A DNA stretch of 64,000 nt, taken from assembly GCA_004144175.1 (NCBI GenBank), contig SEFT01000006.1, forward strand, positions 186,001 through 250,000, read 5' to 3'. The notes below the pieces were generated by a model. The model was not told where the DNA came from. It saw nothing but the letters and a program-made list of their open reading frames with translations, and searched no databases. Position 1 is the first letter of the stretch, and every line of letters starts with the position of its first letter. Made by a program: the position numbers and the translations under genes. This document shows positions 1-64,000 of this stretch, one piece after another. The DNA comes from Sphingobacteriales bacterium (GTDB lineage Bacteria; Bacteroidota; Bacteroidia; Chitinophagales; Chitinophagaceae).

Positions 1-1119
1 GTTAAGCAATGCAGCGTTAGACTGTCCGCCCAGTATGTACCAAATTGGTTTGCGAGCGCTGAGCAGACCTGCCGGAACATCGTACCGCTGCGAAGGCAGC
101 TGATGCAGGATGACCACATTGTAAGCCGAAAAGTCTGCCGGTGCTTTGTCGATGGCGCGTATGGTAATATCGTAGGTCTCCATGCCGGTCAATGCCTCCT
201 TTATGGCATTGATATCGGGGTGCGGGGCGGCAGAGAGTATCAGCACGCTTTTCTTTTCGTCTACGACCTCTACGAATATATCGCGGCGGTTATTCACTAC
301 ATTTTCTTCGCCTTCTGCGGGCGGAGCACTTACTACATAGTGATGCAGTCCAAGCTTATCTGCCTTCACCGTAAATGATAAAGAACGGTCGTAGCGGTCG
401 CTGTTGATGGATATGCTGTTGCTACCCAGCAGGCTGCCATTCTCGGTCAGTTGCACGCTATTAGCATAGCCATTGGCCAATGTGGCAATGATATCCGTAC
501 GTATCTCGAACTGGCTATTGAGTGTTACCACGCGGTTGGCATATGCCTGGGCTATGCGCAGGTCCTTCTGTGCTGTGCTATCACCGATGCCCACAGTGTA
601 AACAGGGCTGCGTAGCGATAACTGCTGGAACAGCGGATTGCTGCCCTGGTTGTAGCGGCCGTCGGTAGCCAGTACTACTGCACCCAGGTTTTGCAAGCCG
701 TAAAACTCCTGCGCCTGCGATAAGGCTGCGGATATATCGGTGGCGTCCTGGCGGTAGCTGAAGGTGCTGTCTTGCTGTATGCGGTTGCCGAATGCCCAGG
801 TTACGACCTTATATTTATCCGATAACTTCTCCAATAATTCCTGTGTGTTCTTGCGGTAAGTAGCGCTGTCTTTGGCAAGGGCTATGCCTGCCGATGCCGA
901 ATTGTCTTGCAGGAAGAGTACAACCGGTTTTTGGGTCTCGTTCTTATTGATGCTGATGGCCGGGGCTAGCAGCAGCAACAGGGTAAGCAGTATCAATGCG
1001 CTGCGGAGCAATGCCGTAAGCCAGGGGTAGGGCACTGCCCGCCGCTGGTCGGCCTTATAAACAACATATCCTGCCCCTGCCGCCAGTACTATCGATACGA
1101 TCCAGATTAACCATTGCAT
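1..1119 (-). CDS. VWA-like membrane protein, C-terminus cut by window edge
   Basis: The frame is open from the ATG at 1119 to the window edge, so about 373 residues are visible and the C-terminus is missing. The N-terminus has two hydrophobic helices (about residues 3-17 and 29-48) separated by a short basic loop. A von Willebrand factor A-like fold follows: VLFLQDNSAS near residue 60, then VVLATDGRYNQG and PVYTVGIGD near residues 130-165. The later part (VVNNRRDIFVEVVDEKKSVLI, then VILHQLPSQR) resembles the glutamine-amidotransferase-like half found in Bacteroidota proteins of this layout. Function is unknown; a membrane-anchored scaffold is an inference. The MIDAS motif is incomplete (DNSAS rather than DxSxS with later Thr). 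Confidence 0.75.
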   Translation of the reverse strand, partial: MQWLIWIVSIVLAAGAGYVVYKADQRRAVPYPWLTALLRSALILLTLLLLLAPAISINKNETQKPVVLFLQDNSASAGIALAKDSATYRKNTQELLEKLSDKYKVVTWAFGNRIQQDSTFSYRQDATDISAALSQAQEFYGLQNLGAVVLATDGRYNQGSNPLFQQLSLRSPVYTVGIGDSTAQKDLRIAQAYANRVVTLNSQFEIRTDIIATLANGYANSVQLTENGSLLGSNSISINSDRYDRSLSFTVKADKLGLHHYVVSAPPAEGEENVVNNRRDIFVEVVDEKKSVLILSAAPHPDINAIKEALTGMETYDITIRAIDKAPADFSAYNVVILHQLPSQRYDVPAGLLSARKPIWYILGGQSNAALLN

Positions 1120-1239
1120 GTGTATCGCAAACTAAGGAAAAATATGTTAGATAAAACCTAAGTCGCGCGTAAATCACCCGCCGGTAGATGGCAGACCTGA
1201 AATTGCCGTATCTTTCGACGCTTAAAAAACGGTGATATA

Positions 1240-2397
1240 ATGATGCAGATGCAGGAAGTAAGAACGGAGGCCGACAAGCGTGCCTTTGTGGAGCTGGCTG
1301 TAGATATATACAAGAATGACCCTAACTGGATACGTCCGCTGGATAAGGATATAGAAGAGGTGTTTGACCCTGGCAAGAACAAATTCTTTAAAAAAGGCGA
1401 GTGTACACGGTGGGTATTACGCGATGTGCAGGGGAAGGCAATAGGCCGGATAGCTGCATTTATAAACAAACAGTATAAACAGGAGCAGCCAACGGGCGGC
1501 ATCGGTTTTTTCGAATGCATAGACGACCGGCAGGCTGCAAACTTTATGTTCGACCATTGTAAGCGCTGGCTACAGGAGCGTGGTATGGAAGCAATGGACG
1601 GGCCTATCAACTTTGGTGAGCGCGACAAATGGTGGGGATTGCAGGTAGAAGGTTTCCAGTCGCCGCTGTATGGTATGAACTATAACCTGCCCTATTATCA
1701 GCCATTATTTGAGCAATATGGTTTTCAGGCTTACTTCCACCAAATATGCTTCGGGCTGAGGGCGAACAGTCGCTTGCAGGATAAGTTTTATACACGCCAT
1801 GCCGAGCTATCGAAAGACCCGAATTATAAGGCAGTGCCGATCGACAAAAGCAAGCTCGATAAGTTTGTAAAAGACTTTACCTACGTGTACAACAAAGCAT
1901 GGGCCGGGCATGGCGGTGGTAAGACCCTGGAAGAGCGTACGGTGCAGAAGATGTTCCAGAAGATGAAGCCTGTCATAGATGAAAGCATTAGCTGGTTTGC
2001 ATACTACAAAGACGAGCCGATTGCTATCTGGATAAACCTGCCCGACCTCAATCAGTATTTCAAATACATGAACGGAAAGTTCGGCCTGCTGCAAAAGCTG
2101 AAATTCCTTTGGCTGAAGGCTTTTGGCAAGTGCGATAGGTTTGTAGGGCTGGTGTTTGGCATTATACCCGAGTTTCAAGGCAAAGGAGTGGATGCATACA
2201 TAGTAGTAGAAGGTGCTAAGCGTATACAGGCTGAAAAGAAGTATGACCGTTATGAAATGCTGTGGATCGGCGACTTTAACCCCAAGATGATAAATATAGC
2301 CGAAAGCCTGGGCACCACCCGCAGCCGTAAGCTAACTACTTATCGTTTCCTTTTTGACAGAACGAAGGAGTTTAAGCGACACCCGATGGTAGGGTAA
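1240..2397 (+). CDS. GNAT-like N-acyltransferase family protein (385 aa)
   Basis: The protein is soluble, with no signal peptide. The N-terminal part (residues 1-120) has the pattern of the GNAT-like proteins related to E. coli YghO: DPNWIRPLDKD, GRIAAFINKQY, GFFECIDD and GPINFGERDKWWG. A second GNAT-like lobe follows, with GLVFGIIPEFQGKGVDA around residue 305 resembling the acetyl-CoA loop (Q-x-x-G-x-G/A). This assigns a CoA-dependent acyltransfer fold but not a substrate. A near-consensus promoter box TATCTTTC lies at 1209-1216, 23 nt before the ATG at 1240; a second ATG at 1243 is equally possible. The sulfotransferase gene begins 24 nt downstream, so the two are probably co-transcribed. 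Confidence 0.7.
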   Translation: MMQMQEVRTEADKRAFVELAVDIYKNDPNWIRPLDKDIEEVFDPGKNKFFKKGECTRWVLRDVQGKAIGRIAAFINKQYKQEQPTGGIGFFECIDDRQAANFMFDHCKRWLQERGMEAMDGPINFGERDKWWGLQVEGFQSPLYGMNYNLPYYQPLFEQYGFQAYFHQICFGLRANSRLQDKFYTRHAELSKDPNYKAVPIDKSKLDKFVKDFTYVYNKAWAGHGGGKTLEERTVQKMFQKMKPVIDESISWFAYYKDEPIAIWINLPDLNQYFKYMNGKFGLLQKLKFLWLKAFGKCDRFVGLVFGIIPEFQGKGVDAYIVVEGAKRIQAEKKYDRYEMLWIGDFNPKMINIAESLGTTRSRKLTTYRFLFDRTKEFKRHPMVG

Positions 2398-2421
2398 ATC
2401 AGACATCCTAAAACCTCCATA

Positions 2422-3309
2422 ATGATAAACGTAGACCTGCTGCGGGCGGTAGATGCCTTCGACGAAAATTTGCATACACCTGACTATGACCAACTGATAC
2501 TAGAACAGGAACTGCTGGAGCGTTCGCTTTCCAAGTTGCATGAGCTAACTATAAAAACGCGTATGAAAAAGCTGATGCAGGAGTTTGGCGAGCGCGATAC
2601 AGATGTATATATCGTAACGTTTCCAAAGTCAGGAACTACGCTGATGCAAATGATCCTGTATCAACTTACCACCGATGGCAGCATGGACTTTGACCATATC
2701 TACGATGTATCTCCCTGGTGCAGACTTTCAGCGGTATCGAAGTGCGAGATGAAAAGTACCGGTGAACGTAGGATCATCAAAACGCATGATAACTATGAAA
2801 TGTTGAAGAGCATAAGGAGCGGAAAGTTTATATGCGTGTTGAGGGACTGTGCCGATGTAGTTTCTTCTCTTCATCAGCACATTAAAGACTACATCAACCC
2901 TACAGCAGATATAGGTGAACTTTGGGATAGGAAGGTAAAGGATTGGCTGGGTTATAACATGGAATGGATAAAGAATGAAGCCGGGCTACCGGTCCTCTAT
3001 ATCAACTATGAAGATATCGTGCAAGACAAGAGGGCAGCTATTTTACGCATAGCTTCATTCCTGGGCATCGAAGTAGATGAGGCACGTATGGAGCGCGTAA
3101 CAGAGCGTAGCTCTATAGCATTTATGAAAAAACATGAGGAGAAATTTGGCGAACAGCCCGATCATCGGAAGGTGTATAATAATTTCATTAGAAACGGAAG
3201 AGTAGGGGAAGGCAAGCGCTCATTTACCGAAGCGCAGCTTGAAGTATATAAGGCTTTGTCAGAAGACTACGACGTTCGTAACACCCCTTTAGCGCGGTAC
3301 TTTTCCTGA
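2422..3309 (+). CDS. PAPS-dependent sulfotransferase family protein (295 aa)
   Basis: It transfers sulfate from PAPS to an unknown hydroxyl or amine acceptor. The 5'-phosphosulfate loop VTFPKSGTT is at residues 65-73, a likely catalytic His is H122 in IIKTHDNYE, and the 3'-phosphate motif VLRDCADVVSSL is at 139-150. The C-terminal NGRVGEGKR is close to the RKGxxGxWK motif of cytosolic-type sulfotransferases. There is no signal peptide or membrane helix, so it acts in the cytoplasm. Length (295 aa) is normal. It follows the GNAT-like gene by 24 nt, which suggests a two-step modification of one small molecule or lipid; that link is inference. Confidence 0.85.
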   Translation: MINVDLLRAVDAFDENLHTPDYDQLILEQELLERSLSKLHELTIKTRMKKLMQEFGERDTDVYIVTFPKSGTTLMQMILYQLTTDGSMDFDHIYDVSPWCRLSAVSKCEMKSTGERRIIKTHDNYEMLKSIRSGKFICVLRDCADVVSSLHQHIKDYINPTADIGELWDRKVKDWLGYNMEWIKNEAGLPVLYINYEDIVQDKRAAILRIASFLGIEVDEARMERVTERSSIAFMKKHEEKFGEQPDHRKVYNNFIRNGRVGEGKRSFTEAQLEVYKALSEDYDVRNTPLARYFS

Positions 3310-3486
3310 AAGCAGTTATTCATTTATATCGCGAACGGGCCGGTGAAGGAATGTGCCGGCCGGGCTTAAGCATTTGAAGCGATGCACAGTCGTGCGATAG
3401 GAGTAAATTAGTGGTAAACAGCTATGAACCAGCGGTGTATAGGTTTCAGCCGTTTTGTTAACGTCTGTAATTTCACAGTGTGTTAA

Positions 3487-6400
3487 ATGGCACTGTTTAT
3501 GAAAAGTTTGTTTACCCTGTTACTGCTTCTGTATTTTCCGTTTGCTGCTGTCTTTGCTCAACGCAATCTGGTACCCAATGGAAACTTTGAATATTATGGT
3601 GCTTGCCCTACCGCGACTGCGCAACTAGGCAATATTACAGGGTGGAGCAATTTTCAGAATACACCCGATTTTTTTCATAGCTGCGGAGCCATTGTAGTCG
3701 GTATGCCATCAAACAAGTGGGGGACTGAGAATGCGGTAAGCGGGAATGGCTACGTGGGTGCATCGTTCTATAGCAGAAGGGAATCATTCACAAGGGCTAT
3801 TACACCAATGGTGGCTACGAGGAGCTACGAAGTCTCATTGTCTATATCGCTGGCCGATAACTCCAAGTATGCAGTTGATGGCCTGGGCATATTCCTGAAA
3901 AGGGGAGCGGCCTATTACAATTCAAGCCGCATCTTGATTCCGCAGGTAGATTTTAGCTTTGCAGGGCCGATTACCGAAAAAACTGGATGGGTGAGACTGA
4001 CGGCTTATTACGTTGCTGATTCTGCTTACGACAATATAGTGCTTGGCAACTTCAAAGACGACAGTGTGCTGAATATTGTATCGCTCAGTGCCGGATCTAT
4101 ACCACATGCTTACTACTATTTCGATTCAATAGTGATCAGGGCAGAAAACCTGGCATTAAGGTATAGGGATACGCTGCTGTGTGCAGGTGATTCCCTGATC
4201 GTACCCTATTTCGTAAACAGTGATTCGATCAATGCTGGTAATATATTTTCGCTACAGCTATCGGATACATCAGACAGTTTTGTCAGTGGTGTCACCACGC
4301 TTGCTACGGTCTCCGGCATTAGCTCCGGAATATTCAGAACGGTAATTCCTGCCACCATAGCTGCCGGTTATCACTATCGTATTCGTGTGGTATCAAGTAG
4401 CAAGCCACTGACGAGCCGCACTAATGGAAAGGATATAGCAATAGGCGCTTTTAGACCCAATAAACCAGTAGCTGCCAGCAATGGCCCTGTATGTACGGCA
4501 GATAGCCTGCGGCTGAGTGCAACAACCACTAGTACGGGCACATTTACCTGGCGTTGGGAAGGGCCTAATAACTTTATATCAACGGCGCAAAACCCGGTAA
4601 TGGGCAACCCAATCAATACCTCGGCAGGCAACTATCGCGTGACGGTATATAACTATGGCTGCATAGCGAGAGACACAACTTCGGTACTTGTGAAAACATC
4701 TCCTGCCGCAATAGTCGCTTCGTCCAATTCGTCAGTGTGCGAGCAGGATACATTGAAGCTATATTCAACTGCATCTTCATCGGGTGTCACGTACAGCTGG
4801 AGTGGTCCTGACAGTTTTAGCTCGTCCATTCTACATCCCGTTATCCTCAATGCGTCTGTCACCAATGGTGGCAAGTATTATATAGTTGCCACTGCTTCCA
4901 ATGGCTGCTACCGTAAGGATTCAGTAGTCGCAAACGTAAAGCCGAAGCCATTTGTAGCTGCTTCAAGTAATGGGCCGGTGTGTGTGCAATCAAGCCTGAG
5001 CCTTTCGGCCAATACGGCTGTTAACGGCGCTAGCTTTACCTGGAGTGGACCTGTTGGCTACATGTCTGCGAGTCAGTATCCGGCTGTCAGTTCTGTAACT
5101 ACAGCTAATGCCGGTCTTTATACGGTTACTGCCAGCTTAAATGGATGTACCGATACCGGAATAACAACGGTAGTAATTAATTCCCGCCCGTCTTTGAGCA
5201 CGGCCTCTAACAGCCCGGTGTGTCTGCTGGATACTATTAAGCTATTGTCTACAGCCTCGGCCGGCGTAAGCTACAACTGGACAGGCCCGGGCAGCTATAG
5301 TGCCACTGTCGCTAATCCGTTCATAGCGCTTGCTGCTACTGCAAATGATGGTAAATATATGCTGACCGTAACAGATACCAACGGCTGCACCCGAACCGAT
5401 TCAGTAAACGTTACAATGAAGGCATTGCCGGAAAGCTATGCATCTAATACCAGTCCGGTATGTGCAGGTACTTCTTTCGGGCTGAGTGCTACCACGTCTT
5501 ATATGGGTGTATCTTTTGTATGGACAGGTCCTAATGGATTTAGCGCTACATCAGTAAGCCCGACTGTTAATAATGCACAGGTAGTTGCAGGCGGTACATA
5601 TGTGCTTACGGCCACCATGAATGGCTGTAGCTATACGGCTGTAACCAATGCTACCGTACACGCCATACCGGTAGCGCATGCCAGTGCCCAATTGCCGGTG
5701 TGCCTGGGCAGTACTATACAGCTTCTTGGCAACAGCTACCCGGCCGCTACCTACCAATGGAGCGGGCCATCATATAGCTCCACCTTCCAAAGTCCGGCGA
5801 TGGCTGCTTCGTCGGCCGGCCAGAGCGGAAACTATGTGCTGATCGTGACGGCTAATGGTTGTGTGTCTAAACCTGATACGGTATTTGTGAAAATAAATGC
5901 ACTGCCTGTAATAGGTGGGTATGTGAGTCCCAATGATACCATTTGCAAAGGCACTAGCCCTACTTTTGTAGCCTTTGTACAGAATGGTGGCCCGGCGCCG
6001 GTTGCGCAGTGGTACAAGAATAATGTTCCAGTCGGCATACCTAATAGCTTAAAGTATAAGCCTCAAGTGGTGGATAGCGGAGATATTTATTACTGCAAGC
6101 TAATCGCTCCCGGCGTTTGCTACACTACGCTGATGATGTCTACAGATACAGTAAAGATGGCCGTACTGCCGGTAGTAACCAGGCCCGAAGTGGAGATAAC
6201 AGCCAACCCGGGATTTAGTGTAAGGCCTTCGGACAATGTACGGTTTACTGCACATGTGAAGTATGGCGGTGCCCGTCCTCAATACCAATGGTACAGAAAC
6301 GGAATCAAACAAACCGGCGCCAAGCAGGCTATCTTTGACGCTATAGGCCTGGTATCTAAGGATGTGATACAGGTAGATGTTGTTAGTGATGACCTTTGTG

Positions 6401-6702
6401 TGCTGGACAAGGCAGCATCGGATAGCGTGTGGATGCAAAATCCAACTGCTATCACTAATATAACCTCCGGCGATATTAGTCTATATCCAAATCCCAGTAA
6501 CGGCAACTTTATTGTTTCAGGCATAGAAGTCACGGAGGCAAATGTGGAGATCGTGAATGCAGTCGGGCAAACGGTATATCATCATAGTACCACTGTAATT
6601 AATGGCAGCGTTGCGATAGCAAGCAGGCTACTCCCCGGAAACTATGCATTACGATTAAGCTTTGGCAATGAGGTGCGCACCCTGAGGGTGTCGGTGTATT
6701 AG
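3487..6702 (+). CDS. T9SS type A cargo protein with Cys-paired Ig-like repeats (1071 aa)
   Basis: This is a secreted surface protein. A signal peptide ends at VFAQ (the ATG at 3499, giving MKSLFTLLLL, is an equally good start). Residues 25-220 form a galactose-binding-like domain beginning NLVPNGNFE with CP and SC cysteines. From about residue 325 to 800 there are six repeats of about 80 residues, each with a PVC near the start, a W-x-GP core and an NGC near the end, suggesting one disulfide per repeat. Two Ig-like domains with QWYKNN and QWYRNG follow. The C-terminus has YPNPSNGNF and a beta-rich tail, the type A sorting domain that directs T9SS export. Adhesion is an inference. A paralog lies immediately downstream. 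Confidence 0.85.
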   Translation: MALFMKSLFTLLLLLYFPFAAVFAQRNLVPNGNFEYYGACPTATAQLGNITGWSNFQNTPDFFHSCGAIVVGMPSNKWGTENAVSGNGYVGASFYSRRESFTRAITPMVATRSYEVSLSISLADNSKYAVDGLGIFLKRGAAYYNSSRILIPQVDFSFAGPITEKTGWVRLTAYYVADSAYDNIVLGNFKDDSVLNIVSLSAGSIPHAYYYFDSIVIRAENLALRYRDTLLCAGDSLIVPYFVNSDSINAGNIFSLQLSDTSDSFVSGVTTLATVSGISSGIFRTVIPATIAAGYHYRIRVVSSSKPLTSRTNGKDIAIGAFRPNKPVAASNGPVCTADSLRLSATTTSTGTFTWRWEGPNNFISTAQNPVMGNPINTSAGNYRVTVYNYGCIARDTTSVLVKTSPAAIVASSNSSVCEQDTLKLYSTASSSGVTYSWSGPDSFSSSILHPVILNASVTNGGKYYIVATASNGCYRKDSVVANVKPKPFVAASSNGPVCVQSSLSLSANTAVNGASFTWSGPVGYMSASQYPAVSSVTTANAGLYTVTASLNGCTDTGITTVVINSRPSLSTASNSPVCLLDTIKLLSTASAGVSYNWTGPGSYSATVANPFIALAATANDGKYMLTVTDTNGCTRTDSVNVTMKALPESYASNTSPVCAGTSFGLSATTSYMGVSFVWTGPNGFSATSVSPTVNNAQVVAGGTYVLTATMNGCSYTAVTNATVHAIPVAHASAQLPVCLGSTIQLLGNSYPAATYQWSGPSYSSTFQSPAMAASSAGQSGNYVLIVTANGCVSKPDTVFVKINALPVIGGYVSPNDTICKGTSPTFVAFVQNGGPAPVAQWYKNNVPVGIPNSLKYKPQVVDSGDIYYCKLIAPGVCYTTLMMSTDTVKMAVLPVVTRPEVEITANPGFSVRPSDNVRFTAHVKYGGARPQYQWYRNGIKQTGAKQAIFDAIGLVSKDVIQVDVVSDDLCVLDKAASDSVWMQNPTAITNITSGDISLYPNPSNGNFIVSGIEVTEANVEIVNAVGQTVYHHSTTVINGSVAIASRLLPGNYALRLSFGNEVRTLRVSVY

Positions 6703-6774
6703 AGCTGGCCGGATGATTAGATTGGAATTGTAGTATTATATTTTTATATTTACTATTCCGTCTAAGCCCCTGTT

Positions 6775-9700
6775 ATGCGAAGGTTATTTACTCCATTGCT
6801 CCTCATATTGCTGTTGTTTGTGAAGGTGTCGGCGCAGCCTAATATGGTGCCGAATGGTAGTTTTGAAACGTATACATCTTGTCCTACAGGCTACTCGCAG
6901 ATCAATTTTGTAACCGGCTGGAATATTTTTACCACTGGAGGATCATCCGACTACTATAATAGCTGCAATACAGGTTCAGTAAGTGTGCCTTCCAATTCTT
7001 TGGGAAGTGAAGCGGCGGCTGATGGCAACGGCTATGCCGGTTTTTATTCTAATGCGGGCTCAGGGGACTACAGAGAATATATATATAGGCCCATGAGTTC
7101 ATTGACAATCGGTGTCCGGTATGAGGTTTCCATATCAGCATCCTTATCCGATTTTTCAAAATACGGTGGGACAGGCTTAGGAGTCTACTTTTTCGATAAC
7201 GGTCCCTCATCCTTACCTGGAAATACAGTAGTAAATGTAGTACCTCAGGTAGACTACTCAAGCTATGGTCCTCTTACCATTCAAAATGGATGGATAAGAC
7301 TTGTAGGATACCTGACCGCCGATTCTGCTTACGATAATATTGTAATTGGGAACTTCCGTTCAATTTCAAATATGACTACTGCTTTGGCAGGGGGGGGAAA
7401 TAATTACTCTTATTACTATGTAGATTCAATAATCGTAAAGCAATTACCTAAGATTTCTTTTGTCTACCCAGATAGCAGTTGGTGCGTAGGTGATTCTATC
7501 GTTGTTCCTTTCTACGCAAATAGTGATTCTTTCAATACGGGAAATGTATTTACATTACAATTATCTAATTCTTCTGGTAGCTTCACGAGCAATATCACCA
7601 GCCTTGCTACTATCTCAGGCCGGGGTTCTGATGTGTTTAGATTAGTTGTTCCTTCAACTATAACGGGAGGAGCGGGATACCGTATGCGCATAGTTGCAAG
7701 TAGTCCATCTTTTGCGTCATACGACAATGGCAAAGATATTTCTATTGGTGCTATAACACTTGCGAAGCCTATAATAATCGCAGCCAGTCCTGCATGTACT
7801 GCCGACACGCTTAGGTTGTACGCTAGCACAACTACCACTGGCACTTTCAGTTGGTACTGGAAAGGCCCCAATAACTTTACCTCTACACAGCAAAATCCTA
7901 AAATAGCTATGCCGACTAGTGTGGCTACGGGTGATTACTATGTTACTGTCTACAATTATGGTTGCTCTGCTAAGGATACAGACACGGTGGTGATTAGTGC
8001 TTCTCCAAATGCCATAACAGCATTGTCCAACAGCGCTATTTGTCAGGAAGATACCCTGAAGCTTTACAGCACTGCATCTTCCTCAGGGGTTGGCTATGGC
8101 TGGACAGGGCCTAACGGTTTTACCGCCTCAACTCAAAACCCTTTCATCAGCAATGCGCAGCCGGGTGTATCGGGTAAATATTATGTGACGGCTACAGCTA
8201 CTAATGGATGCTATCGCAAAGACTCTGTAACCGTTGATGTAAAGGCCAAGCCATACATCAACGCTACCAACAGCGGCCCTGTATGCGAGGCTGCTAATCT
8301 TTCACTTACCGCCACTACCTCAGCCGCCGGTGCAATCTTCTCCTGGGTGGGGCCCAGTACATACACCTCAGCCACTCAGAATCCTACCATCAGTCCTGTA
8401 GCTTTAAACCACGCAGGTACTTATATTGTTACCGCAGGACTCAATGGCTGTAGTGATACAGGCGTAACTACAGTTGTAGTAAATGCATCGCCAACATTAT
8501 CTGTTGGCTCCAATAGTCCTCTATGCCTGTTGGATACTATCAAGCTATCATCTGCTGCGTCTACGGGTGTCACCTATTCCTGGACAGGCCCGGGCAGCTT
8601 CACTTCAACTACCGCTAATCCTTTTATGACAAATGCTGCTCTTGTGCACGAAGGATATTACAGGCTTATGGTTACAGGCACCAGTGGCTGTACCCGTACC
8701 GATTCAGTGAGCGTTACAACCAAGCCACTGCCTGTAATATATGCATCCAACACTACACCTGTATGTGCCGGTGAGCCGTTCGGCCTAAATACTAGTACCA
8801 CATATACCGGAGTGTCTTACCTGTGGAGCGGACCTAACAGCTTCAGCTCCGCCGCTGCCAATCCTTCACTGGCCAGTTCTATGGTCAGTTCAAGCGGCAC
8901 CTATACGCTAAAGACTACGATGAATGGCTGCTCTTATACAACTACTACCAATGCCGTAGTGCATCCGGTACCTGTTGCACAGGCGGGTGCCCAGCTGCCT
9001 GTATGTGTGGGTGGTACTATGCAACTCATCGGCAACAGCTTATCGGGCGCTACTTATTATTGGTCAGGCCCATCCTATACTTCTACATTGCAGAGTCCTT
9101 CTTTCCCTGCCAATGCTTTGGCGCAGAGCGGCAACTATATACTCACCATCACTGCCAATGGCTGTGTATCATTGCCGGACACAGTGAATGTAAAGGTGAA
9201 TGTGCTGTCACGGATAGGTGGATATGTAAGCCCGAACGATACGATATGCGCGGGTGCTATACCCACCTTTGTAGCCTTTGTGCAGGACGGCGGCCCTGCA
9301 CCTGTTGCGCAGTGGTACAAGAACAACGTACCTGTGGGGGCTTCCAATGCACTCCAATACACACCGCCAACCATTAGCGACGGTGATGTGTACTATTGCA
9401 AACTGACGGCACCGGGTGTATGCTATACCACACTGGTGCTATATACCGATACCATAGATATGACGGTATTGCCGGTAGTGACAAAACCTGAAGTAGAAAT
9501 AATAGCCAACCCGGGGCTGCATGTTCGTCCTGCCGACCTGGTAAAGTTTACAGCTAAGATAAAGCACGGCGGTACCACGCCTAAGTACCAATGGTTTAAA
9601 AATGGCATCAAGCAGACGGGCGCTACGCAGGCTACTTTCGATGCAACAGGCCTCTCATACATGGATATGATACATGTAGACATCATCAGCGAAGACCCTT

Positions 9701-10005
9701 GTGCGCAGAATAAGAATGCTTCGGACACGGTATGGGTACAGTTCCCTACGGGCATCAGAGATGCACATACAGGTAGTGTCAGGCTGTACCCTAACCCGAA
9801 TAATGGCAGCTTTACTATTGCAGGCATTGATGCTAGCGAGGCAAATGTGGAGGCCGTAAATGCCATAGGCCAGGTGTTGCACCGTACCAATGTCGTTGTT
9901 ATCGGAGGGGAGGCACGTATTGATGCGCAGCTCCTACCAGGTACATACTTATTGAAGTTAAAAGCAGGGGCTGCTCGACATAACATCAAGATGACGGTTT
10001 ATTAA
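6775..10005 (+). CDS. T9SS type A cargo protein, tandem paralog (1076 aa)
   Basis: The domain order matches its upstream neighbour: signal peptide ending VSAQ, N-terminal NMVPNGSFE domain, six Cys-paired Ig-like repeats, two QWYKNN/QWFKNG Ig-like domains and a C-terminal YPNPNNGSF sorting domain. The repeats and C-terminal Ig domains are much closer to the neighbour than the N-terminal domain is. The 5' third is AT-rich compared with the rest of the gene, and it holds a run of eight G at 7390-7397. A near-consensus promoter box (TATATTTA) lies in the 72-nt gap before the ATG. Surface display by T9SS is established for the sorting domain; adhesion is a guess. Confidence 0.85.
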   Translation: MRRLFTPLLLILLLFVKVSAQPNMVPNGSFETYTSCPTGYSQINFVTGWNIFTTGGSSDYYNSCNTGSVSVPSNSLGSEAAADGNGYAGFYSNAGSGDYREYIYRPMSSLTIGVRYEVSISASLSDFSKYGGTGLGVYFFDNGPSSLPGNTVVNVVPQVDYSSYGPLTIQNGWIRLVGYLTADSAYDNIVIGNFRSISNMTTALAGGGNNYSYYYVDSIIVKQLPKISFVYPDSSWCVGDSIVVPFYANSDSFNTGNVFTLQLSNSSGSFTSNITSLATISGRGSDVFRLVVPSTITGGAGYRMRIVASSPSFASYDNGKDISIGAITLAKPIIIAASPACTADTLRLYASTTTTGTFSWYWKGPNNFTSTQQNPKIAMPTSVATGDYYVTVYNYGCSAKDTDTVVISASPNAITALSNSAICQEDTLKLYSTASSSGVGYGWTGPNGFTASTQNPFISNAQPGVSGKYYVTATATNGCYRKDSVTVDVKAKPYINATNSGPVCEAANLSLTATTSAAGAIFSWVGPSTYTSATQNPTISPVALNHAGTYIVTAGLNGCSDTGVTTVVVNASPTLSVGSNSPLCLLDTIKLSSAASTGVTYSWTGPGSFTSTTANPFMTNAALVHEGYYRLMVTGTSGCTRTDSVSVTTKPLPVIYASNTTPVCAGEPFGLNTSTTYTGVSYLWSGPNSFSSAAANPSLASSMVSSSGTYTLKTTMNGCSYTTTTNAVVHPVPVAQAGAQLPVCVGGTMQLIGNSLSGATYYWSGPSYTSTLQSPSFPANALAQSGNYILTITANGCVSLPDTVNVKVNVLSRIGGYVSPNDTICAGAIPTFVAFVQDGGPAPVAQWYKNNVPVGASNALQYTPPTISDGDVYYCKLTAPGVCYTTLVLYTDTIDMTVLPVVTKPEVEIIANPGLHVRPADLVKFTAKIKHGGTTPKYQWFKNGIKQTGATQATFDATGLSYMDMIHVDIISEDPCAQNKNASDTVWVQFPTGIRDAHTGSVRLYPNPNNGSFTIAGIDASEANVEAVNAIGQVLHRTNVVVIGGEARIDAQLLPGTYLLKLKAGAARHNIKMTVY
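7390..7397 (+). repeat. G8 homopolymer inside surface-protein gene
   Basis: Eight consecutive G lie in the codons for ALAGGGNN of the second Ig-repeat protein. The paralog has no G run at the equivalent place. Runs of this length can slip in replication and switch a gene on or off; whether this one does is not known from one sequence. Confidence 0.8.
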
Positions 10006-10064
10006 AGAAGGGGATAGAGGTCTTAATATGATTTTATTTGGCTATTGTTTTTTATACGTAAAGC

Positions 10065-10094
10065 TTGGATAATGCAAATGCTTACCTATCTTTA
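10065..10094 (+). promoter_or_regulatory. Bacteroidota-type promoter for the response regulator
   Basis: TTG at 10065-10067, then 19 nt, then TATCTTTA at 10087-10094, which matches the TAnnTTTG -7 element at seven of eight positions. It places transcription start near 10100 and supports the ATG at 10158 over upstream in-frame starts. Confidence 0.5.
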
Positions 10095-10157
10095 CATGAC
10101 TGGGCCATCAGTATCATTACTGAACATCATCATAGAAAGACATTACCCCCTCTTCGA

Positions 10158-10547
10158 ATGGCGCAGAAAATTGAGACTTTATTTTTAGTGGACGACGACC
10201 GTGACGAGCATGAGTTGTTTGAGGACGCCCTGCGCGATGTGGATGGCGCTATAGAACTGATAACCGCTAAAAATGGTGCTGAAGCTTTTGAAAAGTTACG
10301 AGCCACCGACGTAAACACGCCGGATATTATCTTCCTGGATCTGAACATGCCCAAGATGGACGGCAAACAGTTTCTGCGGGAGATAAAGGCGAAAAAGGAG
10401 TTTGAAGACATACCTGTGTATGTATACACTACCTCATCGAATGTACAGGAGAAGCTGGAAGTACTGGCCTTGGGTGCTGCAAACTTTATAACCAAACCCG
10501 GCAGTTATACCGAGCTCTGCGATACCCTCAGGAGTGTTGTTAGTTGA
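10158..10547 (+). CDS. Single-domain response regulator (129 aa)
   Basis: It is a CheY-like receiver domain alone, of the Rcp1-like type common in Bacteroidota, acting as the phospho-acceptor of an unlinked histidine kinase. The acidic pocket is D12-D14 (LVDDDRDEH), the phospho-acceptor is D61 in FLDLNMPKMDG, the switch threonine is in VYTTSS near 91, and the conserved lysine is K113 in ITKPG. The ATG at 10158 is chosen because the residues upstream of it in frame are not receiver-like and a promoter lies inside them. No kinase or output gene is adjacent. Confidence 0.85.
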   Translation: MAQKIETLFLVDDDRDEHELFEDALRDVDGAIELITAKNGAEAFEKLRATDVNTPDIIFLDLNMPKMDGKQFLREIKAKKEFEDIPVYVYTTSSNVQEKLEVLALGAANFITKPGSYTELCDTLRSVVS

Positions 10548-10657
10548 GATATACTGCTTTATAAGATACAATAAACGAATGGTTTTGTTTAACTATTAAA
10601 TAACTTCCGGAACACTTCGATAAACTGTATCTTACAATCAGGCCAAGCATCTCTATA

Positions 10658-10987
10658 ATGATCACATTGACTGACGTTCTGCATAAAATACAGGCAACCG
10701 TAGGTCCCGATATACCTGCAAACCATCTGAATGCGCTTTATCGTCATTATGCATCTATTACCGATCAGTTAGAAGAAACGGAAGCATACTACCATAAGAA
10801 ATATGGCAGCGGTACTTCGCTATATTTCCCACTAGCTTCGTATGAGCATGGCATCGATCTCATACGGGAAGTGTATATACAAACCTCGGGCACGCATCCT
10901 AAAGAACTGGATACCCGTAAAGCCCCTGCGCAGCACGAAAAGCTCTATCTTTTTCTGTATCTGCAACCAATGGATACACACGACTGA
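10658..10987 (+). CDS. Hypothetical protein (109 aa)
   Basis: A small soluble protein that I do not recognise. It begins MITLTDVLHKIQATVG and is predicted to be helical in its first half, with an acidic EETEAY segment and a Lys/Tyr-rich middle (YYHKKYGSG). It has no signal peptide, membrane helix or cysteine. The gene lies 110 nt after the response regulator on the same strand and 61 nt before the DUF6157 gene. Codon use is like its neighbours, which supports it being real. Confidence 0.55.
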   Translation: MITLTDVLHKIQATVGPDIPANHLNALYRHYASITDQLEETEAYYHKKYGSGTSLYFPLASYEHGIDLIREVYIQTSGTHPKELDTRKAPAQHEKLYLFLYLQPMDTHD

Positions 10988-11048
10988 CAGCGATACGGAT
11001 ATCATATCCGAGCAGCCATTATCTTTGATGTCATCATCGATATAAGCC

Positions 11049-11462
11049 TTGAAAATTCATACGACTAACTATACTAATACCTTTATACAGGTAGCTGAAG
11101 ATAGTCCCGCCAAAGCGGGAGAGTTACCTCCGGTAAAGTCTGATAAGCCCACTGTTGCTAATCTGCAATTTGACCGCCTCATTAAGCATCCTTACCAATA
11201 CACGTCAGACGATATAGTATTTCATGTATTTGCCGAAAAGAATAGTATACCGAAGGCAGAACAAAAAGGGGCAAGAGTTGCGTTTTTCTCGAAGGGGCAG
11301 CCATGCTTGAGGGCATCGCCACTTACCAAAAGGTATGGCTGGGGCGTGCATTGTGATGAGGAAGGTAAGATAGCATTATATGCCTGCGATTCTGAAGAGT
11401 ACAAGCGATACGTAGAAGACAAGTCGCTGATGCAGATGAAAGCAATGAGATCGAAACGCTAG
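11049..11462 (+). CDS. DUF6157 family protein, TTG start (137 aa)
   Basis: The sequence fits DUF6157 along its whole length: KIHTTNYTNTFIQVAEDSP at the N-terminus, then PPVKSDKPTVANLQFD, HPYQYTSDDI, FFSKGQPCLRASPLTKRYG and a C-terminal MKAMRSKR. Family function is unknown. The start must be TTG at 11049, because KIHTTNY is the conserved family N-terminus and no ATG precedes it in frame. The 3' end overlaps the convergent gene at 11459-11746 by four bases. The family assignment is from memory of conserved motifs and was not searched. Confidence 0.75.
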   Translation: MKIHTTNYTNTFIQVAEDSPAKAGELPPVKSDKPTVANLQFDRLIKHPYQYTSDDIVFHVFAEKNSIPKAEQKGARVAFFSKGQPCLRASPLTKRYGWGVHCDEEGKIALYACDSEEYKRYVEDKSLMQMKAMRSKR

Positions 11463-11746
11463 CCCAAATTATTGCGCGGCTCTTTTGTAGTACGCACATC
11501 ATCCATGGGCCAGGCTGGCATACTGAGCTCAATAGCTTTATACATACCGTCGCCCATAGGCGTGAGCTTATATGCGTTTGCAGATTCAATGAGGTAGTTC
11601 TTTTCAATACATTCGCTTATAGCAACTGCTGCTTGTGCAGGTGCTATGCCGTAATCTAGCAGTTTAGAAAGAAGTAGTTGTAGCTGTATTTCGCCACCAT
11701 TATTGCCCAAAGCGAACAATATATATTCAGACGCAGTAGTGGACAT
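11459..11746 (-). CDS. Small winged-helix-like hypothetical protein (95 aa)
   Basis: The pattern of helices (EYILFALGNNGGEIQLQLL, AQAAVAISECIEKNYL) followed by a short strand-rich stretch ending LTPMGDGMY resembles a winged helix in which the last element reads 'xLTxxG'. This is a structural impression only. There is no signal peptide. It overlaps the DUF6157 gene tail by four bases in convergent orientation. If it is a regulator, its target is not visible. Confidence 0.55.
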   Translation of the reverse strand: MSTTASEYILFALGNNGGEIQLQLLLSKLLDYGIAPAQAAVAISECIEKNYLIESANAYKLTPMGDGMYKAIELSMPAWPMDDVRTTKEPRNNLG

Positions 11747-11777
11747 GAGTAGAGATCATTTGCTGAGATATGAATAT

Positions 11778-11819
11778 AACAAATAAGGCAACAGGATCGA
11801 ACCTGTTGCCTTATTTGTT
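11778..11819. terminator. Strong hairpin terminator (18-bp perfect stem)
   Basis: Arms 11778-11795 and 11802-11819 are perfectly complementary with a 6-nt loop, and the outer bases form A/T runs on both sides. It lies just downstream of the minus-strand gene ending at 11837, whose transcript it would end. Confidence 0.8.
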
Positions 11820-11836
11820 TGTCGCTGTCGGAATAT

Positions 11837-12334
11837 TTAGCGTATCATTTTGCCACGCATCTTGTCGTAGCGGTTCAGTATTTCAAGGTCTTGTTCAAAA
11901 CTGTTTTTAGCTGGGTTAGTACCGCGCATATTTATATTACGATGTGGTATCTGGCCCTCGCCACGAATGTTCATATTCTCTTCGGTTGCTATGTCACTGT
12001 ATTCAGGTATCGGGACTGCCATATAGCCACTCCGGGTTTCGTGCACATCGTCTGCATAACCGCCCCATGGTTGTACTTCCTGCATTCGAATAAATGTCTC
12101 ATTTCGTTCCTGCATCGTATCCAGGTACTTACCCGTCAACCCGATATTGGCGGTTGAAGGCATAGAAACTATCTGGGTAGGTTTCGTAGCGACATTCTTG
12201 CTGGGAGCAGGCTTTGCCTTTGCAACGGATGTGGTTTTCGACTTTGATTTCTTCTTTTGTCCCTGGCATTTACATTGAGCGTTGGCACTATGTATCAGGC
12301 CAAACATTGCAAGTGATAGCATCAGCTTTTTCAT
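11837..12334 (-). CDS. Small secreted protein (165 aa)
   Basis: The ATG at 12334 gives a clean signal peptide (MKKLMLSLAMFGLIHSANAQ) and is preferred over the in-frame start at 12382. The mature protein starts with CKCQGQKKKSKSK, a Cys/Lys-rich segment, and continues with a low-complexity Lys/Ala/Pro stretch. The C-terminal half (about residues 100-165) is Asn/Met/Arg-rich with no family I recognise. It is probably periplasmic or exported. A perfect 18-bp terminator follows the gene. Confidence 0.6.
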   Translation of the reverse strand: MKKLMLSLAMFGLIHSANAQCKCQGQKKKSKSKTTSVAKAKPAPSKNVATKPTQIVSMPSTANIGLTGKYLDTMQERNETFIRMQEVQPWGGYADDVHETRSGYMAVPIPEYSDIATEENMNIRGEGQIPHRNINMRGTNPAKNSFEQDLEILNRYDKMRGKMIR

Positions 12335-12483
12335 AATTCGTAGTTTTATTGTTCTGAATAATCCTAACTCATCTTTAGGCATATGTAATAGCCTATTTCT
12401 GCATAGATTAGTAAGAAAAACTAAGCCCCGACGACTAAAAAAATGTGAAAATAAGATGTGTCAAACTGATCAAAAATTGTAAC

Positions 12484-12566
12484 GCAAGATGCCTGATGAT
12501 AGCACGCTATCCGACCAACTTGCTCCCTGCTAGCTATCGCTAATGCGATAGCTAGCAATATCTTGC
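12484..12566 (+). other. Candidate structured element: closing stem plus two hairpins
   Basis: GCAAGAT at 12484-12490 pairs with ATCTTGC at 12560-12566. Inside it, GATAG/CTATC (12498-12502 and 12507-12511) forms a small hairpin, and TGCTAGCTATCGC (12528-12540) forms a perfect 13-bp hairpin with 12545-12557 around a TAAT loop. No T-run follows, so it is not a simple terminator. It could be a small RNA, a 5' leader of the gene at 12633 or a DNA site. The pairing is seen in the sequence; the role is unknown. Confidence 0.5.
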
Positions 12567-12632
12567 ATATCTGGCATTTTGATGGTATGGTTTTCCCTTT
12601 ATATGGTTGAGCAGTTGATAAAGATCGGAGTT

Positions 12633-12905
12633 ATGGAAAAGACAAGAAGATTAGGGACGACGATAGTAGGCAGTGATAACAAAGCTGTAATAGGAAGACA
12701 CTGTATGCGCGATATGGTTTTCTACTCTATTGAATTGGTAGCGGATGCAGAAGCAGATGTTTACTACTTTATGACCTATGATTCACAAGTTGGTAAGTAT
12801 AGGTTTGTGCCGGGGCCTGTGCCTGTGCCCTCGGAGGTAGCTGGACGCGCCGATGAGTTTTCAGCTTATATCTCAGATAGCTTTCATAGCCATTGTATGA
12901 ATTAA
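12633..12905 (+). CDS. Hypothetical protein (90 aa)
   Basis: An unrecognised small protein, MEKTRRLGTTIVGSDNKAVI onward. Its second half has YYFMTYDSQVGKYRFVPGPV and a predicted mixed alpha/beta composition with no signal peptide or membrane segment. The frame is also open upstream to an ATG at 12579 (108 aa), but those extra residues look like untranslated leader. It sits between the structured element at 12484-12566 and a good terminator at 12934, so it is probably a single-gene transcript. Confidence 0.5.
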   Translation: MEKTRRLGTTIVGSDNKAVIGRHCMRDMVFYSIELVADAEADVYYFMTYDSQVGKYRFVPGPVPVPSEVAGRADEFSAYISDSFHSHCMN

Positions 12906-12933
12906 TAAAGTTAGGAACCACGTATAAATATTG

Positions 12934-12965
12934 ACGCTACCCAAGAGGTAGCGTTTCTTTTTTGT
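12934..12965 (+). terminator. Rho-independent terminator
   Basis: ACGCTACC (12934-12941) pairs with GGTAGCGT (12947-12954) across a 5-nt loop and is followed by TTCTTTTTTG. It ends the 12633-12905 transcript. Confidence 0.8.
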
Positions 12966-13159
12966 TTAGCACCGTGCCACGTACAGCTGTAAACTACAAT
13001 CGAAAAAAAATATATTGCTGGTTATAAATGTATTGTAAAGGCAGCCTTTGCTTATAGTGGATAACGTGGCACAGAGTTTTATTAATAGGGATTGTGAGAT
13101 TGTGATGATGATTGGAATTGTGATGAATGGATTTGGTGATGAGTGGATAATGTAGATGG

Positions 13160-13645
13160 ATGGGAAATCTTCACAGAGAAATAGGGACGACAACGGTTGT
13201 CCCTATTTTTATATTGCACGCGCTACTCGCGGTTGTGTACTCAGGAACAATTTTTTTATTAATTGCATATATGAGGCAGAGGGGTATGGTGCGTAAGCAT
13301 GCGGAGGAGATAGCAGGTAGTTTTCAGCACCTGGTAGGCGGCTCTTATGGCAATACGCAGCAAAGCAAAATAGAGTGTGTAACGATAGCCCCCTGCGATC
13401 CAGTCTACAAGTACATTTTCCTTACCGAATACAAAGATTGCAATGATGCCAGCCAGGCACTGGCATTATACCCCGGCAATAGCTTTGAGGTGATACTTAT
13501 TGCCCGGATCATATCCGATAAGATAGAGCTACTGCACAAGGATATATACACCTACCTGAACGAACAGATGAAAAAGCTTGAAGGTGAAACAAATATTTGC
13601 AAGCAGGCACCAGAGCTGTCGGCCCTTAAAAGCGCCGGTCGTTAA
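13160..13645 (+). CDS. Membrane-anchored hypothetical protein (161 aa)
   Basis: One long hydrophobic helix (about residues 13-36, VVPIFILHALLAVVYSGT onward) is followed by a basic YMRQRGMVRK stretch and a soluble domain with two cysteines near residues 74 and 79 (ECVTIAPCDP). I do not recognise the family. The start is uncertain: the region coding residues 8-16 also forms a terminator-like hairpin with a T-run (13180-13210). TTG at 13214 (residue 19) or the ATG at 13271 (residue 38, losing the helix) are alternatives. Its end overlaps a possible 36-aa gene on the other strand. Confidence 0.5.
   Translation: MGNLHREIGTTTVVPIFILHALLAVVYSGTIFLLIAYMRQRGMVRKHAEEIAGSFQHLVGGSYGNTQQSKIECVTIAPCDPVYKYIFLTEYKDCNDASQALALYPGNSFEVILIARIISDKIELLHKDIYTYLNEQMKKLEGETNICKQAPELSALKSAGR
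13180..13210 (+). terminator. Terminator-like hairpin at the 5' end of the 13160 gene
   Basis: AATAGGGAC (13180-13188) pairs with GTCCCTATT (13199-13207), with an extra CAAC/GTTG pairing inside, and is followed by T-rich sequence. Because it lies within the first codons of the open frame, it may be an attenuator or a sign that translation starts further down. It may also be chance. Confidence 0.35.
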
Positions 13646-13736
13646 CGTGTGTCTTGCGGGGTAGTTTCATATCTTCTAATAAGATGAGTATTGTAAGCAC
13701 CAATACTGTAAATACGCCAACAACCAGATAAATCAT
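13626..13736 (-). CDS. Possible 36-aa single-helix membrane protein
   Basis: An ATG at 13736 opens a 36-codon frame ending TAA at 13626-13628. Residues 2-20 (IYLVVGVFTVLVLTILILL) are uniformly hydrophobic and are followed by an acidic ED and a basic tail (MKLPRKTHVNDRRF), the layout of known bacterial small membrane proteins. It lies in a 370-nt stretch otherwise without genes and overlaps the 13160-13645 gene tail-to-tail by 20 bases. No perfect TAnnTTTG box was found upstream. Chance cannot be excluded at this length. Confidence 0.35.
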   Translation of the reverse strand: MIYLVVGVFTVLVLTILILLEDMKLPRKTHVNDRRF

Positions 13737-14017
13737 AAGCACATTTTTTCGAAGCGTGAGCAGTAGTGACGAAATTCCTTGAGGAATTGCCGTCTTTATA
13801 ATAGACTATACATCAAAACGGTATAGTTGGGCTTTTGATTGTAACTTGATTTAATAATGACATAAGAATTACAAAGCCTTGGGGCCACATGTTGGTATGG
13901 TTTTGTTAGTAGTAGATACACAGTTTAATATCATATCTGCATTGTTGGGTTAAGTAGTTTGTTGTCAATTGTTTGGATGATTTGATACTAGCTACACGGC
14001 CAAGAAATATCTACATT
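13646..14017. other. Gene-poor gap of 372 nt
   Basis: The stretch is AT-rich. Its first 90 nt hold the possible minus-strand 36-aa gene. AATTCC-TTGA-GGAATT near 13773-13788 can form a short hairpin. Nothing else coding or RNA-like was seen. Confidence 0.5.
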
Positions 14018-14326
14018 ATGTATTATAATAACGAAAGTCCTACTACACTATTGGTGCAATTCAGAAAAGGTGCTAAGGAACTGATTAGAGTTCATACACT
14101 TATATTGCAGTCTAAGGTAGGTACACCTCAGTACGAGCGCTCCGTAGAAGAGAATCGCGAATTTTTCAATATAGAGCTAAAAGGGTTGTATGATGATGTG
14201 ATGAAAAAAACAGAACGTTTCTCCGAAATGTTACGCAATTCTTTTCAAGCAGATCTGGACAAGTCTTACCTCAACTACCTGAATTTCTACACCAGCCGTT
14301 TTTTGGCAGAAGAAAGCCAGGCATAG
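14018..14326 (+). CDS. Hypothetical helical protein (102 aa)
   Basis: The ATG at 14018 (MYYNNESPTTLLVQFRKGAK) is preferred over an in-frame start at 13973, whose extra residues look non-coding. The protein is charged and almost entirely helical in appearance, with heptad-like spacing in EENREFFNIELKGLYDDVMK and a C-terminal YLNYLNFYTSRFLAEE. It has no signal peptide or cysteine. No family is recognised. It stands alone, with 120 nt to the next gene on the same strand. Confidence 0.5.
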   Translation: MYYNNESPTTLLVQFRKGAKELIRVHTLILQSKVGTPQYERSVEENREFFNIELKGLYDDVMKKTERFSEMLRNSFQADLDKSYLNYLNFYTSRFLAEESQA

Positions 14327-14447
14327 CTGATACACTGTATTTATAGTTGAGCTTGCTCGATGCTATTGCTATTGCAAATCAATAACAAAGCTGCAAAGCC
14401 TACCAAAGTCAAAAAACTATATTTTAGCGACTGAGAAAAAAGTCGTG

Positions 14448-14783
14448 ATGTTATACAAACGGGTATACGCTGGCGTCATACTCGCCTCCTTTTTATTATT
14501 GGTTCTCTTACTGGTATCGCACAGACTGTGGCTGCTGAGTCTGGAAGGTCTTGCAAACAGAGATTTTTACGAGCAGATGGAGTACTATCACAGTATACTG
14601 TACGTTCCGGTCATTATCTGCTGTACGGGGTTTGCGCTGCTATTTATTCTCTCCTCTTATAATGTATTAGCAAGGCCTGAGCATGTAAGCGTGCTGGTGT
14701 CTTCGCTTATGCTATTCATTTCCTTCGTATTCTGGATAGTACTGGTAATAGCTATGGTAATGGGGTGGGGAATATTTGCTTAG
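14448..14783 (+). CDS. Small integral membrane protein, three helices (111 aa)
   Basis: Three hydrophobic segments are visible: about residues 6-26 (VYAGVILASFLLLVLLLVS), 50-70 (LYVPVIICCTGFALLFILSS) and 83-110 (SVLVSSLMLFISFVFWIVLV onward). A short acidic loop containing YEQMEYYHS lies between the first two. No family is recognised. The ATG at 14448 is used; a GTG directly before it at 14445 is possible. A near-consensus promoter box (TATATTTT) at 14418-14425 places it as its own transcript. Confidence 0.55.
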   Translation: MLYKRVYAGVILASFLLLVLLLVSHRLWLLSLEGLANRDFYEQMEYYHSILYVPVIICCTGFALLFILSSYNVLARPEHVSVLVSSLMLFISFVFWIVLVIAMVMGWGIFA

Positions 14784-15047
14784 CTACACGATAAGAAATG
14801 AAAGAAAAATATGTCAGTAGGGGTTTAGAGGGGCTGGCCAAAAACGAAGAGCTTTAATACCATGCAGTTAAAATTCTTATTATAAAGTAACGCTAATAGT
14901 TGATGAATATTGTCATGTATTTATCATCTTAATATTAATCGTGCTGTTGGTTAAGCTTATTTTCAGGCAGGCGGAGAAAAAGCGCTATATTTAATTGCTC
15001 AAAAGCAAATAATCAACCGTTTATATACGCCTCTTAAATTATTCCTT

Positions 15048-16382
15048 ATGAAGAAACTACTACCAATCGTAGCTATCTTTTCGTGTTGTAGCGCATACGC
15101 GCAGAATCCGATTGATAACTACACAACAAGCACCAATACTTATACCGAAATAGGTACCGGGTTAGGCTCTCCTGTAGATCTTGATTTTGTACCGGGCCGC
15201 CCCGGCGAGCTTTGGGTATTGAACAGGGAGTCCACCGGTGGCAGCTTCCACATCTTCTTCAATGCCGGTAAATCAAACCAGGTAATGCAATTCCGCCGTG
15301 ATTCTCACAATGATCACTTTATGGCGCGTTGTGTGGCTTTTTGCTTCGGCGATAAAGATTATTTCGGTACAGCCCAGGATGTATTGAATACATCTCCGGG
15401 TTCTACATTCATGGGCCCGGCTTTATGGAACAGCGATACCAGCATCTTTGCCAGCATGCACCAGAGCGACTGGGACCCATCAATGCCATTGGGCAGCCAT
15501 ATAGATATGCTGCACCAAAGCCCGCATGGTATGGGTATAGCCCATGACAATGCCAATGTGTATTGGTACTTTGACGGGTATAATAGCAACATCGTAAAAT
15601 TCGATTTTGCAACGCCACATGGTGTAGGCGAAGACGACCACTCGGATGGAAGAGTACATAGGTATACTGATATATCTGTAAAAAAGGTGCTGAACCAACC
15701 AAGCCACATGGTGCTGGATAAGCAAAATAAATGGCTATATCTGGTAGATGGTGGCAATAAAAAGGTAATGCGCCTGAATACGGCAACTGGAAATGTAGGC
15801 CAGGATCTCCCCCCAATTGACGAGCCTTTGGCTGAATATAAGGAAGTAACAGGTGCTACTTATGAAACAGTTGTTTCGGGCATGAACAAGCCTGTTGGCA
15901 TTGACTATAGAAAAGACAGGCTGTTGGTAAGTGATGTAACTACTGGCGACATCATGATATACAACACTACAAGCATGCCTGCCCAACTAGTAGGTACGAT
16001 ACACACAGGCGGCCCCGGTGTAATGGGCGTACGGATAGACAATGACAATAAGATATGGTATGTGAACAACACTACTAAAAAAGTATATCGTATTGATAAC
16101 CCCAAAGTGGCTGCTGTTCACGATATGCCACCTGCTAAAACAGTTAGCTTCAGCATCTATCCCAACCCTGCAAGCACGGTACTGAACATCAGCATTGCAG
16201 ATGTAAACGTTTCATCTAAAGCGGATATCGCGATATTTGATATGACGGGCCGCCGTATGTTTACAGCAACTGCTGACCAGCCGATAACCAGCGTAAATAC
16301 GCAGGCATGGGCAAAAGGTATCTACAATGTAGTGCTTACGACTAACGGTAGCTCGGTGAGTAGCCAGGTTGTTATCAAATAG
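15048..16382 (+). CDS. T9SS type A cargo protein with NHL-like beta-propeller (444 aa)
   Basis: The signal peptide MKKLLPIVAIFSCCSAYAQ is followed by a beta-propeller-like region in which short strands recur: PVDLDFVPGRPGELWVLNRE, then GMGIAHDNANVYWYFDG, PSHMVLDKQNKWLYLVDGG, PVGIDYRKDRLLVSD and VMGVRIDNDNKIWYVNN. This is the NHL/SMP-30 style. The C-terminus has FSIYPNPAST and a beta-rich sorting domain, so it is exported by T9SS. Many His/Asp residues in the middle (HNDH, GEDDHSDGRVH) could bind metal. No substrate can be assigned. Confidence 0.8.
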   Translation: MKKLLPIVAIFSCCSAYAQNPIDNYTTSTNTYTEIGTGLGSPVDLDFVPGRPGELWVLNRESTGGSFHIFFNAGKSNQVMQFRRDSHNDHFMARCVAFCFGDKDYFGTAQDVLNTSPGSTFMGPALWNSDTSIFASMHQSDWDPSMPLGSHIDMLHQSPHGMGIAHDNANVYWYFDGYNSNIVKFDFATPHGVGEDDHSDGRVHRYTDISVKKVLNQPSHMVLDKQNKWLYLVDGGNKKVMRLNTATGNVGQDLPPIDEPLAEYKEVTGATYETVVSGMNKPVGIDYRKDRLLVSDVTTGDIMIYNTTSMPAQLVGTIHTGGPGVMGVRIDNDNKIWYVNNTTKKVYRIDNPKVAAVHDMPPAKTVSFSIYPNPASTVLNISIADVNVSSKADIAIFDMTGRRMFTATADQPITSVNTQAWAKGIYNVVLTTNGSSVSSQVVIK

Positions 16383-16402
16383 ATCATTACTCCAATAAAA
16401 TA

Positions 16403-16437
16403 AAATACGCCGGGCCATAAAGGTCCGGCGTATTTGT
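16403..16437. terminator. Bidirectional terminator between convergent genes
   Basis: AAATACGCCGG (16403-16413) pairs with CCGGCGTATTT (16425-16435), and GCC/GGT extends the stem to 14 bp around an ATAAA loop. A/T runs flank both sides, serving the genes ending at 16382 (+) and 16451 (-). Confidence 0.85.
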
Positions 16438-16450
16438 TAGCAGCTTACGG

Positions 16451-17914
16451 TCAAAATCTTGTATCCGAAGCAAAGGGATCAACCAATACTTCAAAACGTT
16501 TATTCACTTTTCGCTCCATTGTATTCATATCATATACTTCGTAGAAGCCATTGCGGCCCGCGCAGGGCCCTTGGTGGTGCGGCGCAGGGCCATCGTAATT
16601 TTGGTTGCGGCTGAAGATGTAAAATGACCTGTCGCGTTCGTTGACGGATACGGTATGTGGCTGGTAGAATTTTCCCTTAATGGTACGTACTACATCGAGC
16701 GTATTATAGTTGATGACGTACACTGAACCTTTACATTTAGGGTTAGGGTTATCGTCATCCATGCAGGCTACAAAGAGATATGGCTCCGTTGTCGATACTG
16801 CTATCTCTCTTGGCCTTTTTCCTACACTGATGGTTTTTACAAGCTGATCGGTCTTACGGTCAAACACCTTTACCTCGTGTGTACCGGCGCAGGATATAAA
16901 GTATTGCTCTCTGCCTGGAGAAAAAACCAGATCATAGGGGTCGGGCGAATTGCCGGTGGTGGTATGGGTTATGGGTCGATTGTCGACTGTCCTCGGGTAT
17001 ACCTGGCTGCCTGTTATCTTGTAGTAAGCATTGCCAAACTGCCCGGCGATATAGCAGGTGTCAAAGTTGGCATCGCCTGCTATACTATATGGGTTCAGCA
17101 TAGCAGCATCTGATACGGATGTAGTAGTAGCGCCGGTGGTTGTATTTATGCGGATGAACTCATGGCTATCCTGGTTGGTAAGCGCCAGCGTTGATCCATC
17201 TGCTGATATGGCCATCGCATTCCAAAAGGCATTAGGTAAGGTAAATGTGGCTACTACCTTGTCGGTGTAAGTATCTATTTTATAAAGCAGATCGTTGAAC
17301 CAAAGCGAAACGTAGGCATACCTTCCATCGGGCGATACCGTTACAGCTGTGCCGCTTTCGGGTACCGGCCGGGTGCCGAAGGGTATGTAGCGCATCACTA
17401 CGTTTTTATCGGCATCTATTACCGCTACCATATCGCACCGAAGGTGTGTCATATATACCTTTTGCCTGTTACCGGCATCCGATGCGAAAGGGATATTGCC
17501 ATTGTCATCGGGTGCGCCGTTGGCTACCCAGTTGCGGATGGTCAGGTATTCCTCCGTGCTAAGCGGCGCGTGGTGGAGCGGCATGGTGGGTATGGCCACT
17601 GGGCCGAGGGTAGAGTCGGTATTGATAAAGTACAGCAGTGGACTATAATCTACACTGTAGGGCACGATAGCAGCTCCGTTTACACCACCTTCAAACATAT
17701 GCTCCCAGGTATCCAGCCTTAGACTTGCTGCGTTAGAATAGCTCAGGTTATTATGGCATCCTGCGGTAGCGCACTTCGTCACAATGATGTTACCGATCTC
17801 GGTAGGGTAGCCGCCTACCGACTGCGATGGCGCTGCCGAAGGCTTGTGTTTGCAGGCCGCAAGCGTGCCTGCTGCAATAGCTACTGCAGCCACTATGAAG
17901 AGCTTCAGATTCAT
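16451..17914 (-). CDS. Lipoprotein with CX4CH cytochrome c domain and YVTN-type propeller (487 aa)
   Basis: The N-terminus has a lipoprotein signal (IAAGTLAACKHK, lipobox cysteine near residue 20). A heme-attachment-like motif KCATAGCHN follows near residue 48, a CX4CH variant seen in planctomycete-type cytochrome domains, with MPLHHAP downstream as a possible axial-ligand region. From residue 165 the protein is a YVTN-style beta-propeller: VTVSPDGRYAYVSLW, then MAISADGSTLALTN, LVFSPGREQYFISC and IAVSTTEPYLFVAC. Outer-membrane or periplasmic electron transfer is an inference; heme binding is untested. There is no T9SS sorting domain. It is followed 24 nt upstream by another minus-strand gene. 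Confidence 0.8.
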   Translation of the reverse strand: MNLKLFIVAAVAIAAGTLAACKHKPSAAPSQSVGGYPTEIGNIIVTKCATAGCHNNLSYSNAASLRLDTWEHMFEGGVNGAAIVPYSVDYSPLLYFINTDSTLGPVAIPTMPLHHAPLSTEEYLTIRNWVANGAPDDNGNIPFASDAGNRQKVYMTHLRCDMVAVIDADKNVVMRYIPFGTRPVPESGTAVTVSPDGRYAYVSLWFNDLLYKIDTYTDKVVATFTLPNAFWNAMAISADGSTLALTNQDSHEFIRINTTTGATTTSVSDAAMLNPYSIAGDANFDTCYIAGQFGNAYYKITGSQVYPRTVDNRPITHTTTGNSPDPYDLVFSPGREQYFISCAGTHEVKVFDRKTDQLVKTISVGKRPREIAVSTTEPYLFVACMDDDNPNPKCKGSVYVINYNTLDVVRTIKGKFYQPHTVSVNERDRSFYIFSRNQNYDGPAPHHQGPCAGRNGFYEVYDMNTMERKVNKRFEVLVDPFASDTRF

Positions 17915-17938
17915 TATGCTAAGATAGGCATTGAATGG

Positions 17939-19318
17939 CTACTCCAGCACGATCTTCTCTGTATGCGTTTGCGCTCCGTCTATAAGTTGTACATAGTATA
18001 GTCCGCGAGGGTGGTGGCGCATGTCAATTGTTTTCTGCCGATGATGCAGATAGCCCTGCTGAACAATACGGCCTGTATTGTTGTAGATATTTATTTTGTG
18101 ATTGCCTGCGTTCGGATGCTCAATTGTGAATAGGCCGCTGGTAGGATTAGGGTATATTTTGAATTCTATCGGGCGTTCGGGCACTTTTAATGGCAACTCT
18201 CGTTTGGGTAGTCTGTTCTTCACTACGCTCAGGTCGCGCATGCCTCCGGCTCTTACTTCGTCTATCAGCACATATACATCGTCAGAGTCAGATATGGCAA
18301 GGTCCCATGCCATCCATATCGAGTTGCTTACGGTGTTGAGTGAATCCATCTTTATCAGCTTGCCGCTATCGCAATAGTGCATCGCTTTATTGCCATACAG
18401 CGTAGTGAACGCGGGTATGCCCGACCGGGTGATGTCTGCGCGATACAGGCCATCGGCATAGGTAGGTGTATCTGCAATAGATTGCCATTTGGTCCCGTCC
18501 AGTTTGTACACGTAGGTTTTGGGTATAGTAGCGCTTGCGTTACCGCAGCAAGCCAGGTAAGGGCGATTAGCGGCATCTACCGAAACCTGGTTCCAGCTAG
18601 AGGAAATGGGTAATGTATCGCCTACCTGTGTCAATGCACTACCATCCAGCATTAATATCCGGTTATAAGCGCCCTGGTTAGGCCAGCCGGTTGCGGGGTT
18701 AGAGCCTTGAACACAGATTAGCAGCCGGTTCTTCAGTTCGAAACGCGAAGAGTTGTCATCAAAATTAGCTTCGGAGGAATAGGGTAATGTAGCCAGCGTT
18801 GTCCAACTCTTGTTCTTAAACTGCATCACCTGCATATCTGCCTTGGGCTGCTGTTGTACACCAACGAGTGTTGGTACGCCTTTGCGATCAAGCAGCAGGT
18901 TGAACTTGCTGATGGTATAGATAGAGTCACCCAGGTGCGACCAGCCTGCACCCGCGTTATAGCTCATTACATAGATGTAATTGTTGCGGTGAGGGCTTTG
19001 AAAGGCGATGACTGCGGAACCCTTGTCGCTTACCTCCAGGTCGAGGATGGGTACAAATGCATGGGGATAACCGATGGGGTCAAGGGCACTCCAGTTGCCT
19101 TTGTAGCTGCGGGCAACGTGTATTTGCTTTGTGGTGCTTTCCCAGTAAGCTATATAGGCTTCGCCTATTTTATTTATCTCCAGATCGCCCCATGCAAACC
19201 ATGTGTCAGTATTCTTAGAACCATGTATAAAAGGATTGCCTACATACTGCCAGTTTTGTGCAGTAGCGGTATTGCAAAGTATAAGAAATGTAACTAAAAA
19301 ATGTAGCGCTCTTTTCAT
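17939..19318 (-). CDS. T9SS type A cargo protein, paralog A (459 aa)
   Basis: A signal peptide (MKRALHFLVTFLILCNTATAQ) precedes a mature start NWQYVGNPFIHGS. The body has short repeated units of the form LEINKIGEAYIAYW, LEVSDKGSAVIAFQSPH and LLLDRKGVPTLVGVQ, giving a probable six- or seven-bladed propeller. The C-terminal sorting domain contains FKIYPNPTSGLFTIEHPN and ends HTEKIVLE. It has the same architecture as the gene at 19493-20866 and its GC content is typical of the window. An inverted repeat lies in its upstream region (19331-19369). Function beyond surface exposure is unknown. Confidence 0.8.
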   Translation of the reverse strand: MKRALHFLVTFLILCNTATAQNWQYVGNPFIHGSKNTDTWFAWGDLEINKIGEAYIAYWESTTKQIHVARSYKGNWSALDPIGYPHAFVPILDLEVSDKGSAVIAFQSPHRNNYIYVMSYNAGAGWSHLGDSIYTISKFNLLLDRKGVPTLVGVQQQPKADMQVMQFKNKSWTTLATLPYSSEANFDDNSSRFELKNRLLICVQGSNPATGWPNQGAYNRILMLDGSALTQVGDTLPISSSWNQVSVDAANRPYLACCGNASATIPKTYVYKLDGTKWQSIADTPTYADGLYRADITRSGIPAFTTLYGNKAMHYCDSGKLIKMDSLNTVSNSIWMAWDLAISDSDDVYVLIDEVRAGGMRDLSVVKNRLPKRELPLKVPERPIEFKIYPNPTSGLFTIEHPNAGNHKINIYNNTGRIVQQGYLHHRQKTIDMRHHPRGLYYVQLIDGAQTHTEKIVLE

Positions 19319-19330
19319 AGGCTGTATTTT

Positions 19331-19369
19331 GATGACAATTTAGATGGTATGCGCATATTAATTGTCATC
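19331..19369. promoter_or_regulatory. Inverted repeat upstream of T9SS gene 17939-19318
   Basis: GATGACAATT (19331-19340) and AATTGTCATC (19360-19369) are perfect 10-bp inverted copies separated by 19 nt. The spacer also holds the palindrome TATGCGCATA at 19348-19357. It lies 12 nt before the ATG and could be an operator or a leader hairpin. Confidence 0.45.
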
Positions 19370-19492
19370 TATTTTTCACTAATGTAGCGCTTTCTGTTTT
19401 TATACAGCTTGTTTATGACACAGGGGGACAAAGTATTAACTACCTCTTAAAAGCAGGATAAGAGTGCGGCTTATCAGCCTGCGAAATAAGCT

Positions 19493-20866
19493 TTATTCTA
19501 TAATTATTTTTTGAATTGAGTGTTTGTTTTCTACCGATAGTTCTACGAAGTAGAGGCCCTTTGGGTACTTGTGTAGATCAACTACCTGAACGCGATCTCC
19601 AATGTGAGTTTGTTGAATTACGCTGCCCATTGCATTGCAAATCTTCATTAGCCCCTTGATGTACAGATCGTCATGTTCGATAGTAAATATTCCACTCGAA
19701 GGGTTTGGGTAGATCTTGAATGAGGGTGCTGTGGTTGCAAAAAAGGATGTGTTGGGTTTGGGTTTTGGTAAGCCATGCTTTAGCACACTAAGTTCATTCA
19801 TTCCGTTTGCTGTTTTTTCACCAATAAGTAGATACACTTCATTTGAGTCTTGAGACACTACCATATCATAAATACGATATACAGCTGAACCGGAAATATT
19901 AAGCGTATCCATAGGCACAAGCTTACCACTATCACATAAATATGCAGGTCTGGTACTGCCTATATAGTCGGTGAATACAACTAGTCCTGCCTTTGTAATT
20001 CCAGACCGAAATGCATTTGGACGCTTACTGCTTGTGCCAATTACAGGCTCCCACTTTTTTGCCCCAAGCTTGTGCACATAAGCTCCGGAGTTGTCATTGT
20101 AAGTTATGTGTGGTGTTCCTGTTCCATCTAGCAGTAGTTGATTCCAGGATGACCTTAGAAATAATGAATCTCCAATGATGGCTTGTTTACTTCCATCAAT
20201 ACTTACTACTGAATTATAATGTTTATACGTTCCAACTCTTCTCTCATCAGTACCTTGTATACCTACGAATAATATATTATTGTTATCAAATATCGCGGCT
20301 TTGTCGTCTAATAGAGCATTTGAGGAGTATTGTATTGTTGCCTGGCTGACCCAATTATTGCCTATGTATTGCATGACCTGCATGTCGGCATCAAACTGAC
20401 TTTGCACGCCAACCATTGTTACTGTATTGTTTCGGTCTAGTAAAAGGTCAAATTGCCTTGACATGTAAAGAGAGTCCCCCATTTGACTCCAGCCAGAGCC
20501 ATCAGATTTTAAAGTATAGATATAGTCTTTGTTATGTGGGCTATAAAAAGACATGTAAGTATTGTTTTGAGTGACTTCCATATCTATTACTTGATTGGAT
20601 GGATTTGCATATCCAACAACGATATTAGATGACCAGCTATTCTTACTGTACTTAGCAGCGTAAATCGTATTCATGTTCTTTAAGTAGGCAATATGCACGT
20701 CTCCCGTCTCATCTATTTCTAAATCAGCCCAGTCAAATCTTACAGTATCGCTTACGGTCCCGTGGACGAACGGTGCACCTAAGTAGTTCCAATTTTGTGC
20801 CCTTGTAATTACGCTATTGGTTAGAAAGAATATTAAGGAAATTATTGCTACGGAAAAGGACTTCAT
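19493..20866 (-). CDS. T9SS type A cargo protein, AT-rich paralog B (457 aa)
   Basis: It is the tandem paralog of the 17939-19318 gene. The signal peptide is followed by QNWNYLGAPFVHGT, the propeller units are LEIDETGDVHIAYL, MEVTQNNTYMSFYSPH and LLLDRNNTVTMVGVQ, and the C-terminal FKIYPNPSSGIFTIEHDD sorting domain ends SIQKIIIE. It is noticeably more AT-rich than its partner: 20281-20340 has 22 G/C of 60, against 31 of 60 at 18361-18420. The pattern suggests different origin or age for the two copies. It begins 55 nt downstream of folP on the same strand. Confidence 0.8.
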   Translation of the reverse strand: MKSFSVAIISLIFFLTNSVITRAQNWNYLGAPFVHGTVSDTVRFDWADLEIDETGDVHIAYLKNMNTIYAAKYSKNSWSSNIVVGYANPSNQVIDMEVTQNNTYMSFYSPHNKDYIYTLKSDGSGWSQMGDSLYMSRQFDLLLDRNNTVTMVGVQSQFDADMQVMQYIGNNWVSQATIQYSSNALLDDKAAIFDNNNILFVGIQGTDERRVGTYKHYNSVVSIDGSKQAIIGDSLFLRSSWNQLLLDGTGTPHITYNDNSGAYVHKLGAKKWEPVIGTSSKRPNAFRSGITKAGLVVFTDYIGSTRPAYLCDSGKLVPMDTLNISGSAVYRIYDMVVSQDSNEVYLLIGEKTANGMNELSVLKHGLPKPKPNTSFFATTAPSFKIYPNPSSGIFTIEHDDLYIKGLMKICNAMGSVIQQTHIGDRVQVVDLHKYPKGLYFVELSVENKHSIQKIIIE

Positions 20867-20921
20867 TGATATAGGTTAAGCTGATTAAGTTAGTTAAAAT
20901 AATTTACATACTACCGTATTT

Positions 20922-21779
20922 TCACTCCTTCACCCACTCCCACAACTTCACCACTTCCATCGCCTCCGTTACATCGTGCACGCGCAGTATATTAGCACCT
21001 TGTTGCAGGGCTACCATGTGCAGTGCGGTTGTGCCGTTCAGTGCATGTTCGGGGTTTACCTTCAGCGGTTTGCAGATCATTGACTTCCGGGATAGGCCTG
21101 CCAGTATGGGCCTGCCCAGCATACGGAAAGTATGCAGGTTGCGTAGCAGGGCGTAGTTGTGCTCTACCGTTTTGCCAAAGCCAAAGCCGGGATCGATGAT
21201 GATGTCGGCGATGCCTACCTGGTTGCATCGATGACAAACCTCTTCCAGGTAGCTGCGCACTTCGGTTACCACATTAGTATAGTGCGGGTCTTGCTGCATG
21301 GTTTGCGGTGTGCCCTGCATATGCATGGCTATATATGGTATGCGTAGTTTGGCTACTGTTTCTATCATAGCTGCATCGATACTGCCACTGCTTACATCGT
21401 TGATGATGGAGGCACCCGCGGACACGGCTGCAATGGCTGTCGCGCTATTATAAGTATCTACCGATATCCATACATCGGGGAAACGTTTCAGTATCGCTTC
21501 CAGCGCAGGCATTATGCGCTGCTGCTCTTCATCTGTATTTATGATGGCGGCACCCGGCTTAGTGGTGGCCCCGCCAATGTCCAGTATTGCAGCGCCTTGT
21601 TCCAGCATCTGTTCTGCATTGCGTAGCAGATCATCAATGCTGCTGTCGCGGCCTTTATTGTAAAAGCTATCGGGCGTGGCATTGAGAATGCCCATCACTA
21701 CAGGCTTTTCGAGGCTCAGGAGGCGTCCCCTGCTTTGCAGTGTGGTTTGTACGGGTAAAACTGTATTTTTGGACATCAT
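20922..21779 (-). CDS. folP: Dihydropteroate synthase
   Basis: It makes dihydropteroate from 6-hydroxymethyl-dihydropterin diphosphate and p-aminobenzoate in folate synthesis. Visible family motifs are VMGILNATPDSFYNKG, GAAILDIGGATTKPG, WISVDTYNS, IINDVSSG, YIAMHMQGTP, IIIDPGFGFGKT and ILAGLSRKS. Length from the ATG at 21779 is 285 aa, normal for the family. The frame extends to 21863, but those residues form a hydrophobic stretch that would overlap the divergent gene's promoter, so 21779 or 21776 is preferred. It is divergent from the DUF1599 gene with about 50 nt between starts. Confidence 0.93.
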   Translation of the reverse strand: MMSKNTVLPVQTTLQSRGRLLSLEKPVVMGILNATPDSFYNKGRDSSIDDLLRNAEQMLEQGAAILDIGGATTKPGAAIINTDEEQQRIMPALEAILKRFPDVWISVDTYNSATAIAAVSAGASIINDVSSGSIDAAMIETVAKLRIPYIAMHMQGTPQTMQQDPHYTNVVTEVRSYLEEVCHRCNQVGIADIIIDPGFGFGKTVEHNYALLRNLHTFRMLGRPILAGLSRKSMICKPLKVNPEHALNGTTALHMVALQQGANILRVHDVTEAMEVVKLWEWVKE

Positions 21780-21831
21780 CGGTTTTACAAAGAAAATGCA
21801 GGATACGATAAGCAGCAACACGGATGCAAAA

Positions 21832-22380
21832 ATGACACATACTTTAGGCCAATACCACAGCATTGTTACCCAGTGTAAGGACTTGTATGTAAAAAAAGCT
21901 AAAGACTACGGTACCTCATGGCGGGTACTGCGCCCTATATCCATCGTAGACCAGATATATATAAAGGCATGGCGCATACGCCAGATACAGGAGACGGGCC
22001 AGCAAAAGATACAGGACAGCATCGAAAGCGAGTTTATCGGCATCGTCAACTACGGCATTATAGCCCTTATACAAGGCGCTATGCCTGCCGATGCGGCTAT
22101 CGACCTGACGGCTGATGAAGCAAAGACCTGGTACGAACAAAAAGCACAGGAGATAGAAGACCTGATGCTGCAAAAGAACCACGACTATGGCGAGGCCTGG
22201 AGAGATATGTCGCAGCAGTCGTTCGTAGACCTAATACTGGTGAAGCTCCTGCGCATCAAGCAAATACTGGCCAACGACGGACAAACCATAGTATCCGAAG
22301 GGATGGATGCCAATTTTTGCGATATTGTGAATTACGGCATATTCGCCCTCATTAAAATGGGCGAGCAGCGCGACGTTTAA
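21832..22380 (+). CDS. DUF1599 family protein (182 aa)
   Basis: The protein contains two copies of the DUF1599 unit, once as LYVKKAKDYGTSWRVLRP with DQIYIKAWRIRQI, and again as LMLQKNHDYGEAWRDMS with DLILVKLLRIKQI. Each unit ends IVNYGIIALI or IVNYGIFALI. The family (nucleotide-modification-associated) has no established activity in this setting. The ATG at 21832 (MTHTLGQYHSIVTQCKDL) matches the family N-terminus; earlier in-frame starts would run into folP. The order folP-DUF1599-BT_3928-like is a recurrent Bacteroidota arrangement, so the gene may belong to a housekeeping module. Confidence 0.85.
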   Translation: MTHTLGQYHSIVTQCKDLYVKKAKDYGTSWRVLRPISIVDQIYIKAWRIRQIQETGQQKIQDSIESEFIGIVNYGIIALIQGAMPADAAIDLTADEAKTWYEQKAQEIEDLMLQKNHDYGEAWRDMSQQSFVDLILVKLLRIKQILANDGQTIVSEGMDANFCDIVNYGIFALIKMGEQRDV

Positions 22381-22450
22381 CAAATCTTATACTAACCATA
22401 CATTAATTTGACCAGTCCTTAATAGGCAACACACACAAAACACCACTGGT

Positions 22451-23581
22451 ATGAAGTATTTTCTCTGGCTGTTAAGAATAGTAGTAGGCGTACTCTTTAT
22501 TTTTTCGGGGCTGGTAAAGGCCAACGACCCGCTGGGGCTCAGCTACAAGATGGATGAGTTCTTCGAGGTGTGGGGCTGGTATGGCATGATGAAATATTCA
22601 CTCGCCATGTCGGTAACGATGATCGCCTTCGAGATAATAGCCGGTGTGGCGGTGCTGCTGGGTTATGCGTATAGAGTGTTCTCTTTCCTGCTGCTGTTAC
22701 TCATTACGTTCTTCACCTTCCTGACGGCCTATGTGCTGTTCTCGGGCAAGATCAAGGAGTGCGGATGCTTCGGAGATTGCATCAAGATAACCAATGAAGA
22801 AACCTTCTGGAAGGATGTAGCATTGCTGGTAATGGCCATCATATTGGTCATCTTCCGTGGGCGCATACGGCCGGTGTTCAAGAGATACCTGGGCACATCG
22901 CTCATCGTTATTACAGCCTTCCTTTCGTTTGGTATACAGTGGTGGGCGCTGGAGCACCTTCCTTATTATGATTGCCTTCCATTCAAGATCGGTGCAGACA
23001 TTAAGAAAGACCGCCAGATACCGCCGGGCGCTATACCCGACCAGTACGAAAGCATCATGATCTACGAAAAAGATGGTGTGCAGAAGGAATTTACCATGCA
23101 GAACTACCCCTGGCAGGATACTACCTGGGTGTTTGTAGACCGTAAGGATAAACTGATAAAGAAAGGTAACGCAGAGGCAAAGATCAAAGACTTCGTGATA
23201 TCGGACACCAGCGGCAATGATATGACCGAGCAGATATTGAATGAGCCCGGGTATACCTTCCTGTGGTTTGTACAGAAGCCGAAAGATGCACGTACTGATA
23301 ATCTGGATCAGCTGAAGAGCCTCATTCAATCGACCTTTTCGCAGAACATTGCCTTCTATGCCGTGTACTCAGCCGATGCTGCTACCGCTGGGCAGTATCA
23401 CAAGCAGTGGGGTGTGGACAATGTACCTTTCCTCATCCTTGACCTAACGGTGAATAAAACAGCTATGCGCTCGAACCCGGGCCTGATGCTGCTGGAGCAG
23501 GGTGTGATAAAAGGTAAATGGAGCTTCCGAGACTATCCTTCGAAGGCTACTTTGGAGAACGGTAAAATAAAACTCGACTAA
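22451..23581 (+). CDS. BT_3928-like DoxX family membrane protein (376 aa)
   Basis: The N-terminal 180 residues form a DoxX-type four-helix membrane domain: FIFSGLVKANDPLGLSYKMD, FEIIAGVAVLLGYAYRV, FLTAYVLFSG and DVALLVMAIILVIF. A CGCFGDC cluster lies between helices. The C-terminal half looks like a thioredoxin-like fold (EPGYTFLWFVQKPKDA, VDNVPFLILD) but has no CXXC. This two-part architecture is the Bacteroidota BT_3928 family. Function is unknown. It follows the DUF1599 gene by 70 nt, and the ABC permease begins 9 nt after it. Confidence 0.82.
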   Translation: MKYFLWLLRIVVGVLFIFSGLVKANDPLGLSYKMDEFFEVWGWYGMMKYSLAMSVTMIAFEIIAGVAVLLGYAYRVFSFLLLLLITFFTFLTAYVLFSGKIKECGCFGDCIKITNEETFWKDVALLVMAIILVIFRGRIRPVFKRYLGTSLIVITAFLSFGIQWWALEHLPYYDCLPFKIGADIKKDRQIPPGAIPDQYESIMIYEKDGVQKEFTMQNYPWQDTTWVFVDRKDKLIKKGNAEAKIKDFVISDTSGNDMTEQILNEPGYTFLWFVQKPKDARTDNLDQLKSLIQSTFSQNIAFYAVYSADAATAGQYHKQWGVDNVPFLILDLTVNKTAMRSNPGLMLLEQGVIKGKWSFRDYPSKATLENGKIKLD

Positions 23582-23590
23582 CAAGAGCGT

Positions 23591-24649
23591 ATGCTGAGTC
23601 TCCTGGTAAGGCGCATAAGGTATAGTTTGTTTGTGCTGCTGGGAGTAGTTACGGTGGTGTTCTTCCTATTCAACGTACTGCCCGGCGACCCTGCCAGGCT
23701 GGTAATGGGGCAGCGCGGCAATGCTGCCACGCTGGAGAATGCACGCCGTGAGATGAACCTGGACAAGCCGCTGCACATCCGCTACCTGCTATATGTAAAT
23801 GATATACTGCCGCTGAGCATCCACAAACACGATGTAAAGACACAGGAGAAATATAAGTATGCCCGCCTGCTGCCACTGCCCGGCGATCGGGCGCTAGTAT
23901 TAAAATGGCCCTACTTGGGCCGCTCTTACCACAGCAAGCGCGAAGTAAACAGGGTATTGGCTGAAGCACTGCCGGGAACCGTGATATTGGCGCTTGCCTC
24001 GATGCTGATAGCCACCGTTGGGGGCATACTACTTGGTATTGTAGCTGCGCTGAAAAAAGGTACCTGGATGGATAGTTCGGCTATTGCGGCAAGTGTAGCC
24101 GGTATATCGATGCCGTCGTTCTTTGCAGGGCTTATCATTGCTTATGTATTTGGCTACCTGCTGCACGATGTGACAGGGCTAAGTATGACCGGTAGCCTCT
24201 GGGAGTATGATGCCTTTAAGGGCAGATATTTTGCACCACAGCACCTCATTTTGCCGGCGCTGGCTTTGGGCATCCGCCCGCTGGCTATTATTACTCAGCT
24301 TACCAGGAGTGCTTTGCTGGATGTGCTCTCGCAAGACTACATACGTACGGCTTATGCCAAAGGGCTTTCGCGGAGTAAAGTAGTCTTTAGGCATGCGCTG
24401 CCCAATGCTATGAACCCCGTAGTTACTGCTATCTCCGGCTGGCTTGCTGAGCTACTGGCCGGTTCCTTCTTTGTAGAATATATCTTTGGCTTCAAAGGAG
24501 TAGGGCGCGTGACGGTAGATGCACTGGATAAGTTCGACTTCCCGCTGGTAATGGGATCCGTGCTGCTCACTGCATTTATCTTTATCGTTATCAGTCTGCT
24601 TACCGACCTGGTATATGGCTGGCTCGATCCCCGGGTTCGTTACGATTAG
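23591..24649 (+). CDS. ABC transporter permease, DppB/OppB type (352 aa)
   Basis: It is an inner-membrane permease subunit of a dipeptide/oligopeptide/nickel-type importer. The N-terminus has the family signature VFFLFNVLPGDPARLVMGQR. Several membrane helices follow, and the EAA-like motif is in DYIRTAYAKGLSRSKVVFRHALPNA. The C-terminus is YGWLDPRVRYD, typical for the family. No partner permease, ATPase or binding protein is nearby, so the transporter must be completed by unlinked genes. It ends 2 nt before a convergent lipoprotein gene. Confidence 0.9.
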   Translation: MLSLLVRRIRYSLFVLLGVVTVVFFLFNVLPGDPARLVMGQRGNAATLENARREMNLDKPLHIRYLLYVNDILPLSIHKHDVKTQEKYKYARLLPLPGDRALVLKWPYLGRSYHSKREVNRVLAEALPGTVILALASMLIATVGGILLGIVAALKKGTWMDSSAIAASVAGISMPSFFAGLIIAYVFGYLLHDVTGLSMTGSLWEYDAFKGRYFAPQHLILPALALGIRPLAIITQLTRSALLDVLSQDYIRTAYAKGLSRSKVVFRHALPNAMNPVVTAISGWLAELLAGSFFVEYIFGFKGVGRVTVDALDKFDFPLVMGSVLLTAFIFIVISLLTDLVYGWLDPRVRYD

Positions 24650-24651
24650 TG

Positions 24652-25155
24652 CTACTTGATCCTTACCGAAGTTGTAGTTTCGAATGCCTCTCCCTTGCTG
24701 GTTTTTCCTGCTATCTTAAAGATGTAAGTGCCTCTTTGCGTAGTAGGGGTGGTCTGTATTTTTACCTGTCCGCTTTCTACTGAGCCGCGGGTATCGTCGA
24801 TGGTGATTGTAATATTTTGGGGGTCTTTTATCAGGTTGGTACCTGCGGGTATCGAAATCTTCTTTGCAGAGTCCAGCAGCAGCGCTTTATCAACGGTGAG
24901 GCTTATGTCGCTCTTTAGGATTTTTTCTTCATAGCTCTTTTTAGCATCGGGGTCTATACAACTGCCTGCACCTACTTTTTGTGACTCTTCCATCGCTGTA
25001 ATGCTGATGTTTATCTCTTCCTTTTTATTGGCATCCGCATCCGACGGGTAGGTCTGCATCCGAAGCTCCTTTGCTGAATATTCGATCTTCAGGCCTTTGC
25101 AGCAAGATGTAAGTATAAGGGAAGCAGATAGGATGGCTAGTAGTATTTTATTCAT
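24652..25155 (-). CDS. Small lipoprotein, paralog of the next (167 aa)
   Basis: A lipoprotein signal peptide ends ILTSCCKGLK (lipobox Cys near residue 18). The mature part looks like an all-beta Ig-like domain, with strands such as INISITAMEE and GTYIFKIAGKTSKGEAFETT near the C-terminus. The last third resembles the neighbouring lipoprotein (PGVYMFTITGTTSEGRTF), so the two are related copies. No function is assigned. Confidence 0.7.
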   Translation of the reverse strand: MNKILLAILSASLILTSCCKGLKIEYSAKELRMQTYPSDADANKKEEINISITAMEESQKVGAGSCIDPDAKKSYEEKILKSDISLTVDKALLLDSAKKISIPAGTNLIKDPQNITITIDDTRGSVESGQVKIQTTPTTQRGTYIFKIAGKTSKGEAFETTTSVRIK

Positions 25156-25259
25156 TGTATGTTTTTCTATTCTTTATTTACTCTTGGTAAGTGATGGTAC
25201 ATTCAGGTAACGTAGAGATTGGCCCTCTTAGTATCATCTGTTCCGGCTTTGTATTTTAT

Positions 25260-25808
25260 TTAAGGCTGTTCGTAATATGTAATTGCCGTCGTATCCGTAA
25301 AGGTACGGCCTTCGCTTGTTGTTCCGGTAATGGTAAACATATATACCCCCGGCTTAAATCCCTGGCCTTTGCTGGCATTCAGGATGACGCTACCGCTGCT
25401 TACATTGTCGGTAGATGCATATAGATAATTATATTTCAGGTCTACCCGGTCGGTGTAGTCGAGGATATTAGTGCCAGGCATTATTACATTGGGGGCTCCC
25501 GGTCCATATATCAAGGGCTGGTCGCATATGATCTGCAGGTCCGTCGATTTTATCTTTTCGCCGTAAATGGTTACCATTTCTCTGTCGTCGCATTTAGCAC
25601 CATGCTGCCGTACCTTTGTTACCCCATTCATCTCGATGCTCGCATTCAGGCCGCTGTTTAGGTCTACGGAGTCCATCAGGGCAGTGATGTTCATACATTC
25701 CTGGTCTACTATCTTATTGGTACCCTCGCAGGTATCGCAGGACGCGAGTGAGCACAATATGCTCACGGCCAGCAGTGATAGTGTCAGGATAAGCCTCATA
25801 TACGCCAA
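25260..25808 (-). CDS. Small lipoprotein (182 aa)
   Basis: The signal peptide ends CSLASCDTC, with a lipobox cysteine near residue 24. The mature protein has further cysteines (DQEC, AKCDD, IICDQP) that could form disulfides, and a C-terminal beta segment similar to the lipoprotein at 24652. The ATG at 25799 (MRLILT) is an equally likely start. It is divergent from the DUF47 gene, with a 145-nt shared upstream region. No family recognised. Confidence 0.7.
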   Translation of the reverse strand: MAYMRLILTLSLLAVSILCSLASCDTCEGTNKIVDQECMNITALMDSVDLNSGLNASIEMNGVTKVRQHGAKCDDREMVTIYGEKIKSTDLQIICDQPLIYGPGAPNVIMPGTNILDYTDRVDLKYNYLYASTDNVSSGSVILNASKGQGFKPGVYMFTITGTTSEGRTFTDTTAITYYEQP

Positions 25809-25917
25809 ATATATTGATTCTGAGTTAATCTGGTATGAACTTAATATTAGATAAAGATTCCAATGTTAAGAAATCATTAAGTCTATATTAACAGTTTTTC
25901 ACCCTTGTAAGTAAAGA

Positions 25918-25925
25918 TACCTTTG
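25918..25925 (+). promoter_or_regulatory. -7 promoter box (TACCTTTG) for DUF47-Pit
   Basis: A perfect TAnnTTTG element 28 nt before the DUF47 ATG. A T-rich TTTTTC tract lies about 18-23 nt upstream, where the -33 region is expected. Confidence 0.7.
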
Positions 25926-25953
25926 CGGGGAAATTTATAAAAACTACAAAATC

Positions 25954-26601
25954 ATGGGTCTAGGGTCTTTTGTAAAGATGTTCATGCCAAAGGATAAAGT
26001 GTTTTACAGCCTGTTTGAGCAGGTGAGCGAAAACCTGGCGCAGATGAGCGACATCTTTTCTAAAGCGGTAATAGAGACGGATATCTCGAAACGCAGTGTG
26101 TTGATGAAGAGCCTTGAAGAGTGGGAGCATAAAAACGACGAAGTAACGCATAGGATCTTCATCGAGCTGGGTTCTAATTTCATTACCCCTTTCGACCGTG
26201 AGGACATCCACTACCTGGCTACATCGCTTGACGATATTGCCGACTACATGTGGGGCGCTGCCAAAAGGTTGAACAATTACTCGATAGACGTAATAGACGA
26301 TACTACCAAGGCGTTCGCCGATATCATCAGCCGCTCGGTAAAAGCCCTGAACAAAGGTGTACACCAACTGCGCGATATGAAAGACCTGCGCTCCATCACC
26401 GAAGCCTGTGTGCTGATCAACAGCCTGGAGAACGAGGCGGACGACCTGCTGGATAAGGGTATGATAGGCCTGTTCGATGCCAATACCAACCCGATAGAGC
26501 TGATAAAGATGAAAGATATATACCAGATGCTCGAGGTAGTGACCGATAAATGCGAAGATGCGGCAAATGTGATCGAATCTATTATCATCAAATACGCCTA
26601 A
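25954..26601 (+). CDS. DUF47 family Pit accessory protein (215 aa)
   Basis: A PhoU-like, all-helical DUF47 protein that accompanies Pit phosphate transporters. Motifs include WEHKNDEVTHRIFIELGSNF and ITPFDREDIHYLATSLDDIA, followed by ENEADDLLDKG and VTDKCEDAANVIESIIIKYA, the family C-terminus. Length is normal. It is cytoplasmic and probably modulates the transporter encoded 25 nt downstream. The gene has a perfect promoter box upstream. Confidence 0.9.
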   Translation: MGLGSFVKMFMPKDKVFYSLFEQVSENLAQMSDIFSKAVIETDISKRSVLMKSLEEWEHKNDEVTHRIFIELGSNFITPFDREDIHYLATSLDDIADYMWGAAKRLNNYSIDVIDDTTKAFADIISRSVKALNKGVHQLRDMKDLRSITEACVLINSLENEADDLLDKGMIGLFDANTNPIELIKMKDIYQMLEVVTDKCEDAANVIESIIIKYA

Positions 26602-26626
26602 TTCATACTTAGTCCGGAACTTTTTT

Positions 26627-27835
26627 ATGACTGCACTATTAATAGTCATCATTGCTCTTGCGCTGATATTCGACTATATCAACGGATTTCATGATGCGGC
26701 TAACTCGATAGCAACGGTTGTTTCCACCAAAGTGCTTACGCCCTTCCAGGCGGTACTTTGGGCGGCGCTGTTCAACTTCGTTGCATTTTTTATATTTAAA
26801 GACCATGGTGTAGCCGACTCTATCTCTAAGATAGCCAAGCACGCTACGCTGGAGGTAGTATTCTCGGGCATACTGGCAGCCATCTGCTGGAACCTGCTCA
26901 CCTGGTGGTATGGTATACCATCCAGCTCTTCGCATACGCTCATCGGTGGTTTCGCCGGTGCGGCGGTTGCCGGTGGCGGACTCGACGCCATCAATCAGGA
27001 GCCGATCATTAAAACAGTAAGCTTCATTGTACTGGCGCCTGTCATAGGTATGATCATTGCCTTTATTATCTCGCTTTGGTTCATTAGTTCTTTTAAGAAA
27101 GGTATAAAACCTAAGCTGGTATCGCTGGCAGTGATTATTGGCGTGTTTGTAATGCTGCATTATAATATTGTAACGCATCCTGAACATCTGAAGACGCATT
27201 ACGAAAGTTATGTGTTGCGCGTTATCATGCACGGTTCCAACTTCAAATGGCTGCTACTGGCGACTATCTTCTTGTCGATAGCGGTGTTCACTATGTTCCT
27301 GAGCAGCCTGAATGTGGCCAGTGCACAGGTCTGGTTCAAGCGTATGCAGCTGGTATCGTCTGCCGCCTTCAGTATAGGCCACGGTGGTAACGATGCGCAA
27401 AAGGTAATGGGTATTATCACAGTGGCTATCATCATCCACTCCGGCCTTAACCCCAAAGATGTTACCGACATTAACTCAATAATGCCTACCTGGGTGCCAC
27501 TGGCCTGTTATACGGCTATATCGGCAGGTACCATGAGTGGTGGCTGGAAGATCATTAAAACGATGGGTACCCGCATCACCAAGGTGACGCCGTTTGAAGG
27601 TGTGGCTGCGGAATCGGCTGGAGCCATTACGCTTTTTGTGACCGAGGCACTGAAAATACCGGTAAGTACAACGCATACCATCACCGGTTCTATCATAGGT
27701 GTGGGTGCTACCAAACGCCTGTCGGCGGTACGTTGGGGTGTTACCATCAACCTGCTGTGGGCATGGATACTTACCATACCGGTAAGTGCGCTGCTGGCGG
27801 CTTCTATTTACTTTATCGTGAAGCTGTTTATATAG
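26627..27835 (+). CDS. Pit-family inorganic phosphate transporter (402 aa)
   Basis: It is a phosphate-cation symporter of the inner membrane. The two family repeats are visible: GFHDAANSIATVVSTKVLTP near residue 20 and SIGHGGNDAQKVMGIITVAI near residue 250. The helical core continues with STTHTITGSIIGVGATKR at the end. About ten membrane segments are present. It is in an operon with the DUF47 gene and ends at a strong terminator at 27865. Metal-phosphate complex transport is possible in this family. Confidence 0.93.
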   Translation: MTALLIVIIALALIFDYINGFHDAANSIATVVSTKVLTPFQAVLWAALFNFVAFFIFKDHGVADSISKIAKHATLEVVFSGILAAICWNLLTWWYGIPSSSSHTLIGGFAGAAVAGGGLDAINQEPIIKTVSFIVLAPVIGMIIAFIISLWFISSFKKGIKPKLVSLAVIIGVFVMLHYNIVTHPEHLKTHYESYVLRVIMHGSNFKWLLLATIFLSIAVFTMFLSSLNVASAQVWFKRMQLVSSAAFSIGHGGNDAQKVMGIITVAIIIHSGLNPKDVTDINSIMPTWVPLACYTAISAGTMSGGWKIIKTMGTRITKVTPFEGVAAESAGAITLFVTEALKIPVSTTHTITGSIIGVGATKRLSAVRWGVTINLLWAWILTIPVSALLAASIYFIVKLFI

Positions 27836-27864
27836 CACAACATCGATTAATCGCATATCATTTG

Positions 27865-27897
27865 AATAGCCCGGCGGTACATCGCCGGGCTATTTTT
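27865..27897 (+). terminator. Rho-independent terminator after pit
   Basis: AATAGCCCGGCG (27865-27876) pairs with CGCCGGGCTATT (27883-27894) around a 6-nt loop, followed by TTTATG. Confidence 0.85.
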
Positions 27898-27941
27898 ATG
27901 CATCACAATCGCGCTTAACACATATTTAAGGCTGTAACGCA

Positions 27942-27970
27942 TTGAAGTATAGGGCTTTTCCGTACCTTTG
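27942..27970 (+). promoter_or_regulatory. Promoter for the SNF2 helicase
   Basis: TTG (27942-27944), an 18-nt spacer, then a perfect TACCTTTG (27963-27970), 36 nt before the ATG at 28007. Confidence 0.7.
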
Positions 27971-28006
27971 GAGATTGCCTTTTTTGAAGTCGGCAATTGT
28001 TTTTGA

Positions 28007-31000
28007 ATGTCATTACCGCCGCTACTGAAACACGTCTATAACCATGGTACCGAAGAGGTCATCCGCCGCGGTAAGAAGATTTTTAATACTTCCGGGGTGC
28101 AGCTGCTTGATGTCGATCATCTGATCGAACAAGTACGTTTTCGTGTGCGTAATGATGTGTACCAGAATTACTATACCGTAACGGTAGCTAAATACCTGGA
28201 TCCTGCACAGCTATCTATCCGGTGTCAATGCCCCTACAACCTGGGCGATATATGCCGCCACGAAGTAGCAGCATTGTTCCAGCTGAACGATATTATACAG
28301 AGCGGATTTTTTGAGAATACAGATATTGTATATGACCAGAAGCATACGGTAGTGCGTATGCGCCAGGTAACGCAGCATATACTCAGCATCTTTGCCTCTG
28401 CTGAGACGGTAGAAAAAGCAGTGAGCTGGGCCAGTATGCGCAGGGCTATCATTACATCTACCAAGGGCGATAAGATAGAAGCCGAAGTGCCTGATGAGGA
28501 TAATACTTACAATGTAGTGCTTCGCCAGAACGAAGAACGCTACTTTGATACCTCCTGCGGTTGCGATCATAAAACGCATCCGCTGTGTGTGCATAAAGCA
28601 ACATTGTTCCTGCAAGTATTGCAGACATTCGGACCAGGATACTTCCAGAGCATGCGCAACTGGGATGAGCAGAAGAACAAGCTGCTGCAACAGTATGGCT
28701 ACAGCCTGAACGATGACCTTACTAATAAGTTTACGTTTACTTACGAGCATGGTAAGCCCTTCCTACGTGTGCTTGACCCTACTCTGAAAAAGGTAGCGGC
28801 ACCTGCGCCTGTAGAGAAGCCGCAATATATGGCCACCGCCACTGCAAAGCCCGAAGTACAAAGGGCCAAAGTGCAGGCGGCCCCCGAGGTGCAAAAGCAC
28901 CTGGGTATAGTGGTCGATCCGTTTGTGAAGGCGTTCCCATATACAGGTATGCAGCTGATAGCCGGGGTAGCAAATGATGAGAAAGATGCTTTTACGGGAG
29001 CCATAGAAAAGCTGGAACTGCAGCAATACATCAACCCGCTTTCGTTTAAAGACCATGAGCGGGAGTTGCTACCGGTGGTGCGCAAGTTTTCGCCCGAAGA
29101 GATATTGAAATACCTGAAGAAGAACCTGCCGTTTGGCGACTTCCTTGACAACCACAGCGAAGTGCTGAAAGAAGAAACAGCCGATGAAGTGCGCGACCAG
29201 GTATGGGAATACCTGCTGCCAAAATATCATAAGCTGCTGGAGCGGTATGATAATCATCAGCTGTGCTTTATCAAGAAGACACCGAAAGATCTTTCTTCGA
29301 ATAATATTGAACCCATAGCCTTCTCTGCCAAGCGCATACATCCGCAGCTGGATGTAGTGAGGGACGGAGATAACTACACTATATCGCTGGCCTGGATAGC
29401 GGGCGAGCGGTACGTGTCATACAAGGAAAGCCGCGTGCTGAACAGCGGGCTTGTATTAGTAGACCATCACCTGCATAGCGTTGCCAGGCAGGCTGAAGTG
29501 AAGCTGGTGGAGCAGTTTGCGCCGGACGGCGTAATGACTGTGAATAAAGACGAATGGGCATCATTGCTAACCGGCAAGATGATGGAGTGGAGCAAGGTGG
29601 TACATGTCAACTTCTCGGACGATATCATAGAAAGGCTGGATAAGGTAAAGCCAAGCTATAGGCTATACTTGCAAGAGCGCGATCAGATGCTGGTGATGCG
29701 GCCTGTATTTGCATACAGCGGCATTGAGGTGCAGTGGGGCTACTTTGGCGATGTGATAGAACCGCGCGATGGCGTAGTAAAGATCATCAAGCGGAATGAA
29801 CAGGCAGAGGAAGAGTTCCTGACGCTGATGCGCGGACTGCATACCGATATGCAGCAAAATAATAAAGACCATTTCTTTTACCTGCCTGCTAATGCGGTGC
29901 TCAATAATAACTGGTTCTTCCGCTTTGTAGACCAGATGAAGGAGGCCGATGTTTCCTTGTTTGGCTTTGAAGGACTGAAGAACCTGCGCATCAATACCAA
30001 CAGGCCTGATACGCGTATACAGGTAAGCAGCGGCATCGATTGGTTTGATGCCTCTGTAGAACTGGTGTTTGGTGAGCAGGTTGTGACCATAGCCGATGTG
30101 AAGAAGGCGCTGGCACAGAAGCTCAACTTCGTACGCCTGGGCGATGGCAGTATAGGCCTTCTGCCCGAAGAATGGCTGAAGAAGTATGCCCTGCTCATAA
30201 AGATGGGCGAGCATAAGAACGGAAAGCTACGTCTGAAGAAATTACACTTTAGTGTGCTGGACGAGCTGCTGGCCGATATAGACGAAGATGGTATACTGGC
30301 TGAACTGGAAGAAAAGAAAGAACGCCTGGCCGATATCATTAGGGACGACTTTGGTAAAGTGCAGCCGCCGGAGCATTTGCAGGCATCGCTGCGGCCTTAC
30401 CAGGTGTCGGGCTTCCAGTGGCTGGTGTTTTTGAAAGAGGCAGGCTGGGGTGGTATATTGGCCGATGATATGGGTCTTGGTAAGACCATACAGACACTCA
30501 CCTTCTTCCTGCACCTGAAAGATGAAAACCCCGATGCTAAGTTCCTCGTAGTATGCCCTACTACGCTGATGTATAACTGGCAGAACGAGATAAAGAAATT
30601 TACCCCGCACCTGTCGCATTACATACATCACGGACCTAAGCGTAACGGCTCGTTCAATGCTTTTGAACCTTACGATGTTATCATTACTACGTATGGCACC
30701 ATGCGTAGCGATATCAAGATATTTAAAGAGATAGCCTTCGATTACGTGGTGCTCGATGAATCGCAATTTATCAAGAACCCGCAGTCGCAGGTAGCTAAGG
30801 CATCTTTACTATTGAATGCAAGGAACAGGCTGGCACTAAGCGGTACGCCTGTGCAGAACAATACATTTGACCTGTATGCGCAGATGAACTTCCTGAACCC
30901 AGGGATGCTGGGCAGCAGGGAATTCTTCATGAATGAATTTGCCACGCCAATAGATAAGTTCCAGGAAGACGATGTGAAGCATCAGCTTCGTAAGCTTACC

Positions 31001-31777
31001 TATCCCTTTATGCTGCGCCGCACCAAAGAGCAGGTGGCCAAAGACCTGCCGCCGAAAACAGAGACCATCCTGTACTGCGAAATGGGCAAGGACCAGCGCA
31101 AGATATACGATGCCTACCGCAATGCTTATAAAGAGCAGATACTGGGCATGATAGATGAACGCGGTATAGAGCGTTCGCAGATGCACATATTGCAGGGCCT
31201 TACTAAGCTAAGGCAGATATGCGACTCCCCGGCCATACTGAATGAAACAGAGCGGTTCGAAAACCACTCGATAAAGCTGGATGAACTGGTGCGTGAGCTG
31301 ATGGAAAATATTGGTAACCACAAGGCGCTTGTATTTTCTCAGTTCCTGGGTATGCTGGGATTGATACGCCAGGAGCTCGAAAGCCGCGGAGTGCCTTATT
31401 CTTATTTCGATGGTAGTTCTACTTCATCGGAGCGCGAAAAGGCTATACAGCAGTTTCAGAATAACGACGATCACCGTGTGTTCCTGATATCGCTGAAGGC
31501 GGGTGGTGTGGGTCTTAACCTTACCGCAGCCGACTATGTATACATTGTAGACCCATGGTGGAACCCCGCAGTAGAACAACAAGCGATAGACCGTACGCAC
31601 CGTATAGGCCAAACAAAGAATATTTTCGCCTACCGCCTCATTTGCAAAGACACCATTGAGGAAAAGATGCTGACGCTGCAAGACCGCAAGCGTACACTGG
31701 CAACAGAGCTAGTGGCAGATGATAATGCAGTGCTGAAACGATTGACGAGGGAGGATATAGATTTCCTGTTGAGCTAG
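28007..31777 (+). CDS. SNF2-family helicase with two SWIM zinc-finger motifs (1256 aa)
   Basis: It is a DNA-dependent ATPase of the bacterial HepA/SNF2 class. The N-terminal third has a SWIM-like CxCxnCxH at residues 71-85 (RCQCPYNLGDICRHEVA) and a second at about 182-196 (SCGCDHKTHPLCVHKA). After a long middle region come DEAD/SNF2 motifs: DDMGLGKT (Walker A, about residue 820), VLDESQF (motif II as DESQ, about 915), LSGTPVQNN, and GGVGLNLTAADYVYIVDPWW with DRTHRIGQ (motifs V and VI). It stands alone behind its own promoter. The target of the SWIM fingers (DNA or protein) is unknown. Confidence 0.92.
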   Translation: MSLPPLLKHVYNHGTEEVIRRGKKIFNTSGVQLLDVDHLIEQVRFRVRNDVYQNYYTVTVAKYLDPAQLSIRCQCPYNLGDICRHEVAALFQLNDIIQSGFFENTDIVYDQKHTVVRMRQVTQHILSIFASAETVEKAVSWASMRRAIITSTKGDKIEAEVPDEDNTYNVVLRQNEERYFDTSCGCDHKTHPLCVHKATLFLQVLQTFGPGYFQSMRNWDEQKNKLLQQYGYSLNDDLTNKFTFTYEHGKPFLRVLDPTLKKVAAPAPVEKPQYMATATAKPEVQRAKVQAAPEVQKHLGIVVDPFVKAFPYTGMQLIAGVANDEKDAFTGAIEKLELQQYINPLSFKDHERELLPVVRKFSPEEILKYLKKNLPFGDFLDNHSEVLKEETADEVRDQVWEYLLPKYHKLLERYDNHQLCFIKKTPKDLSSNNIEPIAFSAKRIHPQLDVVRDGDNYTISLAWIAGERYVSYKESRVLNSGLVLVDHHLHSVARQAEVKLVEQFAPDGVMTVNKDEWASLLTGKMMEWSKVVHVNFSDDIIERLDKVKPSYRLYLQERDQMLVMRPVFAYSGIEVQWGYFGDVIEPRDGVVKIIKRNEQAEEEFLTLMRGLHTDMQQNNKDHFFYLPANAVLNNNWFFRFVDQMKEADVSLFGFEGLKNLRINTNRPDTRIQVSSGIDWFDASVELVFGEQVVTIADVKKALAQKLNFVRLGDGSIGLLPEEWLKKYALLIKMGEHKNGKLRLKKLHFSVLDELLADIDEDGILAELEEKKERLADIIRDDFGKVQPPEHLQASLRPYQVSGFQWLVFLKEAGWGGILADDMGLGKTIQTLTFFLHLKDENPDAKFLVVCPTTLMYNWQNEIKKFTPHLSHYIHHGPKRNGSFNAFEPYDVIITTYGTMRSDIKIFKEIAFDYVVLDESQFIKNPQSQVAKASLLLNARNRLALSGTPVQNNTFDLYAQMNFLNPGMLGSREFFMNEFATPIDKFQEDDVKHQLRKLTYPFMLRRTKEQVAKDLPPKTETILYCEMGKDQRKIYDAYRNAYKEQILGMIDERGIERSQMHILQGLTKLRQICDSPAILNETERFENHSIKLDELVRELMENIGNHKALVFSQFLGMLGLIRQELESRGVPYSYFDGSSTSSEREKAIQQFQNNDDHRVFLISLKAGGVGLNLTAADYVYIVDPWWNPAVEQQAIDRTHRIGQTKNIFAYRLICKDTIEEKMLTLQDRKRTLATELVADDNAVLKRLTREDIDFLLS

Positions 31778-31831
31778 TAGTTGTCCATTTACAATGCCTC
31801 AGAAAATAATTGTGTAAGTATAGGCGAGAAA

Positions 31832-33217
31832 CTATACATCTAAAAAGCTGCTTTTTACATCGGCCAGCGAATGAGCCGATGCGTATTTCTTTACCAGCTT
31901 ACTGTACCAGTATCCCGAATGCTTGATGGTGCGCTGTTGGGTAGCATAATTAATGTGTACCAGTCCAAACCTTGGCTGATAACCCTCCGCCCACTCGAAA
32001 TTGTCAGTAAAGCTCCATACGAAGTAACCATTCACATTCACCCCCTCGCGCCTGGCGCGTAGTACTTCTGCTATGTGTTGCTCCAGGTAGCGTGTGCGGC
32101 TGGTGTCTATTACACGTCCGTCTATTACATGGTCGGGGAAGGCCGCGCCGTTCTCCGTTACGATGATCTCTTTAAAATTGTATTTACTCAGTTTTTTAAG
32201 TGCATGGTAAATGCCCTCCGGGTATATCTCCCAATTCATCGCTGTTCGCTCTACTTTCCGGTTCTGTGCTTTTACGATCTTGGCGCGTATGAATGGGATA
32301 AACAGCGATGAGGATACAACATCGCGCGTATAGGTTTGCAGGCCTACAAAATCCATATCAAAAGCCAGCCTGCTTTCATCACCGTCTTTTACATACTGCT
32401 CCATACGCTGTAGCAGACGGAAGTCCTCTATCGGGTATCCCATGCCTGCCAATGGCTCAACAAATGTCCTGTTCAGCAGGGCGTCCACACGTACTGCTGC
32501 CTGTACATCTTCGTTCGACTGTGTATAGGGTTGTATATGCGTAGCGGAGAAGCTGGTGCCTACATTCGAGTGTGAAGTAAGTGATTTGATGATACGCCCG
32601 CCATCGGCCTGGCATATAGCTGCGTGGTGTGCTGCCGCCAAGAAGTTGCTGAGTCCTTTACGCCCCGGTGCATGCACACCGAGAAAATACCCAGCCCCGG
32701 TAAACGCCATCGGCTCATTCAGCACCACCCAGTTACTTACCCGGTCGCTGAAGTGTTTGATGCATACCTCTACATAGTTGCCAAACCAGTTGATGATCTC
32801 CCGGTTGGTCCATCCACCTTTCTTTTCCAGTTCATAGGGCAGGTCCCAGTGGTAGAGTGTTATCCAAGGGGTGATGCCCAGCTCCAGGCATAGATCGATT
32901 ACACGGTTATAGAAGTCGATGCCATACATATTTACAGGGCCTATGCCGTCAGGCAATATCCTGCTCCACGATATAGAGAACCGGAAATTGGGTATGCCCA
33001 ACTGGCTCATAATGGTAATGTCATGCGCATAACGATGATAAAAATCGCAGGCTATATTGGCATTGCTATTATCCTTTATTTTACCTCTGGTATTAGCAAA
33101 TACGTCCCATATCGATCTTCCTTTGCCGTCTGCATTCCATGCTCCTTCTATTTGGTAAGAGGCGGTTGATACGCCCCATTTGAAGTCGCTTTCCGACGCC
33201 ACCCTTTCAAACTGCAT
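31832..33217 (-). CDS. GH1 beta-glucosidase-like glycoside hydrolase (461 aa)
   Basis: It has the full GH1 pattern: FKWGVSTASYQIEGA at the N-terminus, the acid/base glutamate E168 in VLNEP, and the nucleophile E355 in IIVTENG, with GYFVWSFTDNFEWAEGY near the end. Length is normal. There is no signal peptide, so it acts in the cytoplasm on beta-glucosides or beta-galactosides. It is the last gene of a minus-strand operon with a glycosyltransferase and an LpxH-like enzyme, which hints that the natural substrate may be a glycolipid or glycan made by that operon rather than a nutrient; that is inference. Confidence 0.92.
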   Translation of the reverse strand: MQFERVASESDFKWGVSTASYQIEGAWNADGKGRSIWDVFANTRGKIKDNSNANIACDFYHRYAHDITIMSQLGIPNFRFSISWSRILPDGIGPVNMYGIDFYNRVIDLCLELGITPWITLYHWDLPYELEKKGGWTNREIINWFGNYVEVCIKHFSDRVSNWVVLNEPMAFTGAGYFLGVHAPGRKGLSNFLAAAHHAAICQADGGRIIKSLTSHSNVGTSFSATHIQPYTQSNEDVQAAVRVDALLNRTFVEPLAGMGYPIEDFRLLQRMEQYVKDGDESRLAFDMDFVGLQTYTRDVVSSSLFIPFIRAKIVKAQNRKVERTAMNWEIYPEGIYHALKKLSKYNFKEIIVTENGAAFPDHVIDGRVIDTSRTRYLEQHIAEVLRARREGVNVNGYFVWSFTDNFEWAEGYQPRFGLVHINYATQQRTIKHSGYWYSKLVKKYASAHSLADVKSSFLDV

Positions 33218-33228
33218 TTCTTTTGGTG

Positions 33229-34311
33229 TTATAATTGCGCAATGATCTTTTTGAATATCATACTGCGAAATTTCTTTGCAGTAGGTATTTCAACTTCCTG
33301 TGCTGCACAGCCGTGTAGGGTCTTAGGGCTGTGTTCCAGCAGTATTTTTGTAATGATCCTGTTTGTAGCATCCGGGTAGCTTACCGCTATTCTCTTTTCG
33401 CTGCTCAGCCACCGTTTTATTTTGACGGCATTCTTCATGCTTAGTTTTTTGATGACCGGCACGCCCATTTCTTTTAGCGCGGCAGCATTGCATTGCTGCT
33501 CGTACTGGCCTTTCATCGGTATTACCAGTAGTTTCTTCTTCATGAACAATGCTTCGGCAGGTGTCTCAAAGCCTGCGCCGCACAGTACACCAATGCAGCC
33601 TGCCATGCTTTTTATAAATGCCTCGTTATCGATGGGCTGTATGGTAATGTTGTTTTCTGTTACGGTCTGTTTATTGTGTTTTGAAAATACTTCCCATTTC
33701 ACATCTTTGAACAGGCTGAGGACTTTGATGATTCGCTTATCATCGTAGGCAGGCAGGTATACTGTGTAATGGTCTTTAGTGACCGGTCGCTGCGACCGTA
33801 TCTCCTGCCTTATTACGGGTGTAAATATCTGCTTATCGTAAGGCTTAAAGTGAAAGCCATATTGCGCGTCTGTTGGCGCATATTTCTTTAATACCGTACG
33901 GCCAACTATATCTATTTTTTGAGGCTGCGGAGCATACTTGTTCAGCACGGCTGCCTGATGGCTTAATGATATACACTTCACATTTTTGGCAGCGCAGGCC
34001 CATGCCGATACCGGTTCAAAATCATTGATGACAAGGTCGTACTCTTCGACCGGCAGGCTGTTTATTTCCTCCAGCAGTATTCGTATCTTGTTGTTCTTGT
34101 AGGTGGCCATTAGGTCTATGCCGCCCTTCTTGCCAAAGACAAATCCGAGCCCTTGAAAACGGTATTTGATATCATAGGGTAGCGCTACCTCTGTATGGCG
34201 GCCGCTTATAAGAACGTCTACCTCATGTTGCTCTTTTAGTATGGGTATTATATCTCTCGCCCTTGTTACATGTCCGTTGCCTGTACCTTGTATGGCATAC
34301 AGTATTCTCAT
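33229..34311 (-). CDS. MurG-like glycosyltransferase family protein (360 aa)
   Basis: The N-terminal Rossmann fold begins ILYAIQGTGNGHVTRARDI, the GT-B pattern with a Gly-rich loop. Later ones include DLVINDFEPVSAWACA, and the acceptor/donor cleft GVLCGAGFETPAEALFMKKK with VIPMKGQYEQQCNAAAL, which matches MurG/UGT donor sites. The family is conserved in Bacteroidota but the sugar and acceptor are unknown. Its start codon overlaps the end of the LpxH-like gene by four bases (ATGA type), so the two are translationally coupled. The GH1 gene follows 11 nt later. Confidence 0.82.
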   Translation of the reverse strand: MRILYAIQGTGNGHVTRARDIIPILKEQHEVDVLISGRHTEVALPYDIKYRFQGLGFVFGKKGGIDLMATYKNNKIRILLEEINSLPVEEYDLVINDFEPVSAWACAAKNVKCISLSHQAAVLNKYAPQPQKIDIVGRTVLKKYAPTDAQYGFHFKPYDKQIFTPVIRQEIRSQRPVTKDHYTVYLPAYDDKRIIKVLSLFKDVKWEVFSKHNKQTVTENNITIQPIDNEAFIKSMAGCIGVLCGAGFETPAEALFMKKKLLVIPMKGQYEQQCNAAALKEMGVPVIKKLSMKNAVKIKRWLSSEKRIAVSYPDATNRIITKILLEHSPKTLHGCAAQEVEIPTAKKFRSMIFKKIIAQL

Positions 34312-35153
34312 TTCTTCATTGCATTAAATTCAGCCAGCATATTTTCAAACAGTTCTTCCACGTTCAGGTCTGCATCCTCTTCGTCTTTGTAATAGTCGGC
34401 TTCATCAAATTTGTAAATGCTCCAACTGCCATCGACATATTCAAGAGCAGTCAGGTTCTCCACCCAGTCGCCCGAGTTGAGGTACATGATGCTCCCTTCA
34501 CTGTTGCTTACCTTTCGCATGGCTGGCTTGTGTATGTGTCCGCATACCACATAGTCAAACTTATTGCTGATACCTATCTCTGCACTGGTCTGCTCGAAGC
34601 TATTGACGAAGGATACAGCGGATTTCACACTGTCCTTTATTTTCTTGGATAAGGATATTTTGCCCTTATTAAAAACCTTTTCCGAAAAGAAATTGACAAA
34701 GCGGTTAATGAGTATCAGGATGTCGTAGCCCACTGCGCCTAGCTTAGTGAGCCATTTAGAGTGCTGCATGGTTACATCAAACACGTCGCCATGAAAGACC
34801 CAGGCCTTCTTACCATCCGGCAGGTCCAGAACTATCTTATTTACGATCTCCAGCGAACCTATTTGCAGGCCTACGAACTTCCGTATCATCTCGTCATGGT
34901 TGCCGCTTACGTAGTAGGTCTTTATGCCTTTGCCCATCCAGTGGAATATCTGCTTCACCACCTTCATATGGTTCTTGGGCCAGTACCTTTTGCTGAATTG
35001 CCATATGTCGATGATGTCGCCATTTAATACTACAATACCAGGTTTTATGCTCTTCATATAGCAAAGCAATTCTTTGGCATGGCAGCCATAAGTACCCAAG
35101 TGCAGGTCTGATATTACCAGTATGTCTACCTGTCGCTTCTCATTCTTTATCAT
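34308..35153 (-). CDS. LpxH-like UDP-2,3-diacylglucosamine diphosphatase family phosphoesterase (281 aa)
   Basis: A calcineurin-type metallophosphoesterase. The metal ligands sit in VISDLHLGTYG, VLNGDIIDIWQF, YYVSGNHDE, WVFHGD and VVCGHIHKPAM. The layout is that of LpxH-type enzymes that hydrolyse UDP-diacylglucosamine in lipid A synthesis. Other Bacteroidota copies of this relative occur beside a glycosyltransferase, so a related lipid substrate is equally likely. It precedes the glycosyltransferase by a 4-bp overlap, and the stop of a possible 58-aa gene lies 3 nt before its ATG. Confidence 0.82.
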   Translation of the reverse strand: MIKNEKRQVDILVISDLHLGTYGCHAKELLCYMKSIKPGIVVLNGDIIDIWQFSKRYWPKNHMKVVKQIFHWMGKGIKTYYVSGNHDEMIRKFVGLQIGSLEIVNKIVLDLPDGKKAWVFHGDVFDVTMQHSKWLTKLGAVGYDILILINRFVNFFSEKVFNKGKISLSKKIKDSVKSAVSFVNSFEQTSAEIGISNKFDYVVCGHIHKPAMRKVSNSEGSIMYLNSGDWVENLTALEYVDGSWSIYKFDEADYYKDEEDADLNVEELFENMLAEFNAMKK

Positions 35154-35156
35154 CTC

Positions 35157-35333
35157 CTAGCGTTTGAAGGAATGATAGAACGAAGTATATGCACGTAGCA
35201 AAAGTCTTGAGGTAATATCTGCGATCAATGAAGCGCCGACTTTTTTCAGTTGTGCAGCGATGCCGGAGCTAATGGATGGCTTTAATGTTTCAGAAGCGAA
35301 ATCTAATGGTGGGTTAGTACTGCTGATGAACAT
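35157..35333 (-). CDS. Possible 58-aa protein leading the LpxH-like operon
   Basis: An open frame of 58 codons starts at the ATG 35333 and stops 3 nt before the LpxH-like ATG. Residues 20-48 (PSISSGIAAQLKKVGASLIA and on) could form an amphipathic helix, and the C-terminus is basic (HSFKR). A perfect promoter box TAGTTTTG (35348-35355, minus strand) sits 14 nt upstream of the ATG, which is the best support. No family is recognised. Confidence 0.45.
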   Translation of the reverse strand: MFISSTNPPLDFASETLKPSISSGIAAQLKKVGASLIADITSRLLLRAYTSFYHSFKR

Positions 35334-35347
35334 AGTTTCGAGTTTTT

Positions 35348-35355
35348 CAAAACTA
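35348..35355 (-). promoter_or_regulatory. -7 promoter box (TAGTTTTG) for the 35333-31832 operon
   Basis: A perfect TAnnTTTG match on the minus strand, the only good one in the 320-nt gap between the operon and the SurA-like gene. No clear -33 TTG was found. Confidence 0.55.
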
Positions 35356-35420
35356 TAATCGCAGTATAACCATGATATTAATGGAGCTTTATCTAATTGT
35401 TATCAAGGATTGGCAATAAT

Positions 35421-35452
35421 ACAAATGGCATCCTTCAAAGGATGCCATTTGT
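35421..35452 (-). terminator. 14-bp hairpin after the SurA-like gene
   Basis: ACAAATGGCATCCT (35421-35434) pairs with AGGATGCCATTTGT (35439-35452) around TCAA. It lies 22 nt beyond the stop at 35474; the following minus-strand sequence is A/T-rich but lacks a long T-run. Confidence 0.7.
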
Positions 35453-35473
35453 ATTTGTAACTTATTGATGTAA

Positions 35474-36889
35474 TTACCGTGTCTTCGCTGTCTGCGCTTG
35501 TTGTAGCATGTGCATGCTGCTGCAGTTCACATAGTTGGGGTCTATCTTCAGGTAAAAGGACGGCAGTTTCTCTGCCAGCCATTTTTCCATACGCTGAGCT
35601 TTCTTTTGGTTCAGCGCCGCTTCCTGTATCCTGTTGTAGTCATCACGAAGGTTTGCTTTGTGCGGGGTAGTGATGCTCTTCATGTACACGATGCGCCCTG
35701 CCTTATCTCCACCACCACGGTCGAAGATATGTGGCTTCGAGAAGGCGCCGGGCTTCAGTGAGTCGAGCATCAGCGCAAGGCTGGCATCCAGCTTGTCTAC
35801 TTCCATAGTGGAGCTGCCCGTTTGCGGGTCGGTTACCATACCGCCTGTACGTTTCGACATATCATCAGTAGCATACTTGCCTACAGCCTCCTGGAAGGTA
35901 GTAGTACCTGCTATCAGTTGTGCTCTTACGCTATCCAGCTTCACCAATACTTTGTTATAGTCCTGCGATGTACGCTGCGGACGCTTCAGGATGTGACGCA
36001 GGTGCGCTTGCTCACCCTGCCTTTTCACCATCTGTATAATGTGAAACCCAAACTTGGTCTTTACGATCTGCGATATCTCGCCATTTTGAAGCTTAAATGC
36101 TGCTGCGGAGAATTCCGGTACAAAGTCATTGCGCCCCATGGTACCAAGGTCGCCACCATTGTCACGGCTTCCCGGGTCTTCGCTCTCGATGCCCGCTTCT
36201 GTTTCAAAGCTTATTTCGCCGGCAACTATCTTTTTACGGATATCCTCCAGGCTTTTTCTGGCCAGGGCTTCTATTTCAGGATCGACGCCCGGCTCAATTA
36301 CAATCTGTCCCAATTCTACCGTTGCAGGGAAGAACGGTAAGCTATCGGCAGGTATCTTATTAAAGAAGGTGGTTACTTCGGCCGGTGTCACTTTTACGGT
36401 CGACATGATCTGGCCCGACATACGCTCGCTCAGCATTGTTTCGCGGATTATTTCGCGATTGTCATCTTTAAGCTGATAGATCGTTTTGCCTGATATCTGC
36501 TCCAGTTTTTCTTTAGAGCCGTACATACTGATGAAGTAGCGCACACGGTTTTCCAATGTCGCTTCCACTTCCTCTTCCGATACCAGTAAGCTGTCTCTTT
36601 CAGCTTGCTCTACCATCAGCTTGGCAACGATCATCTGTTGCAATATCTCACAGCGGGTGCTGTCGTTATTCAGCGTAGCGTCTTGCTGCGCCATCTGTGC
36701 CATTTGGTTTTCGAGTTCTGACTGCAGAATGATGCGGTTCTTACCTACAACAGCAATCACCTTATCGGCTGTTTGCGCGTTAGCAGTAATAGATATTCCC
36801 GACAATGCCAGCAGCATAATAGCTACCATGCATGGTATGGATAATAAAAAAGAAAAGCGGTTTTTATATAACATGATTCTTATAAACAA
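35474..36889 (-). CDS. SurA-like periplasmic peptidylprolyl isomerase (471 aa)
   Basis: It is a chaperone/isomerase for outer-membrane proteins. A signal peptide (ending ITANAQ) precedes a helical N-domain (ADKVIAVVGKNRIILQSELE). Two parvulin-like PPIC modules follow: about residues 190-300 (VELGQIVIEP to FGFHIIQMVKRQGE) and 303-410 (HLRHILKRPQ onward). The second is divergent and may be inactive. The ATG at 36874 is an alternative start. A perfect promoter box TACTTTTG lies at 36906-36913 on the minus strand. Confidence 0.88.
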   Translation of the reverse strand: MFIRIMLYKNRFSFLLSIPCMVAIMLLALSGISITANAQTADKVIAVVGKNRIILQSELENQMAQMAQQDATLNNDSTRCEILQQMIVAKLMVEQAERDSLLVSEEEVEATLENRVRYFISMYGSKEKLEQISGKTIYQLKDDNREIIRETMLSERMSGQIMSTVKVTPAEVTTFFNKIPADSLPFFPATVELGQIVIEPGVDPEIEALARKSLEDIRKKIVAGEISFETEAGIESEDPGSRDNGGDLGTMGRNDFVPEFSAAAFKLQNGEISQIVKTKFGFHIIQMVKRQGEQAHLRHILKRPQRTSQDYNKVLVKLDSVRAQLIAGTTTFQEAVGKYATDDMSKRTGGMVTDPQTGSSTMEVDKLDASLALMLDSLKPGAFSKPHIFDRGGGDKAGRIVYMKSITTPHKANLRDDYNRIQEAALNQKKAQRMEKWLAEKLPSFYLKIDPNYVNCSSMHMLQQAQTAKTR

Positions 36890-36905
36890 TGAGTAAAGGG
36901 GTAGG

Positions 36906-36913
36906 CAAAAGTA
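36906..36913 (-). promoter_or_regulatory. -7 promoter box (TACTTTTG) for the SurA-like gene
   Basis: A perfect TAnnTTTG on the minus strand, 16 nt upstream of the ATG at 36889. Confidence 0.65.
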
Positions 36914-36963
36914 ATATATTTAAGGGGCTGCCAAGGGCAGGCATTCAATTTTAACGTTTCGGC

Positions 36964-38070
36964 TTATTTTTTAAATATGTCTTCTACATATTTCATATTA
37001 TAAGCATCGCTGGCCACGGGTCGGTAGCTATGGTCTTTCAACCATTCTTCAAAGTCGGGCATATCTTCAGGGTGGTAGCGGTTCCATGCTTCGTACTGCG
37101 CCTGGTTTTCGGCGCGGCCCGTCAGCCACTGGTTATAAATATCAAAGTATCCCTCGCGTATCATCTGGTCTTGGCGGTAAAAAAGGGAAACAGGATATTT
37201 CTGCGCATATTGCAACGACCAATCCATCAGGAAGCGGGTACGCAGCATGGTAAGCGTTTCGGTAGTGACACCGTCCGACACTACGGGGGCCAGCTTTATG
37301 TAGGTTTCGTATACTGCTTGCTCAAATCCATTGTCTATCGGCGCGCCTTTTTTGGGTTTTGCAGGCGCAGCCGGTGGCGCCAGCTTGCCTACTGAGTTAA
37401 ATAACCTTTTATAAGCTGCGAGCAACATAGCCCTCGTTTCATGCGAGCGGGGTGTTTGCTGTTCTATATTAATAAAAGTCTCTGCATAAATAATGCTCCA
37501 AACCGGGGGGCGGTTCGATGCCATATAGGCACGCGCAGCCTCGTAATAGTTGATATGATAAGCCGGATCGGCCTCTATGCCGCGCAGCCAGGCCATCAAT
37601 GCCTTTTCCATATCTTCTTCGCTCCTGTCCTTCTTCTTTTCGTACCAAAGACCCAGCTCATGGTAAAGCATACCCGAGTGCGGATATTTTACGATTCCCT
37701 CTTCCAGCGTCTTCCTGCCCTTCTTTTCATCATTCAGCTTTACGTAGGTAGCAGCAAGGGTTTGGTAGGTCTGCTCGTCTGCACTGCCGCTCTTTATCAC
37801 GGGCTCCAGCGTCTCTTTGGCCTTCTCATTATTGCCGGTAAGGAAGTAAGCCTGCCCCAGGTCGCGGTACAGTACCGTTACCTCGGGAGCAATATTTAAC
37901 GCCTGCAGGTATTTGGTAATGGCTTGGTCTAATTTGCCTTGGGAGTGCAGGTCGCGGGCATTCTTATATAGCTTTTCTACCTCGGGCGATGGCCAGCTTG
38001 TCTGTGCGACAGCAGGTAGGCTTGTTGCCAACAAGCTGAAACACAGTATGATTTTGAAAAAATGATGCAT
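36964..38070 (-). CDS. TPR-repeat exported protein (368 aa)
   Basis: The signal peptide ends PAVAQ. Residues 30-170 contain tandem TPR-like helices: LYKNARDLHSQGKLDQAITK, YRDLGQAYFLTGNNEKAKE, YQTLAATYVKLNDEKKGRK and YHELGLWYEKKKDRSEEDME. The C-terminal half is not repeat-like and contains LLAAYKRLFNS and a Lys/Pro/Ala linker (APPAAPAKPKKG). Function is unknown; a scaffold role is the usual inference. The ATG at 38070 follows a perfect promoter box. Confidence 0.8.
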   Translation of the reverse strand: MHHFFKIILCFSLLATSLPAVAQTSWPSPEVEKLYKNARDLHSQGKLDQAITKYLQALNIAPEVTVLYRDLGQAYFLTGNNEKAKETLEPVIKSGSADEQTYQTLAATYVKLNDEKKGRKTLEEGIVKYPHSGMLYHELGLWYEKKKDRSEEDMEKALMAWLRGIEADPAYHINYYEAARAYMASNRPPVWSIIYAETFINIEQQTPRSHETRAMLLAAYKRLFNSVGKLAPPAAPAKPKKGAPIDNGFEQAVYETYIKLAPVVSDGVTTETLTMLRTRFLMDWSLQYAQKYPVSLFYRQDQMIREGYFDIYNQWLTGRAENQAQYEAWNRYHPEDMPDFEEWLKDHSYRPVASDAYNMKYVEDIFKK

Positions 38071-38080
38071 AGTTATGTGG

Positions 38081-38088
38081 CAAATTTA
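38081..38088 (-). promoter_or_regulatory. -7 promoter box (TAAATTTG) for the TPR gene
   Basis: A perfect TAnnTTTG on the minus strand, 10 nt upstream of the ATG at 38070. Confidence 0.6.
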
Positions 38089-38165
38089 AACTTTCGGACC
38101 GGCTTTGGTGTTGTTTTACCGAGATGCCTATAATATTTTACTATGGCCTTTAACGTATTTTTAAT

Positions 38166-38528
38166 ATGTTGACCGGAACTACCAAAGGCGTTTTTACCTT
38201 TACTTTGCTACCAGTGAAAAAATGGCTTGCCTACATATTGTTGTGTATTTTCTCTTTCCAGGTGCTACCGGTCAAAGAGTTAGGTAAGCTTTTGTTTAAA
38301 GGGCAGCTGACTGAAGAGATACACGAAGAATCTTACAGTGACGCTGAAGACCTGGAGAACAACAAGCTGAAAAAAAACGAAGAGCCGTTGAAATTTCACA
38401 TGCCGCTCGATGAGCTTTTCGCCCGGAGCAGGTATTATACGCACAATATTATGGTAGCCATACACGAGGCCGACCATATTCCCTTACTATATCTCCCTGA
38501 TATACCCACCCCTCCGCCCAACTGCTAA
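38166..38528 (+). CDS. Single-helix hypothetical protein upstream of SulP (120 aa)
   Basis: The N-terminus has one hydrophobic helix (WLAYILLCIFSFQVLPV, residues 19-36). The rest is acidic and soluble (TEEIHEESYSDAEDLENNK) and ends in LPDIPTPPPNC, a Pro-rich tail with a terminal cysteine. I do not recognise it. It is 69 nt upstream of the SulP gene on the same strand, so it may belong with the bicarbonate operon; no direct evidence. Confidence 0.6.
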   Translation: MLTGTTKGVFTFTLLPVKKWLAYILLCIFSFQVLPVKELGKLLFKGQLTEEIHEESYSDAEDLENNKLKKNEEPLKFHMPLDELFARSRYYTHNIMVAIHEADHIPLLYLPDIPTPPPNC

Positions 38529-38597
38529 CAGCATATTTCGGATAGTCAAATTTTTTTTTGGAGCCTCCCACTCTCCGTTTACAAATAATGCACGGCA

Positions 38598-40307
38598 ATG
38601 TCCGGTGCATCATTTACTAATATGTTTATGAAGCAAGCAGAAGATAAAAGTTCATATTTAAAAAAAGATGCGCTGGCAGGCGTTATCGTATTCCTTATTG
38701 CACTGCCGCTGTGCCTTGGTATTGCCCAGGCTTCCGGAGCACCCTTGTTCTCGGGTGTGGTAGCCGGCATTATCGGTGGTATCGTTATTGGTGCGCTTAG
38801 CGGTTCGCAGCTGAGCGTGGTTGGCCCAGCGGCGGGTCTTACCGCTATCGTTATCACCGCCATCAGCGACCTCGGTGCATTCGATATATTCCTGTGTGCA
38901 GTAGTTGCAGCAGGTTTTTTCCAGATGATACTGGGTTTCCTGAAGGCCGGTTCAATTGCCAACTACTTCCCCAGCAGCGTTATCGAGGGTATGCTGGCCG
39001 GTATCGGTCTGACGATCATCATCAAGCAGATACCCGAAGCATTGGGTTACGAAAGGCCCAATACCGAGAATATGGCCGATGCGGACGATGGGTTTACTTT
39101 CGATTTCATCACACAAACGTTCGACCATATTGAGCCGGGAGCAGCCGTCATCGCTTTAGTAAGCCTGGCTATTCTTATCCTCTGGACTACGAAGCCATTC
39201 CGCAAAATACCGCTGATACCCGCTGGGTTGGTTGTAGTGATCGTAGGCACGCTTATCAACCAGCTGTTTAAGATGCAGGGCAACACCATGATGCTGGATC
39301 AGCACCACCTTGTAAACCTGCCGATAGCGAACAGCGTTCCCGAGTTTATTGGCCAGTTTTCGATGCCCAACTGGCAGGGCTTTATGAATCCCAAAGTATG
39401 GCAAACGGGATTGGTAATAGCCGTAGTGGCCTCGATAGAGACACTGCTGTGTATTGAAGCAACCGATAAACTGGACCCGCTGAAGCGTTATACCCCTACC
39501 AACCGCGAGCTGAAAGCCCAAGGTATTGGTAATATGATAAGCGGACTCGTAGGCGGCCTGCCGGTAACTTCGGTTATCGTACGTTCGTCAGCCAACATTA
39601 ATGCCGGTGCGCGTACCAAGCGCTCTACCATCATACATGGTTCTCTGCTGCTGATATGCGCTGCTGCCATACCAACCGTGCTTAACCTGATACCTAAAGC
39701 TTCGCTGGCTGCCATCCTGATATTTACAGGTTACAGGCTGTGCCGCCCTGCGGTATTTGCACATATGTGGAAGGGTGGAGTTACCCAATTCATTCCGTTT
39801 GTAGCGACGGCGGTTGCGGTGGTAAGCCTCGACCTGCTAAAAGGTGTGGGTATCGGTCTGCTCATCAGCATCTTCTACATACTGCGCCAGAACATGCGCA
39901 TACCGTATTATTACCAGCGCAATACATTCAGCAATGGAGAGCTGGTGAAACTAACCCTTGCACAGGAAGTTTCCTTCCTGAACAAGGCCAGTATCAAGGA
40001 TACGCTCGATCACCTGACTCCTAATACCACTGTGGTAATAGATGCCAGCCAGACAGAGTATATAGACTTTGACGTGCTCGATTTGATACGCGATTTTTAC
40101 GATAACCAGGCGCCGGAAAAGCATATAAAAATGTCGCTGGTAGGCTTTAAGGAAACCTACCAGATACCGGAGGCAATGGCGGAGGAAGAAGCCTGGCTGC
40201 GTTTCAGGAGCTCAGGCCCCGCCAAGCAAACAACAGAAGGCGATCATAAAGACCTGTTGAGTCAACTGGCTTCTGAAAAAAAAGAAAACGAAAACAATAA
40301 CAATTAA
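38598..40307 (+). CDS. SulP-family anion transporter with STAS domain (569 aa)
   Basis: An inner-membrane transporter for sulfate or, given the neighbour, bicarbonate. The SulP core has DALAGVIVFLIALPLCLGIA, GGIVIGALSGSQLSVVGPA and about ten further helices, with ATDKLDPLKRYTPTNRELKA before the last block. A STAS domain covers about residues 440-545 (KASIKDTLDHLTPNTTVVID and FDVLDLIRDFYD). The start is uncertain: the first ATG lies in the loop of a small hairpin (38588-38610), so the ATGs at 38622 or 38628 may be used. A beta-carbonic anhydrase starts 22 nt downstream. Confidence 0.92.
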   Translation: MSGASFTNMFMKQAEDKSSYLKKDALAGVIVFLIALPLCLGIAQASGAPLFSGVVAGIIGGIVIGALSGSQLSVVGPAAGLTAIVITAISDLGAFDIFLCAVVAAGFFQMILGFLKAGSIANYFPSSVIEGMLAGIGLTIIIKQIPEALGYERPNTENMADADDGFTFDFITQTFDHIEPGAAVIALVSLAILILWTTKPFRKIPLIPAGLVVVIVGTLINQLFKMQGNTMMLDQHHLVNLPIANSVPEFIGQFSMPNWQGFMNPKVWQTGLVIAVVASIETLLCIEATDKLDPLKRYTPTNRELKAQGIGNMISGLVGGLPVTSVIVRSSANINAGARTKRSTIIHGSLLLICAAAIPTVLNLIPKASLAAILIFTGYRLCRPAVFAHMWKGGVTQFIPFVATAVAVVSLDLLKGVGIGLLISIFYILRQNMRIPYYYQRNTFSNGELVKLTLAQEVSFLNKASIKDTLDHLTPNTTVVIDASQTEYIDFDVLDLIRDFYDNQAPEKHIKMSLVGFKETYQIPEAMAEEEAWLRFRSSGPAKQTTEGDHKDLLSQLASEKKENENNNN

Positions 40308-40329
40308 TAACTGAAAAAATTTGAAGAAT

Positions 40330-41007
40330 ATGCGTAGTCACGACCTCGTACCAAATAGCGTAACGCCCGCTAAGGCATTAGACATCCTGAAGAAAGGAAA
40401 TCATCGTTTTATAAACAACCTGAAAGTAAACCGCAATCTGCTGGAGCAGGTAAACGAGACCAAAGATGGCCAGTGGCCGTTTGCTGCTATACTGAGCTGT
40501 ATGGACTCGCGCACTTCGGCAGAGCTGGTTTTTGACCAGGGGTTGGGCGATGTGTTCAGCATCCGTATAGCGGGTAACGTAATATCCGAGAACGTACTGG
40601 GCAGCCTGGAGTATGCAACGGCTGCAGCAGGTTCAAAGCTGATCGTTGTACTGGGCCACAGCAACTGCGGTGCCATCAAAGGTGCCTGCGACCATGTAAA
40701 AATGGGCCATCTGACTACTCTGCTCGACAGGATACAGCCAGCAGTAGAAAATGCCAAAGGCATTAGCGGTGAGCACAACAGCAGCAACCCTGAATTTGTA
40801 CAAGAAGTAGCAAAGCTGAACGTACTGCATACTGCGAAGCAGATAGTAGAAAGCAGCCCGATAATAAAAGGACTGGTAGAAGAAGGTAAAGTAGGCATTG
40901 CGCCGGGTATGTACGATATAGCTACGGGTATTGTTACCTTCTACGAGAGCGACATCGTAATGACTAAAGAGCAAATGGAAGAAGTTAGGAGCGCACAGAT
41001 GGCTTAG
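40330..41007 (+). CDS. Beta-type carbonic anhydrase (225 aa)
   Basis: It interconverts CO2 and bicarbonate. Zinc ligands are the Cys of ILSCMDSRTS and the His and Cys of VLGHSNCGAIKGAC, with the Asp-Arg dyad in MDSR. This is a plant-type beta enzyme. The ATG at 40330 is preferred over an in-frame TTG at 40321. Its position right after the SulP gene suggests a shared inorganic-carbon uptake operon, since bicarbonate-transporting SulP proteins pair with carbonic anhydrases. A terminator follows at 41035. Confidence 0.92.
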   Translation: MRSHDLVPNSVTPAKALDILKKGNHRFINNLKVNRNLLEQVNETKDGQWPFAAILSCMDSRTSAELVFDQGLGDVFSIRIAGNVISENVLGSLEYATAAAGSKLIVVLGHSNCGAIKGACDHVKMGHLTTLLDRIQPAVENAKGISGEHNSSNPEFVQEVAKLNVLHTAKQIVESSPIIKGLVEEGKVGIAPGMYDIATGIVTFYESDIVMTKEQMEEVRSAQMA

Positions 41008-41034
41008 TAGCTACTGTGTGGGATAAGAGAGTTG

Positions 41035-41067
41035 GAAAGCCGGCGGTATGCCGGCTTTCGCTATTTT
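41035..41067 (+). terminator. Rho-independent terminator after the carbonic anhydrase
   Basis: GAAAGCCGGC (41035-41044) and GCCGGCTTTC (41050-41059) form a 10-bp stem around GGTAT, followed by a short AT-rich run. Confidence 0.8.
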
Positions 41068-41584
41068 ATCAGGTCGGCAAGGGGTTAGTTGAAGTTACCT
41101 CTCTCAATTGGATTTTATGAGGTTCTGCTCTTGCCATAAATCAAGTTGGCCTGGGCTGTGAAATATCTCATTATATAGTAAACGATAATTCGAACGGGCA
41201 CCATTCGGTAACAGCCGTTGAGTCTTATATAGACCTGGCTCATACCTAACGCAGGATGCAATCGCAGTGCGCGCCATATTTATAAATAGAAATATTTTAA
41301 CTAAAAGCTTGTATATATCAAATAATTTATCTTATTTAGTAATCAACCCTGATAGAAAACAAAGCCATACTGCTAATTGCCTTGACTTGTTGGATCACCA
41401 TGTTTCCTCATGCCGCAAACAATGGCCATTGGTCGCGTTTATCTCTTCGGGCATTTTACGTTTCATAACATTTATTGTAAACACAGATCATAAACCAACT
41501 GTAGGAGGCAGATACAAATAAACCACACAGAAAACAGATCATAAGACCCGCTTATTTCAATCACCATTTTCAAAACAAAACACC
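41060..41584. other. Gene-poor gap of about 525 nt
   Basis: AT-rich sequence after the terminator. Short open frames exist (an 84-codon one at 41267-41521), but they lack domain pattern or codon bias and look random. No tRNA-like fold or repeat was found. The last 100 nt probably hold the promoter of the T9SS gene at 41585. Confidence 0.5.
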
Positions 41585-44113
41585 ATGAAAAAATGCCTAT
41601 TTTCCATTCTTACAGGAATGGTTGTAGCGGCGATGTCGCTACCCGCAGCTGCGCAACTGCCACGAAATCCGCGCAGCGTTTTGCCCTCAAATTTTCAAAC
41701 CATTAAGCAGGGCGAGTATAATCAGTTTGAAGAGCCTGAAATTATTTTTGATGACTTTTATGATGCCGAAGTAGAACGCTTCTACCATGAGGATGCTATC
41801 CGCCTGAACCCGTCTCTCGTTTGGCCGGGCTTCGGTACCAAAAAGGACCCGTGTAAGAACGGCAACTTTGAAACCGGACTAGATACCAACCTGTGGGATG
41901 GTGGTTACGGATCGATAAATAATGCAGGCGTAATACAGTACGGCACTTTTGCCAATGGTATCGTTGGCGGGCCAATCACTTCGGGAACATCGCGCCAAAC
42001 CCTGGTAAACAGGGTGATGGATCCTAATGCTCCTATCTTCACTACGTCGTCTCCGTCCTCAAACCGCGCTGTACGTATAGGTAACGCGGTTACCGGATGG
42101 GGTGCGGAACTGCTGTCCAAAACCTTTACGGTTACTTCGGCTCAGTCGCTTATCACATTTTGGTATGCACTGGTGCTGCAAAGTCCTATGGGGCATCCGC
42201 TGGCGCAGCGTCCCGGCTTTCGCGTAAGGGTGCTCAACTCAAGCAATGTAGATATTTCTGCCGGCCTGGTAAACCTGGGCAATGGTAGCAATATAGCCAT
42301 TGCGGATGTGAACAACCCTTATTTTCAAAGCAATGCCAGTGGCACTATTGTATACCGCGACTGGAGCTGTGCACAAATCAATTTATCTTCACTGGTAGGG
42401 CAGTCGGTAACAGTCCAGTTTGTGACCAATGACTGTGCACAAGGTGCACACTGGGGATATGCCTACATAGACGATTTCTGTGGTAACTGTGAAGGTAATA
42501 GCTATAACCTGAGACTGGAACGTATGGATTGCGACAGGTCGCAGATATGCTTCAAGTATAAACTACCTACCGCAGGTAGCATGACAGGGAATGTGAACAT
42601 TACCTTGAATTTTTACCAGAACGGCGCATTGGTAGGTTCGCAAACGAGTGGGGTACTGAGCAGCGATTCGATCTTCTGCTTTACGATCAATCCTTCCATC
42701 TTAGGAGCAATGAATCCTTCACTGGGCGGTTTTGACATTACAGCTGTTGGTAACTTCACGATCAATAGTGTTTCTCTGTCGCCAATACAGATATTCACTG
42801 CACCTGACGGCGCTGTACCCGGTCTTAATAATGACTGCCGGTTAAATCTGGGGCCTCAATGTTGCCCGGGTACTAACCTGGTGGTAAATGGCTTCTTCGA
42901 GCAGGGTAATACCGGTTTTGCTTCTGACTACATTTACCAGGGTTCTGTCTCTGCGGGTTCGGTATATCCTGGTCGTTATAGCGTGCTTACAGATGCACAG
43001 GCGGCTACAGTATCGGGTACGTGGACTCCAATTTGTCCTTCTCAAAATCGACACTTATTAGTAAACGGTATTACGGGTGCTACAGGATGGCGCAGTATCT
43101 GGCGCCAGGCTATACCAGTGAAGAAAGGCAAAACATATAAGTTCTGCGCCGACTTCAAAAACCTGCCTCAGTGTGGTTTTGACATCAAGCCAAAAGTACA
43201 TGTACAGATAAACCACATCGGATACCCGGGCAGCCCGACGTCCGGCCAAACTATAAATGTAGGCTCAGGATCGTGCAACTGGACGAATGTTCAGCAGACA
43301 TTTACTGCTACAACTACCGGTACTGCATATATCAACATCTTCCTCGACGAAACCGGACTAGGTGATGGCAATGATCTGGCTGTAGACAACATTAACTTTA
43401 TAGAGCTACAACCAGTATCGGGTACGCCGCTACAATTCAGCATGACACCTTTCGGCTTCACAGCCAGCACTTACAACGTGTCTATTGCTGCATTGACGGC
43501 ACTGCCAGGTAATTGCAAACATTTCTGGCAGGTAGAAGAATTGGATGCGAACTTCAACGTAGTGCCAGGCACCACAGTAACCAATCCGGCTATCTGGTCG
43601 TCATTATCAACCAATACCTTTGCGCAATACAATGGTTCTTCTGTACTAAACCCGCTGGTAGTACCGCATGGTATATTTGATAATAACAAGACCTACAGGT
43701 TCTCTTATGGCCGTAGTTGCGATTGTGCTGCCCTTGGTATACGTTATGCTATCTACGGTCCATCGCCTGCGCCAATGAAGTCTTCCGGCCCTCAGCTTTT
43801 GCAAATGGGTTTTATAGACGAGCAGAATAATACAATACCGGAGGGTACGTTTACTGCACCTGCTAAAAGCGGAGTAAAGGTTTATCCAAACCCGACCAGC
43901 AACAACATCACTATAGAGAAGGCTGTAACAAAAGAGTCTTACCGAGTGAAGGTTGTTAATAACTTTGGTCAGGCAGTAAGGACTGCTACATTTGGAGCAA
44001 CAGAAACCAAACTGGAATTGTCGCTGTCAGAACAGACACCCGGCACTTACCAGTTACAAGTTGTTTCCAATGAAGGAAAAGTAGTGCATACCGAGACTAT
44101 TACAAAAATGTAA
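41585..44113 (+). CDS. T9SS type A cargo protein, 842 aa
   Basis: The signal peptide (MKKCLFSILTGMVVAAMSL onward, ending AAAQ) leads to a Lys/Glu-rich linker and a beta-sandwich region (CKNGNFETGLDTNLWDGG, IDDFCGNCEGNSYNLRLERM). A second carbohydrate-binding-like domain begins LVVNGFFEQGNTGF around residue 430 with DLAVDNINFIEL near residue 600, the familiar jelly-roll pattern. The C-terminus contains VKVYPNPTSNNITIEKA, a type A sorting domain. A secreted glycan-binding or adhesive protein is the likely type; the ligand is unknown. It ends at a strong terminator. Confidence 0.83.
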   Translation: MKKCLFSILTGMVVAAMSLPAAAQLPRNPRSVLPSNFQTIKQGEYNQFEEPEIIFDDFYDAEVERFYHEDAIRLNPSLVWPGFGTKKDPCKNGNFETGLDTNLWDGGYGSINNAGVIQYGTFANGIVGGPITSGTSRQTLVNRVMDPNAPIFTTSSPSSNRAVRIGNAVTGWGAELLSKTFTVTSAQSLITFWYALVLQSPMGHPLAQRPGFRVRVLNSSNVDISAGLVNLGNGSNIAIADVNNPYFQSNASGTIVYRDWSCAQINLSSLVGQSVTVQFVTNDCAQGAHWGYAYIDDFCGNCEGNSYNLRLERMDCDRSQICFKYKLPTAGSMTGNVNITLNFYQNGALVGSQTSGVLSSDSIFCFTINPSILGAMNPSLGGFDITAVGNFTINSVSLSPIQIFTAPDGAVPGLNNDCRLNLGPQCCPGTNLVVNGFFEQGNTGFASDYIYQGSVSAGSVYPGRYSVLTDAQAATVSGTWTPICPSQNRHLLVNGITGATGWRSIWRQAIPVKKGKTYKFCADFKNLPQCGFDIKPKVHVQINHIGYPGSPTSGQTINVGSGSCNWTNVQQTFTATTTGTAYINIFLDETGLGDGNDLAVDNINFIELQPVSGTPLQFSMTPFGFTASTYNVSIAALTALPGNCKHFWQVEELDANFNVVPGTTVTNPAIWSSLSTNTFAQYNGSSVLNPLVVPHGIFDNNKTYRFSYGRSCDCAALGIRYAIYGPSPAPMKSSGPQLLQMGFIDEQNNTIPEGTFTAPAKSGVKVYPNPTSNNITIEKAVTKESYRVKVVNNFGQAVRTATFGATETKLELSLSEQTPGTYQLQVVSNEGKVVHTETITKM

Positions 44114-44137
44114 CAGCTAATCGGTTGTTATATGATT

Positions 44138-44170
44138 AAGCCCTGCATCATTAGATGCAGGGCTTTTTTA
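44138..44170 (+). terminator. Rho-independent terminator after the 842-aa T9SS gene
   Basis: AAGCCCTGCATC (44138-44149) pairs with GATGCAGGGCTT (44154-44165) around ATTA, followed by a T-run. Confidence 0.88.
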
Positions 44171-44230
44171 GTGTTGTTCGGATATTGGTAAGGCGGATAG
44201 ATTACGCGTATCAACAGTGAGATCGGGTCG

Positions 44231-45553
44231 TCAGTGGATGATACTATTTAGCGTTTCATGAAGCTCATCCCATTTTGGCGAGGTAATCACTTTTTTATTC
44301 TTATCCAGCAGATAGTAGGTGGGGTAGCTTTCTATCTTTAGTGCCTCCAGGTATTTTCCTTTGTCGCCATTGTATAGCGCCAGCCATTTGCTGGTGTAGT
44401 TGTTTTTGTTCAGAAATGTCCGCATCGTTTCAAATTCTTTGTCGGCAGAAATACTGACGATAGAAAGCTTGCCACCAAACTGATTTTGCAAGGACTCATA
44501 TTGTTTCATAGACTCGCGGCAAGGGCCACACCAGGTAGCCCAGAAGCTTACCAATATATAGTCTGAACGCAGCTGAGTAATATCAGACTTTTTGTTTGTT
44601 GCATCGTTCAGCTTTATGACCGGGAAGTCATCTCCTCTTTTGAATCTGTGGTGGATGCCTGAGACAACTGCCAATGCATGGCGGAAGTAAGTGATTTTCA
44701 TTTTCGGCAGCAAGTTCTTTACCGAATCATCCAGCTCAGAGATCTTGTCGCTCTTGCCATACCACCTGCGTTCGTACAGCCATTCTACACCCAGTACTAT
44801 ACTCATCTCACGCACGCTGTCATTTGTCAGGAAGCGGGTTTCGCCTATTACTTTTGAGAATGGTGACATCCCGCCCCTGGTACGACGGAAGCCCGTTTGA
44901 CTGACACGCGATTCTATATGATGCTTGACAAAGTCGAGGTAGAAAGGGTTATTGACATCCAGCCGGGGTAATATCGTTTGCTCCAATACATTGAATCGCT
45001 GCACTGCTCCCGATTCATCTGTTTTTATCCTTTGCGTGGTGGTGTATTGTAGTTCACTCCGGTCAATGTAATATTCAAGCAAAGTATTCCATTGCTTGTC
45101 GTTACTAACCCTGAAAGCATTGTCAATAGCTTTCAATTCATCAAGCGCCTGTGCTACTGGCATCCCAGATCTTTTACTCCATAGCAACACACTTGCAAAC
45201 AGACTATCCAACCGTTTATTTATTCCGTTGGCACCATCATCTATCAATAGTTGTGCATCTCTTTGTTCAAGGAAGATGCTGGAAGTGTTATTAATGAAAA
45301 ACGTAGTGAATACATCTCCTGCAATAACCTTGTATTGCGCTAATTCCTTTACGTCTACGTCGATATTAAAATTTCCATTTTTGTCTGTAACTGTTTCTTT
45401 GACTAGTAGCAAGCTGTCGGTAAGATGATCTACATATCTCACCAGCTTTACAGGGGCATCAGTACTATTGGTTTTGCCTCTGATGGTAGCAGCATTGATA
45501 TTCACTGCTGATAGTAAAATAGTCAGTATTAATAAGAGAGATTCGAGCTGCAT
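44231..45553 (-). CDS. Thioredoxin-domain TlpA-like protein (440 aa)
   Basis: A signal peptide begins MQLESLLLILTILLSAVNIN at the chosen ATG 45553 (an open frame extends upstream to 45628 without a signal-like character). Residues 25-330 are an uncharacterised helical/beta region in the style of Bacteroidota DUF4369-type redox proteins. The C-terminal thioredoxin-like domain has FWATWCGPCRESM, a CGPC active site, and the cis-proline region ESYPTYYLLD. It probably reduces or oxidises periplasmic disulfides. It is convergent with the T9SS gene and divergent from pfkA. Confidence 0.82.
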   Translation of the reverse strand: MQLESLLLILTILLSAVNINAATIRGKTNSTDAPVKLVRYVDHLTDSLLLVKETVTDKNGNFNIDVDVKELAQYKVIAGDVFTTFFINNTSSIFLEQRDAQLLIDDGANGINKRLDSLFASVLLWSKRSGMPVAQALDELKAIDNAFRVSNDKQWNTLLEYYIDRSELQYTTTQRIKTDESGAVQRFNVLEQTILPRLDVNNPFYLDFVKHHIESRVSQTGFRRTRGGMSPFSKVIGETRFLTNDSVREMSIVLGVEWLYERRWYGKSDKISELDDSVKNLLPKMKITYFRHALAVVSGIHHRFKRGDDFPVIKLNDATNKKSDITQLRSDYILVSFWATWCGPCRESMKQYESLQNQFGGKLSIVSISADKEFETMRTFLNKNNYTSKWLALYNGDKGKYLEALKIESYPTYYLLDKNKKVITSPKWDELHETLNSIIH

Positions 45554-45724
45554 TGTGCAAAGTAGATACCGGCCTAAATTTAAGAAATACTGTTTACTGA
45601 ATGGTGTGGCATGATTATTAGGCTTCAAAATATCAGTATTTTAATAATGCTGGTTCCAGCTTTAAACTTCTGATACTGCTGTTAGCAACTTGTTTTATTT
45701 TGCTGTCAATTCAGGCTATAGTAT

Positions 45725-46708
45725 ATGACCAAAGAGATAAAGAAAATAGGCATAATGACATCGGGTGGCGATAGCCCCGGCATGAATGCTGCGGTACGCG
45801 CTGTAGTACGTACCGCTATCTATCATGGTATAGACGTATACGGCATTCGACGTGGCTACCAGGGTATGATAGAGGGGGATATATACCAGATGAAGACCAC
45901 CGATGTAGCCAATATCATACAGCGGGGCGGTACTATACTGAAGACGGCGCGTAGTAAAGAATTCATGACCGATGAGGGCATGCAGAAAGCCTACGATCAG
46001 CTACAGAAGCATGGCATAGAAGCGCTGGTGCTGATAGGGGGGGACGGTACCTTCCGCGGGGCAATAAGCTTCTTTGAAAAGTACACGATACCGGCGGTTG
46101 GCTTACCGGGTACCATAGATAAAGACCTGGCAGGTACCGACTATACCATAGGTTTCGATACGGCGGTAAATACGGCTGTAGATGCCATAGATAAAATAAG
46201 AGATACCGCGGAAGCGCATGACCGGCTCTTTGTAATAGAGGTAATGGGCCGCGATGCGGGGTATATAGCGGTGAACAGCGGTATAGCCTGTGGCGCCGAA
46301 GATATACTACTACCTGAAACGGTAACGAATATAGAAGAAGTACTGAGCCGTATAGACTATGATGAGCGCCGCAAGAAGACGGTACACATACTGGTAGTAG
46401 CTGAGGGAGATGACTTTGGTGGTGCCAAAGATGTACATGCCAAAATAAGTGAGCGGTTCCCCAAGCTGGATGTGCGCACTGCTATACTTGGCCACATACA
46501 ACGTGGCGGTTCACCAACATTCTCCGACAGGGTGCTTGCCAGCAGGCTGGGTTATGCTGCGGTAATGGCGCTTCGTGAGGGGCATACGCAGGTGATGGCT
46601 GGCATTGTGAATGATAAGCTAACCTACACACCATTTAGCAACGTAGTAAAGCAAAACGCAGTTATAAGCCAGGATATGCTGGATATGATACGGGTATTGG
46701 CGGTTTAA
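45725..46708 (+). CDS. pfkA: 6-phosphofructokinase (ATP type)
   Basis: It phosphorylates fructose 6-phosphate in glycolysis. Visible motifs are IGIMTSGGDSPGMNAAVRAV (N-terminal nucleotide loop), LIGGDGTFRGA (glycine after GGD indicates ATP rather than PPi), LPGTIDKDLAGTD and FVIEVMGRDAGYIA, then LGHIQRGGSPTFSDR. 327 aa is normal. The catalytic-loop sequence is TIDKD instead of the usual TIDND; the Asp base is retained. The stop overlaps the start of the next gene by one base, so they are coupled. Confidence 0.93.
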   Translation: MTKEIKKIGIMTSGGDSPGMNAAVRAVVRTAIYHGIDVYGIRRGYQGMIEGDIYQMKTTDVANIIQRGGTILKTARSKEFMTDEGMQKAYDQLQKHGIEALVLIGGDGTFRGAISFFEKYTIPAVGLPGTIDKDLAGTDYTIGFDTAVNTAVDAIDKIRDTAEAHDRLFVIEVMGRDAGYIAVNSGIACGAEDILLPETVTNIEEVLSRIDYDERRKKTVHILVVAEGDDFGGAKDVHAKISERFPKLDVRTAILGHIQRGGSPTFSDRVLASRLGYAAVMALREGHTQVMAGIVNDKLTYTPFSNVVKQNAVISQDMLDMIRVLAV

Positions 46709-47745
46709 TGAATAGCATGACTACCCGCATATTTACAATGATCCTGCTAGCACTCGTTTCTTCTTTTGCAGTTTGTAATGGGCAGACTGTGAAGAAGAAT
46801 CTATGTGCAATAGCCTTTTACAATGCTGAGAACTTCTTTGACCCCGCGGATGACCCGGAGAAAGAGGATGATGACTTTACGCCAACGGGCGCTAATAAAT
46901 ACACTAAAGAAGTGTATAAGCAGAAGCTGCAAAATATTTCCATAGTCATAACACGAATGGGTAAGGATCTGGTGCCGGAAGGTGCTGCATTGATAGGCCT
47001 TGCAGAAGTAGAGAATGCAAAAGTGCTGGCCGACCTCACCGCCCAGCCGCTGATAGCAGCTAAGGGTTATAAATACATACTGTATAATGCCTACGACCCA
47101 AGGGGCATAGATGTAGCTTTGCTGTATGATCCCAAAGTCTTCCATGTCATCAAATCGATGCCTGTGGCAATACGTATACCTCAAAAGGCAACGCGGGATA
47201 TATTATATGTGCATGGTGTGCTGTACAAAGATACCGTGCATGTATTGGTCAACCACTGGCCTTCGCGCCGCGACGGTGAGCAGGAAAGCCGTGATGACAG
47301 AAGAATAGCTGCGGAAACGAACCGGAAATTTATAGACGACCTGCGCAGAAAACAGCCCAACGCTAAGATCATCCTGATGGGCGACCTGAATGACGATCCT
47401 ATCGACATCAGCGTAGCGACGGTGCTTAAAGGAAATGGCAGTATGCCCTCTTTATTGGCTAGTGAGCTGTACAATCCCTGGCTTGCCCTGCACAAACCTG
47501 CCACAACCGGCACCCTTCAATACAAACGCAAATGGAACCTGTTCGACCAGATACTGGTATCGAAACCGCTGACAGATAGCCGTCGGGGATTGCGCTATCA
47601 TAGTGCCGTTATTTTTAATAAAGAGTTTCTCCAACAAACCTCCGGTCGATACAAAGGGTCGCCATATCGGTCTTATCGCGGAACCTATTGGATGAACGGT
47701 TATAGTGATCATTATCCGGTAGTGATGTACTTATCATGGAACTAG
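46708..47745 (+). CDS. Exported endonuclease/exonuclease/phosphatase-fold protein (345 aa)
   Basis: A signal peptide (ending SFAVCNGQ) precedes an EEP-fold domain: AFYNAENFFDP, LIGLAEVENAKVL (metal-binding Glu), VLVNHWPSRRDGEQESRDDR, ILMGDLNDDP and NGYSDHYPVVMYLSW at the C-terminus (SDH catalytic). This fold includes DNases, phosphatases and lipid phosphatases; the substrate cannot be told. It overlaps the pfkA stop by one base (TAATG), suggesting translational coupling to a glycolytic enzyme, which is unusual for a secreted nuclease. Confidence 0.83.
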   Translation: MNSMTTRIFTMILLALVSSFAVCNGQTVKKNLCAIAFYNAENFFDPADDPEKEDDDFTPTGANKYTKEVYKQKLQNISIVITRMGKDLVPEGAALIGLAEVENAKVLADLTAQPLIAAKGYKYILYNAYDPRGIDVALLYDPKVFHVIKSMPVAIRIPQKATRDILYVHGVLYKDTVHVLVNHWPSRRDGEQESRDDRRIAAETNRKFIDDLRRKQPNAKIILMGDLNDDPIDISVATVLKGNGSMPSLLASELYNPWLALHKPATTGTLQYKRKWNLFDQILVSKPLTDSRRGLRYHSAVIFNKEFLQQTSGRYKGSPYRSYRGTYWMNGYSDHYPVVMYLSWN

Positions 47746-47814
47746 CGATATAAAAACAAGTTAAATAAATCAAAATTGCCAACCGTAACGCTGGCAAGGT
47801 TAGCCGAAAATGCA

Positions 47815-47822
47815 TAGATTTG
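47815..47822 (+). promoter_or_regulatory. -7 promoter box (TAGATTTG) for the GtrA-like gene
   Basis: A perfect TAnnTTTG, 18 nt before the GTG start at 47841. Confidence 0.6.
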
Positions 47823-47840
47823 CGCTTTCCCGGTTAGTAC

Positions 47841-48353
47841 GTGTTATCTGCTATACGAAATATCGTCCTTGGTGTCATTGACTTTTTTCACCGACCCTTT
47901 TCCCGCTGGATAGATGTCCAGACATTCAGGTATTTGGCCTGCGGCGGGTCAAATACGGTGCTGGATGTCCTTATTTACTTCATAGCCTACAACTACATTT
48001 TCGATAAACAAGCCATACAGGTAGCCGGCATTACAATTACGCCATATATAGCTGCTTTCATCGTATCCTTCTTTATCAGCTTTCCGCTCGGCTTTGCACT
48101 GTCGAAATATATTGTGTTTCCGCATTCTAACCTTGGTGGGCGTATACAGCTCTTCAGGTATGCAGTGCTGGTAAGTATGTGCATATTTCTCAATTATATC
48201 TTCCTCAAGATATTTGTTGAGTGGTGCGGCTTTTATCCAACTCCGTCCAAAGTGCTTACGACGGCTGTTGTTGCGGTATTCAGCTATATTTCTCAGCGCA
48301 ACTTTACTTTTAAGGTAAAGCCCTCCAGCGAGGAGGAGCCACTTATCCCGTAG
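47841..48353 (+). CDS. GtrA-like membrane protein, GTG start (170 aa)
   Basis: Four hydrophobic segments of the GtrA/DPMS-like family are visible: FRYLACGGSNTVLDVLIYF, ITPYIAAFIVSFFISFPLGF, RYAVLVSMCIFLNYIF and VLTTAVVAVFSYISQRNFTF. GtrA-type proteins help move lipid-linked sugars across the membrane. The start is GTG at 47841, because an in-frame stop lies just upstream and the next Met would remove the first part of the domain. No glycosyltransferase is adjacent. prfB begins 75 nt downstream behind its own promoter. Confidence 0.8.
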   Translation: MLSAIRNIVLGVIDFFHRPFSRWIDVQTFRYLACGGSNTVLDVLIYFIAYNYIFDKQAIQVAGITITPYIAAFIVSFFISFPLGFALSKYIVFPHSNLGGRIQLFRYAVLVSMCIFLNYIFLKIFVEWCGFYPTPSKVLTTAVVAVFSYISQRNFTFKVKPSSEEEPLIP

Positions 48354-48412
48354 CCTGTCTTCCGGCTCATACCACCTGCTGCCAAAGTCTCGTCCTTTAG
48401 TTTCGTTTGGCG

Positions 48413-48420
48413 TACCTTTG
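48413..48420 (+). promoter_or_regulatory. -7 promoter box (TACCTTTG) for prfB
   Basis: A perfect TAnnTTTG only 8 nt before the ATG at 48429, so the transcript would be leaderless or have one or two 5' nucleotides. Confidence 0.65.
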
Positions 48421-48428
48421 CAGCCAAT

Positions 48429-49520
48429 ATGACTCAGGAAAACCTGAAAGAAATGCGCGACCGGATGCAGCACTTGCACCGCTTCCTGCGCATAGACGAC
48501 CGTAAAGCCAAAATAGAGAATGACCGGACACTGACACTGTCGCCCGGCTTTTGGGATGATAATACGCGAGCCACGGGTATCCTCAAAGAAATTAAGATCA
48601 ATAAATTCTGGCTCGACTTCTACGAGCAGGTTAATACGGGCGTAGAGGACTTTGCTATCCTGTTCGACTTCTGGAAAGAAGGTGAAGCGAAGGAAGAAGA
48701 AGTGAAGGAATCTTACGAAAGTGCCGTAAAGCAAATAGACGAGCTGGAATTCAAATCGACCCTGAACGAGCCGGAAGATGAGATGCAGGCGGTAGTCGTT
48801 ATTAATTCGGGTGCAGGTGGCACCGAAAGTCAGGACTGGGCAGAGATGCTACTGCGCATGTACCGCATGTATGGCGAAAAGCAGGGGTGGAAAGTGTCAG
48901 AGATCGATACGCAATATGGCGACGGCGCAGGTATTAAGCAGGCTACCTTAGAGTTCGATGGTGAATTTGCTTACGGGCTGTTAAAGGCAGAAAGCGGAGT
49001 GCACCGTCTGGTGCGTATATCTCCTTTCGACTCGAATGCACGCAGGCATACTTCGTTTGCATCGGTATTCGTTTACCCGCTGGTAGATGACTCAATAGAG
49101 ATCAGCGTAAATCCCGCAGACCTCGAATGGGAGTTTTACCGCTCGGGGGGTAAAGGCGGTCAGAACGTGAACAAGGTGGAAACAGCAGTACGCCTGAAAC
49201 ATATACCATCGGGCATCATAGTAGAATGCCAGCAGGCACGTACACAGGGTGAGAACCGCGAGAAGGCACTGACGATGCTGAAAAGCCGCTTGTACGAAGA
49301 AGAACTGCGCAAACGTGAAGAACTGAAGAACGCTACCAATTCATCGAAGAAGAAGATAGAGTGGGGCTCGCAGATACGCTCCTATGTGTTCCATCCCTAT
49401 AAAATGATAAAGGACCACCGTACCGACCATGAGGTGGGCAACGTGCAGCCGGTAATGGACGGCGAACTGGATGACTTCATCAAGGCATACCTGATGAGTG
49501 TAAAAGAAGAACAAGACTAA
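48429..49520 (+). CDS. prfB: Peptide chain release factor 2, no frameshift (363 aa)
   Basis: It recognises UGA/UAA and triggers peptide release. The codon-recognition SPF tripeptide is in [12 protein letters not shown], and the catalytic GGQ is in [15 protein letters not shown]. Length is normal. The RF2 genes of many bacteria need a +1 programmed frameshift early in the gene; here the corresponding region ([16 protein letters not shown]) is read without interruption, so autoregulation by frameshifting is absent. The downstream ABC gene starts 8 nt after the stop. Confidence 0.95.
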
Positions 49521-49528
49521 ACGATCGA

Positions 49529-51295
49529 TTGGCACAGGATAATTCTATAAAAAAACTGGTTGACATGCGCCTGCTACGGCGCCTGTTTTCTTTTGCTGCA
49601 CCTTACCGCAACAGCTTCTACCTGGCCATCATACTATCGGTAGTGCTGGCAGCTATGTCGCCATTGCGGCCTTACCTTATACAACTATCGGTAGATAAAT
49701 ATATCGGCGGCAGGCTATGGGAAGGGCTTATATGGATAAGCGCTATTCAGCTGGTAGTGCTGTTGATAGAAAGTGCATTGCGTTTCTGGTTTCTGTACCG
49801 TACCAGCTGGCTGGGGCAAACGGTGGTGAATGATATGCGTAAGTCGGTATTTGAGAAAATACTCTACCAGAATATATCTTACTACGACCGCTCGGCAATT
49901 GGTACACTCACTACGCGTACCATTAATGATATCGAGGCGGTAAACGATGTGTTCTCCGAAGGTATTATATCGATCGTGGCCGATGTGCTTACCATCATTG
50001 CTATTATCATCGTTATGCTTATCACCGACTGGAAGCTGACGCTGGTATGCCTGGCGCCGTTCCCGGTATTGATACTGGCTACATATTGGTTCAAAGAGAG
50101 CGTGAATAAATCCTTCCACCGTGTGCGCAATGCGGTGGCGCAGCTCAATGCCTTTGTGCAGGAGCATATATCGGGCATGTACATTGTGCAGGCATTTGCA
50201 GCCGAGCAGCGCGAGATGGATAAGTTCAAAGAGATCAACAAGGAACACCGCAACGCCAACATTAAGGCCATCTTTGCCTACTCTGTTTTCTTCCCTGTGG
50301 TGGAGATCATACTCGCAGTGTCTATGGGTTTGCTGGTATGGTATGGTGCCGCACAATTGCTCGACTATGAAGTAACGCCCGGCGTGGTGATCGCATTCGT
50401 AATGTACCTCAACCTGCTTTTCCGTCCGCTGCGTATGCTGGCCGATAAGTTCAATGTACTGCAAATGGGTATGGTGGCGGGTGAGCGTGTATTTACCGTG
50501 TTGGATAGTGAAGAATACCTGGGCAACAATGGTAACTACAAGCCGCAGGTAGTAAAAGGCGCTATCGATTTCGATAAGGTACAGTTCAGCTATAAAGAAG
50601 GTGTACCTGTACTGAAAGGGGTGAGCTTCCACCTCGATGCCGGTAAGACCATGGCCGTTGTAGGCCATACGGGTGCCGGTAAAACATCGATCATCAGCAT
50701 CCTCAACCGCCTGTACGAGATAGAAGGTGGACGCATATTGATAGATGGCCGCGACCTGAAAGAGTATGATATCTACGAGCTGCGTAAGCACATCGGTATC
50801 GTACTGCAAGACGTGTTCCTCTTCTCCGGTACCATAGCCGATAACATTACGCTGCGCAATGCCGACATCAGCCTCGACGAAGTGAAGCGTGTAACCAAAA
50901 TGCTGGGCATGTACGACTTCATTATGAAGCTGCCCGGCGATTATAATTTTGATGTAATGGAACGGGGCAATACGCTGTCGCAGGGGCAGAGGCAATTGCT
51001 GTCCTTTGCACGTGCGTTGCTGTACAATCCCTCTATCCTCATCCTCGATGAGGCCACATCGTCTATCGATAGTGAGAGTGAACAGCTGATACAGCACGCC
51101 ATAGATACGCTTATCAAAGGCCGTACATCTATCGTCATCGCACACCGCCTGTCCACCATCCGCAAGGCCGATAATATCATTGTAATGGACAAAGGCCAGA
51201 TCATCGAAAGCGGCAACCATGAGTCATTGCTGACTGCTAAGGGAGAATATTACAAGCTATATACAGCGGTGGAAAAAGAAAAGGAGGCGATGTAA
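49529..51295 (+). CDS. ABC transporter, transmembrane plus ATPase, TTG start (588 aa)
   Basis: It is a homodimeric or heterodimeric type IV exporter half: six membrane helices in residues 20-310, then an ATPase with Walker A GHTGAGKTS, Q-loop LQDVFLFSGT, signature LSQGQRQLL and Walker B LILDEATSSID with a final H-loop AHRLST. The start is TTG at 49529; the ATG at 49565 is an alternative. Substrate unknown, probably lipid or drug. Its stop codon lies inside the stem of the terminator at 51279-51313. A related exporter is at 56662. Confidence 0.9.
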   Translation: MAQDNSIKKLVDMRLLRRLFSFAAPYRNSFYLAIILSVVLAAMSPLRPYLIQLSVDKYIGGRLWEGLIWISAIQLVVLLIESALRFWFLYRTSWLGQTVVNDMRKSVFEKILYQNISYYDRSAIGTLTTRTINDIEAVNDVFSEGIISIVADVLTIIAIIIVMLITDWKLTLVCLAPFPVLILATYWFKESVNKSFHRVRNAVAQLNAFVQEHISGMYIVQAFAAEQREMDKFKEINKEHRNANIKAIFAYSVFFPVVEIILAVSMGLLVWYGAAQLLDYEVTPGVVIAFVMYLNLLFRPLRMLADKFNVLQMGMVAGERVFTVLDSEEYLGNNGNYKPQVVKGAIDFDKVQFSYKEGVPVLKGVSFHLDAGKTMAVVGHTGAGKTSIISILNRLYEIEGGRILIDGRDLKEYDIYELRKHIGIVLQDVFLFSGTIADNITLRNADISLDEVKRVTKMLGMYDFIMKLPGDYNFDVMERGNTLSQGQRQLLSFARALLYNPSILILDEATSSIDSESEQLIQHAIDTLIKGRTSIVIAHRLSTIRKADNIIVMDKGQIIESGNHESLLTAKGEYYKLYTAVEKEKEAM

Positions 51296-51313
51296 TCTAC
51301 ATCGCCTCCTTTT
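51279..51313 (+). terminator. 16-bp terminator overlapping the end of the ABC gene
   Basis: Arms 51279-51294 and 51298-51313 pair perfectly around a 3-nt loop. The 5' arm contains the last codons and most of the TAA stop; four T end the 3' arm. Confidence 0.85.
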
Positions 51314-51335
51314 GCTTAATACTTTGTTGTGTCCA

Positions 51336-52277
51336 TTATCTGGTAATGACAAGCTTCTTTATCAATGCCTGCCCGTCTTTGGCTTGTATCCGTATCAGAT
51401 AGGTTCCCGCAGGTAGGTCGGCTATCGTCAATCCTTCGTTTATTTCGTTATTGTAACGCCTGATGGTACGGCCATCCAGCGATACGATTGTGGCTTCTGA
51501 AATCTCTGCATTACTAATGTTTGTAATGAACACTTTGTCTGTTGCAGGGTTGGGATGTATGGAGATTGTGTTATCCGATTGCTTTGCCGACGAAACATCA
51601 AGCGATACGCCGCGTTGGCAGTTGCCTGTAGTCAGCTTTAAGGATAGCCGGTCATCAGTGTAGCAACGTATACCAGAAGGGCCCGAAGAAGGTTCGCCCA
51701 ATATAAACGCGCAATCGGAGATGCATGTTGGCAATAAGCCGTAAGGCGTTCCTATGTTCCATATGTATCTGCCATAGTCCATCATGTTATCGGGTTTGGA
51801 AGAGTCCGGGCGTACAAATACTGTCTTTAGAAGTACAGTATCGTAAAGAACTGTTTTTACGGAATCAATTATTAAGCTAAAAGTGGAGTCCCCTTTCGGT
51901 ATCATATAGCCGCCATCTTCAGACGGTACTACCGGCAACGTTATAGTGTCTCCTGCCTGTACATTGAAGACATACAAGGGTGTGAAGCGCTTGAAGATTT
52001 TATTGTAGATATAAACAGTGTCGTTACTACTGTAGACAAATTTATCACCTGGCTGAGACATTCGTAAACCATAATAAAAGTAAAGAGAGTCAATGGAAGC
52101 ATCCATTCTTATCCTTTTGCAGGCAGTATTTCTAATCGTAGTATCGGAGTATACATACTGCCTGAGGCTACCGTATTGCATGTCATAATACCACTGCGCT
52201 CCCGGCCGGATGAAGTCTTGCTGAGCATTAACCTGATTGCATAACAGGATAAAAAGGAAGAGTAATAGTTTTTTCAT
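51336..52277 (-). CDS. T9SS type A cargo protein (313 aa)
   Basis: The signal peptide MKKLLLFLFILLCNQVNAQ leads to a beta-rich mature region (FIRPGAQWYYDMQYGSLRQY, YNKIFKRFTPLYVFNVQAGD, PVVPSEDGGYMIPKGDSTF) that I do not recognise. Three cysteines in the middle (PTCISDCAF, RCYTDD) may form disulfides. The type A sorting domain begins ISIHPNPATDKVFITN and ends IKKLVITR. It is a typical stand-alone Bacteroidota surface or secreted protein with no known activity. Confidence 0.8.
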   Translation of the reverse strand: MKKLLLFLFILLCNQVNAQQDFIRPGAQWYYDMQYGSLRQYVYSDTTIRNTACKRIRMDASIDSLYFYYGLRMSQPGDKFVYSSNDTVYIYNKIFKRFTPLYVFNVQAGDTITLPVVPSEDGGYMIPKGDSTFSLIIDSVKTVLYDTVLLKTVFVRPDSSKPDNMMDYGRYIWNIGTPYGLLPTCISDCAFILGEPSSGPSGIRCYTDDRLSLKLTTGNCQRGVSLDVSSAKQSDNTISIHPNPATDKVFITNISNAEISEATIVSLDGRTIRRYNNEINEGLTIADLPAGTYLIRIQAKDGQALIKKLVITR

Positions 52278-52377
52278 ATTATATGGGGTTTAGATGTCTA
52301 AGGTACAGTATATGCTATTCGTTGAAATTTTCTATATGTCACGTATTAGTCATATTGTATGGTGCGTAACCAAATAG

Positions 52378-52404
52378 ACAGAGGCCGGACATCCCGGCCT
52401 CTGT
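52378..52404 (-). terminator. Hairpin after the alpha/beta hydrolase gene
   Basis: ACAGAGGCCGG (52378-52388) pairs with CCGGCCTCTGT (52394-52404) around ACATC, beyond the minus-strand stop at 52426. The minus strand continues CTATTTGG, so the T-run is weak. Confidence 0.65.
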
Positions 52405-52425
52405 TCTTATACAAGCTTTAACTGA

Positions 52426-53853
52426 TTACTTCACATTCTTATCCAACCACTCTGTCATCGCTATCAGCGCAACAGGAGCAAAGCTTTCTTCCAGCTTGCC
52501 GTATTCATCTACCGTGCAGCGTATACATAGCTGGAAGAGGTGGTTGAGTCCTGCTAACTCTTTGATGGTATATTTCGATTTGCTTTTTGCCAGCCCTGCT
52601 TCCATGCCTTTAAGGTTAGATGAGGATAACACCTGTACATCCTTACTGCCATTCAGCGCCAGTACTTTGGCATTTATTTTCTGCAGGTAAGGCTGCGGGT
52701 CGTACGCCAGGAAGTAGCGTGTCCAGGCATTCAGATAGTTCTGAGCGATCTGTTCACCTATTCCCTCCCAATTGTTTTTATCATTTACACCGATTGTTGC
52801 CAGTACAATCTCCGGGTCGGTTACGTCTATCCACTGCTTGACTGCCGCCAATACACCTGCCTTTACCTCGGGGGCAGACTTGCTGGCAACCACAGCACCG
52901 GTGACGCTGTTATACAGCATCAAGTATTCCTTCAGCCCTTCTTCCGTCATTCCCGGTTTATTTTTCAGGATAGCGGCGTTTTGCTCCAGCATCAGATCCC
53001 TTATCTTGATAGCGGGGCTCGCCAGAAATATTACAAAATCGATATCTTTTCTGCTGGTGGCCAGCATCTGCGCTATTATACCGCCTTCGCTATGGCCTGC
53101 TAAGCCGATTTTCTTTTTATTGATCTCCTTTCTTGTTTGCAAGTAGTCCAAGGCAGCGTTTGCATCTTTAGCAAAATCAGCTGTTGTAACATCTGTTACC
53201 GGACCTGTTGTTTGGCCTGTACCGCGGTCATCTACACGTAATACTGCATATCCGCTTTTGGTAAGATGATCGGCTATGACCGCAAATGGTTTATGGCCCA
53301 ATATCTCTCCGTCGCGGTTCTGCAAACCCGAACCATTCAACAGCAGCACAGCCGGAAAAGGCCCTGCACCATTCGGTAGCGTCAGTGTAGCACCGTATTG
53401 TATCGACTTATCCCCATTCTGGAAGGTTACATCTTCGCTGATGTAGCTATACGGCGGCTGTGGTGTTTGCGGGCGGTTTAGTTTTACTTCAGCCGGTAGT
53501 TCCTTACCTCTTTCTATGTCCATAGGCAGCGCTGCACCGCCCTGGTACCACGATCCATTTATCAGATCGGCGCTTTTGATAGCACCTGCATAAAATGCAC
53601 CCAGCTTTGCTACATTTATGCGCACACTATCGCCCTTCATTATCACTCCCGATGCTGCAATACCCTTGGCTTTCTGTTCTATTACATCCATCGTAGCCGT
53701 GCTGTCTTTTATGTGGAATACAACATGCAGCTCATTGCCCGGCACCTTTAGCACGCCCTGCCAGTCGCCATCTAAACGGCTCTGTGCAATAACGGTTGTA
53801 GTACTGAATCCCAATAGAAGAAAGGCAAATAGTTTATTTCTTGTCATGATCAC
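52426..53853 (-). CDS. Exported alpha/beta hydrolase (475 aa)
   Basis: The signal peptide ends TTVIAQ. An N-terminal beta domain (LDGDWQGVLKVPGNELHVVF) is followed by an alpha/beta-hydrolase with nucleophile elbow GHSEGG (Ser), oxyanion region NGSGLQNRDG, an Asp in NGSKDVQV and a catalytic His in LNHLFQ. The family resembles Bacteroidota serine aminopeptidase S33-like esterases. Substrate is unknown; periplasmic ester or peptide hydrolysis is likely. Start is the ATG at 53853 or the next at 53847. Confidence 0.85.
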   Translation of the reverse strand: MIMTRNKLFAFLLLGFSTTTVIAQSRLDGDWQGVLKVPGNELHVVFHIKDSTATMDVIEQKAKGIAASGVIMKGDSVRINVAKLGAFYAGAIKSADLINGSWYQGGAALPMDIERGKELPAEVKLNRPQTPQPPYSYISEDVTFQNGDKSIQYGATLTLPNGAGPFPAVLLLNGSGLQNRDGEILGHKPFAVIADHLTKSGYAVLRVDDRGTGQTTGPVTDVTTADFAKDANAALDYLQTRKEINKKKIGLAGHSEGGIIAQMLATSRKDIDFVIFLASPAIKIRDLMLEQNAAILKNKPGMTEEGLKEYLMLYNSVTGAVVASKSAPEVKAGVLAAVKQWIDVTDPEIVLATIGVNDKNNWEGIGEQIAQNYLNAWTRYFLAYDPQPYLQKINAKVLALNGSKDVQVLSSSNLKGMEAGLAKSKSKYTIKELAGLNHLFQLCIRCTVDEYGKLEESFAPVALIAMTEWLDKNVK

Positions 53854-53914
53854 TTATATGTTATTGGCAATGTCTTAAATAGTTCTTGCATTGCCAAGAA
53901 TTACCTGCAATAAA

Positions 53915-53938
53915 GAAGCCTGCTCATGAGCAGGCTTC
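53915..53938 (-). terminator. Palindromic terminator after fbp
   Basis: GAAGCCTGCTCA/TGAGCAGGCTTC is a perfect 24-nt palindrome; on the minus strand it is followed by TTTATT, 28 nt past the fbp stop at 53966. Confidence 0.75.
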
Positions 53939-53965
53939 CCATAAAAAGTAGAGTTAGTATAAAGA

Positions 53966-55000
53966 CTATGCAACCGTTTCTTTTGCGTTCACAAATTCCA
54001 GCGCTGTGTTCACCATGTTCTTCGAGCCTATGTAGATAGGTACACGCTGGTGCAGTTCCGTAGGTACTACATCCAGTACGCTTCCGGTGCCTGTGCTGGC
54101 AACACCACCCGCAGCTTCTACCAGGAAGGCCATTGGGTTGCACTCGTATTGCAGGCGCAGTTTGCCTTTTGGCGAGCTGCTATCGGCAGGGTACATAAAG
54201 ATGCCGCCTTTTATCAGTGTGCGGTGCATATCTGCCACCATCGAGCCGATATAGCGGTGCGAATAAGGACGACCTTCTTCTTTCTTGTTTTCCATGCAAT
54301 ACTCGAGGAATGACTTAACGCCTTCGCTGTACTTGCAGCTATTGCCCTGGTTCAGTGAATAGATCTTTCCTTTCTCCGGACATTTCATGTCGGGGTGCGA
54401 CAGGCAGAATTCACCGATAGATGGCTCCAGCGTAAAGCCGTTGATGCCTTGCTTGGTAGCATATACCATCATTGTGCTCGACCCGTAAATAACATAACCC
54501 GCTGCCATCAGGCGGTTGCCCGGCTGTAGGAAGTCTTCGGGCGTACATGGCTTGCCCAGCTCACTCACGCGGCGGTATATCGAGAAGATAGTACCAATAG
54601 GAGCATTTACATCGATATTAGAAGAACCGTCCAATGGGTCGAACAGCACTACATATTTAGAGTTTACCGAGTACTCATTACCAAAACATACAAAATCGTC
54701 GTTCTCTTCAGAGGCGATACCCGCGCAGTCCGTACTGTTTTCCAGCACGCTGATAAGTGTGTCATTGGCGTAGATGTCCAGCTTCATTTGCTCTTCGCCT
54801 TGCACATTGGTAGCGCCATGTTTGCCCAGGATGTCTACAAGGCCTGCTTTCAGTACTTGCTTATTGATCATTTTGCAGGCAAGGCCTATATCGCGCAGTA
54901 GTGCAGAAAGCTCTCCGGTCGCCTGTGGAAACTTGCGTGTCTCCTGGATAGTAAACTCGTCCAGGGTTATTAACTTACGTTTCGTATTCATTACTCCCAT
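53966..55000 (-). CDS. fbp: Class I fructose-1,6-bisphosphatase (344 aa)
   Basis: It hydrolyses fructose 1,6-bisphosphate in gluconeogenesis, opposing pfkA at 45725. Active-site metal and phosphate ligands are in [34 protein letters not shown] and [14 protein letters not shown]-terminal [15 protein letters not shown] is conserved. The ATG at 54991 (MNTKRKL) is a possible second start. A perfect promoter box lies upstream on the minus strand at 55018-55025. It is divergent from the CorA gene. Confidence 0.95.
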
Positions 55001-55017
55001 TTTATTATATCTTAATG

Positions 55018-55025
55018 CAAAGATA
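55018..55025 (-). promoter_or_regulatory. -7 promoter box (TATCTTTG) for fbp
   Basis: A perfect TAnnTTTG on the minus strand, 17 nt before the ATG at 55000. Confidence 0.65.
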
Positions 55026-55163
55026 AGGCAGAATGATGGTTATCAGTCTTTTCTATATTGATATTTGACAGTTGAACGTAAAATAAATTAATATATAATA
55101 TTTAGATCATTTCAGAACTCGGTGATAAAGCATTTTTGGTTATATTATTGTTGTTTAAGAAAC

Positions 55164-55171
55164 TAACTTTG
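55164..55171 (+). promoter_or_regulatory. -7 promoter box (TAACTTTG) for the CorA gene
   Basis: A perfect TAnnTTTG, 21 nt before the ATG at 55193. Confidence 0.65.
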
Positions 55172-55192
55172 CACCACTTTTAAAAAGGGCCG

Positions 55193-56134
55193 ATGGTTCA
55201 ATACTTCAAAAATATCAATCGCCAGACTCTGGAGATCCAACAGGCCGAAGGTGCCAATTGGATCAATGTGACACCACCTTTCCAGGAGAATGAGATCGAT
55301 AATTTGTCGAGTAGCCTGAACATCCCCCGAGACCTGCTTACCGATACACTGGATATCGAAGAGCGTGCGCGCTATGAGATAGAGGATGGCGTAAGGCTCA
55401 TCATCCTGAAGACACCGGTAGAGAACAAATCGCTGAACGAAAGCGATGCCGATTATGTGACGATACCCATCTCAATTATCATCACCGAGCGCAGTCAGGT
55501 CATTACCGTTAACTCTTTCGAGAATGTAGCCATCCGCCGCTTCCTTACCACCTTTGCCAAGCGCCACCCTGAGCGCCCCAATATGATGGTGCTGAAGATA
55601 TTTGAGAAGGTTGTAATGGACTTCATAGAGGTGCTGAAGGAAATAAACCACCGCCGCAACATACTGGAGCAAAAGCTGTACGACTCGAACCGTAATGAGG
55701 AGCTGCTGTACCTGATGCGTGTTCAGAAAAGCCTGGTGTACTTTGTAACCGCGCTACGGTCGAACGAGCGGCTGCTGATGAAGATGGACCGGACCAACTT
55801 CCTGAACTGTGATGAAGAGGAGCGCGAATTTTTGGCAGACCTTATTGTAGAGTTCTCACAGGCCCTTGAGATGGCCGATACGTATACCAATGTATTGAAC
55901 AGTACGATGGATGCCTTTGCCAGCATCATCAACAATAATATGAACCTGGTGATGAAACGCCTCACCAGCATTACCATCCTTATATCGCTGCCTACGCTCA
56001 TCGCCAGCTTCTATGGCATGAACGTACCCATACCTTACCAGGAAGGACATTACAGCTTTTATGTGCCCGTATTGCTGGCCATTTTTGTATCAGTGGTTAT
56101 GAGCTTCTACTTCAACAAGAAACGCTGGTTCTGA
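55193..56134 (+). CDS. CorA-family magnesium/metal transporter (313 aa)
   Basis: A pentameric inner-membrane channel for Mg2+ or Co2+. The long cytoplasmic N-domain is acidic and helical; the C-terminus has two membrane helices with the family motif YGMNVP between them (near residue 285) and a basic tail KKRWF. Length is normal. The stop overlaps the NUDIX start by one base (TGATG). Confidence 0.92.
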   Translation: MVQYFKNINRQTLEIQQAEGANWINVTPPFQENEIDNLSSSLNIPRDLLTDTLDIEERARYEIEDGVRLIILKTPVENKSLNESDADYVTIPISIIITERSQVITVNSFENVAIRRFLTTFAKRHPERPNMMVLKIFEKVVMDFIEVLKEINHRRNILEQKLYDSNRNEELLYLMRVQKSLVYFVTALRSNERLLMKMDRTNFLNCDEEEREFLADLIVEFSQALEMADTYTNVLNSTMDAFASIINNNMNLVMKRLTSITILISLPTLIASFYGMNVPIPYQEGHYSFYVPVLLAIFVSVVMSFYFNKKRWF

Positions 56135-56571
56135 TGTTGCAGGCTGCTAAACGCTTCAATGTACGGGTGTACGGCATCTGGATACACCAGGATAAAATAC
56201 TGGTGAACGAAGAGCAGATACGCGGCAAGCAGGTGATAAAATTCCCGGGCGGCGGGCTCGATTGGGGTGAAGGTACCATCGACTGCCTGAAACGCGAATG
56301 GCGCGAAGAGCTGGGCGCAGATATAGAGGTACTGGAGCATTTCTACACCACCGATTTTTTCCAGCATTCCGCATACGACGATTCGCAGGTTATCAGCATA
56401 TACTATCTGGTAGCGGGTGCCAATCCCGAAGATGCAATAACAAACCATGTGGCTGAAGAGCGTACTTACTGGATGCCGCTGAAAGAGGTTTCTGCCGATA
56501 TCTTTACCCTGCCCATTGACAAGCATGTGGGTGGTATGCTACAAGCCCTCTGTGAAAACGGCGCACTGTAA
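56134..56571 (+). CDS. NUDIX hydrolase (145 aa)
   Basis: The NUDIX box is GGLDWGEGTIDCLKREWREE near residue 40, matching Gx5Ex7REUxEExGU. The enzyme cleaves a nucleoside diphosphate linked to another moiety; the substrate is not predicted. It overlaps the CorA gene by one base and is probably co-translated. Length is normal for the fold. The next gene begins 91 nt later behind its own promoter. Confidence 0.9.
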   Translation: MLQAAKRFNVRVYGIWIHQDKILVNEEQIRGKQVIKFPGGGLDWGEGTIDCLKREWREELGADIEVLEHFYTTDFFQHSAYDDSQVISIYYLVAGANPEDAITNHVAEERTYWMPLKEVSADIFTLPIDKHVGGMLQALCENGAL

Positions 56572-56642
56572 TTGTTTTTTCTTTCAATCCCCTCATAGAA
56601 AACACTTAACAGTTCTGTAAATATTCAGATAAAATAACATCC

Positions 56643-56650
56643 TACATTTG
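56643..56650 (+). promoter_or_regulatory. -7 promoter box (TACATTTG) for the second ABC exporter
   Basis: A perfect TAnnTTTG, 11 nt before the ATG at 56662. Confidence 0.6.
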
Positions 56651-56661
56651 CTTCACTAATT

Positions 56662-58458
56662 ATGAAGCTACTTTTACAATACCTTAGCCGCTATAAGGGA
56701 CTCATTGTACTGGCATTGTTCCTCGCGGCCATCAACCAGGTTTTTTCCTTACTCGATCCGTATATCATGGGGCATTTTGTTATCGACAAATATGCCACCC
56801 ATCCGCACGACTATACCCAAAGCGAATTTATTTGGGGCATCATGCAGGGGCTGGGTATGCTGATAGGTACGGCCATGATATCGCGCATTGCCAAAGCCTT
56901 CCAAGACTATACGGTAAATGTGGTGATACAAAAGTTCGGGGCCAGCATCTATAGCGATGGCCTGCGCCACTCGCTGCGCCTGCCTTACCAGGATTTTGAA
57001 GACCAGCGCAGTGGTGAGACACTATCGGTACTGCAAAAGGTGCGGATAGATACAGAGAAGTTCATCAATGCGTTCGTCAATATTCTGTTTACCACCATAG
57101 TAGGTATCGTATTCGTTACGGTTTATGCCATTACCCTAAATCCCTGGCTGGTGGTGATATATGTAGGCGGCGCTATATTGCTTGGTATGCTTACCAATGT
57201 GCTGAGTAAGAAGATAAAGGTGATACAGAAAAGCATTGTAACAGAAACAACGGCACTGGCAGGATCTACCACCGAATCGCTCAGGAATATAGAGCTGGTA
57301 AAAAGCCTTGGCCTTACCAACCAGGAGATACAGCGACTGAATAATACCACCCTGAAAATACTAACGCTGGAGCTTAAAAAGGTACGCGGCATCCGTTCTA
57401 TATCTTTTGTGCAGGGTACGTTTGTCAACTTCCTGCGCCAGTGCATCATGTTCTCGCTGTTGTATTTCATCTTTAAAGACCAGCTAACCGTAGGGCAGAT
57501 GATCACGATGCAGTTCTATTCGTTCTTCATCTTTGGCCCGCTACAGGAGCTGGGCAATGTGATACTGGCCTATCGCGAAGCCCAAGTGTCGCTCAATAAT
57601 ATGGAGACCCTGCTGGAAAAGCCGGTAGAGAAAAAACCAGTGAACCCAGAGCCGATCAACGAGATAGAGCGTCTGCAGTTTGAGAAGGTGACCTTTCAGC
57701 ACCCGACGGCTATGCGGCCTGCCCTGGAGGAGATATCATTTGAGGTGAACATAGGCGAGACTATTGCCTTCGTCGGTCCGTCGGGTTCGGGTAAGACCAC
57801 GCTGGTGAAACTGCTGGTAGGTCTTTATCAGCCAAAGGTGGGTAATGTATATTACAACGGCCATAATGAAGCCAATATCGACTATGATGAACTACGCCGC
57901 CAGCTGGGTTTTGTAACACAGGACACGCAGTTATTTTCGGGTACTATCAAAGAGAATCTGTTGTTCGTTAACCCTGAAGCAACCGACGAAATGGTGCAGG
58001 ATGTGTTGGATAAAGCAGCCTGCCAAAATCTACTATCCCGTGCGGAGAATGGCATCAACACCATGATAGGCGAGGGAGGCCTGAAGCTATCCGGTGGCGA
58101 GCGTCAGAGATTGTCCATAGCGCGTGCGCTGCTGCGCAATCCGAGGCTAATGATATTCGATGAAGCGACATCGGCGCTTGATTCGCTTACCGAAGAAGAG
58201 ATATCGCAAACCATACATAACATTACCGACCAGCGCCAGCACATCACCATCATGATCGCGCACCGCCTATCAACCATCATGCATGCCGATCGCATATATG
58301 TACTGGAGAAAGGCCGCATCGTAGAAACGGGTTCGCATGAAGAGTTGCTTGCCGAAAAAGGCCTGTACTATGCCATGTGGCGCCAGCAAATAGGCGAGCG
58401 TAAAGACGTACGTGCCATTACGCCCGGCAGTGCGTTAAAGAACAATGTTTTGAAGTAA
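56662..58458 (+). CDS. ABC transporter, transmembrane plus ATPase (598 aa)
   Basis: A second fused exporter half-transporter: membrane helices in residues 10-310 and an ATPase with Walker A GPSGSGKTT, Q-loop TQDTQLFSGT, signature LSGGERQRLS and Walker B MIFDEATSALD. It differs from the 49529 exporter in having a canonical LSGGE signature; the two are not close copies. The 3' end overlaps the convergent nadB gene by 24 bases. Substrate unknown. Confidence 0.92.
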   Translation: MKLLLQYLSRYKGLIVLALFLAAINQVFSLLDPYIMGHFVIDKYATHPHDYTQSEFIWGIMQGLGMLIGTAMISRIAKAFQDYTVNVVIQKFGASIYSDGLRHSLRLPYQDFEDQRSGETLSVLQKVRIDTEKFINAFVNILFTTIVGIVFVTVYAITLNPWLVVIYVGGAILLGMLTNVLSKKIKVIQKSIVTETTALAGSTTESLRNIELVKSLGLTNQEIQRLNNTTLKILTLELKKVRGIRSISFVQGTFVNFLRQCIMFSLLYFIFKDQLTVGQMITMQFYSFFIFGPLQELGNVILAYREAQVSLNNMETLLEKPVEKKPVNPEPINEIERLQFEKVTFQHPTAMRPALEEISFEVNIGETIAFVGPSGSGKTTLVKLLVGLYQPKVGNVYYNGHNEANIDYDELRRQLGFVTQDTQLFSGTIKENLLFVNPEATDEMVQDVLDKAACQNLLSRAENGINTMIGEGGLKLSGGERQRLSIARALLRNPRLMIFDEATSALDSLTEEEISQTIHNITDQRQHITIMIAHRLSTIMHADRIYVLEKGRIVETGSHEELLAEKGLYYAMWRQQIGERKDVRAITPGSALKNNVLK

Positions 58459-60033
58459 GCTGCTCTTTTGCGGATAGTCGGTATTGAAGTGCAGCCCCCT
58501 GCTTTCTTTGCGGAACTGCGCACTCTTTACGATCAGGAAGCCTGTAGTTATCAGGTTACGCAGTTCGCACAACTGCGGCGATACGGTTGCTGTTTTGTAT
58601 AGCTCTTCCGTTTCCGCATGCAATAGATCCAGACGGCTGATTGCCCGGTGCAGGCGTACATCATTGCGTACGATGCCTACATAGTCGCTCATAATAAGTT
58701 GCAGCTCCTTCAGGCTTTGCGTGATGAGGATCATCTCCTCCGGCTCCTTGGTGCCGGAGGCATTCCAGTCGGGGATCTTTGTATTGAACTTCGTCCGCTC
58801 CAGTTTAAGACTCGCATCCTCGGCGCAGCGGTGTGCAAATACCAGCGCCTCCAGTAAAGAGTTAGAAGCGAGACGGTTGGCGCCGTGCAGCCCTGTGCTG
58901 GAGCATTCGCCGCAGGCATACAGGTATTTTATAGAAGTACAGCCAACTTTATCGGTCTTAATGCCGCCGCAGCAATAGTGCGCTGCCGGAGCTACCGGTA
59001 TCAAATCCTGGAATACATCAATGCCTATGCTTTTGCATTTTGCATAGATGTTCGGAAAGTGCGAGCGGAACTTATCCTGGTCCATATGGCGACAGTCGAG
59101 GTACACATGCTCAGTACCCGTACGTTTCATTTCATTATCTATAGCTCTTGCTACTACATCGCGCGGTGCCAGGTCGGCACGGGCGTCATATTGCGGCATA
59201 AAGGCTTCGCCTGCCTTGTTGCGCAGTATGCCGCCATCGCCGCGTACTGCCTCTGTAATGAGGAACGAAGGGCTTACTCCAGCCTCGTATAACGCCGTAG
59301 GGTGAAATTGGATGAACTCCATGTTCTCGATACGACCCTTTGCGCGGTAAGCCATTGCAATGCCGTCTCCCGTTGCAATACGTGGGTTAGTGGTGGTGCG
59401 GTAAGTTTGCCCGGCACCACCCGATGCCATTACGGTAATGCGCGCCAATATTTTCTCTATATTATTTGTGCTAAGGTTGAGCGCATATACACCATAACAT
59501 TCAATATCGGGCGTAGACTTAGTGACCAGGTGACCCATGTGGTGCTGGGTAATAATGTCGAGCACAAACCAATGGTTATGTATCTGGATGTTGGGGTAGC
59601 GTTTTACTTCCTCTACCAATGCCCGCTCCATCTCGAAGCCGGTAATATCCTTATGGTGAAGTATGCGGAATTCGGAGTGGCCGCCTTCTTTGCCGCGCAT
59701 ATACTCGCCAGCTGCATCTTTATCGAACTGTGTACCCAGGTCTATCAGTTCATTCACCCGCTCCAGACCCTCTCTCACTACTATCTCTACTACTTCTTTA
59801 TTACACAGCCCATCGCCTGCTATCAGCGTATCTTCTATATGCTTTTCAAAGCTATCGTTCTCCGGGTCGTTCACTACGGCTATGCCACCTTGCGCATACT
59901 TGGTATTGGTTTCGTCGGTATTGGTCTTGGTCAGGATGGTTACTGTCTTATCCGGAAAACGTTTGGCGATCTTGGAAGCAAAAGTAAGTCCGGCGATACC
60001 GGAGCCAATAACAAGGAAATCGGTCTGTAACAT
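58435..60033 (-). CDS. nadB: L-aspartate oxidase
   Basis: It oxidises aspartate to iminoaspartate in NAD synthesis. The FAD-binding loop is VIGSGIAGLTFASKIA; further motifs are KYAQGGIAVVN, MEFIQFHPTALYE, GDGGILRNKAGEAF, HYCCGGIKTDKVG and ACGECSSTGLHGANRLASNS, typical of NadB. 532 aa is normal. No nadA or nadC is adjacent. The 3' end overlaps the ABC exporter gene by 24 bases, tail to tail. Confidence 0.95.
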   Translation of the reverse strand: MLQTDFLVIGSGIAGLTFASKIAKRFPDKTVTILTKTNTDETNTKYAQGGIAVVNDPENDSFEKHIEDTLIAGDGLCNKEVVEIVVREGLERVNELIDLGTQFDKDAAGEYMRGKEGGHSEFRILHHKDITGFEMERALVEEVKRYPNIQIHNHWFVLDIITQHHMGHLVTKSTPDIECYGVYALNLSTNNIEKILARITVMASGGAGQTYRTTTNPRIATGDGIAMAYRAKGRIENMEFIQFHPTALYEAGVSPSFLITEAVRGDGGILRNKAGEAFMPQYDARADLAPRDVVARAIDNEMKRTGTEHVYLDCRHMDQDKFRSHFPNIYAKCKSIGIDVFQDLIPVAPAAHYCCGGIKTDKVGCTSIKYLYACGECSSTGLHGANRLASNSLLEALVFAHRCAEDASLKLERTKFNTKIPDWNASGTKEPEEMILITQSLKELQLIMSDYVGIVRNDVRLHRAISRLDLLHAETEELYKTATVSPQLCELRNLITTGFLIVKSAQFRKESRGLHFNTDYPQKSSLLQNIVL

Positions 60034-60052
60034 GGGTTGCCCGTTGTGAAAT

Positions 60053-60080
60053 AAAAAAGCGGCTCCATAAAGGAACCGCT
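60053..60080 (-). terminator. Terminator after the DUF6029 gene
   Basis: On the minus strand AGCGGTTCC pairs with GGAGCCGCT (with one G-U) around TTTAT, then six T follow. It lies 29 nt past the stop at 60109. Confidence 0.8.
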
Positions 60081-60108
60081 AACAAAGTAAAGGTTTTTGA
60101 GCTAAATG

Positions 60109-61692
60109 CTAGAAGCTGGATGTGATGCCAAAGCGCATACCCGAGAAGGCAGGCTCGTAGCGGCATACACCACCCGTACAGTTGATACCTTCTACCTGCT
60201 TTACGTAGGATGCAGTAAAGCGGTGAGGGCCTTGTGTGTACGCAGTGAAAATATTGTAATAGTGCTGGCTGCCACCCGAAGCCGCAGGCCCTGGGTCGAT
60301 ATTATACATATCCGACAAAGCAAAAGATAATTTCGGAGCCACGTTATATTCTACCAGTGCAAACGCCCACGAGCCGAAATCCTGCTTGGTGTGCTGGTAT
60401 TCTAGCTGCGTTCTTATCGAATGTTTGTCGTTAAAGCGGTAGGTGATCTCTGCAAATGGGGTGATAGCCTGTATGATAGGCACTGCTGGTTTTACCTGGT
60501 AAAGTTCCTGATTGTATTCCATTACCTGTACACCGCCTTGCAGTACCCATTTCTCGAAGCCGCGGTATTCAGCTTCGGCATATGCTTCGCGATACAGCTT
60601 AATGTCTTCGATGGTATTGATGTGCGTATAGTTAAAGGTTAGATCGAGGTTATCGCTGGGAGATATCAGCACGTCAGAACCCAATGCCACTTCCGACAGG
60701 TCTTGCGACGCTGGTGTGTAGCGGGCCATCAGGCGTTGCGGGCGCAGGCGGGCAACAATAGGCTGCCAGTTCATCAGTCCGCGTATCAGCACTTCGTTTG
60801 GCGAGGTACGCATAACAAAGTTATCGGTACGCTTGCCGGTAAGGTTCACAGCAAGGCCTTTTTGCGCATAGCCAAGTGTTGAGTACAGTACAGTACCCGT
60901 TGGGTGTTGCAGGATATTGTCTCTTACGATTACGTCCTCTGTTTTGTATGATCCCTCAGCATACCACGATACACTACCGAGCGTAAGCGTATTATATGCT
61001 GTGAACGCGTACATATTGTACTTGGGTATGAAGCGGGTAGGGAAGTCCTGGTTGTTGATCGTATTTACGATCAGGTCCATCGATGTTTGGTCGAGTGTGC
61101 GGTTCACTGCACCTACGCCGGGGCTCAGATGGATATTCTTGTTCTTGCCGACGTCAAATCCACCCTCCACGTTGATACCCTTAATGACAGGGCGGTAACG
61201 CTCAAACAGGAACTTTTGCTGCCCGGTAAATGCTTTGACGGTGATATTATCGGTAGGCTGAAACTTCAGGTGTAAACCTACAAGCGCGTTGTCTATCAAA
61301 AGACCGCGGTCCTCATAAGCACGGAAAAGAATACCGCTGCCTATCTGGTCGTAGATATAGCCACCGGTAATGGTCAGGCGCTTAAATTCCTTACTCAGGC
61401 TCCATGCACCTACACCAAAGTTGGTAAGCGCCTGAGTAGGGTTATATAAGTTGGAATTATGGAAGGCATCAGCACGCACCGTAGCCGTAAAGCCATTGTT
61501 GTAATAGCGCAGGCTTAGCCATGCTTCACCGCCGCTCAGGTAGTTATCGTACAGCGGATTGTTAGCAGCCTTAATAGCAGTGTCGCGCTGAAAGAAATTG
61601 ACGTTTGCCATCAGGTCTCCCGAAAGCGTCCCTTGTGCATAAGCACCCGATGTTATCAGCGCAGAAAGCGCTAATACAGTTATTTTTTTCAT
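60109..61692 (-). CDS. DUF6029 family outer-membrane-like protein (527 aa)
   Basis: The ATG at 61692 gives a good signal peptide (MKKITVLALSALITSGAYAQ); an in-frame TTG-type start at 61743 is less likely. The mature protein shows alternating amphipathic beta strands with Tyr/Phe/Trp residues (WLSLRYYNNGFTATVRADAF, LTITGGYIYDQIGSGILF, EYRGFEKWVLQGGVQVMEYN), the pattern of a beta-barrel, and ends in FGITSSF, with a terminal Phe typical of outer-membrane barrels. The family is assigned from memory of the sequence pattern. Function unknown. Confidence 0.72.
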   Translation of the reverse strand: MKKITVLALSALITSGAYAQGTLSGDLMANVNFFQRDTAIKAANNPLYDNYLSGGEAWLSLRYYNNGFTATVRADAFHNSNLYNPTQALTNFGVGAWSLSKEFKRLTITGGYIYDQIGSGILFRAYEDRGLLIDNALVGLHLKFQPTDNITVKAFTGQQKFLFERYRPVIKGINVEGGFDVGKNKNIHLSPGVGAVNRTLDQTSMDLIVNTINNQDFPTRFIPKYNMYAFTAYNTLTLGSVSWYAEGSYKTEDVIVRDNILQHPTGTVLYSTLGYAQKGLAVNLTGKRTDNFVMRTSPNEVLIRGLMNWQPIVARLRPQRLMARYTPASQDLSEVALGSDVLISPSDNLDLTFNYTHINTIEDIKLYREAYAEAEYRGFEKWVLQGGVQVMEYNQELYQVKPAVPIIQAITPFAEITYRFNDKHSIRTQLEYQHTKQDFGSWAFALVEYNVAPKLSFALSDMYNIDPGPAASGGSQHYYNIFTAYTQGPHRFTASYVKQVEGINCTGGVCRYEPAFSGMRFGITSSF

Positions 61693-61787
61693 TAAAAAAT
61701 AGCTAAAACTGGTAAAATTTTCCGAATTTAGAACCTTTGGCAATATTTGGCAAAGTTTTCGCCTATTATTTTAAAAACAAACGAATT

Positions 61788-62279
61788 ATGAAAAAGCTTT
61801 TGGTTGCAGCGGCGGCTGTTCTATTCACAGTATCGGTGCAAGCCCAAGATCTACCCAATACGCAGATCAAAGACGTAAAGACGAGCAAAAAACTTTCCTT
61901 TAACGAGGCTATTTCAAAAGATAGAATCACACTGGTAAGCTTTTGGGCTACCTGGTGCGTGCCTTGTAAAAAAGAAATAAAGAATGTGCGGGCTAAAATG
62001 GCAGATTGGAAGAAAGAAGCAGATTTCGACTACGTGACCGTATCGCTGGACGAATCTCGCGCTGAAGGCCTGGTTCGTAGCTATGCAATAGGCCAAGGCT
62101 GGGATTTTCCTTACTACATCGACCCGAACTCTGACCTGAAACGCTCACTCAACTTCCAGACCGTGCCTTTTACCATGGTAGTAGGTAAGGATGGTAAGAT
62201 CGCCTACATGCACTCAGGCTATGAAGAAGGTAGCGAGAATGAGGTATTTGCCAAGATAAAAGAACTGGCAGCTAAATAA
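61788..62279 (+). CDS. TlpA-like thioredoxin-fold protein (163 aa)
   Basis: The ATG at 61788 gives a signal peptide ending VQAQ. The thioredoxin-like domain has FWATWCVPCKKEI (CXXC as CVPC) and the region QTVPFTMVVGKDGKIAYMH, with the cis-proline in TVPF. It is a periplasmic thiol-disulfide protein of the TlpA/ResA type. It is divergent from the DUF6029 gene, and a terminator follows at 62305. Redox partner unknown. Confidence 0.85.
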   Translation: MKKLLVAAAAVLFTVSVQAQDLPNTQIKDVKTSKKLSFNEAISKDRITLVSFWATWCVPCKKEIKNVRAKMADWKKEADFDYVTVSLDESRAEGLVRSYAIGQGWDFPYYIDPNSDLKRSLNFQTVPFTMVVGKDGKIAYMHSGYEEGSENEVFAKIKELAAK

Positions 62280-62304
62280 GCAAACCACGTAGAGTAACAT
62301 ACAG

Positions 62305-62336
62305 AACGCCTTTGCTACTGCAAAGGCGTTTTTTTG
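62305..62336 (+). terminator. Rho-independent terminator after the TlpA-like gene
   Basis: AACGCCTTTGC (62305-62315) pairs with GCAAAGGCGTT (62320-62330) around TACT, followed by T-rich sequence. Confidence 0.85.
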
Positions 62337-62409
62337 TTTGGTACGCACCAAACATAGCGGTAGAAGCTTATGGTATCATATTCGTATCTTCATAGTAAAT
62401 ACTATCTAT

Positions 62410-62934
62410 ATGTTGTCTCAAACAGTACAGGAAGCACTCAACAGGCAGGTAACAATGGAGGCCGAATCATCGCAGGCCTATTTGGCAATGGCATCGTGGG
62501 CAGAGATACAGCCGGGTCTCGACGGCGTTACCGAGTTTTTTTATCAGCAGTCGGCCGAAGAGCGGATGCATATGCTGAAGCTGATACGTTATATAAATGA
62601 ACGGGGCGGGTTTGCAGTAGTGCCTGCATTAGCGCAGCCTATTATCACATTCCAATCATTGCAGCGCGTGTTCGAAGAGTTTCTGAAGCACGAAGTGCGC
62701 GTGTCCGAAAGCATTAACGACCTGGTAGGTATGGCCCTTGATGAAAGAGATTTCGCCACGCACAACTTCCTGCAGTGGTACGTGGCCGAGCAGATAGAAG
62801 AAGAGCACCTGGCTCGTACGATGAATGATAAACTGGTACTGGTAGGCGACGATAAGAGCGGCATCTACCTGTTCGACAGAGACATCATGCTTTTCCGCCC
62901 GCAGAACAATGGCGGCGGTAAGAATCAACACTGA
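62410..62934 (+). CDS. Ferritin, FtnA type (174 aa)
   Basis: An iron-storage ferritin. The ATG at 62410 (MLSQTVQEALNRQVTMEAES) matches the family N-terminus; an in-frame upstream start adds residues that look untranslated. Ferroxidase ligands are the Glu in MEAESSQAY, the E-x-x-H of SAEERMHM and EE in QIEEEHLART near residue 130, with HEVRVSESINDLV and FLQWYVAEQ between. No heme-binding Met pattern of bacterioferritin was seen. A 23-bp terminator follows. Confidence 0.93.
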   Translation: MLSQTVQEALNRQVTMEAESSQAYLAMASWAEIQPGLDGVTEFFYQQSAEERMHMLKLIRYINERGGFAVVPALAQPIITFQSLQRVFEEFLKHEVRVSESINDLVGMALDERDFATHNFLQWYVAEQIEEEHLARTMNDKLVLVGDDKSGIYLFDRDIMLFRPQNNGGGKNQH

Positions 62935-62947
62935 TTATATATAACTG

Positions 62948-62996
62948 GTATAAAACGAAAGCGCCGCAGATGTTCTGCGGCGCTTTCGTTTTATAC
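62948..62996. terminator. Very strong bidirectional terminator (23-bp perfect stem)
   Basis: Arms 62948-62970 and 62974-62996 pair perfectly around a 3-nt loop, with A/T-rich outer ends on both sides. It separates the convergent ferritin and propeller genes. Confidence 0.9.
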
Positions 62997-63009
62997 AATA
63001 AATTATTTA

Positions 63010-64000
63010 TTAGAATACAGAGTTGCCGCTGGTAGACGGGTAATATCCTTTCGAAAGATCCCATACTACGGGTGAAGATTCTATCAGACCATTGGTATTA
63101 TGCAACCATTTAAGTTTGCCTGATGTATCAACACCGTACAAGTTCTTATCGAAGCTGCCGAAGTATACAGTACCATTATTTACCAGTGGAGATGCTTTGA
63201 TAAGTGCATTTGATTTGTATTTCCATCTTTCCGTACCATCGATGATGTTGAGTGCGTACATATGGTAGTCGTAACTGCCCACATATATCACGTTATTGTC
63301 GCCAAATGGTGATGACAGGACACGGTCGCCGGTCTTGAACTTCCAGCGTTCTTTTTTACCAATGGTATCAATGCAATACACATGATAGTCGTAGCTGCCA
63401 AATATGATATTACCACCGTAAGCTATGGGCGAACTGGCAATCGGGCCTTTGGTATCATACTGCCACTGAATATCACCGGTGGTCGTATTTACTACATACA
63501 TAGTGCCATCCATACAGCCTGCGTATAGCTGTATGGTTCCATTTACAGAACGGCCCACTGTAGGAGATGCAAGATAACCATCGCCGCCAACTGATTTAAC
63601 CCATATTTGCGTTCCCGAATTCTTGTCCAGCTTGTGTATTTGCCCCTGGCCGGTAGCTACGTAGATATTGTCCTGGAATAACACAGGGGAAGCAAACACA
63701 TTTCCAATTACTTCTTTTTTCCAAACAATAGACTCATTAGAAACATCAAAAGCATATACCGTATCTCTGTAAGAACCAAGATATAGTTTATTACCATCTA
63801 CTACCGGAGTGCAATAAAAGCTATCGAACGCTGCATGGTTGAAGCCGTACACCTTGAGCATCTTTCCTCTTTTTGCATCTACTTTGTACAGCGAGTCCAT
63901 AGCCAGGTACAGATAGTCGCCTATCACCACAGGGCTGGCTCCTTGCATACCTTGCCTGGGCAGCTTCAATTCCCATCTTTTTACACCGGTATTAGGGTCT
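63010..64000 (-). CDS. PQQ-type beta-propeller protein, N-terminus cut by window edge
   Basis: The frame is open to the window edge, so about 330 C-terminal residues are visible; the TTG at 63969 is internal, because DPNTGVKRWEL upstream of it continues the repeat. The sequence is a run of PQQ-binding-like blades: ASPVVIGDYLYLAMDSLYKV, VWKKEVIGNVFASPVLFQDN, IWVKSVGGDGYLASPTVG, IQWQYDTKGPIASSPIAYGG, RWKFKTGDRVLSSPF and RWKYKSNALIKASPLVNNG. It probably folds as a BamB-like or outer-surface propeller. No sorting domain is present at the visible C-terminus. Confidence 0.85.
   Translation of the reverse strand, partial: DPNTGVKRWELKLPRQGMQGASPVVIGDYLYLAMDSLYKVDAKRGKMLKVYGFNHAAFDSFYCTPVVDGNKLYLGSYRDTVYAFDVSNESIVWKKEVIGNVFASPVLFQDNIYVATGQGQIHKLDKNSGTQIWVKSVGGDGYLASPTVGRSVNGTIQLYAGCMDGTMYVVNTTTGDIQWQYDTKGPIASSPIAYGGNIIFGSYDYHVYCIDTIGKKERWKFKTGDRVLSSPFGDNNVIYVGSYDYHMYALNIIDGTERWKYKSNALIKASPLVNNGTVYFGSFDKNLYGVDTSGKLKWLHNTNGLIESSPVVWDLSKGYYPSTSGNSVF

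Follow-up and report, generated by a model that had tools for sequence, protein, structure and literature searches.

A probable small-protein gene leading an LpxH-like phosphoesterase, glycosyltransferase and GH1 operon in Chitinophagaceae

Directly upstream of a gene for an LpxH-like metallophosphoesterase, the 64,000-nt stretch of DNA analysed here (the window) contains an open reading frame of only 58 codons, and the question raised by this locus is whether that frame is a real gene and, if so, what its product would do for the operon that it leads. A first-pass annotation had proposed it as a possible gene. The frame exists, on the minus strand, which that annotation had left unstated, from an ATG at 35333-35331 to a TAG at 35159-35157, and the claimed gap of 3 nt between its stop and the LpxH-like ATG (35153) was confirmed (Table 1); a plus-strand reading of 35157-35333 is ruled out by stops. 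Composition shuffling left the 57 codons that follow the start free of stops in 6.5% of cases, so the ORF is not significant by itself. The promoter box TAnnTTTG that had been noted 14 nt before the ATG is indeed present, as TAGTTTTG at 35355-35348; the pattern was matched 51 times in the window with 48.5 matches expected, so the box proves nothing alone. Significance comes from three other observations, namely the same box spacing in related loci, a shared C-terminus, and codon-level selection in relatives. Together with the presence of a family at the same place, these bear out the proposal of a small gene leading the operon, and we consider the small ORF very probably a real gene.

Table 1. 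Features of the small-ORF locus and of a second repeat site in the window
Feature	Position	Strand	Remarks
58-aa small ORF	35157..35333	-	family at equivalent place in related loci; C-terminus compared with shuffles
-7 promoter element TAGTTTTG	35348..35355	-	fits TAnnTTTG, ends 14 nt before ATG
Pho-box-like operator	35365..35404	-	four 7-mers GATAACA, GATAAAG, ATTAATA, GGTTATA, 4 nt apart (11-bp period)
38-bp inverted repeat	35418..35455	.	94.7% self-complementary match; between upstream SurA-like gene and operator
LpxH-like metallophosphoesterase, 281 aa	34308..35153	-	probably PlcP-type phospholipase C
Glycosyltransferase, 360 aa	33229..34311	-	PF13528; TIGR00661-like, below that model's cut-off
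GH1-family protein, 461 aa	31832..33217	-	directly 3' of glycosyltransferase gene
Second Pho-box-like site	25864..25903	-	score 17.3; gap before DUF47 (PhoU_div) and PHO4 phosphate-transporter genes

A plain protein search with the window ORF in 58 other genomes returned nothing convincing (best E 0.045), and nothing was gained from searching it in plasmids and viral contigs, from Pfam and NCBIfam with 24 family members, or from a PDB sequence search with the small ORF. In Rfam, no match reached the gathering score of its family, and most of the matches fell on the inverted repeat. The lead to the family came from several weak tblastn matches just 5′ of LpxH-like genes, followed by reading of those gaps. 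When 26,550 stop-to-stop ORFs from both strands were scanned with profiles made of 19 short rows and 11 long ones, the window among the latter, a matching small ORF (E<1e-3) was found directly before the LpxH-like gene in 47 of 115 loci, with matches away from that gene in none of the 115; five non-adjacent matches occurred in loci fetched with the small-ORF profiles (L127, L131, L132, L140 and L142). Seventeen of the 47 lie outside the training rows; three of these duplicate loci counted elsewhere (L126, L130 and L135), which leaves 14 non-duplicates, and two of the 14, L128 and L129, had themselves been fetched with the small-ORF profile, as had five of the 115 loci in all (L126, L128, L129, L130 and L135). 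Hand calls added 16 further loci, eight marked 'y' and eight marked 'yTTG' for a presumed TTG start, leaving 9 uncertain loci ('?'), 3 more doubtful ones ('y?') and 40 without an ORF. In the 47 profile-matched loci, at most 17 nt separate the small-ORF stop from the next start, or the two overlap. When 396 genomes of the order were searched with profiles, each search matched at least 9 genomes at E≤0.01, several of the matches containing internal stops; where candidates from the first round were numerous, a part of them was scored.

Two forms were distinguished among the members, a short form of 33 aa (with related forms of 33 to 41 aa) and a long form of 58 or 59 aa. The window ORF, which immediately precedes the gene of the operon's first enzyme on the same strand, is of the long form. 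Counting the window, 10 of 11 long-form rows have the promoter box at a spacing of 14 nt from the ATG, the exception being L074, which has none; in L050 and L060 the -7 box ends in A instead of G. According to PMC6847099, transcription in Flavobacterium johnsoniae often starts 4-5 nt after the -7 element, and a comparable spacing here would give a leader of about 9-10 nt. A third variant, 36-38 aa in length and close behind a -7-like box, was seen in L053, L055, L061, L068 and L077, starting with MNFIKK in four of the five and with MKLIKR in L077. In eight loci of Sphingobacteriaceae type (L084, L088, L089, L099, L108, L109, L117 and L122), a related frame has an apparent TTG start about 29 codons before the enzyme, with dN/dS below 0.5 in the seven compared (L088 left out). 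L077, L044-L057 and others cluster with Chitinophagaceae on the tree, and their bin labels (Streptomyces griseus, Bacteroidales) look wrong.

Codon-level conservation with a kept start and stop had been suggested as the check on this gene. Between short-form pairs dN/dS is mostly 0.03-0.3 and at highest 0.54, pairs with saturated or zero synonymous change giving no value. In 11 pairs of the 33- to 41-aa forms, chosen so that each locus was used once, 86 amino-acid changes were counted against 153 expected, and 0 of 2000 randomisations gave a count as low; the 33-aa form is constrained over its whole length. In a set of eight 59-aa long forms, constraint is seen in the last 21 residues (mismatch at the three codon positions 0.37, 0.20 and 0.55), whereas residues 2-38 show hardly any (0.59, 0.58 and 0.64). 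All eight frames are nevertheless open, compared with 3.5-13% of shuffles, so that the reading frame itself seems to be kept. Thus, the check comes out well for the short form of 33 aa and at the C-terminal 21 residues of the long form, and nearly fails at residues 2-38 of the latter, where little beyond the open frame is kept. The close relatives that had been named as the place to look decide neither way, because the 14 same-genus genomes sampled carry a version of the operon without such an ORF. Codon-level selection in relatives rules out an RNA element as the only content of the region.

The window ORF is the most diverged member of the family, with a C-terminal score of 30 against 55-68 for the ten others, and when left out of the long model it reached E 3.2 and rank 44 over 26,550 ORFs, which is non-significant as a blind search. 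Together with a frame that is open by chance in about one shuffle of fifteen, this is what a chance or decaying frame would look like, even if relatives have a real gene. However, start, promoter spacing, length (58 aa, with 59 aa in 8 of the 10 other long forms), stop position and C-terminal pattern are all kept: the ORF ends in the long-form motif F/Y-Y-x-x-[LIF]-K-[HR]-stop, preceded by a hydrophobic helix. When its letters were shuffled 20,000 times, its whole-profile score was reached only 10 times; for the stop-anchored last 18 residues, 20,000 whole-ORF shuffles gave just 1 score as good and 20,000 local shuffles gave 0. Because of this C-terminus test and the kept start, length and promoter spacing, we take the window ORF as a member and consider a chance or decaying frame very improbable. 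Its predicted structure, modelled with 24 rows (mean pLDDT 71), has a loose N-terminus and one helix at residues 21-57. An amphipathic helix with a basic tail had been claimed in the first-pass annotation, and both hold for the window ORF (moment 0.63, as high in 1% of shuffles), but none of 13 other members tested was unusual in this respect (15-73% of shuffles as high).

The operon runs from the small ORF through the LpxH-like gene and the glycosyltransferase gene, which overlap by 4 nt, to the gene of a GH1 protein for which no signal peptide was obvious by eye. This gene order agrees with the operon originally described, while the identity of its first enzyme probably needs revising. The LpxH-like protein shares 36% identity with a Rhizobiaceae homologue, compared with 23% for the second LpxH-like protein of the genome, and 40.5% with a Pseudomonas aeruginosa plasmid-borne protein (L152) whose gene precedes a glycosyltransferase, the Rhizobiaceae and P. 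aeruginosa homologues being counted as PlcP from published context and labelled UDP-2,3-diacylglucosamine diphosphatase or not at all. The enzyme also has matches in two further plasmid records of P. aeruginosa. With LpxH, the UDP-2,3-diacylglucosamine pyrophosphatase, the predicted structure would have a fold class in common: the best PDB matches of the model (mean pLDDT 74) were LpxH structures, with TM-scores of only about 0.5-0.6. The window enzyme is far under the TIGR01854 equivalog cut-off for LpxH (41.7 bits against 190.35); since the genome's other LpxH-like gene is also under it (68.9 bits), this cut-off is not decisive in the phylum. The context by which PlcP is recognised, a Pho-box-like sequence upstream and a neighbouring glycosyltransferase, is present by sequence, and a glycosyltransferase lies next to the LpxH-like gene in 106 of 115 loci. 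The gene is therefore nearer PlcP than LpxH and probably encodes a PlcP-type phospholipase C, PlcP being the enzyme of that activity in lipid remodelling under phosphate starvation.

The operator-like repeats of the operon end just 5′ of the -7 box. An expectation-maximisation search for four 7-mers covered 60 upstream regions whose ORF is either called or probable, many of these regions being mutually related; the likelihood gain at period 11 was 526, compared with 57-105 at periods 8-10 and 12-15. Only two sites of the window score 14 or more, the operon operator ranking second to the site at 25864..25903; the other flank of the latter is a 182-aa gene without a Pfam match, and its repeats point away from the DUF47 and PHO4 genes. 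As a control, 614 mostly coding stretches were picked randomly from the loci; the 99th percentile of their scores, 8.2, is exceeded by 34 of 48 loci that lack a firm ORF. The 14 same-genus genomes (among L017-L033) offer no room for an ORF of such size, as the distance from the beginning of the repeats to the aligned enzyme start is only 78-101 nt. Elsewhere in the window's own genome, a gene with a weak Porin_O_P match (25.2 bits, above the cut-off of 20.9) has at least five Pho-box-like repeats beside it, which lie on the opposite strand and point away from the gene (L149; contig C78, about 6083-6110). Two pstS-like loci of the genome showed no strong Pho-box-like site (best 7.7), and genome-wide the Pho-box pattern gave 4 matches against 2 for a reversed control pattern. 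The operator points to control by phosphate starvation, presumably of PhoB type. Upstream of it, the 38-bp inverted repeat may be a transcription terminator, and was not listed by a terminator scan.

The co-occurrence of the small ORF and GH1 bears on the likely partner of the small protein. Of 103 callable loci, 67 contain GH1. With firm ORF calls (model or hand), 54 loci have ORF and GH1, 35 neither, 3 GH1 only (L032, L095 and L107) and none the ORF only; the respective numbers are 39, 36, 28 and 0 by profile alone, and 64, 35, 3 and 1 (L082) when doubtful ORFs are counted. Set aside in the firm count were the 9 '?' and 3 'y?' loci, the copies L126, L130 and L135, and loci near a contig end, and in part of the loci GH1 was looked for only within about 300-450 nt after the glycosyltransferase. 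Fourteen of the 35 loci that have the phosphoesterase and neither ORF nor GH1 belong to one genus, and on the tree the association shows one well-supported independent pair, or 7 if weak branches count; this is too few to test, so the ORF-GH1 link is suggestive only. One genome (L127 and L166, the same place) has the ORF followed directly by glycosyltransferase and GH1 without an LpxH-like gene between, its one LpxH-like gene at E≤1e-10 (49% identical) being on another contig, which makes the glycosyltransferase or GH1 protein a likelier partner than PlcP. Among 30 glycosyltransferase loci examined, largely of genomes already counted, L169, L173 and L174 have glycosyltransferase and GH1 without a visible ORF; GH1 thus does not require the ORF. 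The counts suggest that the small ORF tracks GH1 rather than the LpxH-like gene. An N-terminal fusion to the LpxH-like protein was considered as well, and no clear fusion was seen among 52 loci without an ORF call. On a quick-method tree with many weak forks, the window LpxH-like protein groups with the long-form group, apart from the 14 sampled genus mates, whose PlcP-type operon shows neither GH1 nor small ORF; whole-cassette transfer or differential loss could account for this odd placement.

Conservation is shown for the place of the ORF, its frame and its C-terminus, as well as for the operator-like repeats and the order of the genes. Our main reading, to which we give a probability of about 50%, is that the small ORF is the first cistron of a phosphate-starvation glycolipid operon and that its product is a membrane-bound helical partner of the glycolipid enzymes, in keeping with the membrane partner raised in the first-pass annotation. 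Phosphate starvation would switch the operon on through the PhoB-type operator, and the operon would then make phosphorus-free glycolipids in place of phosphate-containing membrane lipids: the PlcP-type enzyme would cut phospholipid to diacylglycerol, the glycosyltransferase would add a sugar to it, and the GH1 protein might trim, extend or transfer that sugar. Translated just ahead of the enzymes as a short helix with positive charge, the small protein would sit on the inner membrane and dock or regulate the glycosyltransferase or the GH1 protein. The PhoB control, the lipid chemistry, the membrane binding and the choice of partner are what we infer from the locus. A stronger version, in which the small protein is a required subunit or specificity factor, GH1 a lipid glycosyl-transferring enzyme, and the whole a Bacteroidota route distinct from the proteobacterial PlcP-Agt route, is tentative and in our view doubtful.

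Two other roles have to be weighed against an enzyme partner. The main rival is that the ORF could be a leader peptide, the act of translation and not the product controlling or coupling downstream translation by attenuation or termination-reinitiation. Its place as first cistron with a stop so near the next start would suit such a role, as would a long form whose N-terminal residues vary freely while the frame stays open, with conservation at the C-terminus, which is also the conserved part of arrest peptides. The 33-aa form, however, is constrained as a whole, and the conserved LK lies anywhere from 1 to 13 residues before the stop, depending on the member, which is unlike arrest at a stop codon, although stalling inside the ORF remains compatible with it. 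Moreover, in the 14 same-genus genomes the PlcP-type gene and its operator-like repeats persist in the absence of the ORF; that enzyme can therefore do without coupling, and we regard a leader peptide as rather unlikely. Alternatively, the small protein could serve the PlcP-type phospholipase itself, for example as a membrane anchor or an inhibitor. Its gene is directly 5′ of the PlcP-type gene, the start of which it often overlaps, but the 35 callable loci with a phosphoesterase and no ORF or GH1, and the genome in which the ORF directly precedes glycosyltransferase and GH1 with the LpxH-like gene on another contig, make this reading less probable still. A partner of the glycosyltransferase or GH1 protein remains the preferred one.

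PlcP-glycosyltransferase operons under Pho boxes have been published (PMC4796936, PMC8528852), with lipid remodelling by the two enzymes shown in PMC4796936 and a PlcP-Agt1 arrangement in P. aeruginosa described in PMC8528852. The PlcP-Agt operons of rhizobia, SAR11, Phaeobacter and P. aeruginosa resemble that of the window in having the phosphoesterase and then the glycosyltransferase behind a Pho box; the leading small ORF and the terminal GH1 are features of the window that go unmentioned in the available text of both papers. Likewise, the P. aeruginosa plasmid locus (L152) has neither small ORF nor GH1 annotated. Among Bacteroidota, the PHO regulon of F. johnsoniae includes counterparts of the window's probable PlcP and its glycosyltransferase, namely a PlcP (Fjoh_4577) and a glycosyltransferase (Fjoh_0541), both strongly induced by phosphate depletion (PMC8115612); unlike in the window, PlcP is listed there as an orphan and the glycosyltransferase belongs to the PhoBR operon, and the available text of that paper does not mention a small ORF. 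No report of the small-ORF family was found in the accessible text of the open literature searched (PMC10734472 among it), within which a small-protein family at the head of a PlcP-type, glycosyltransferase and GH1 operon is thus undescribed. In its description, the window ORF is like the CydX-like small proteins, which are very short, hydrophobic, located in their enzyme's operon and easily missed by annotation. CydX itself is a small membrane protein encoded with its enzyme, cytochrome bd oxidase.

Lipid remodelling under phosphate starvation has been shown in proteobacteria, while the steps after PlcP in Bacteroidota are, to our knowledge and as far as the accessible literature goes, seemingly little known. 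The small-protein family is one that annotation would likely skip, and the period-11 repeats offer a candidate Bacteroidota Pho-box pattern. We believe that the four-gene version of the operon, with its small protein and GH1, would give Bacteroidota a concrete, testable pathway.
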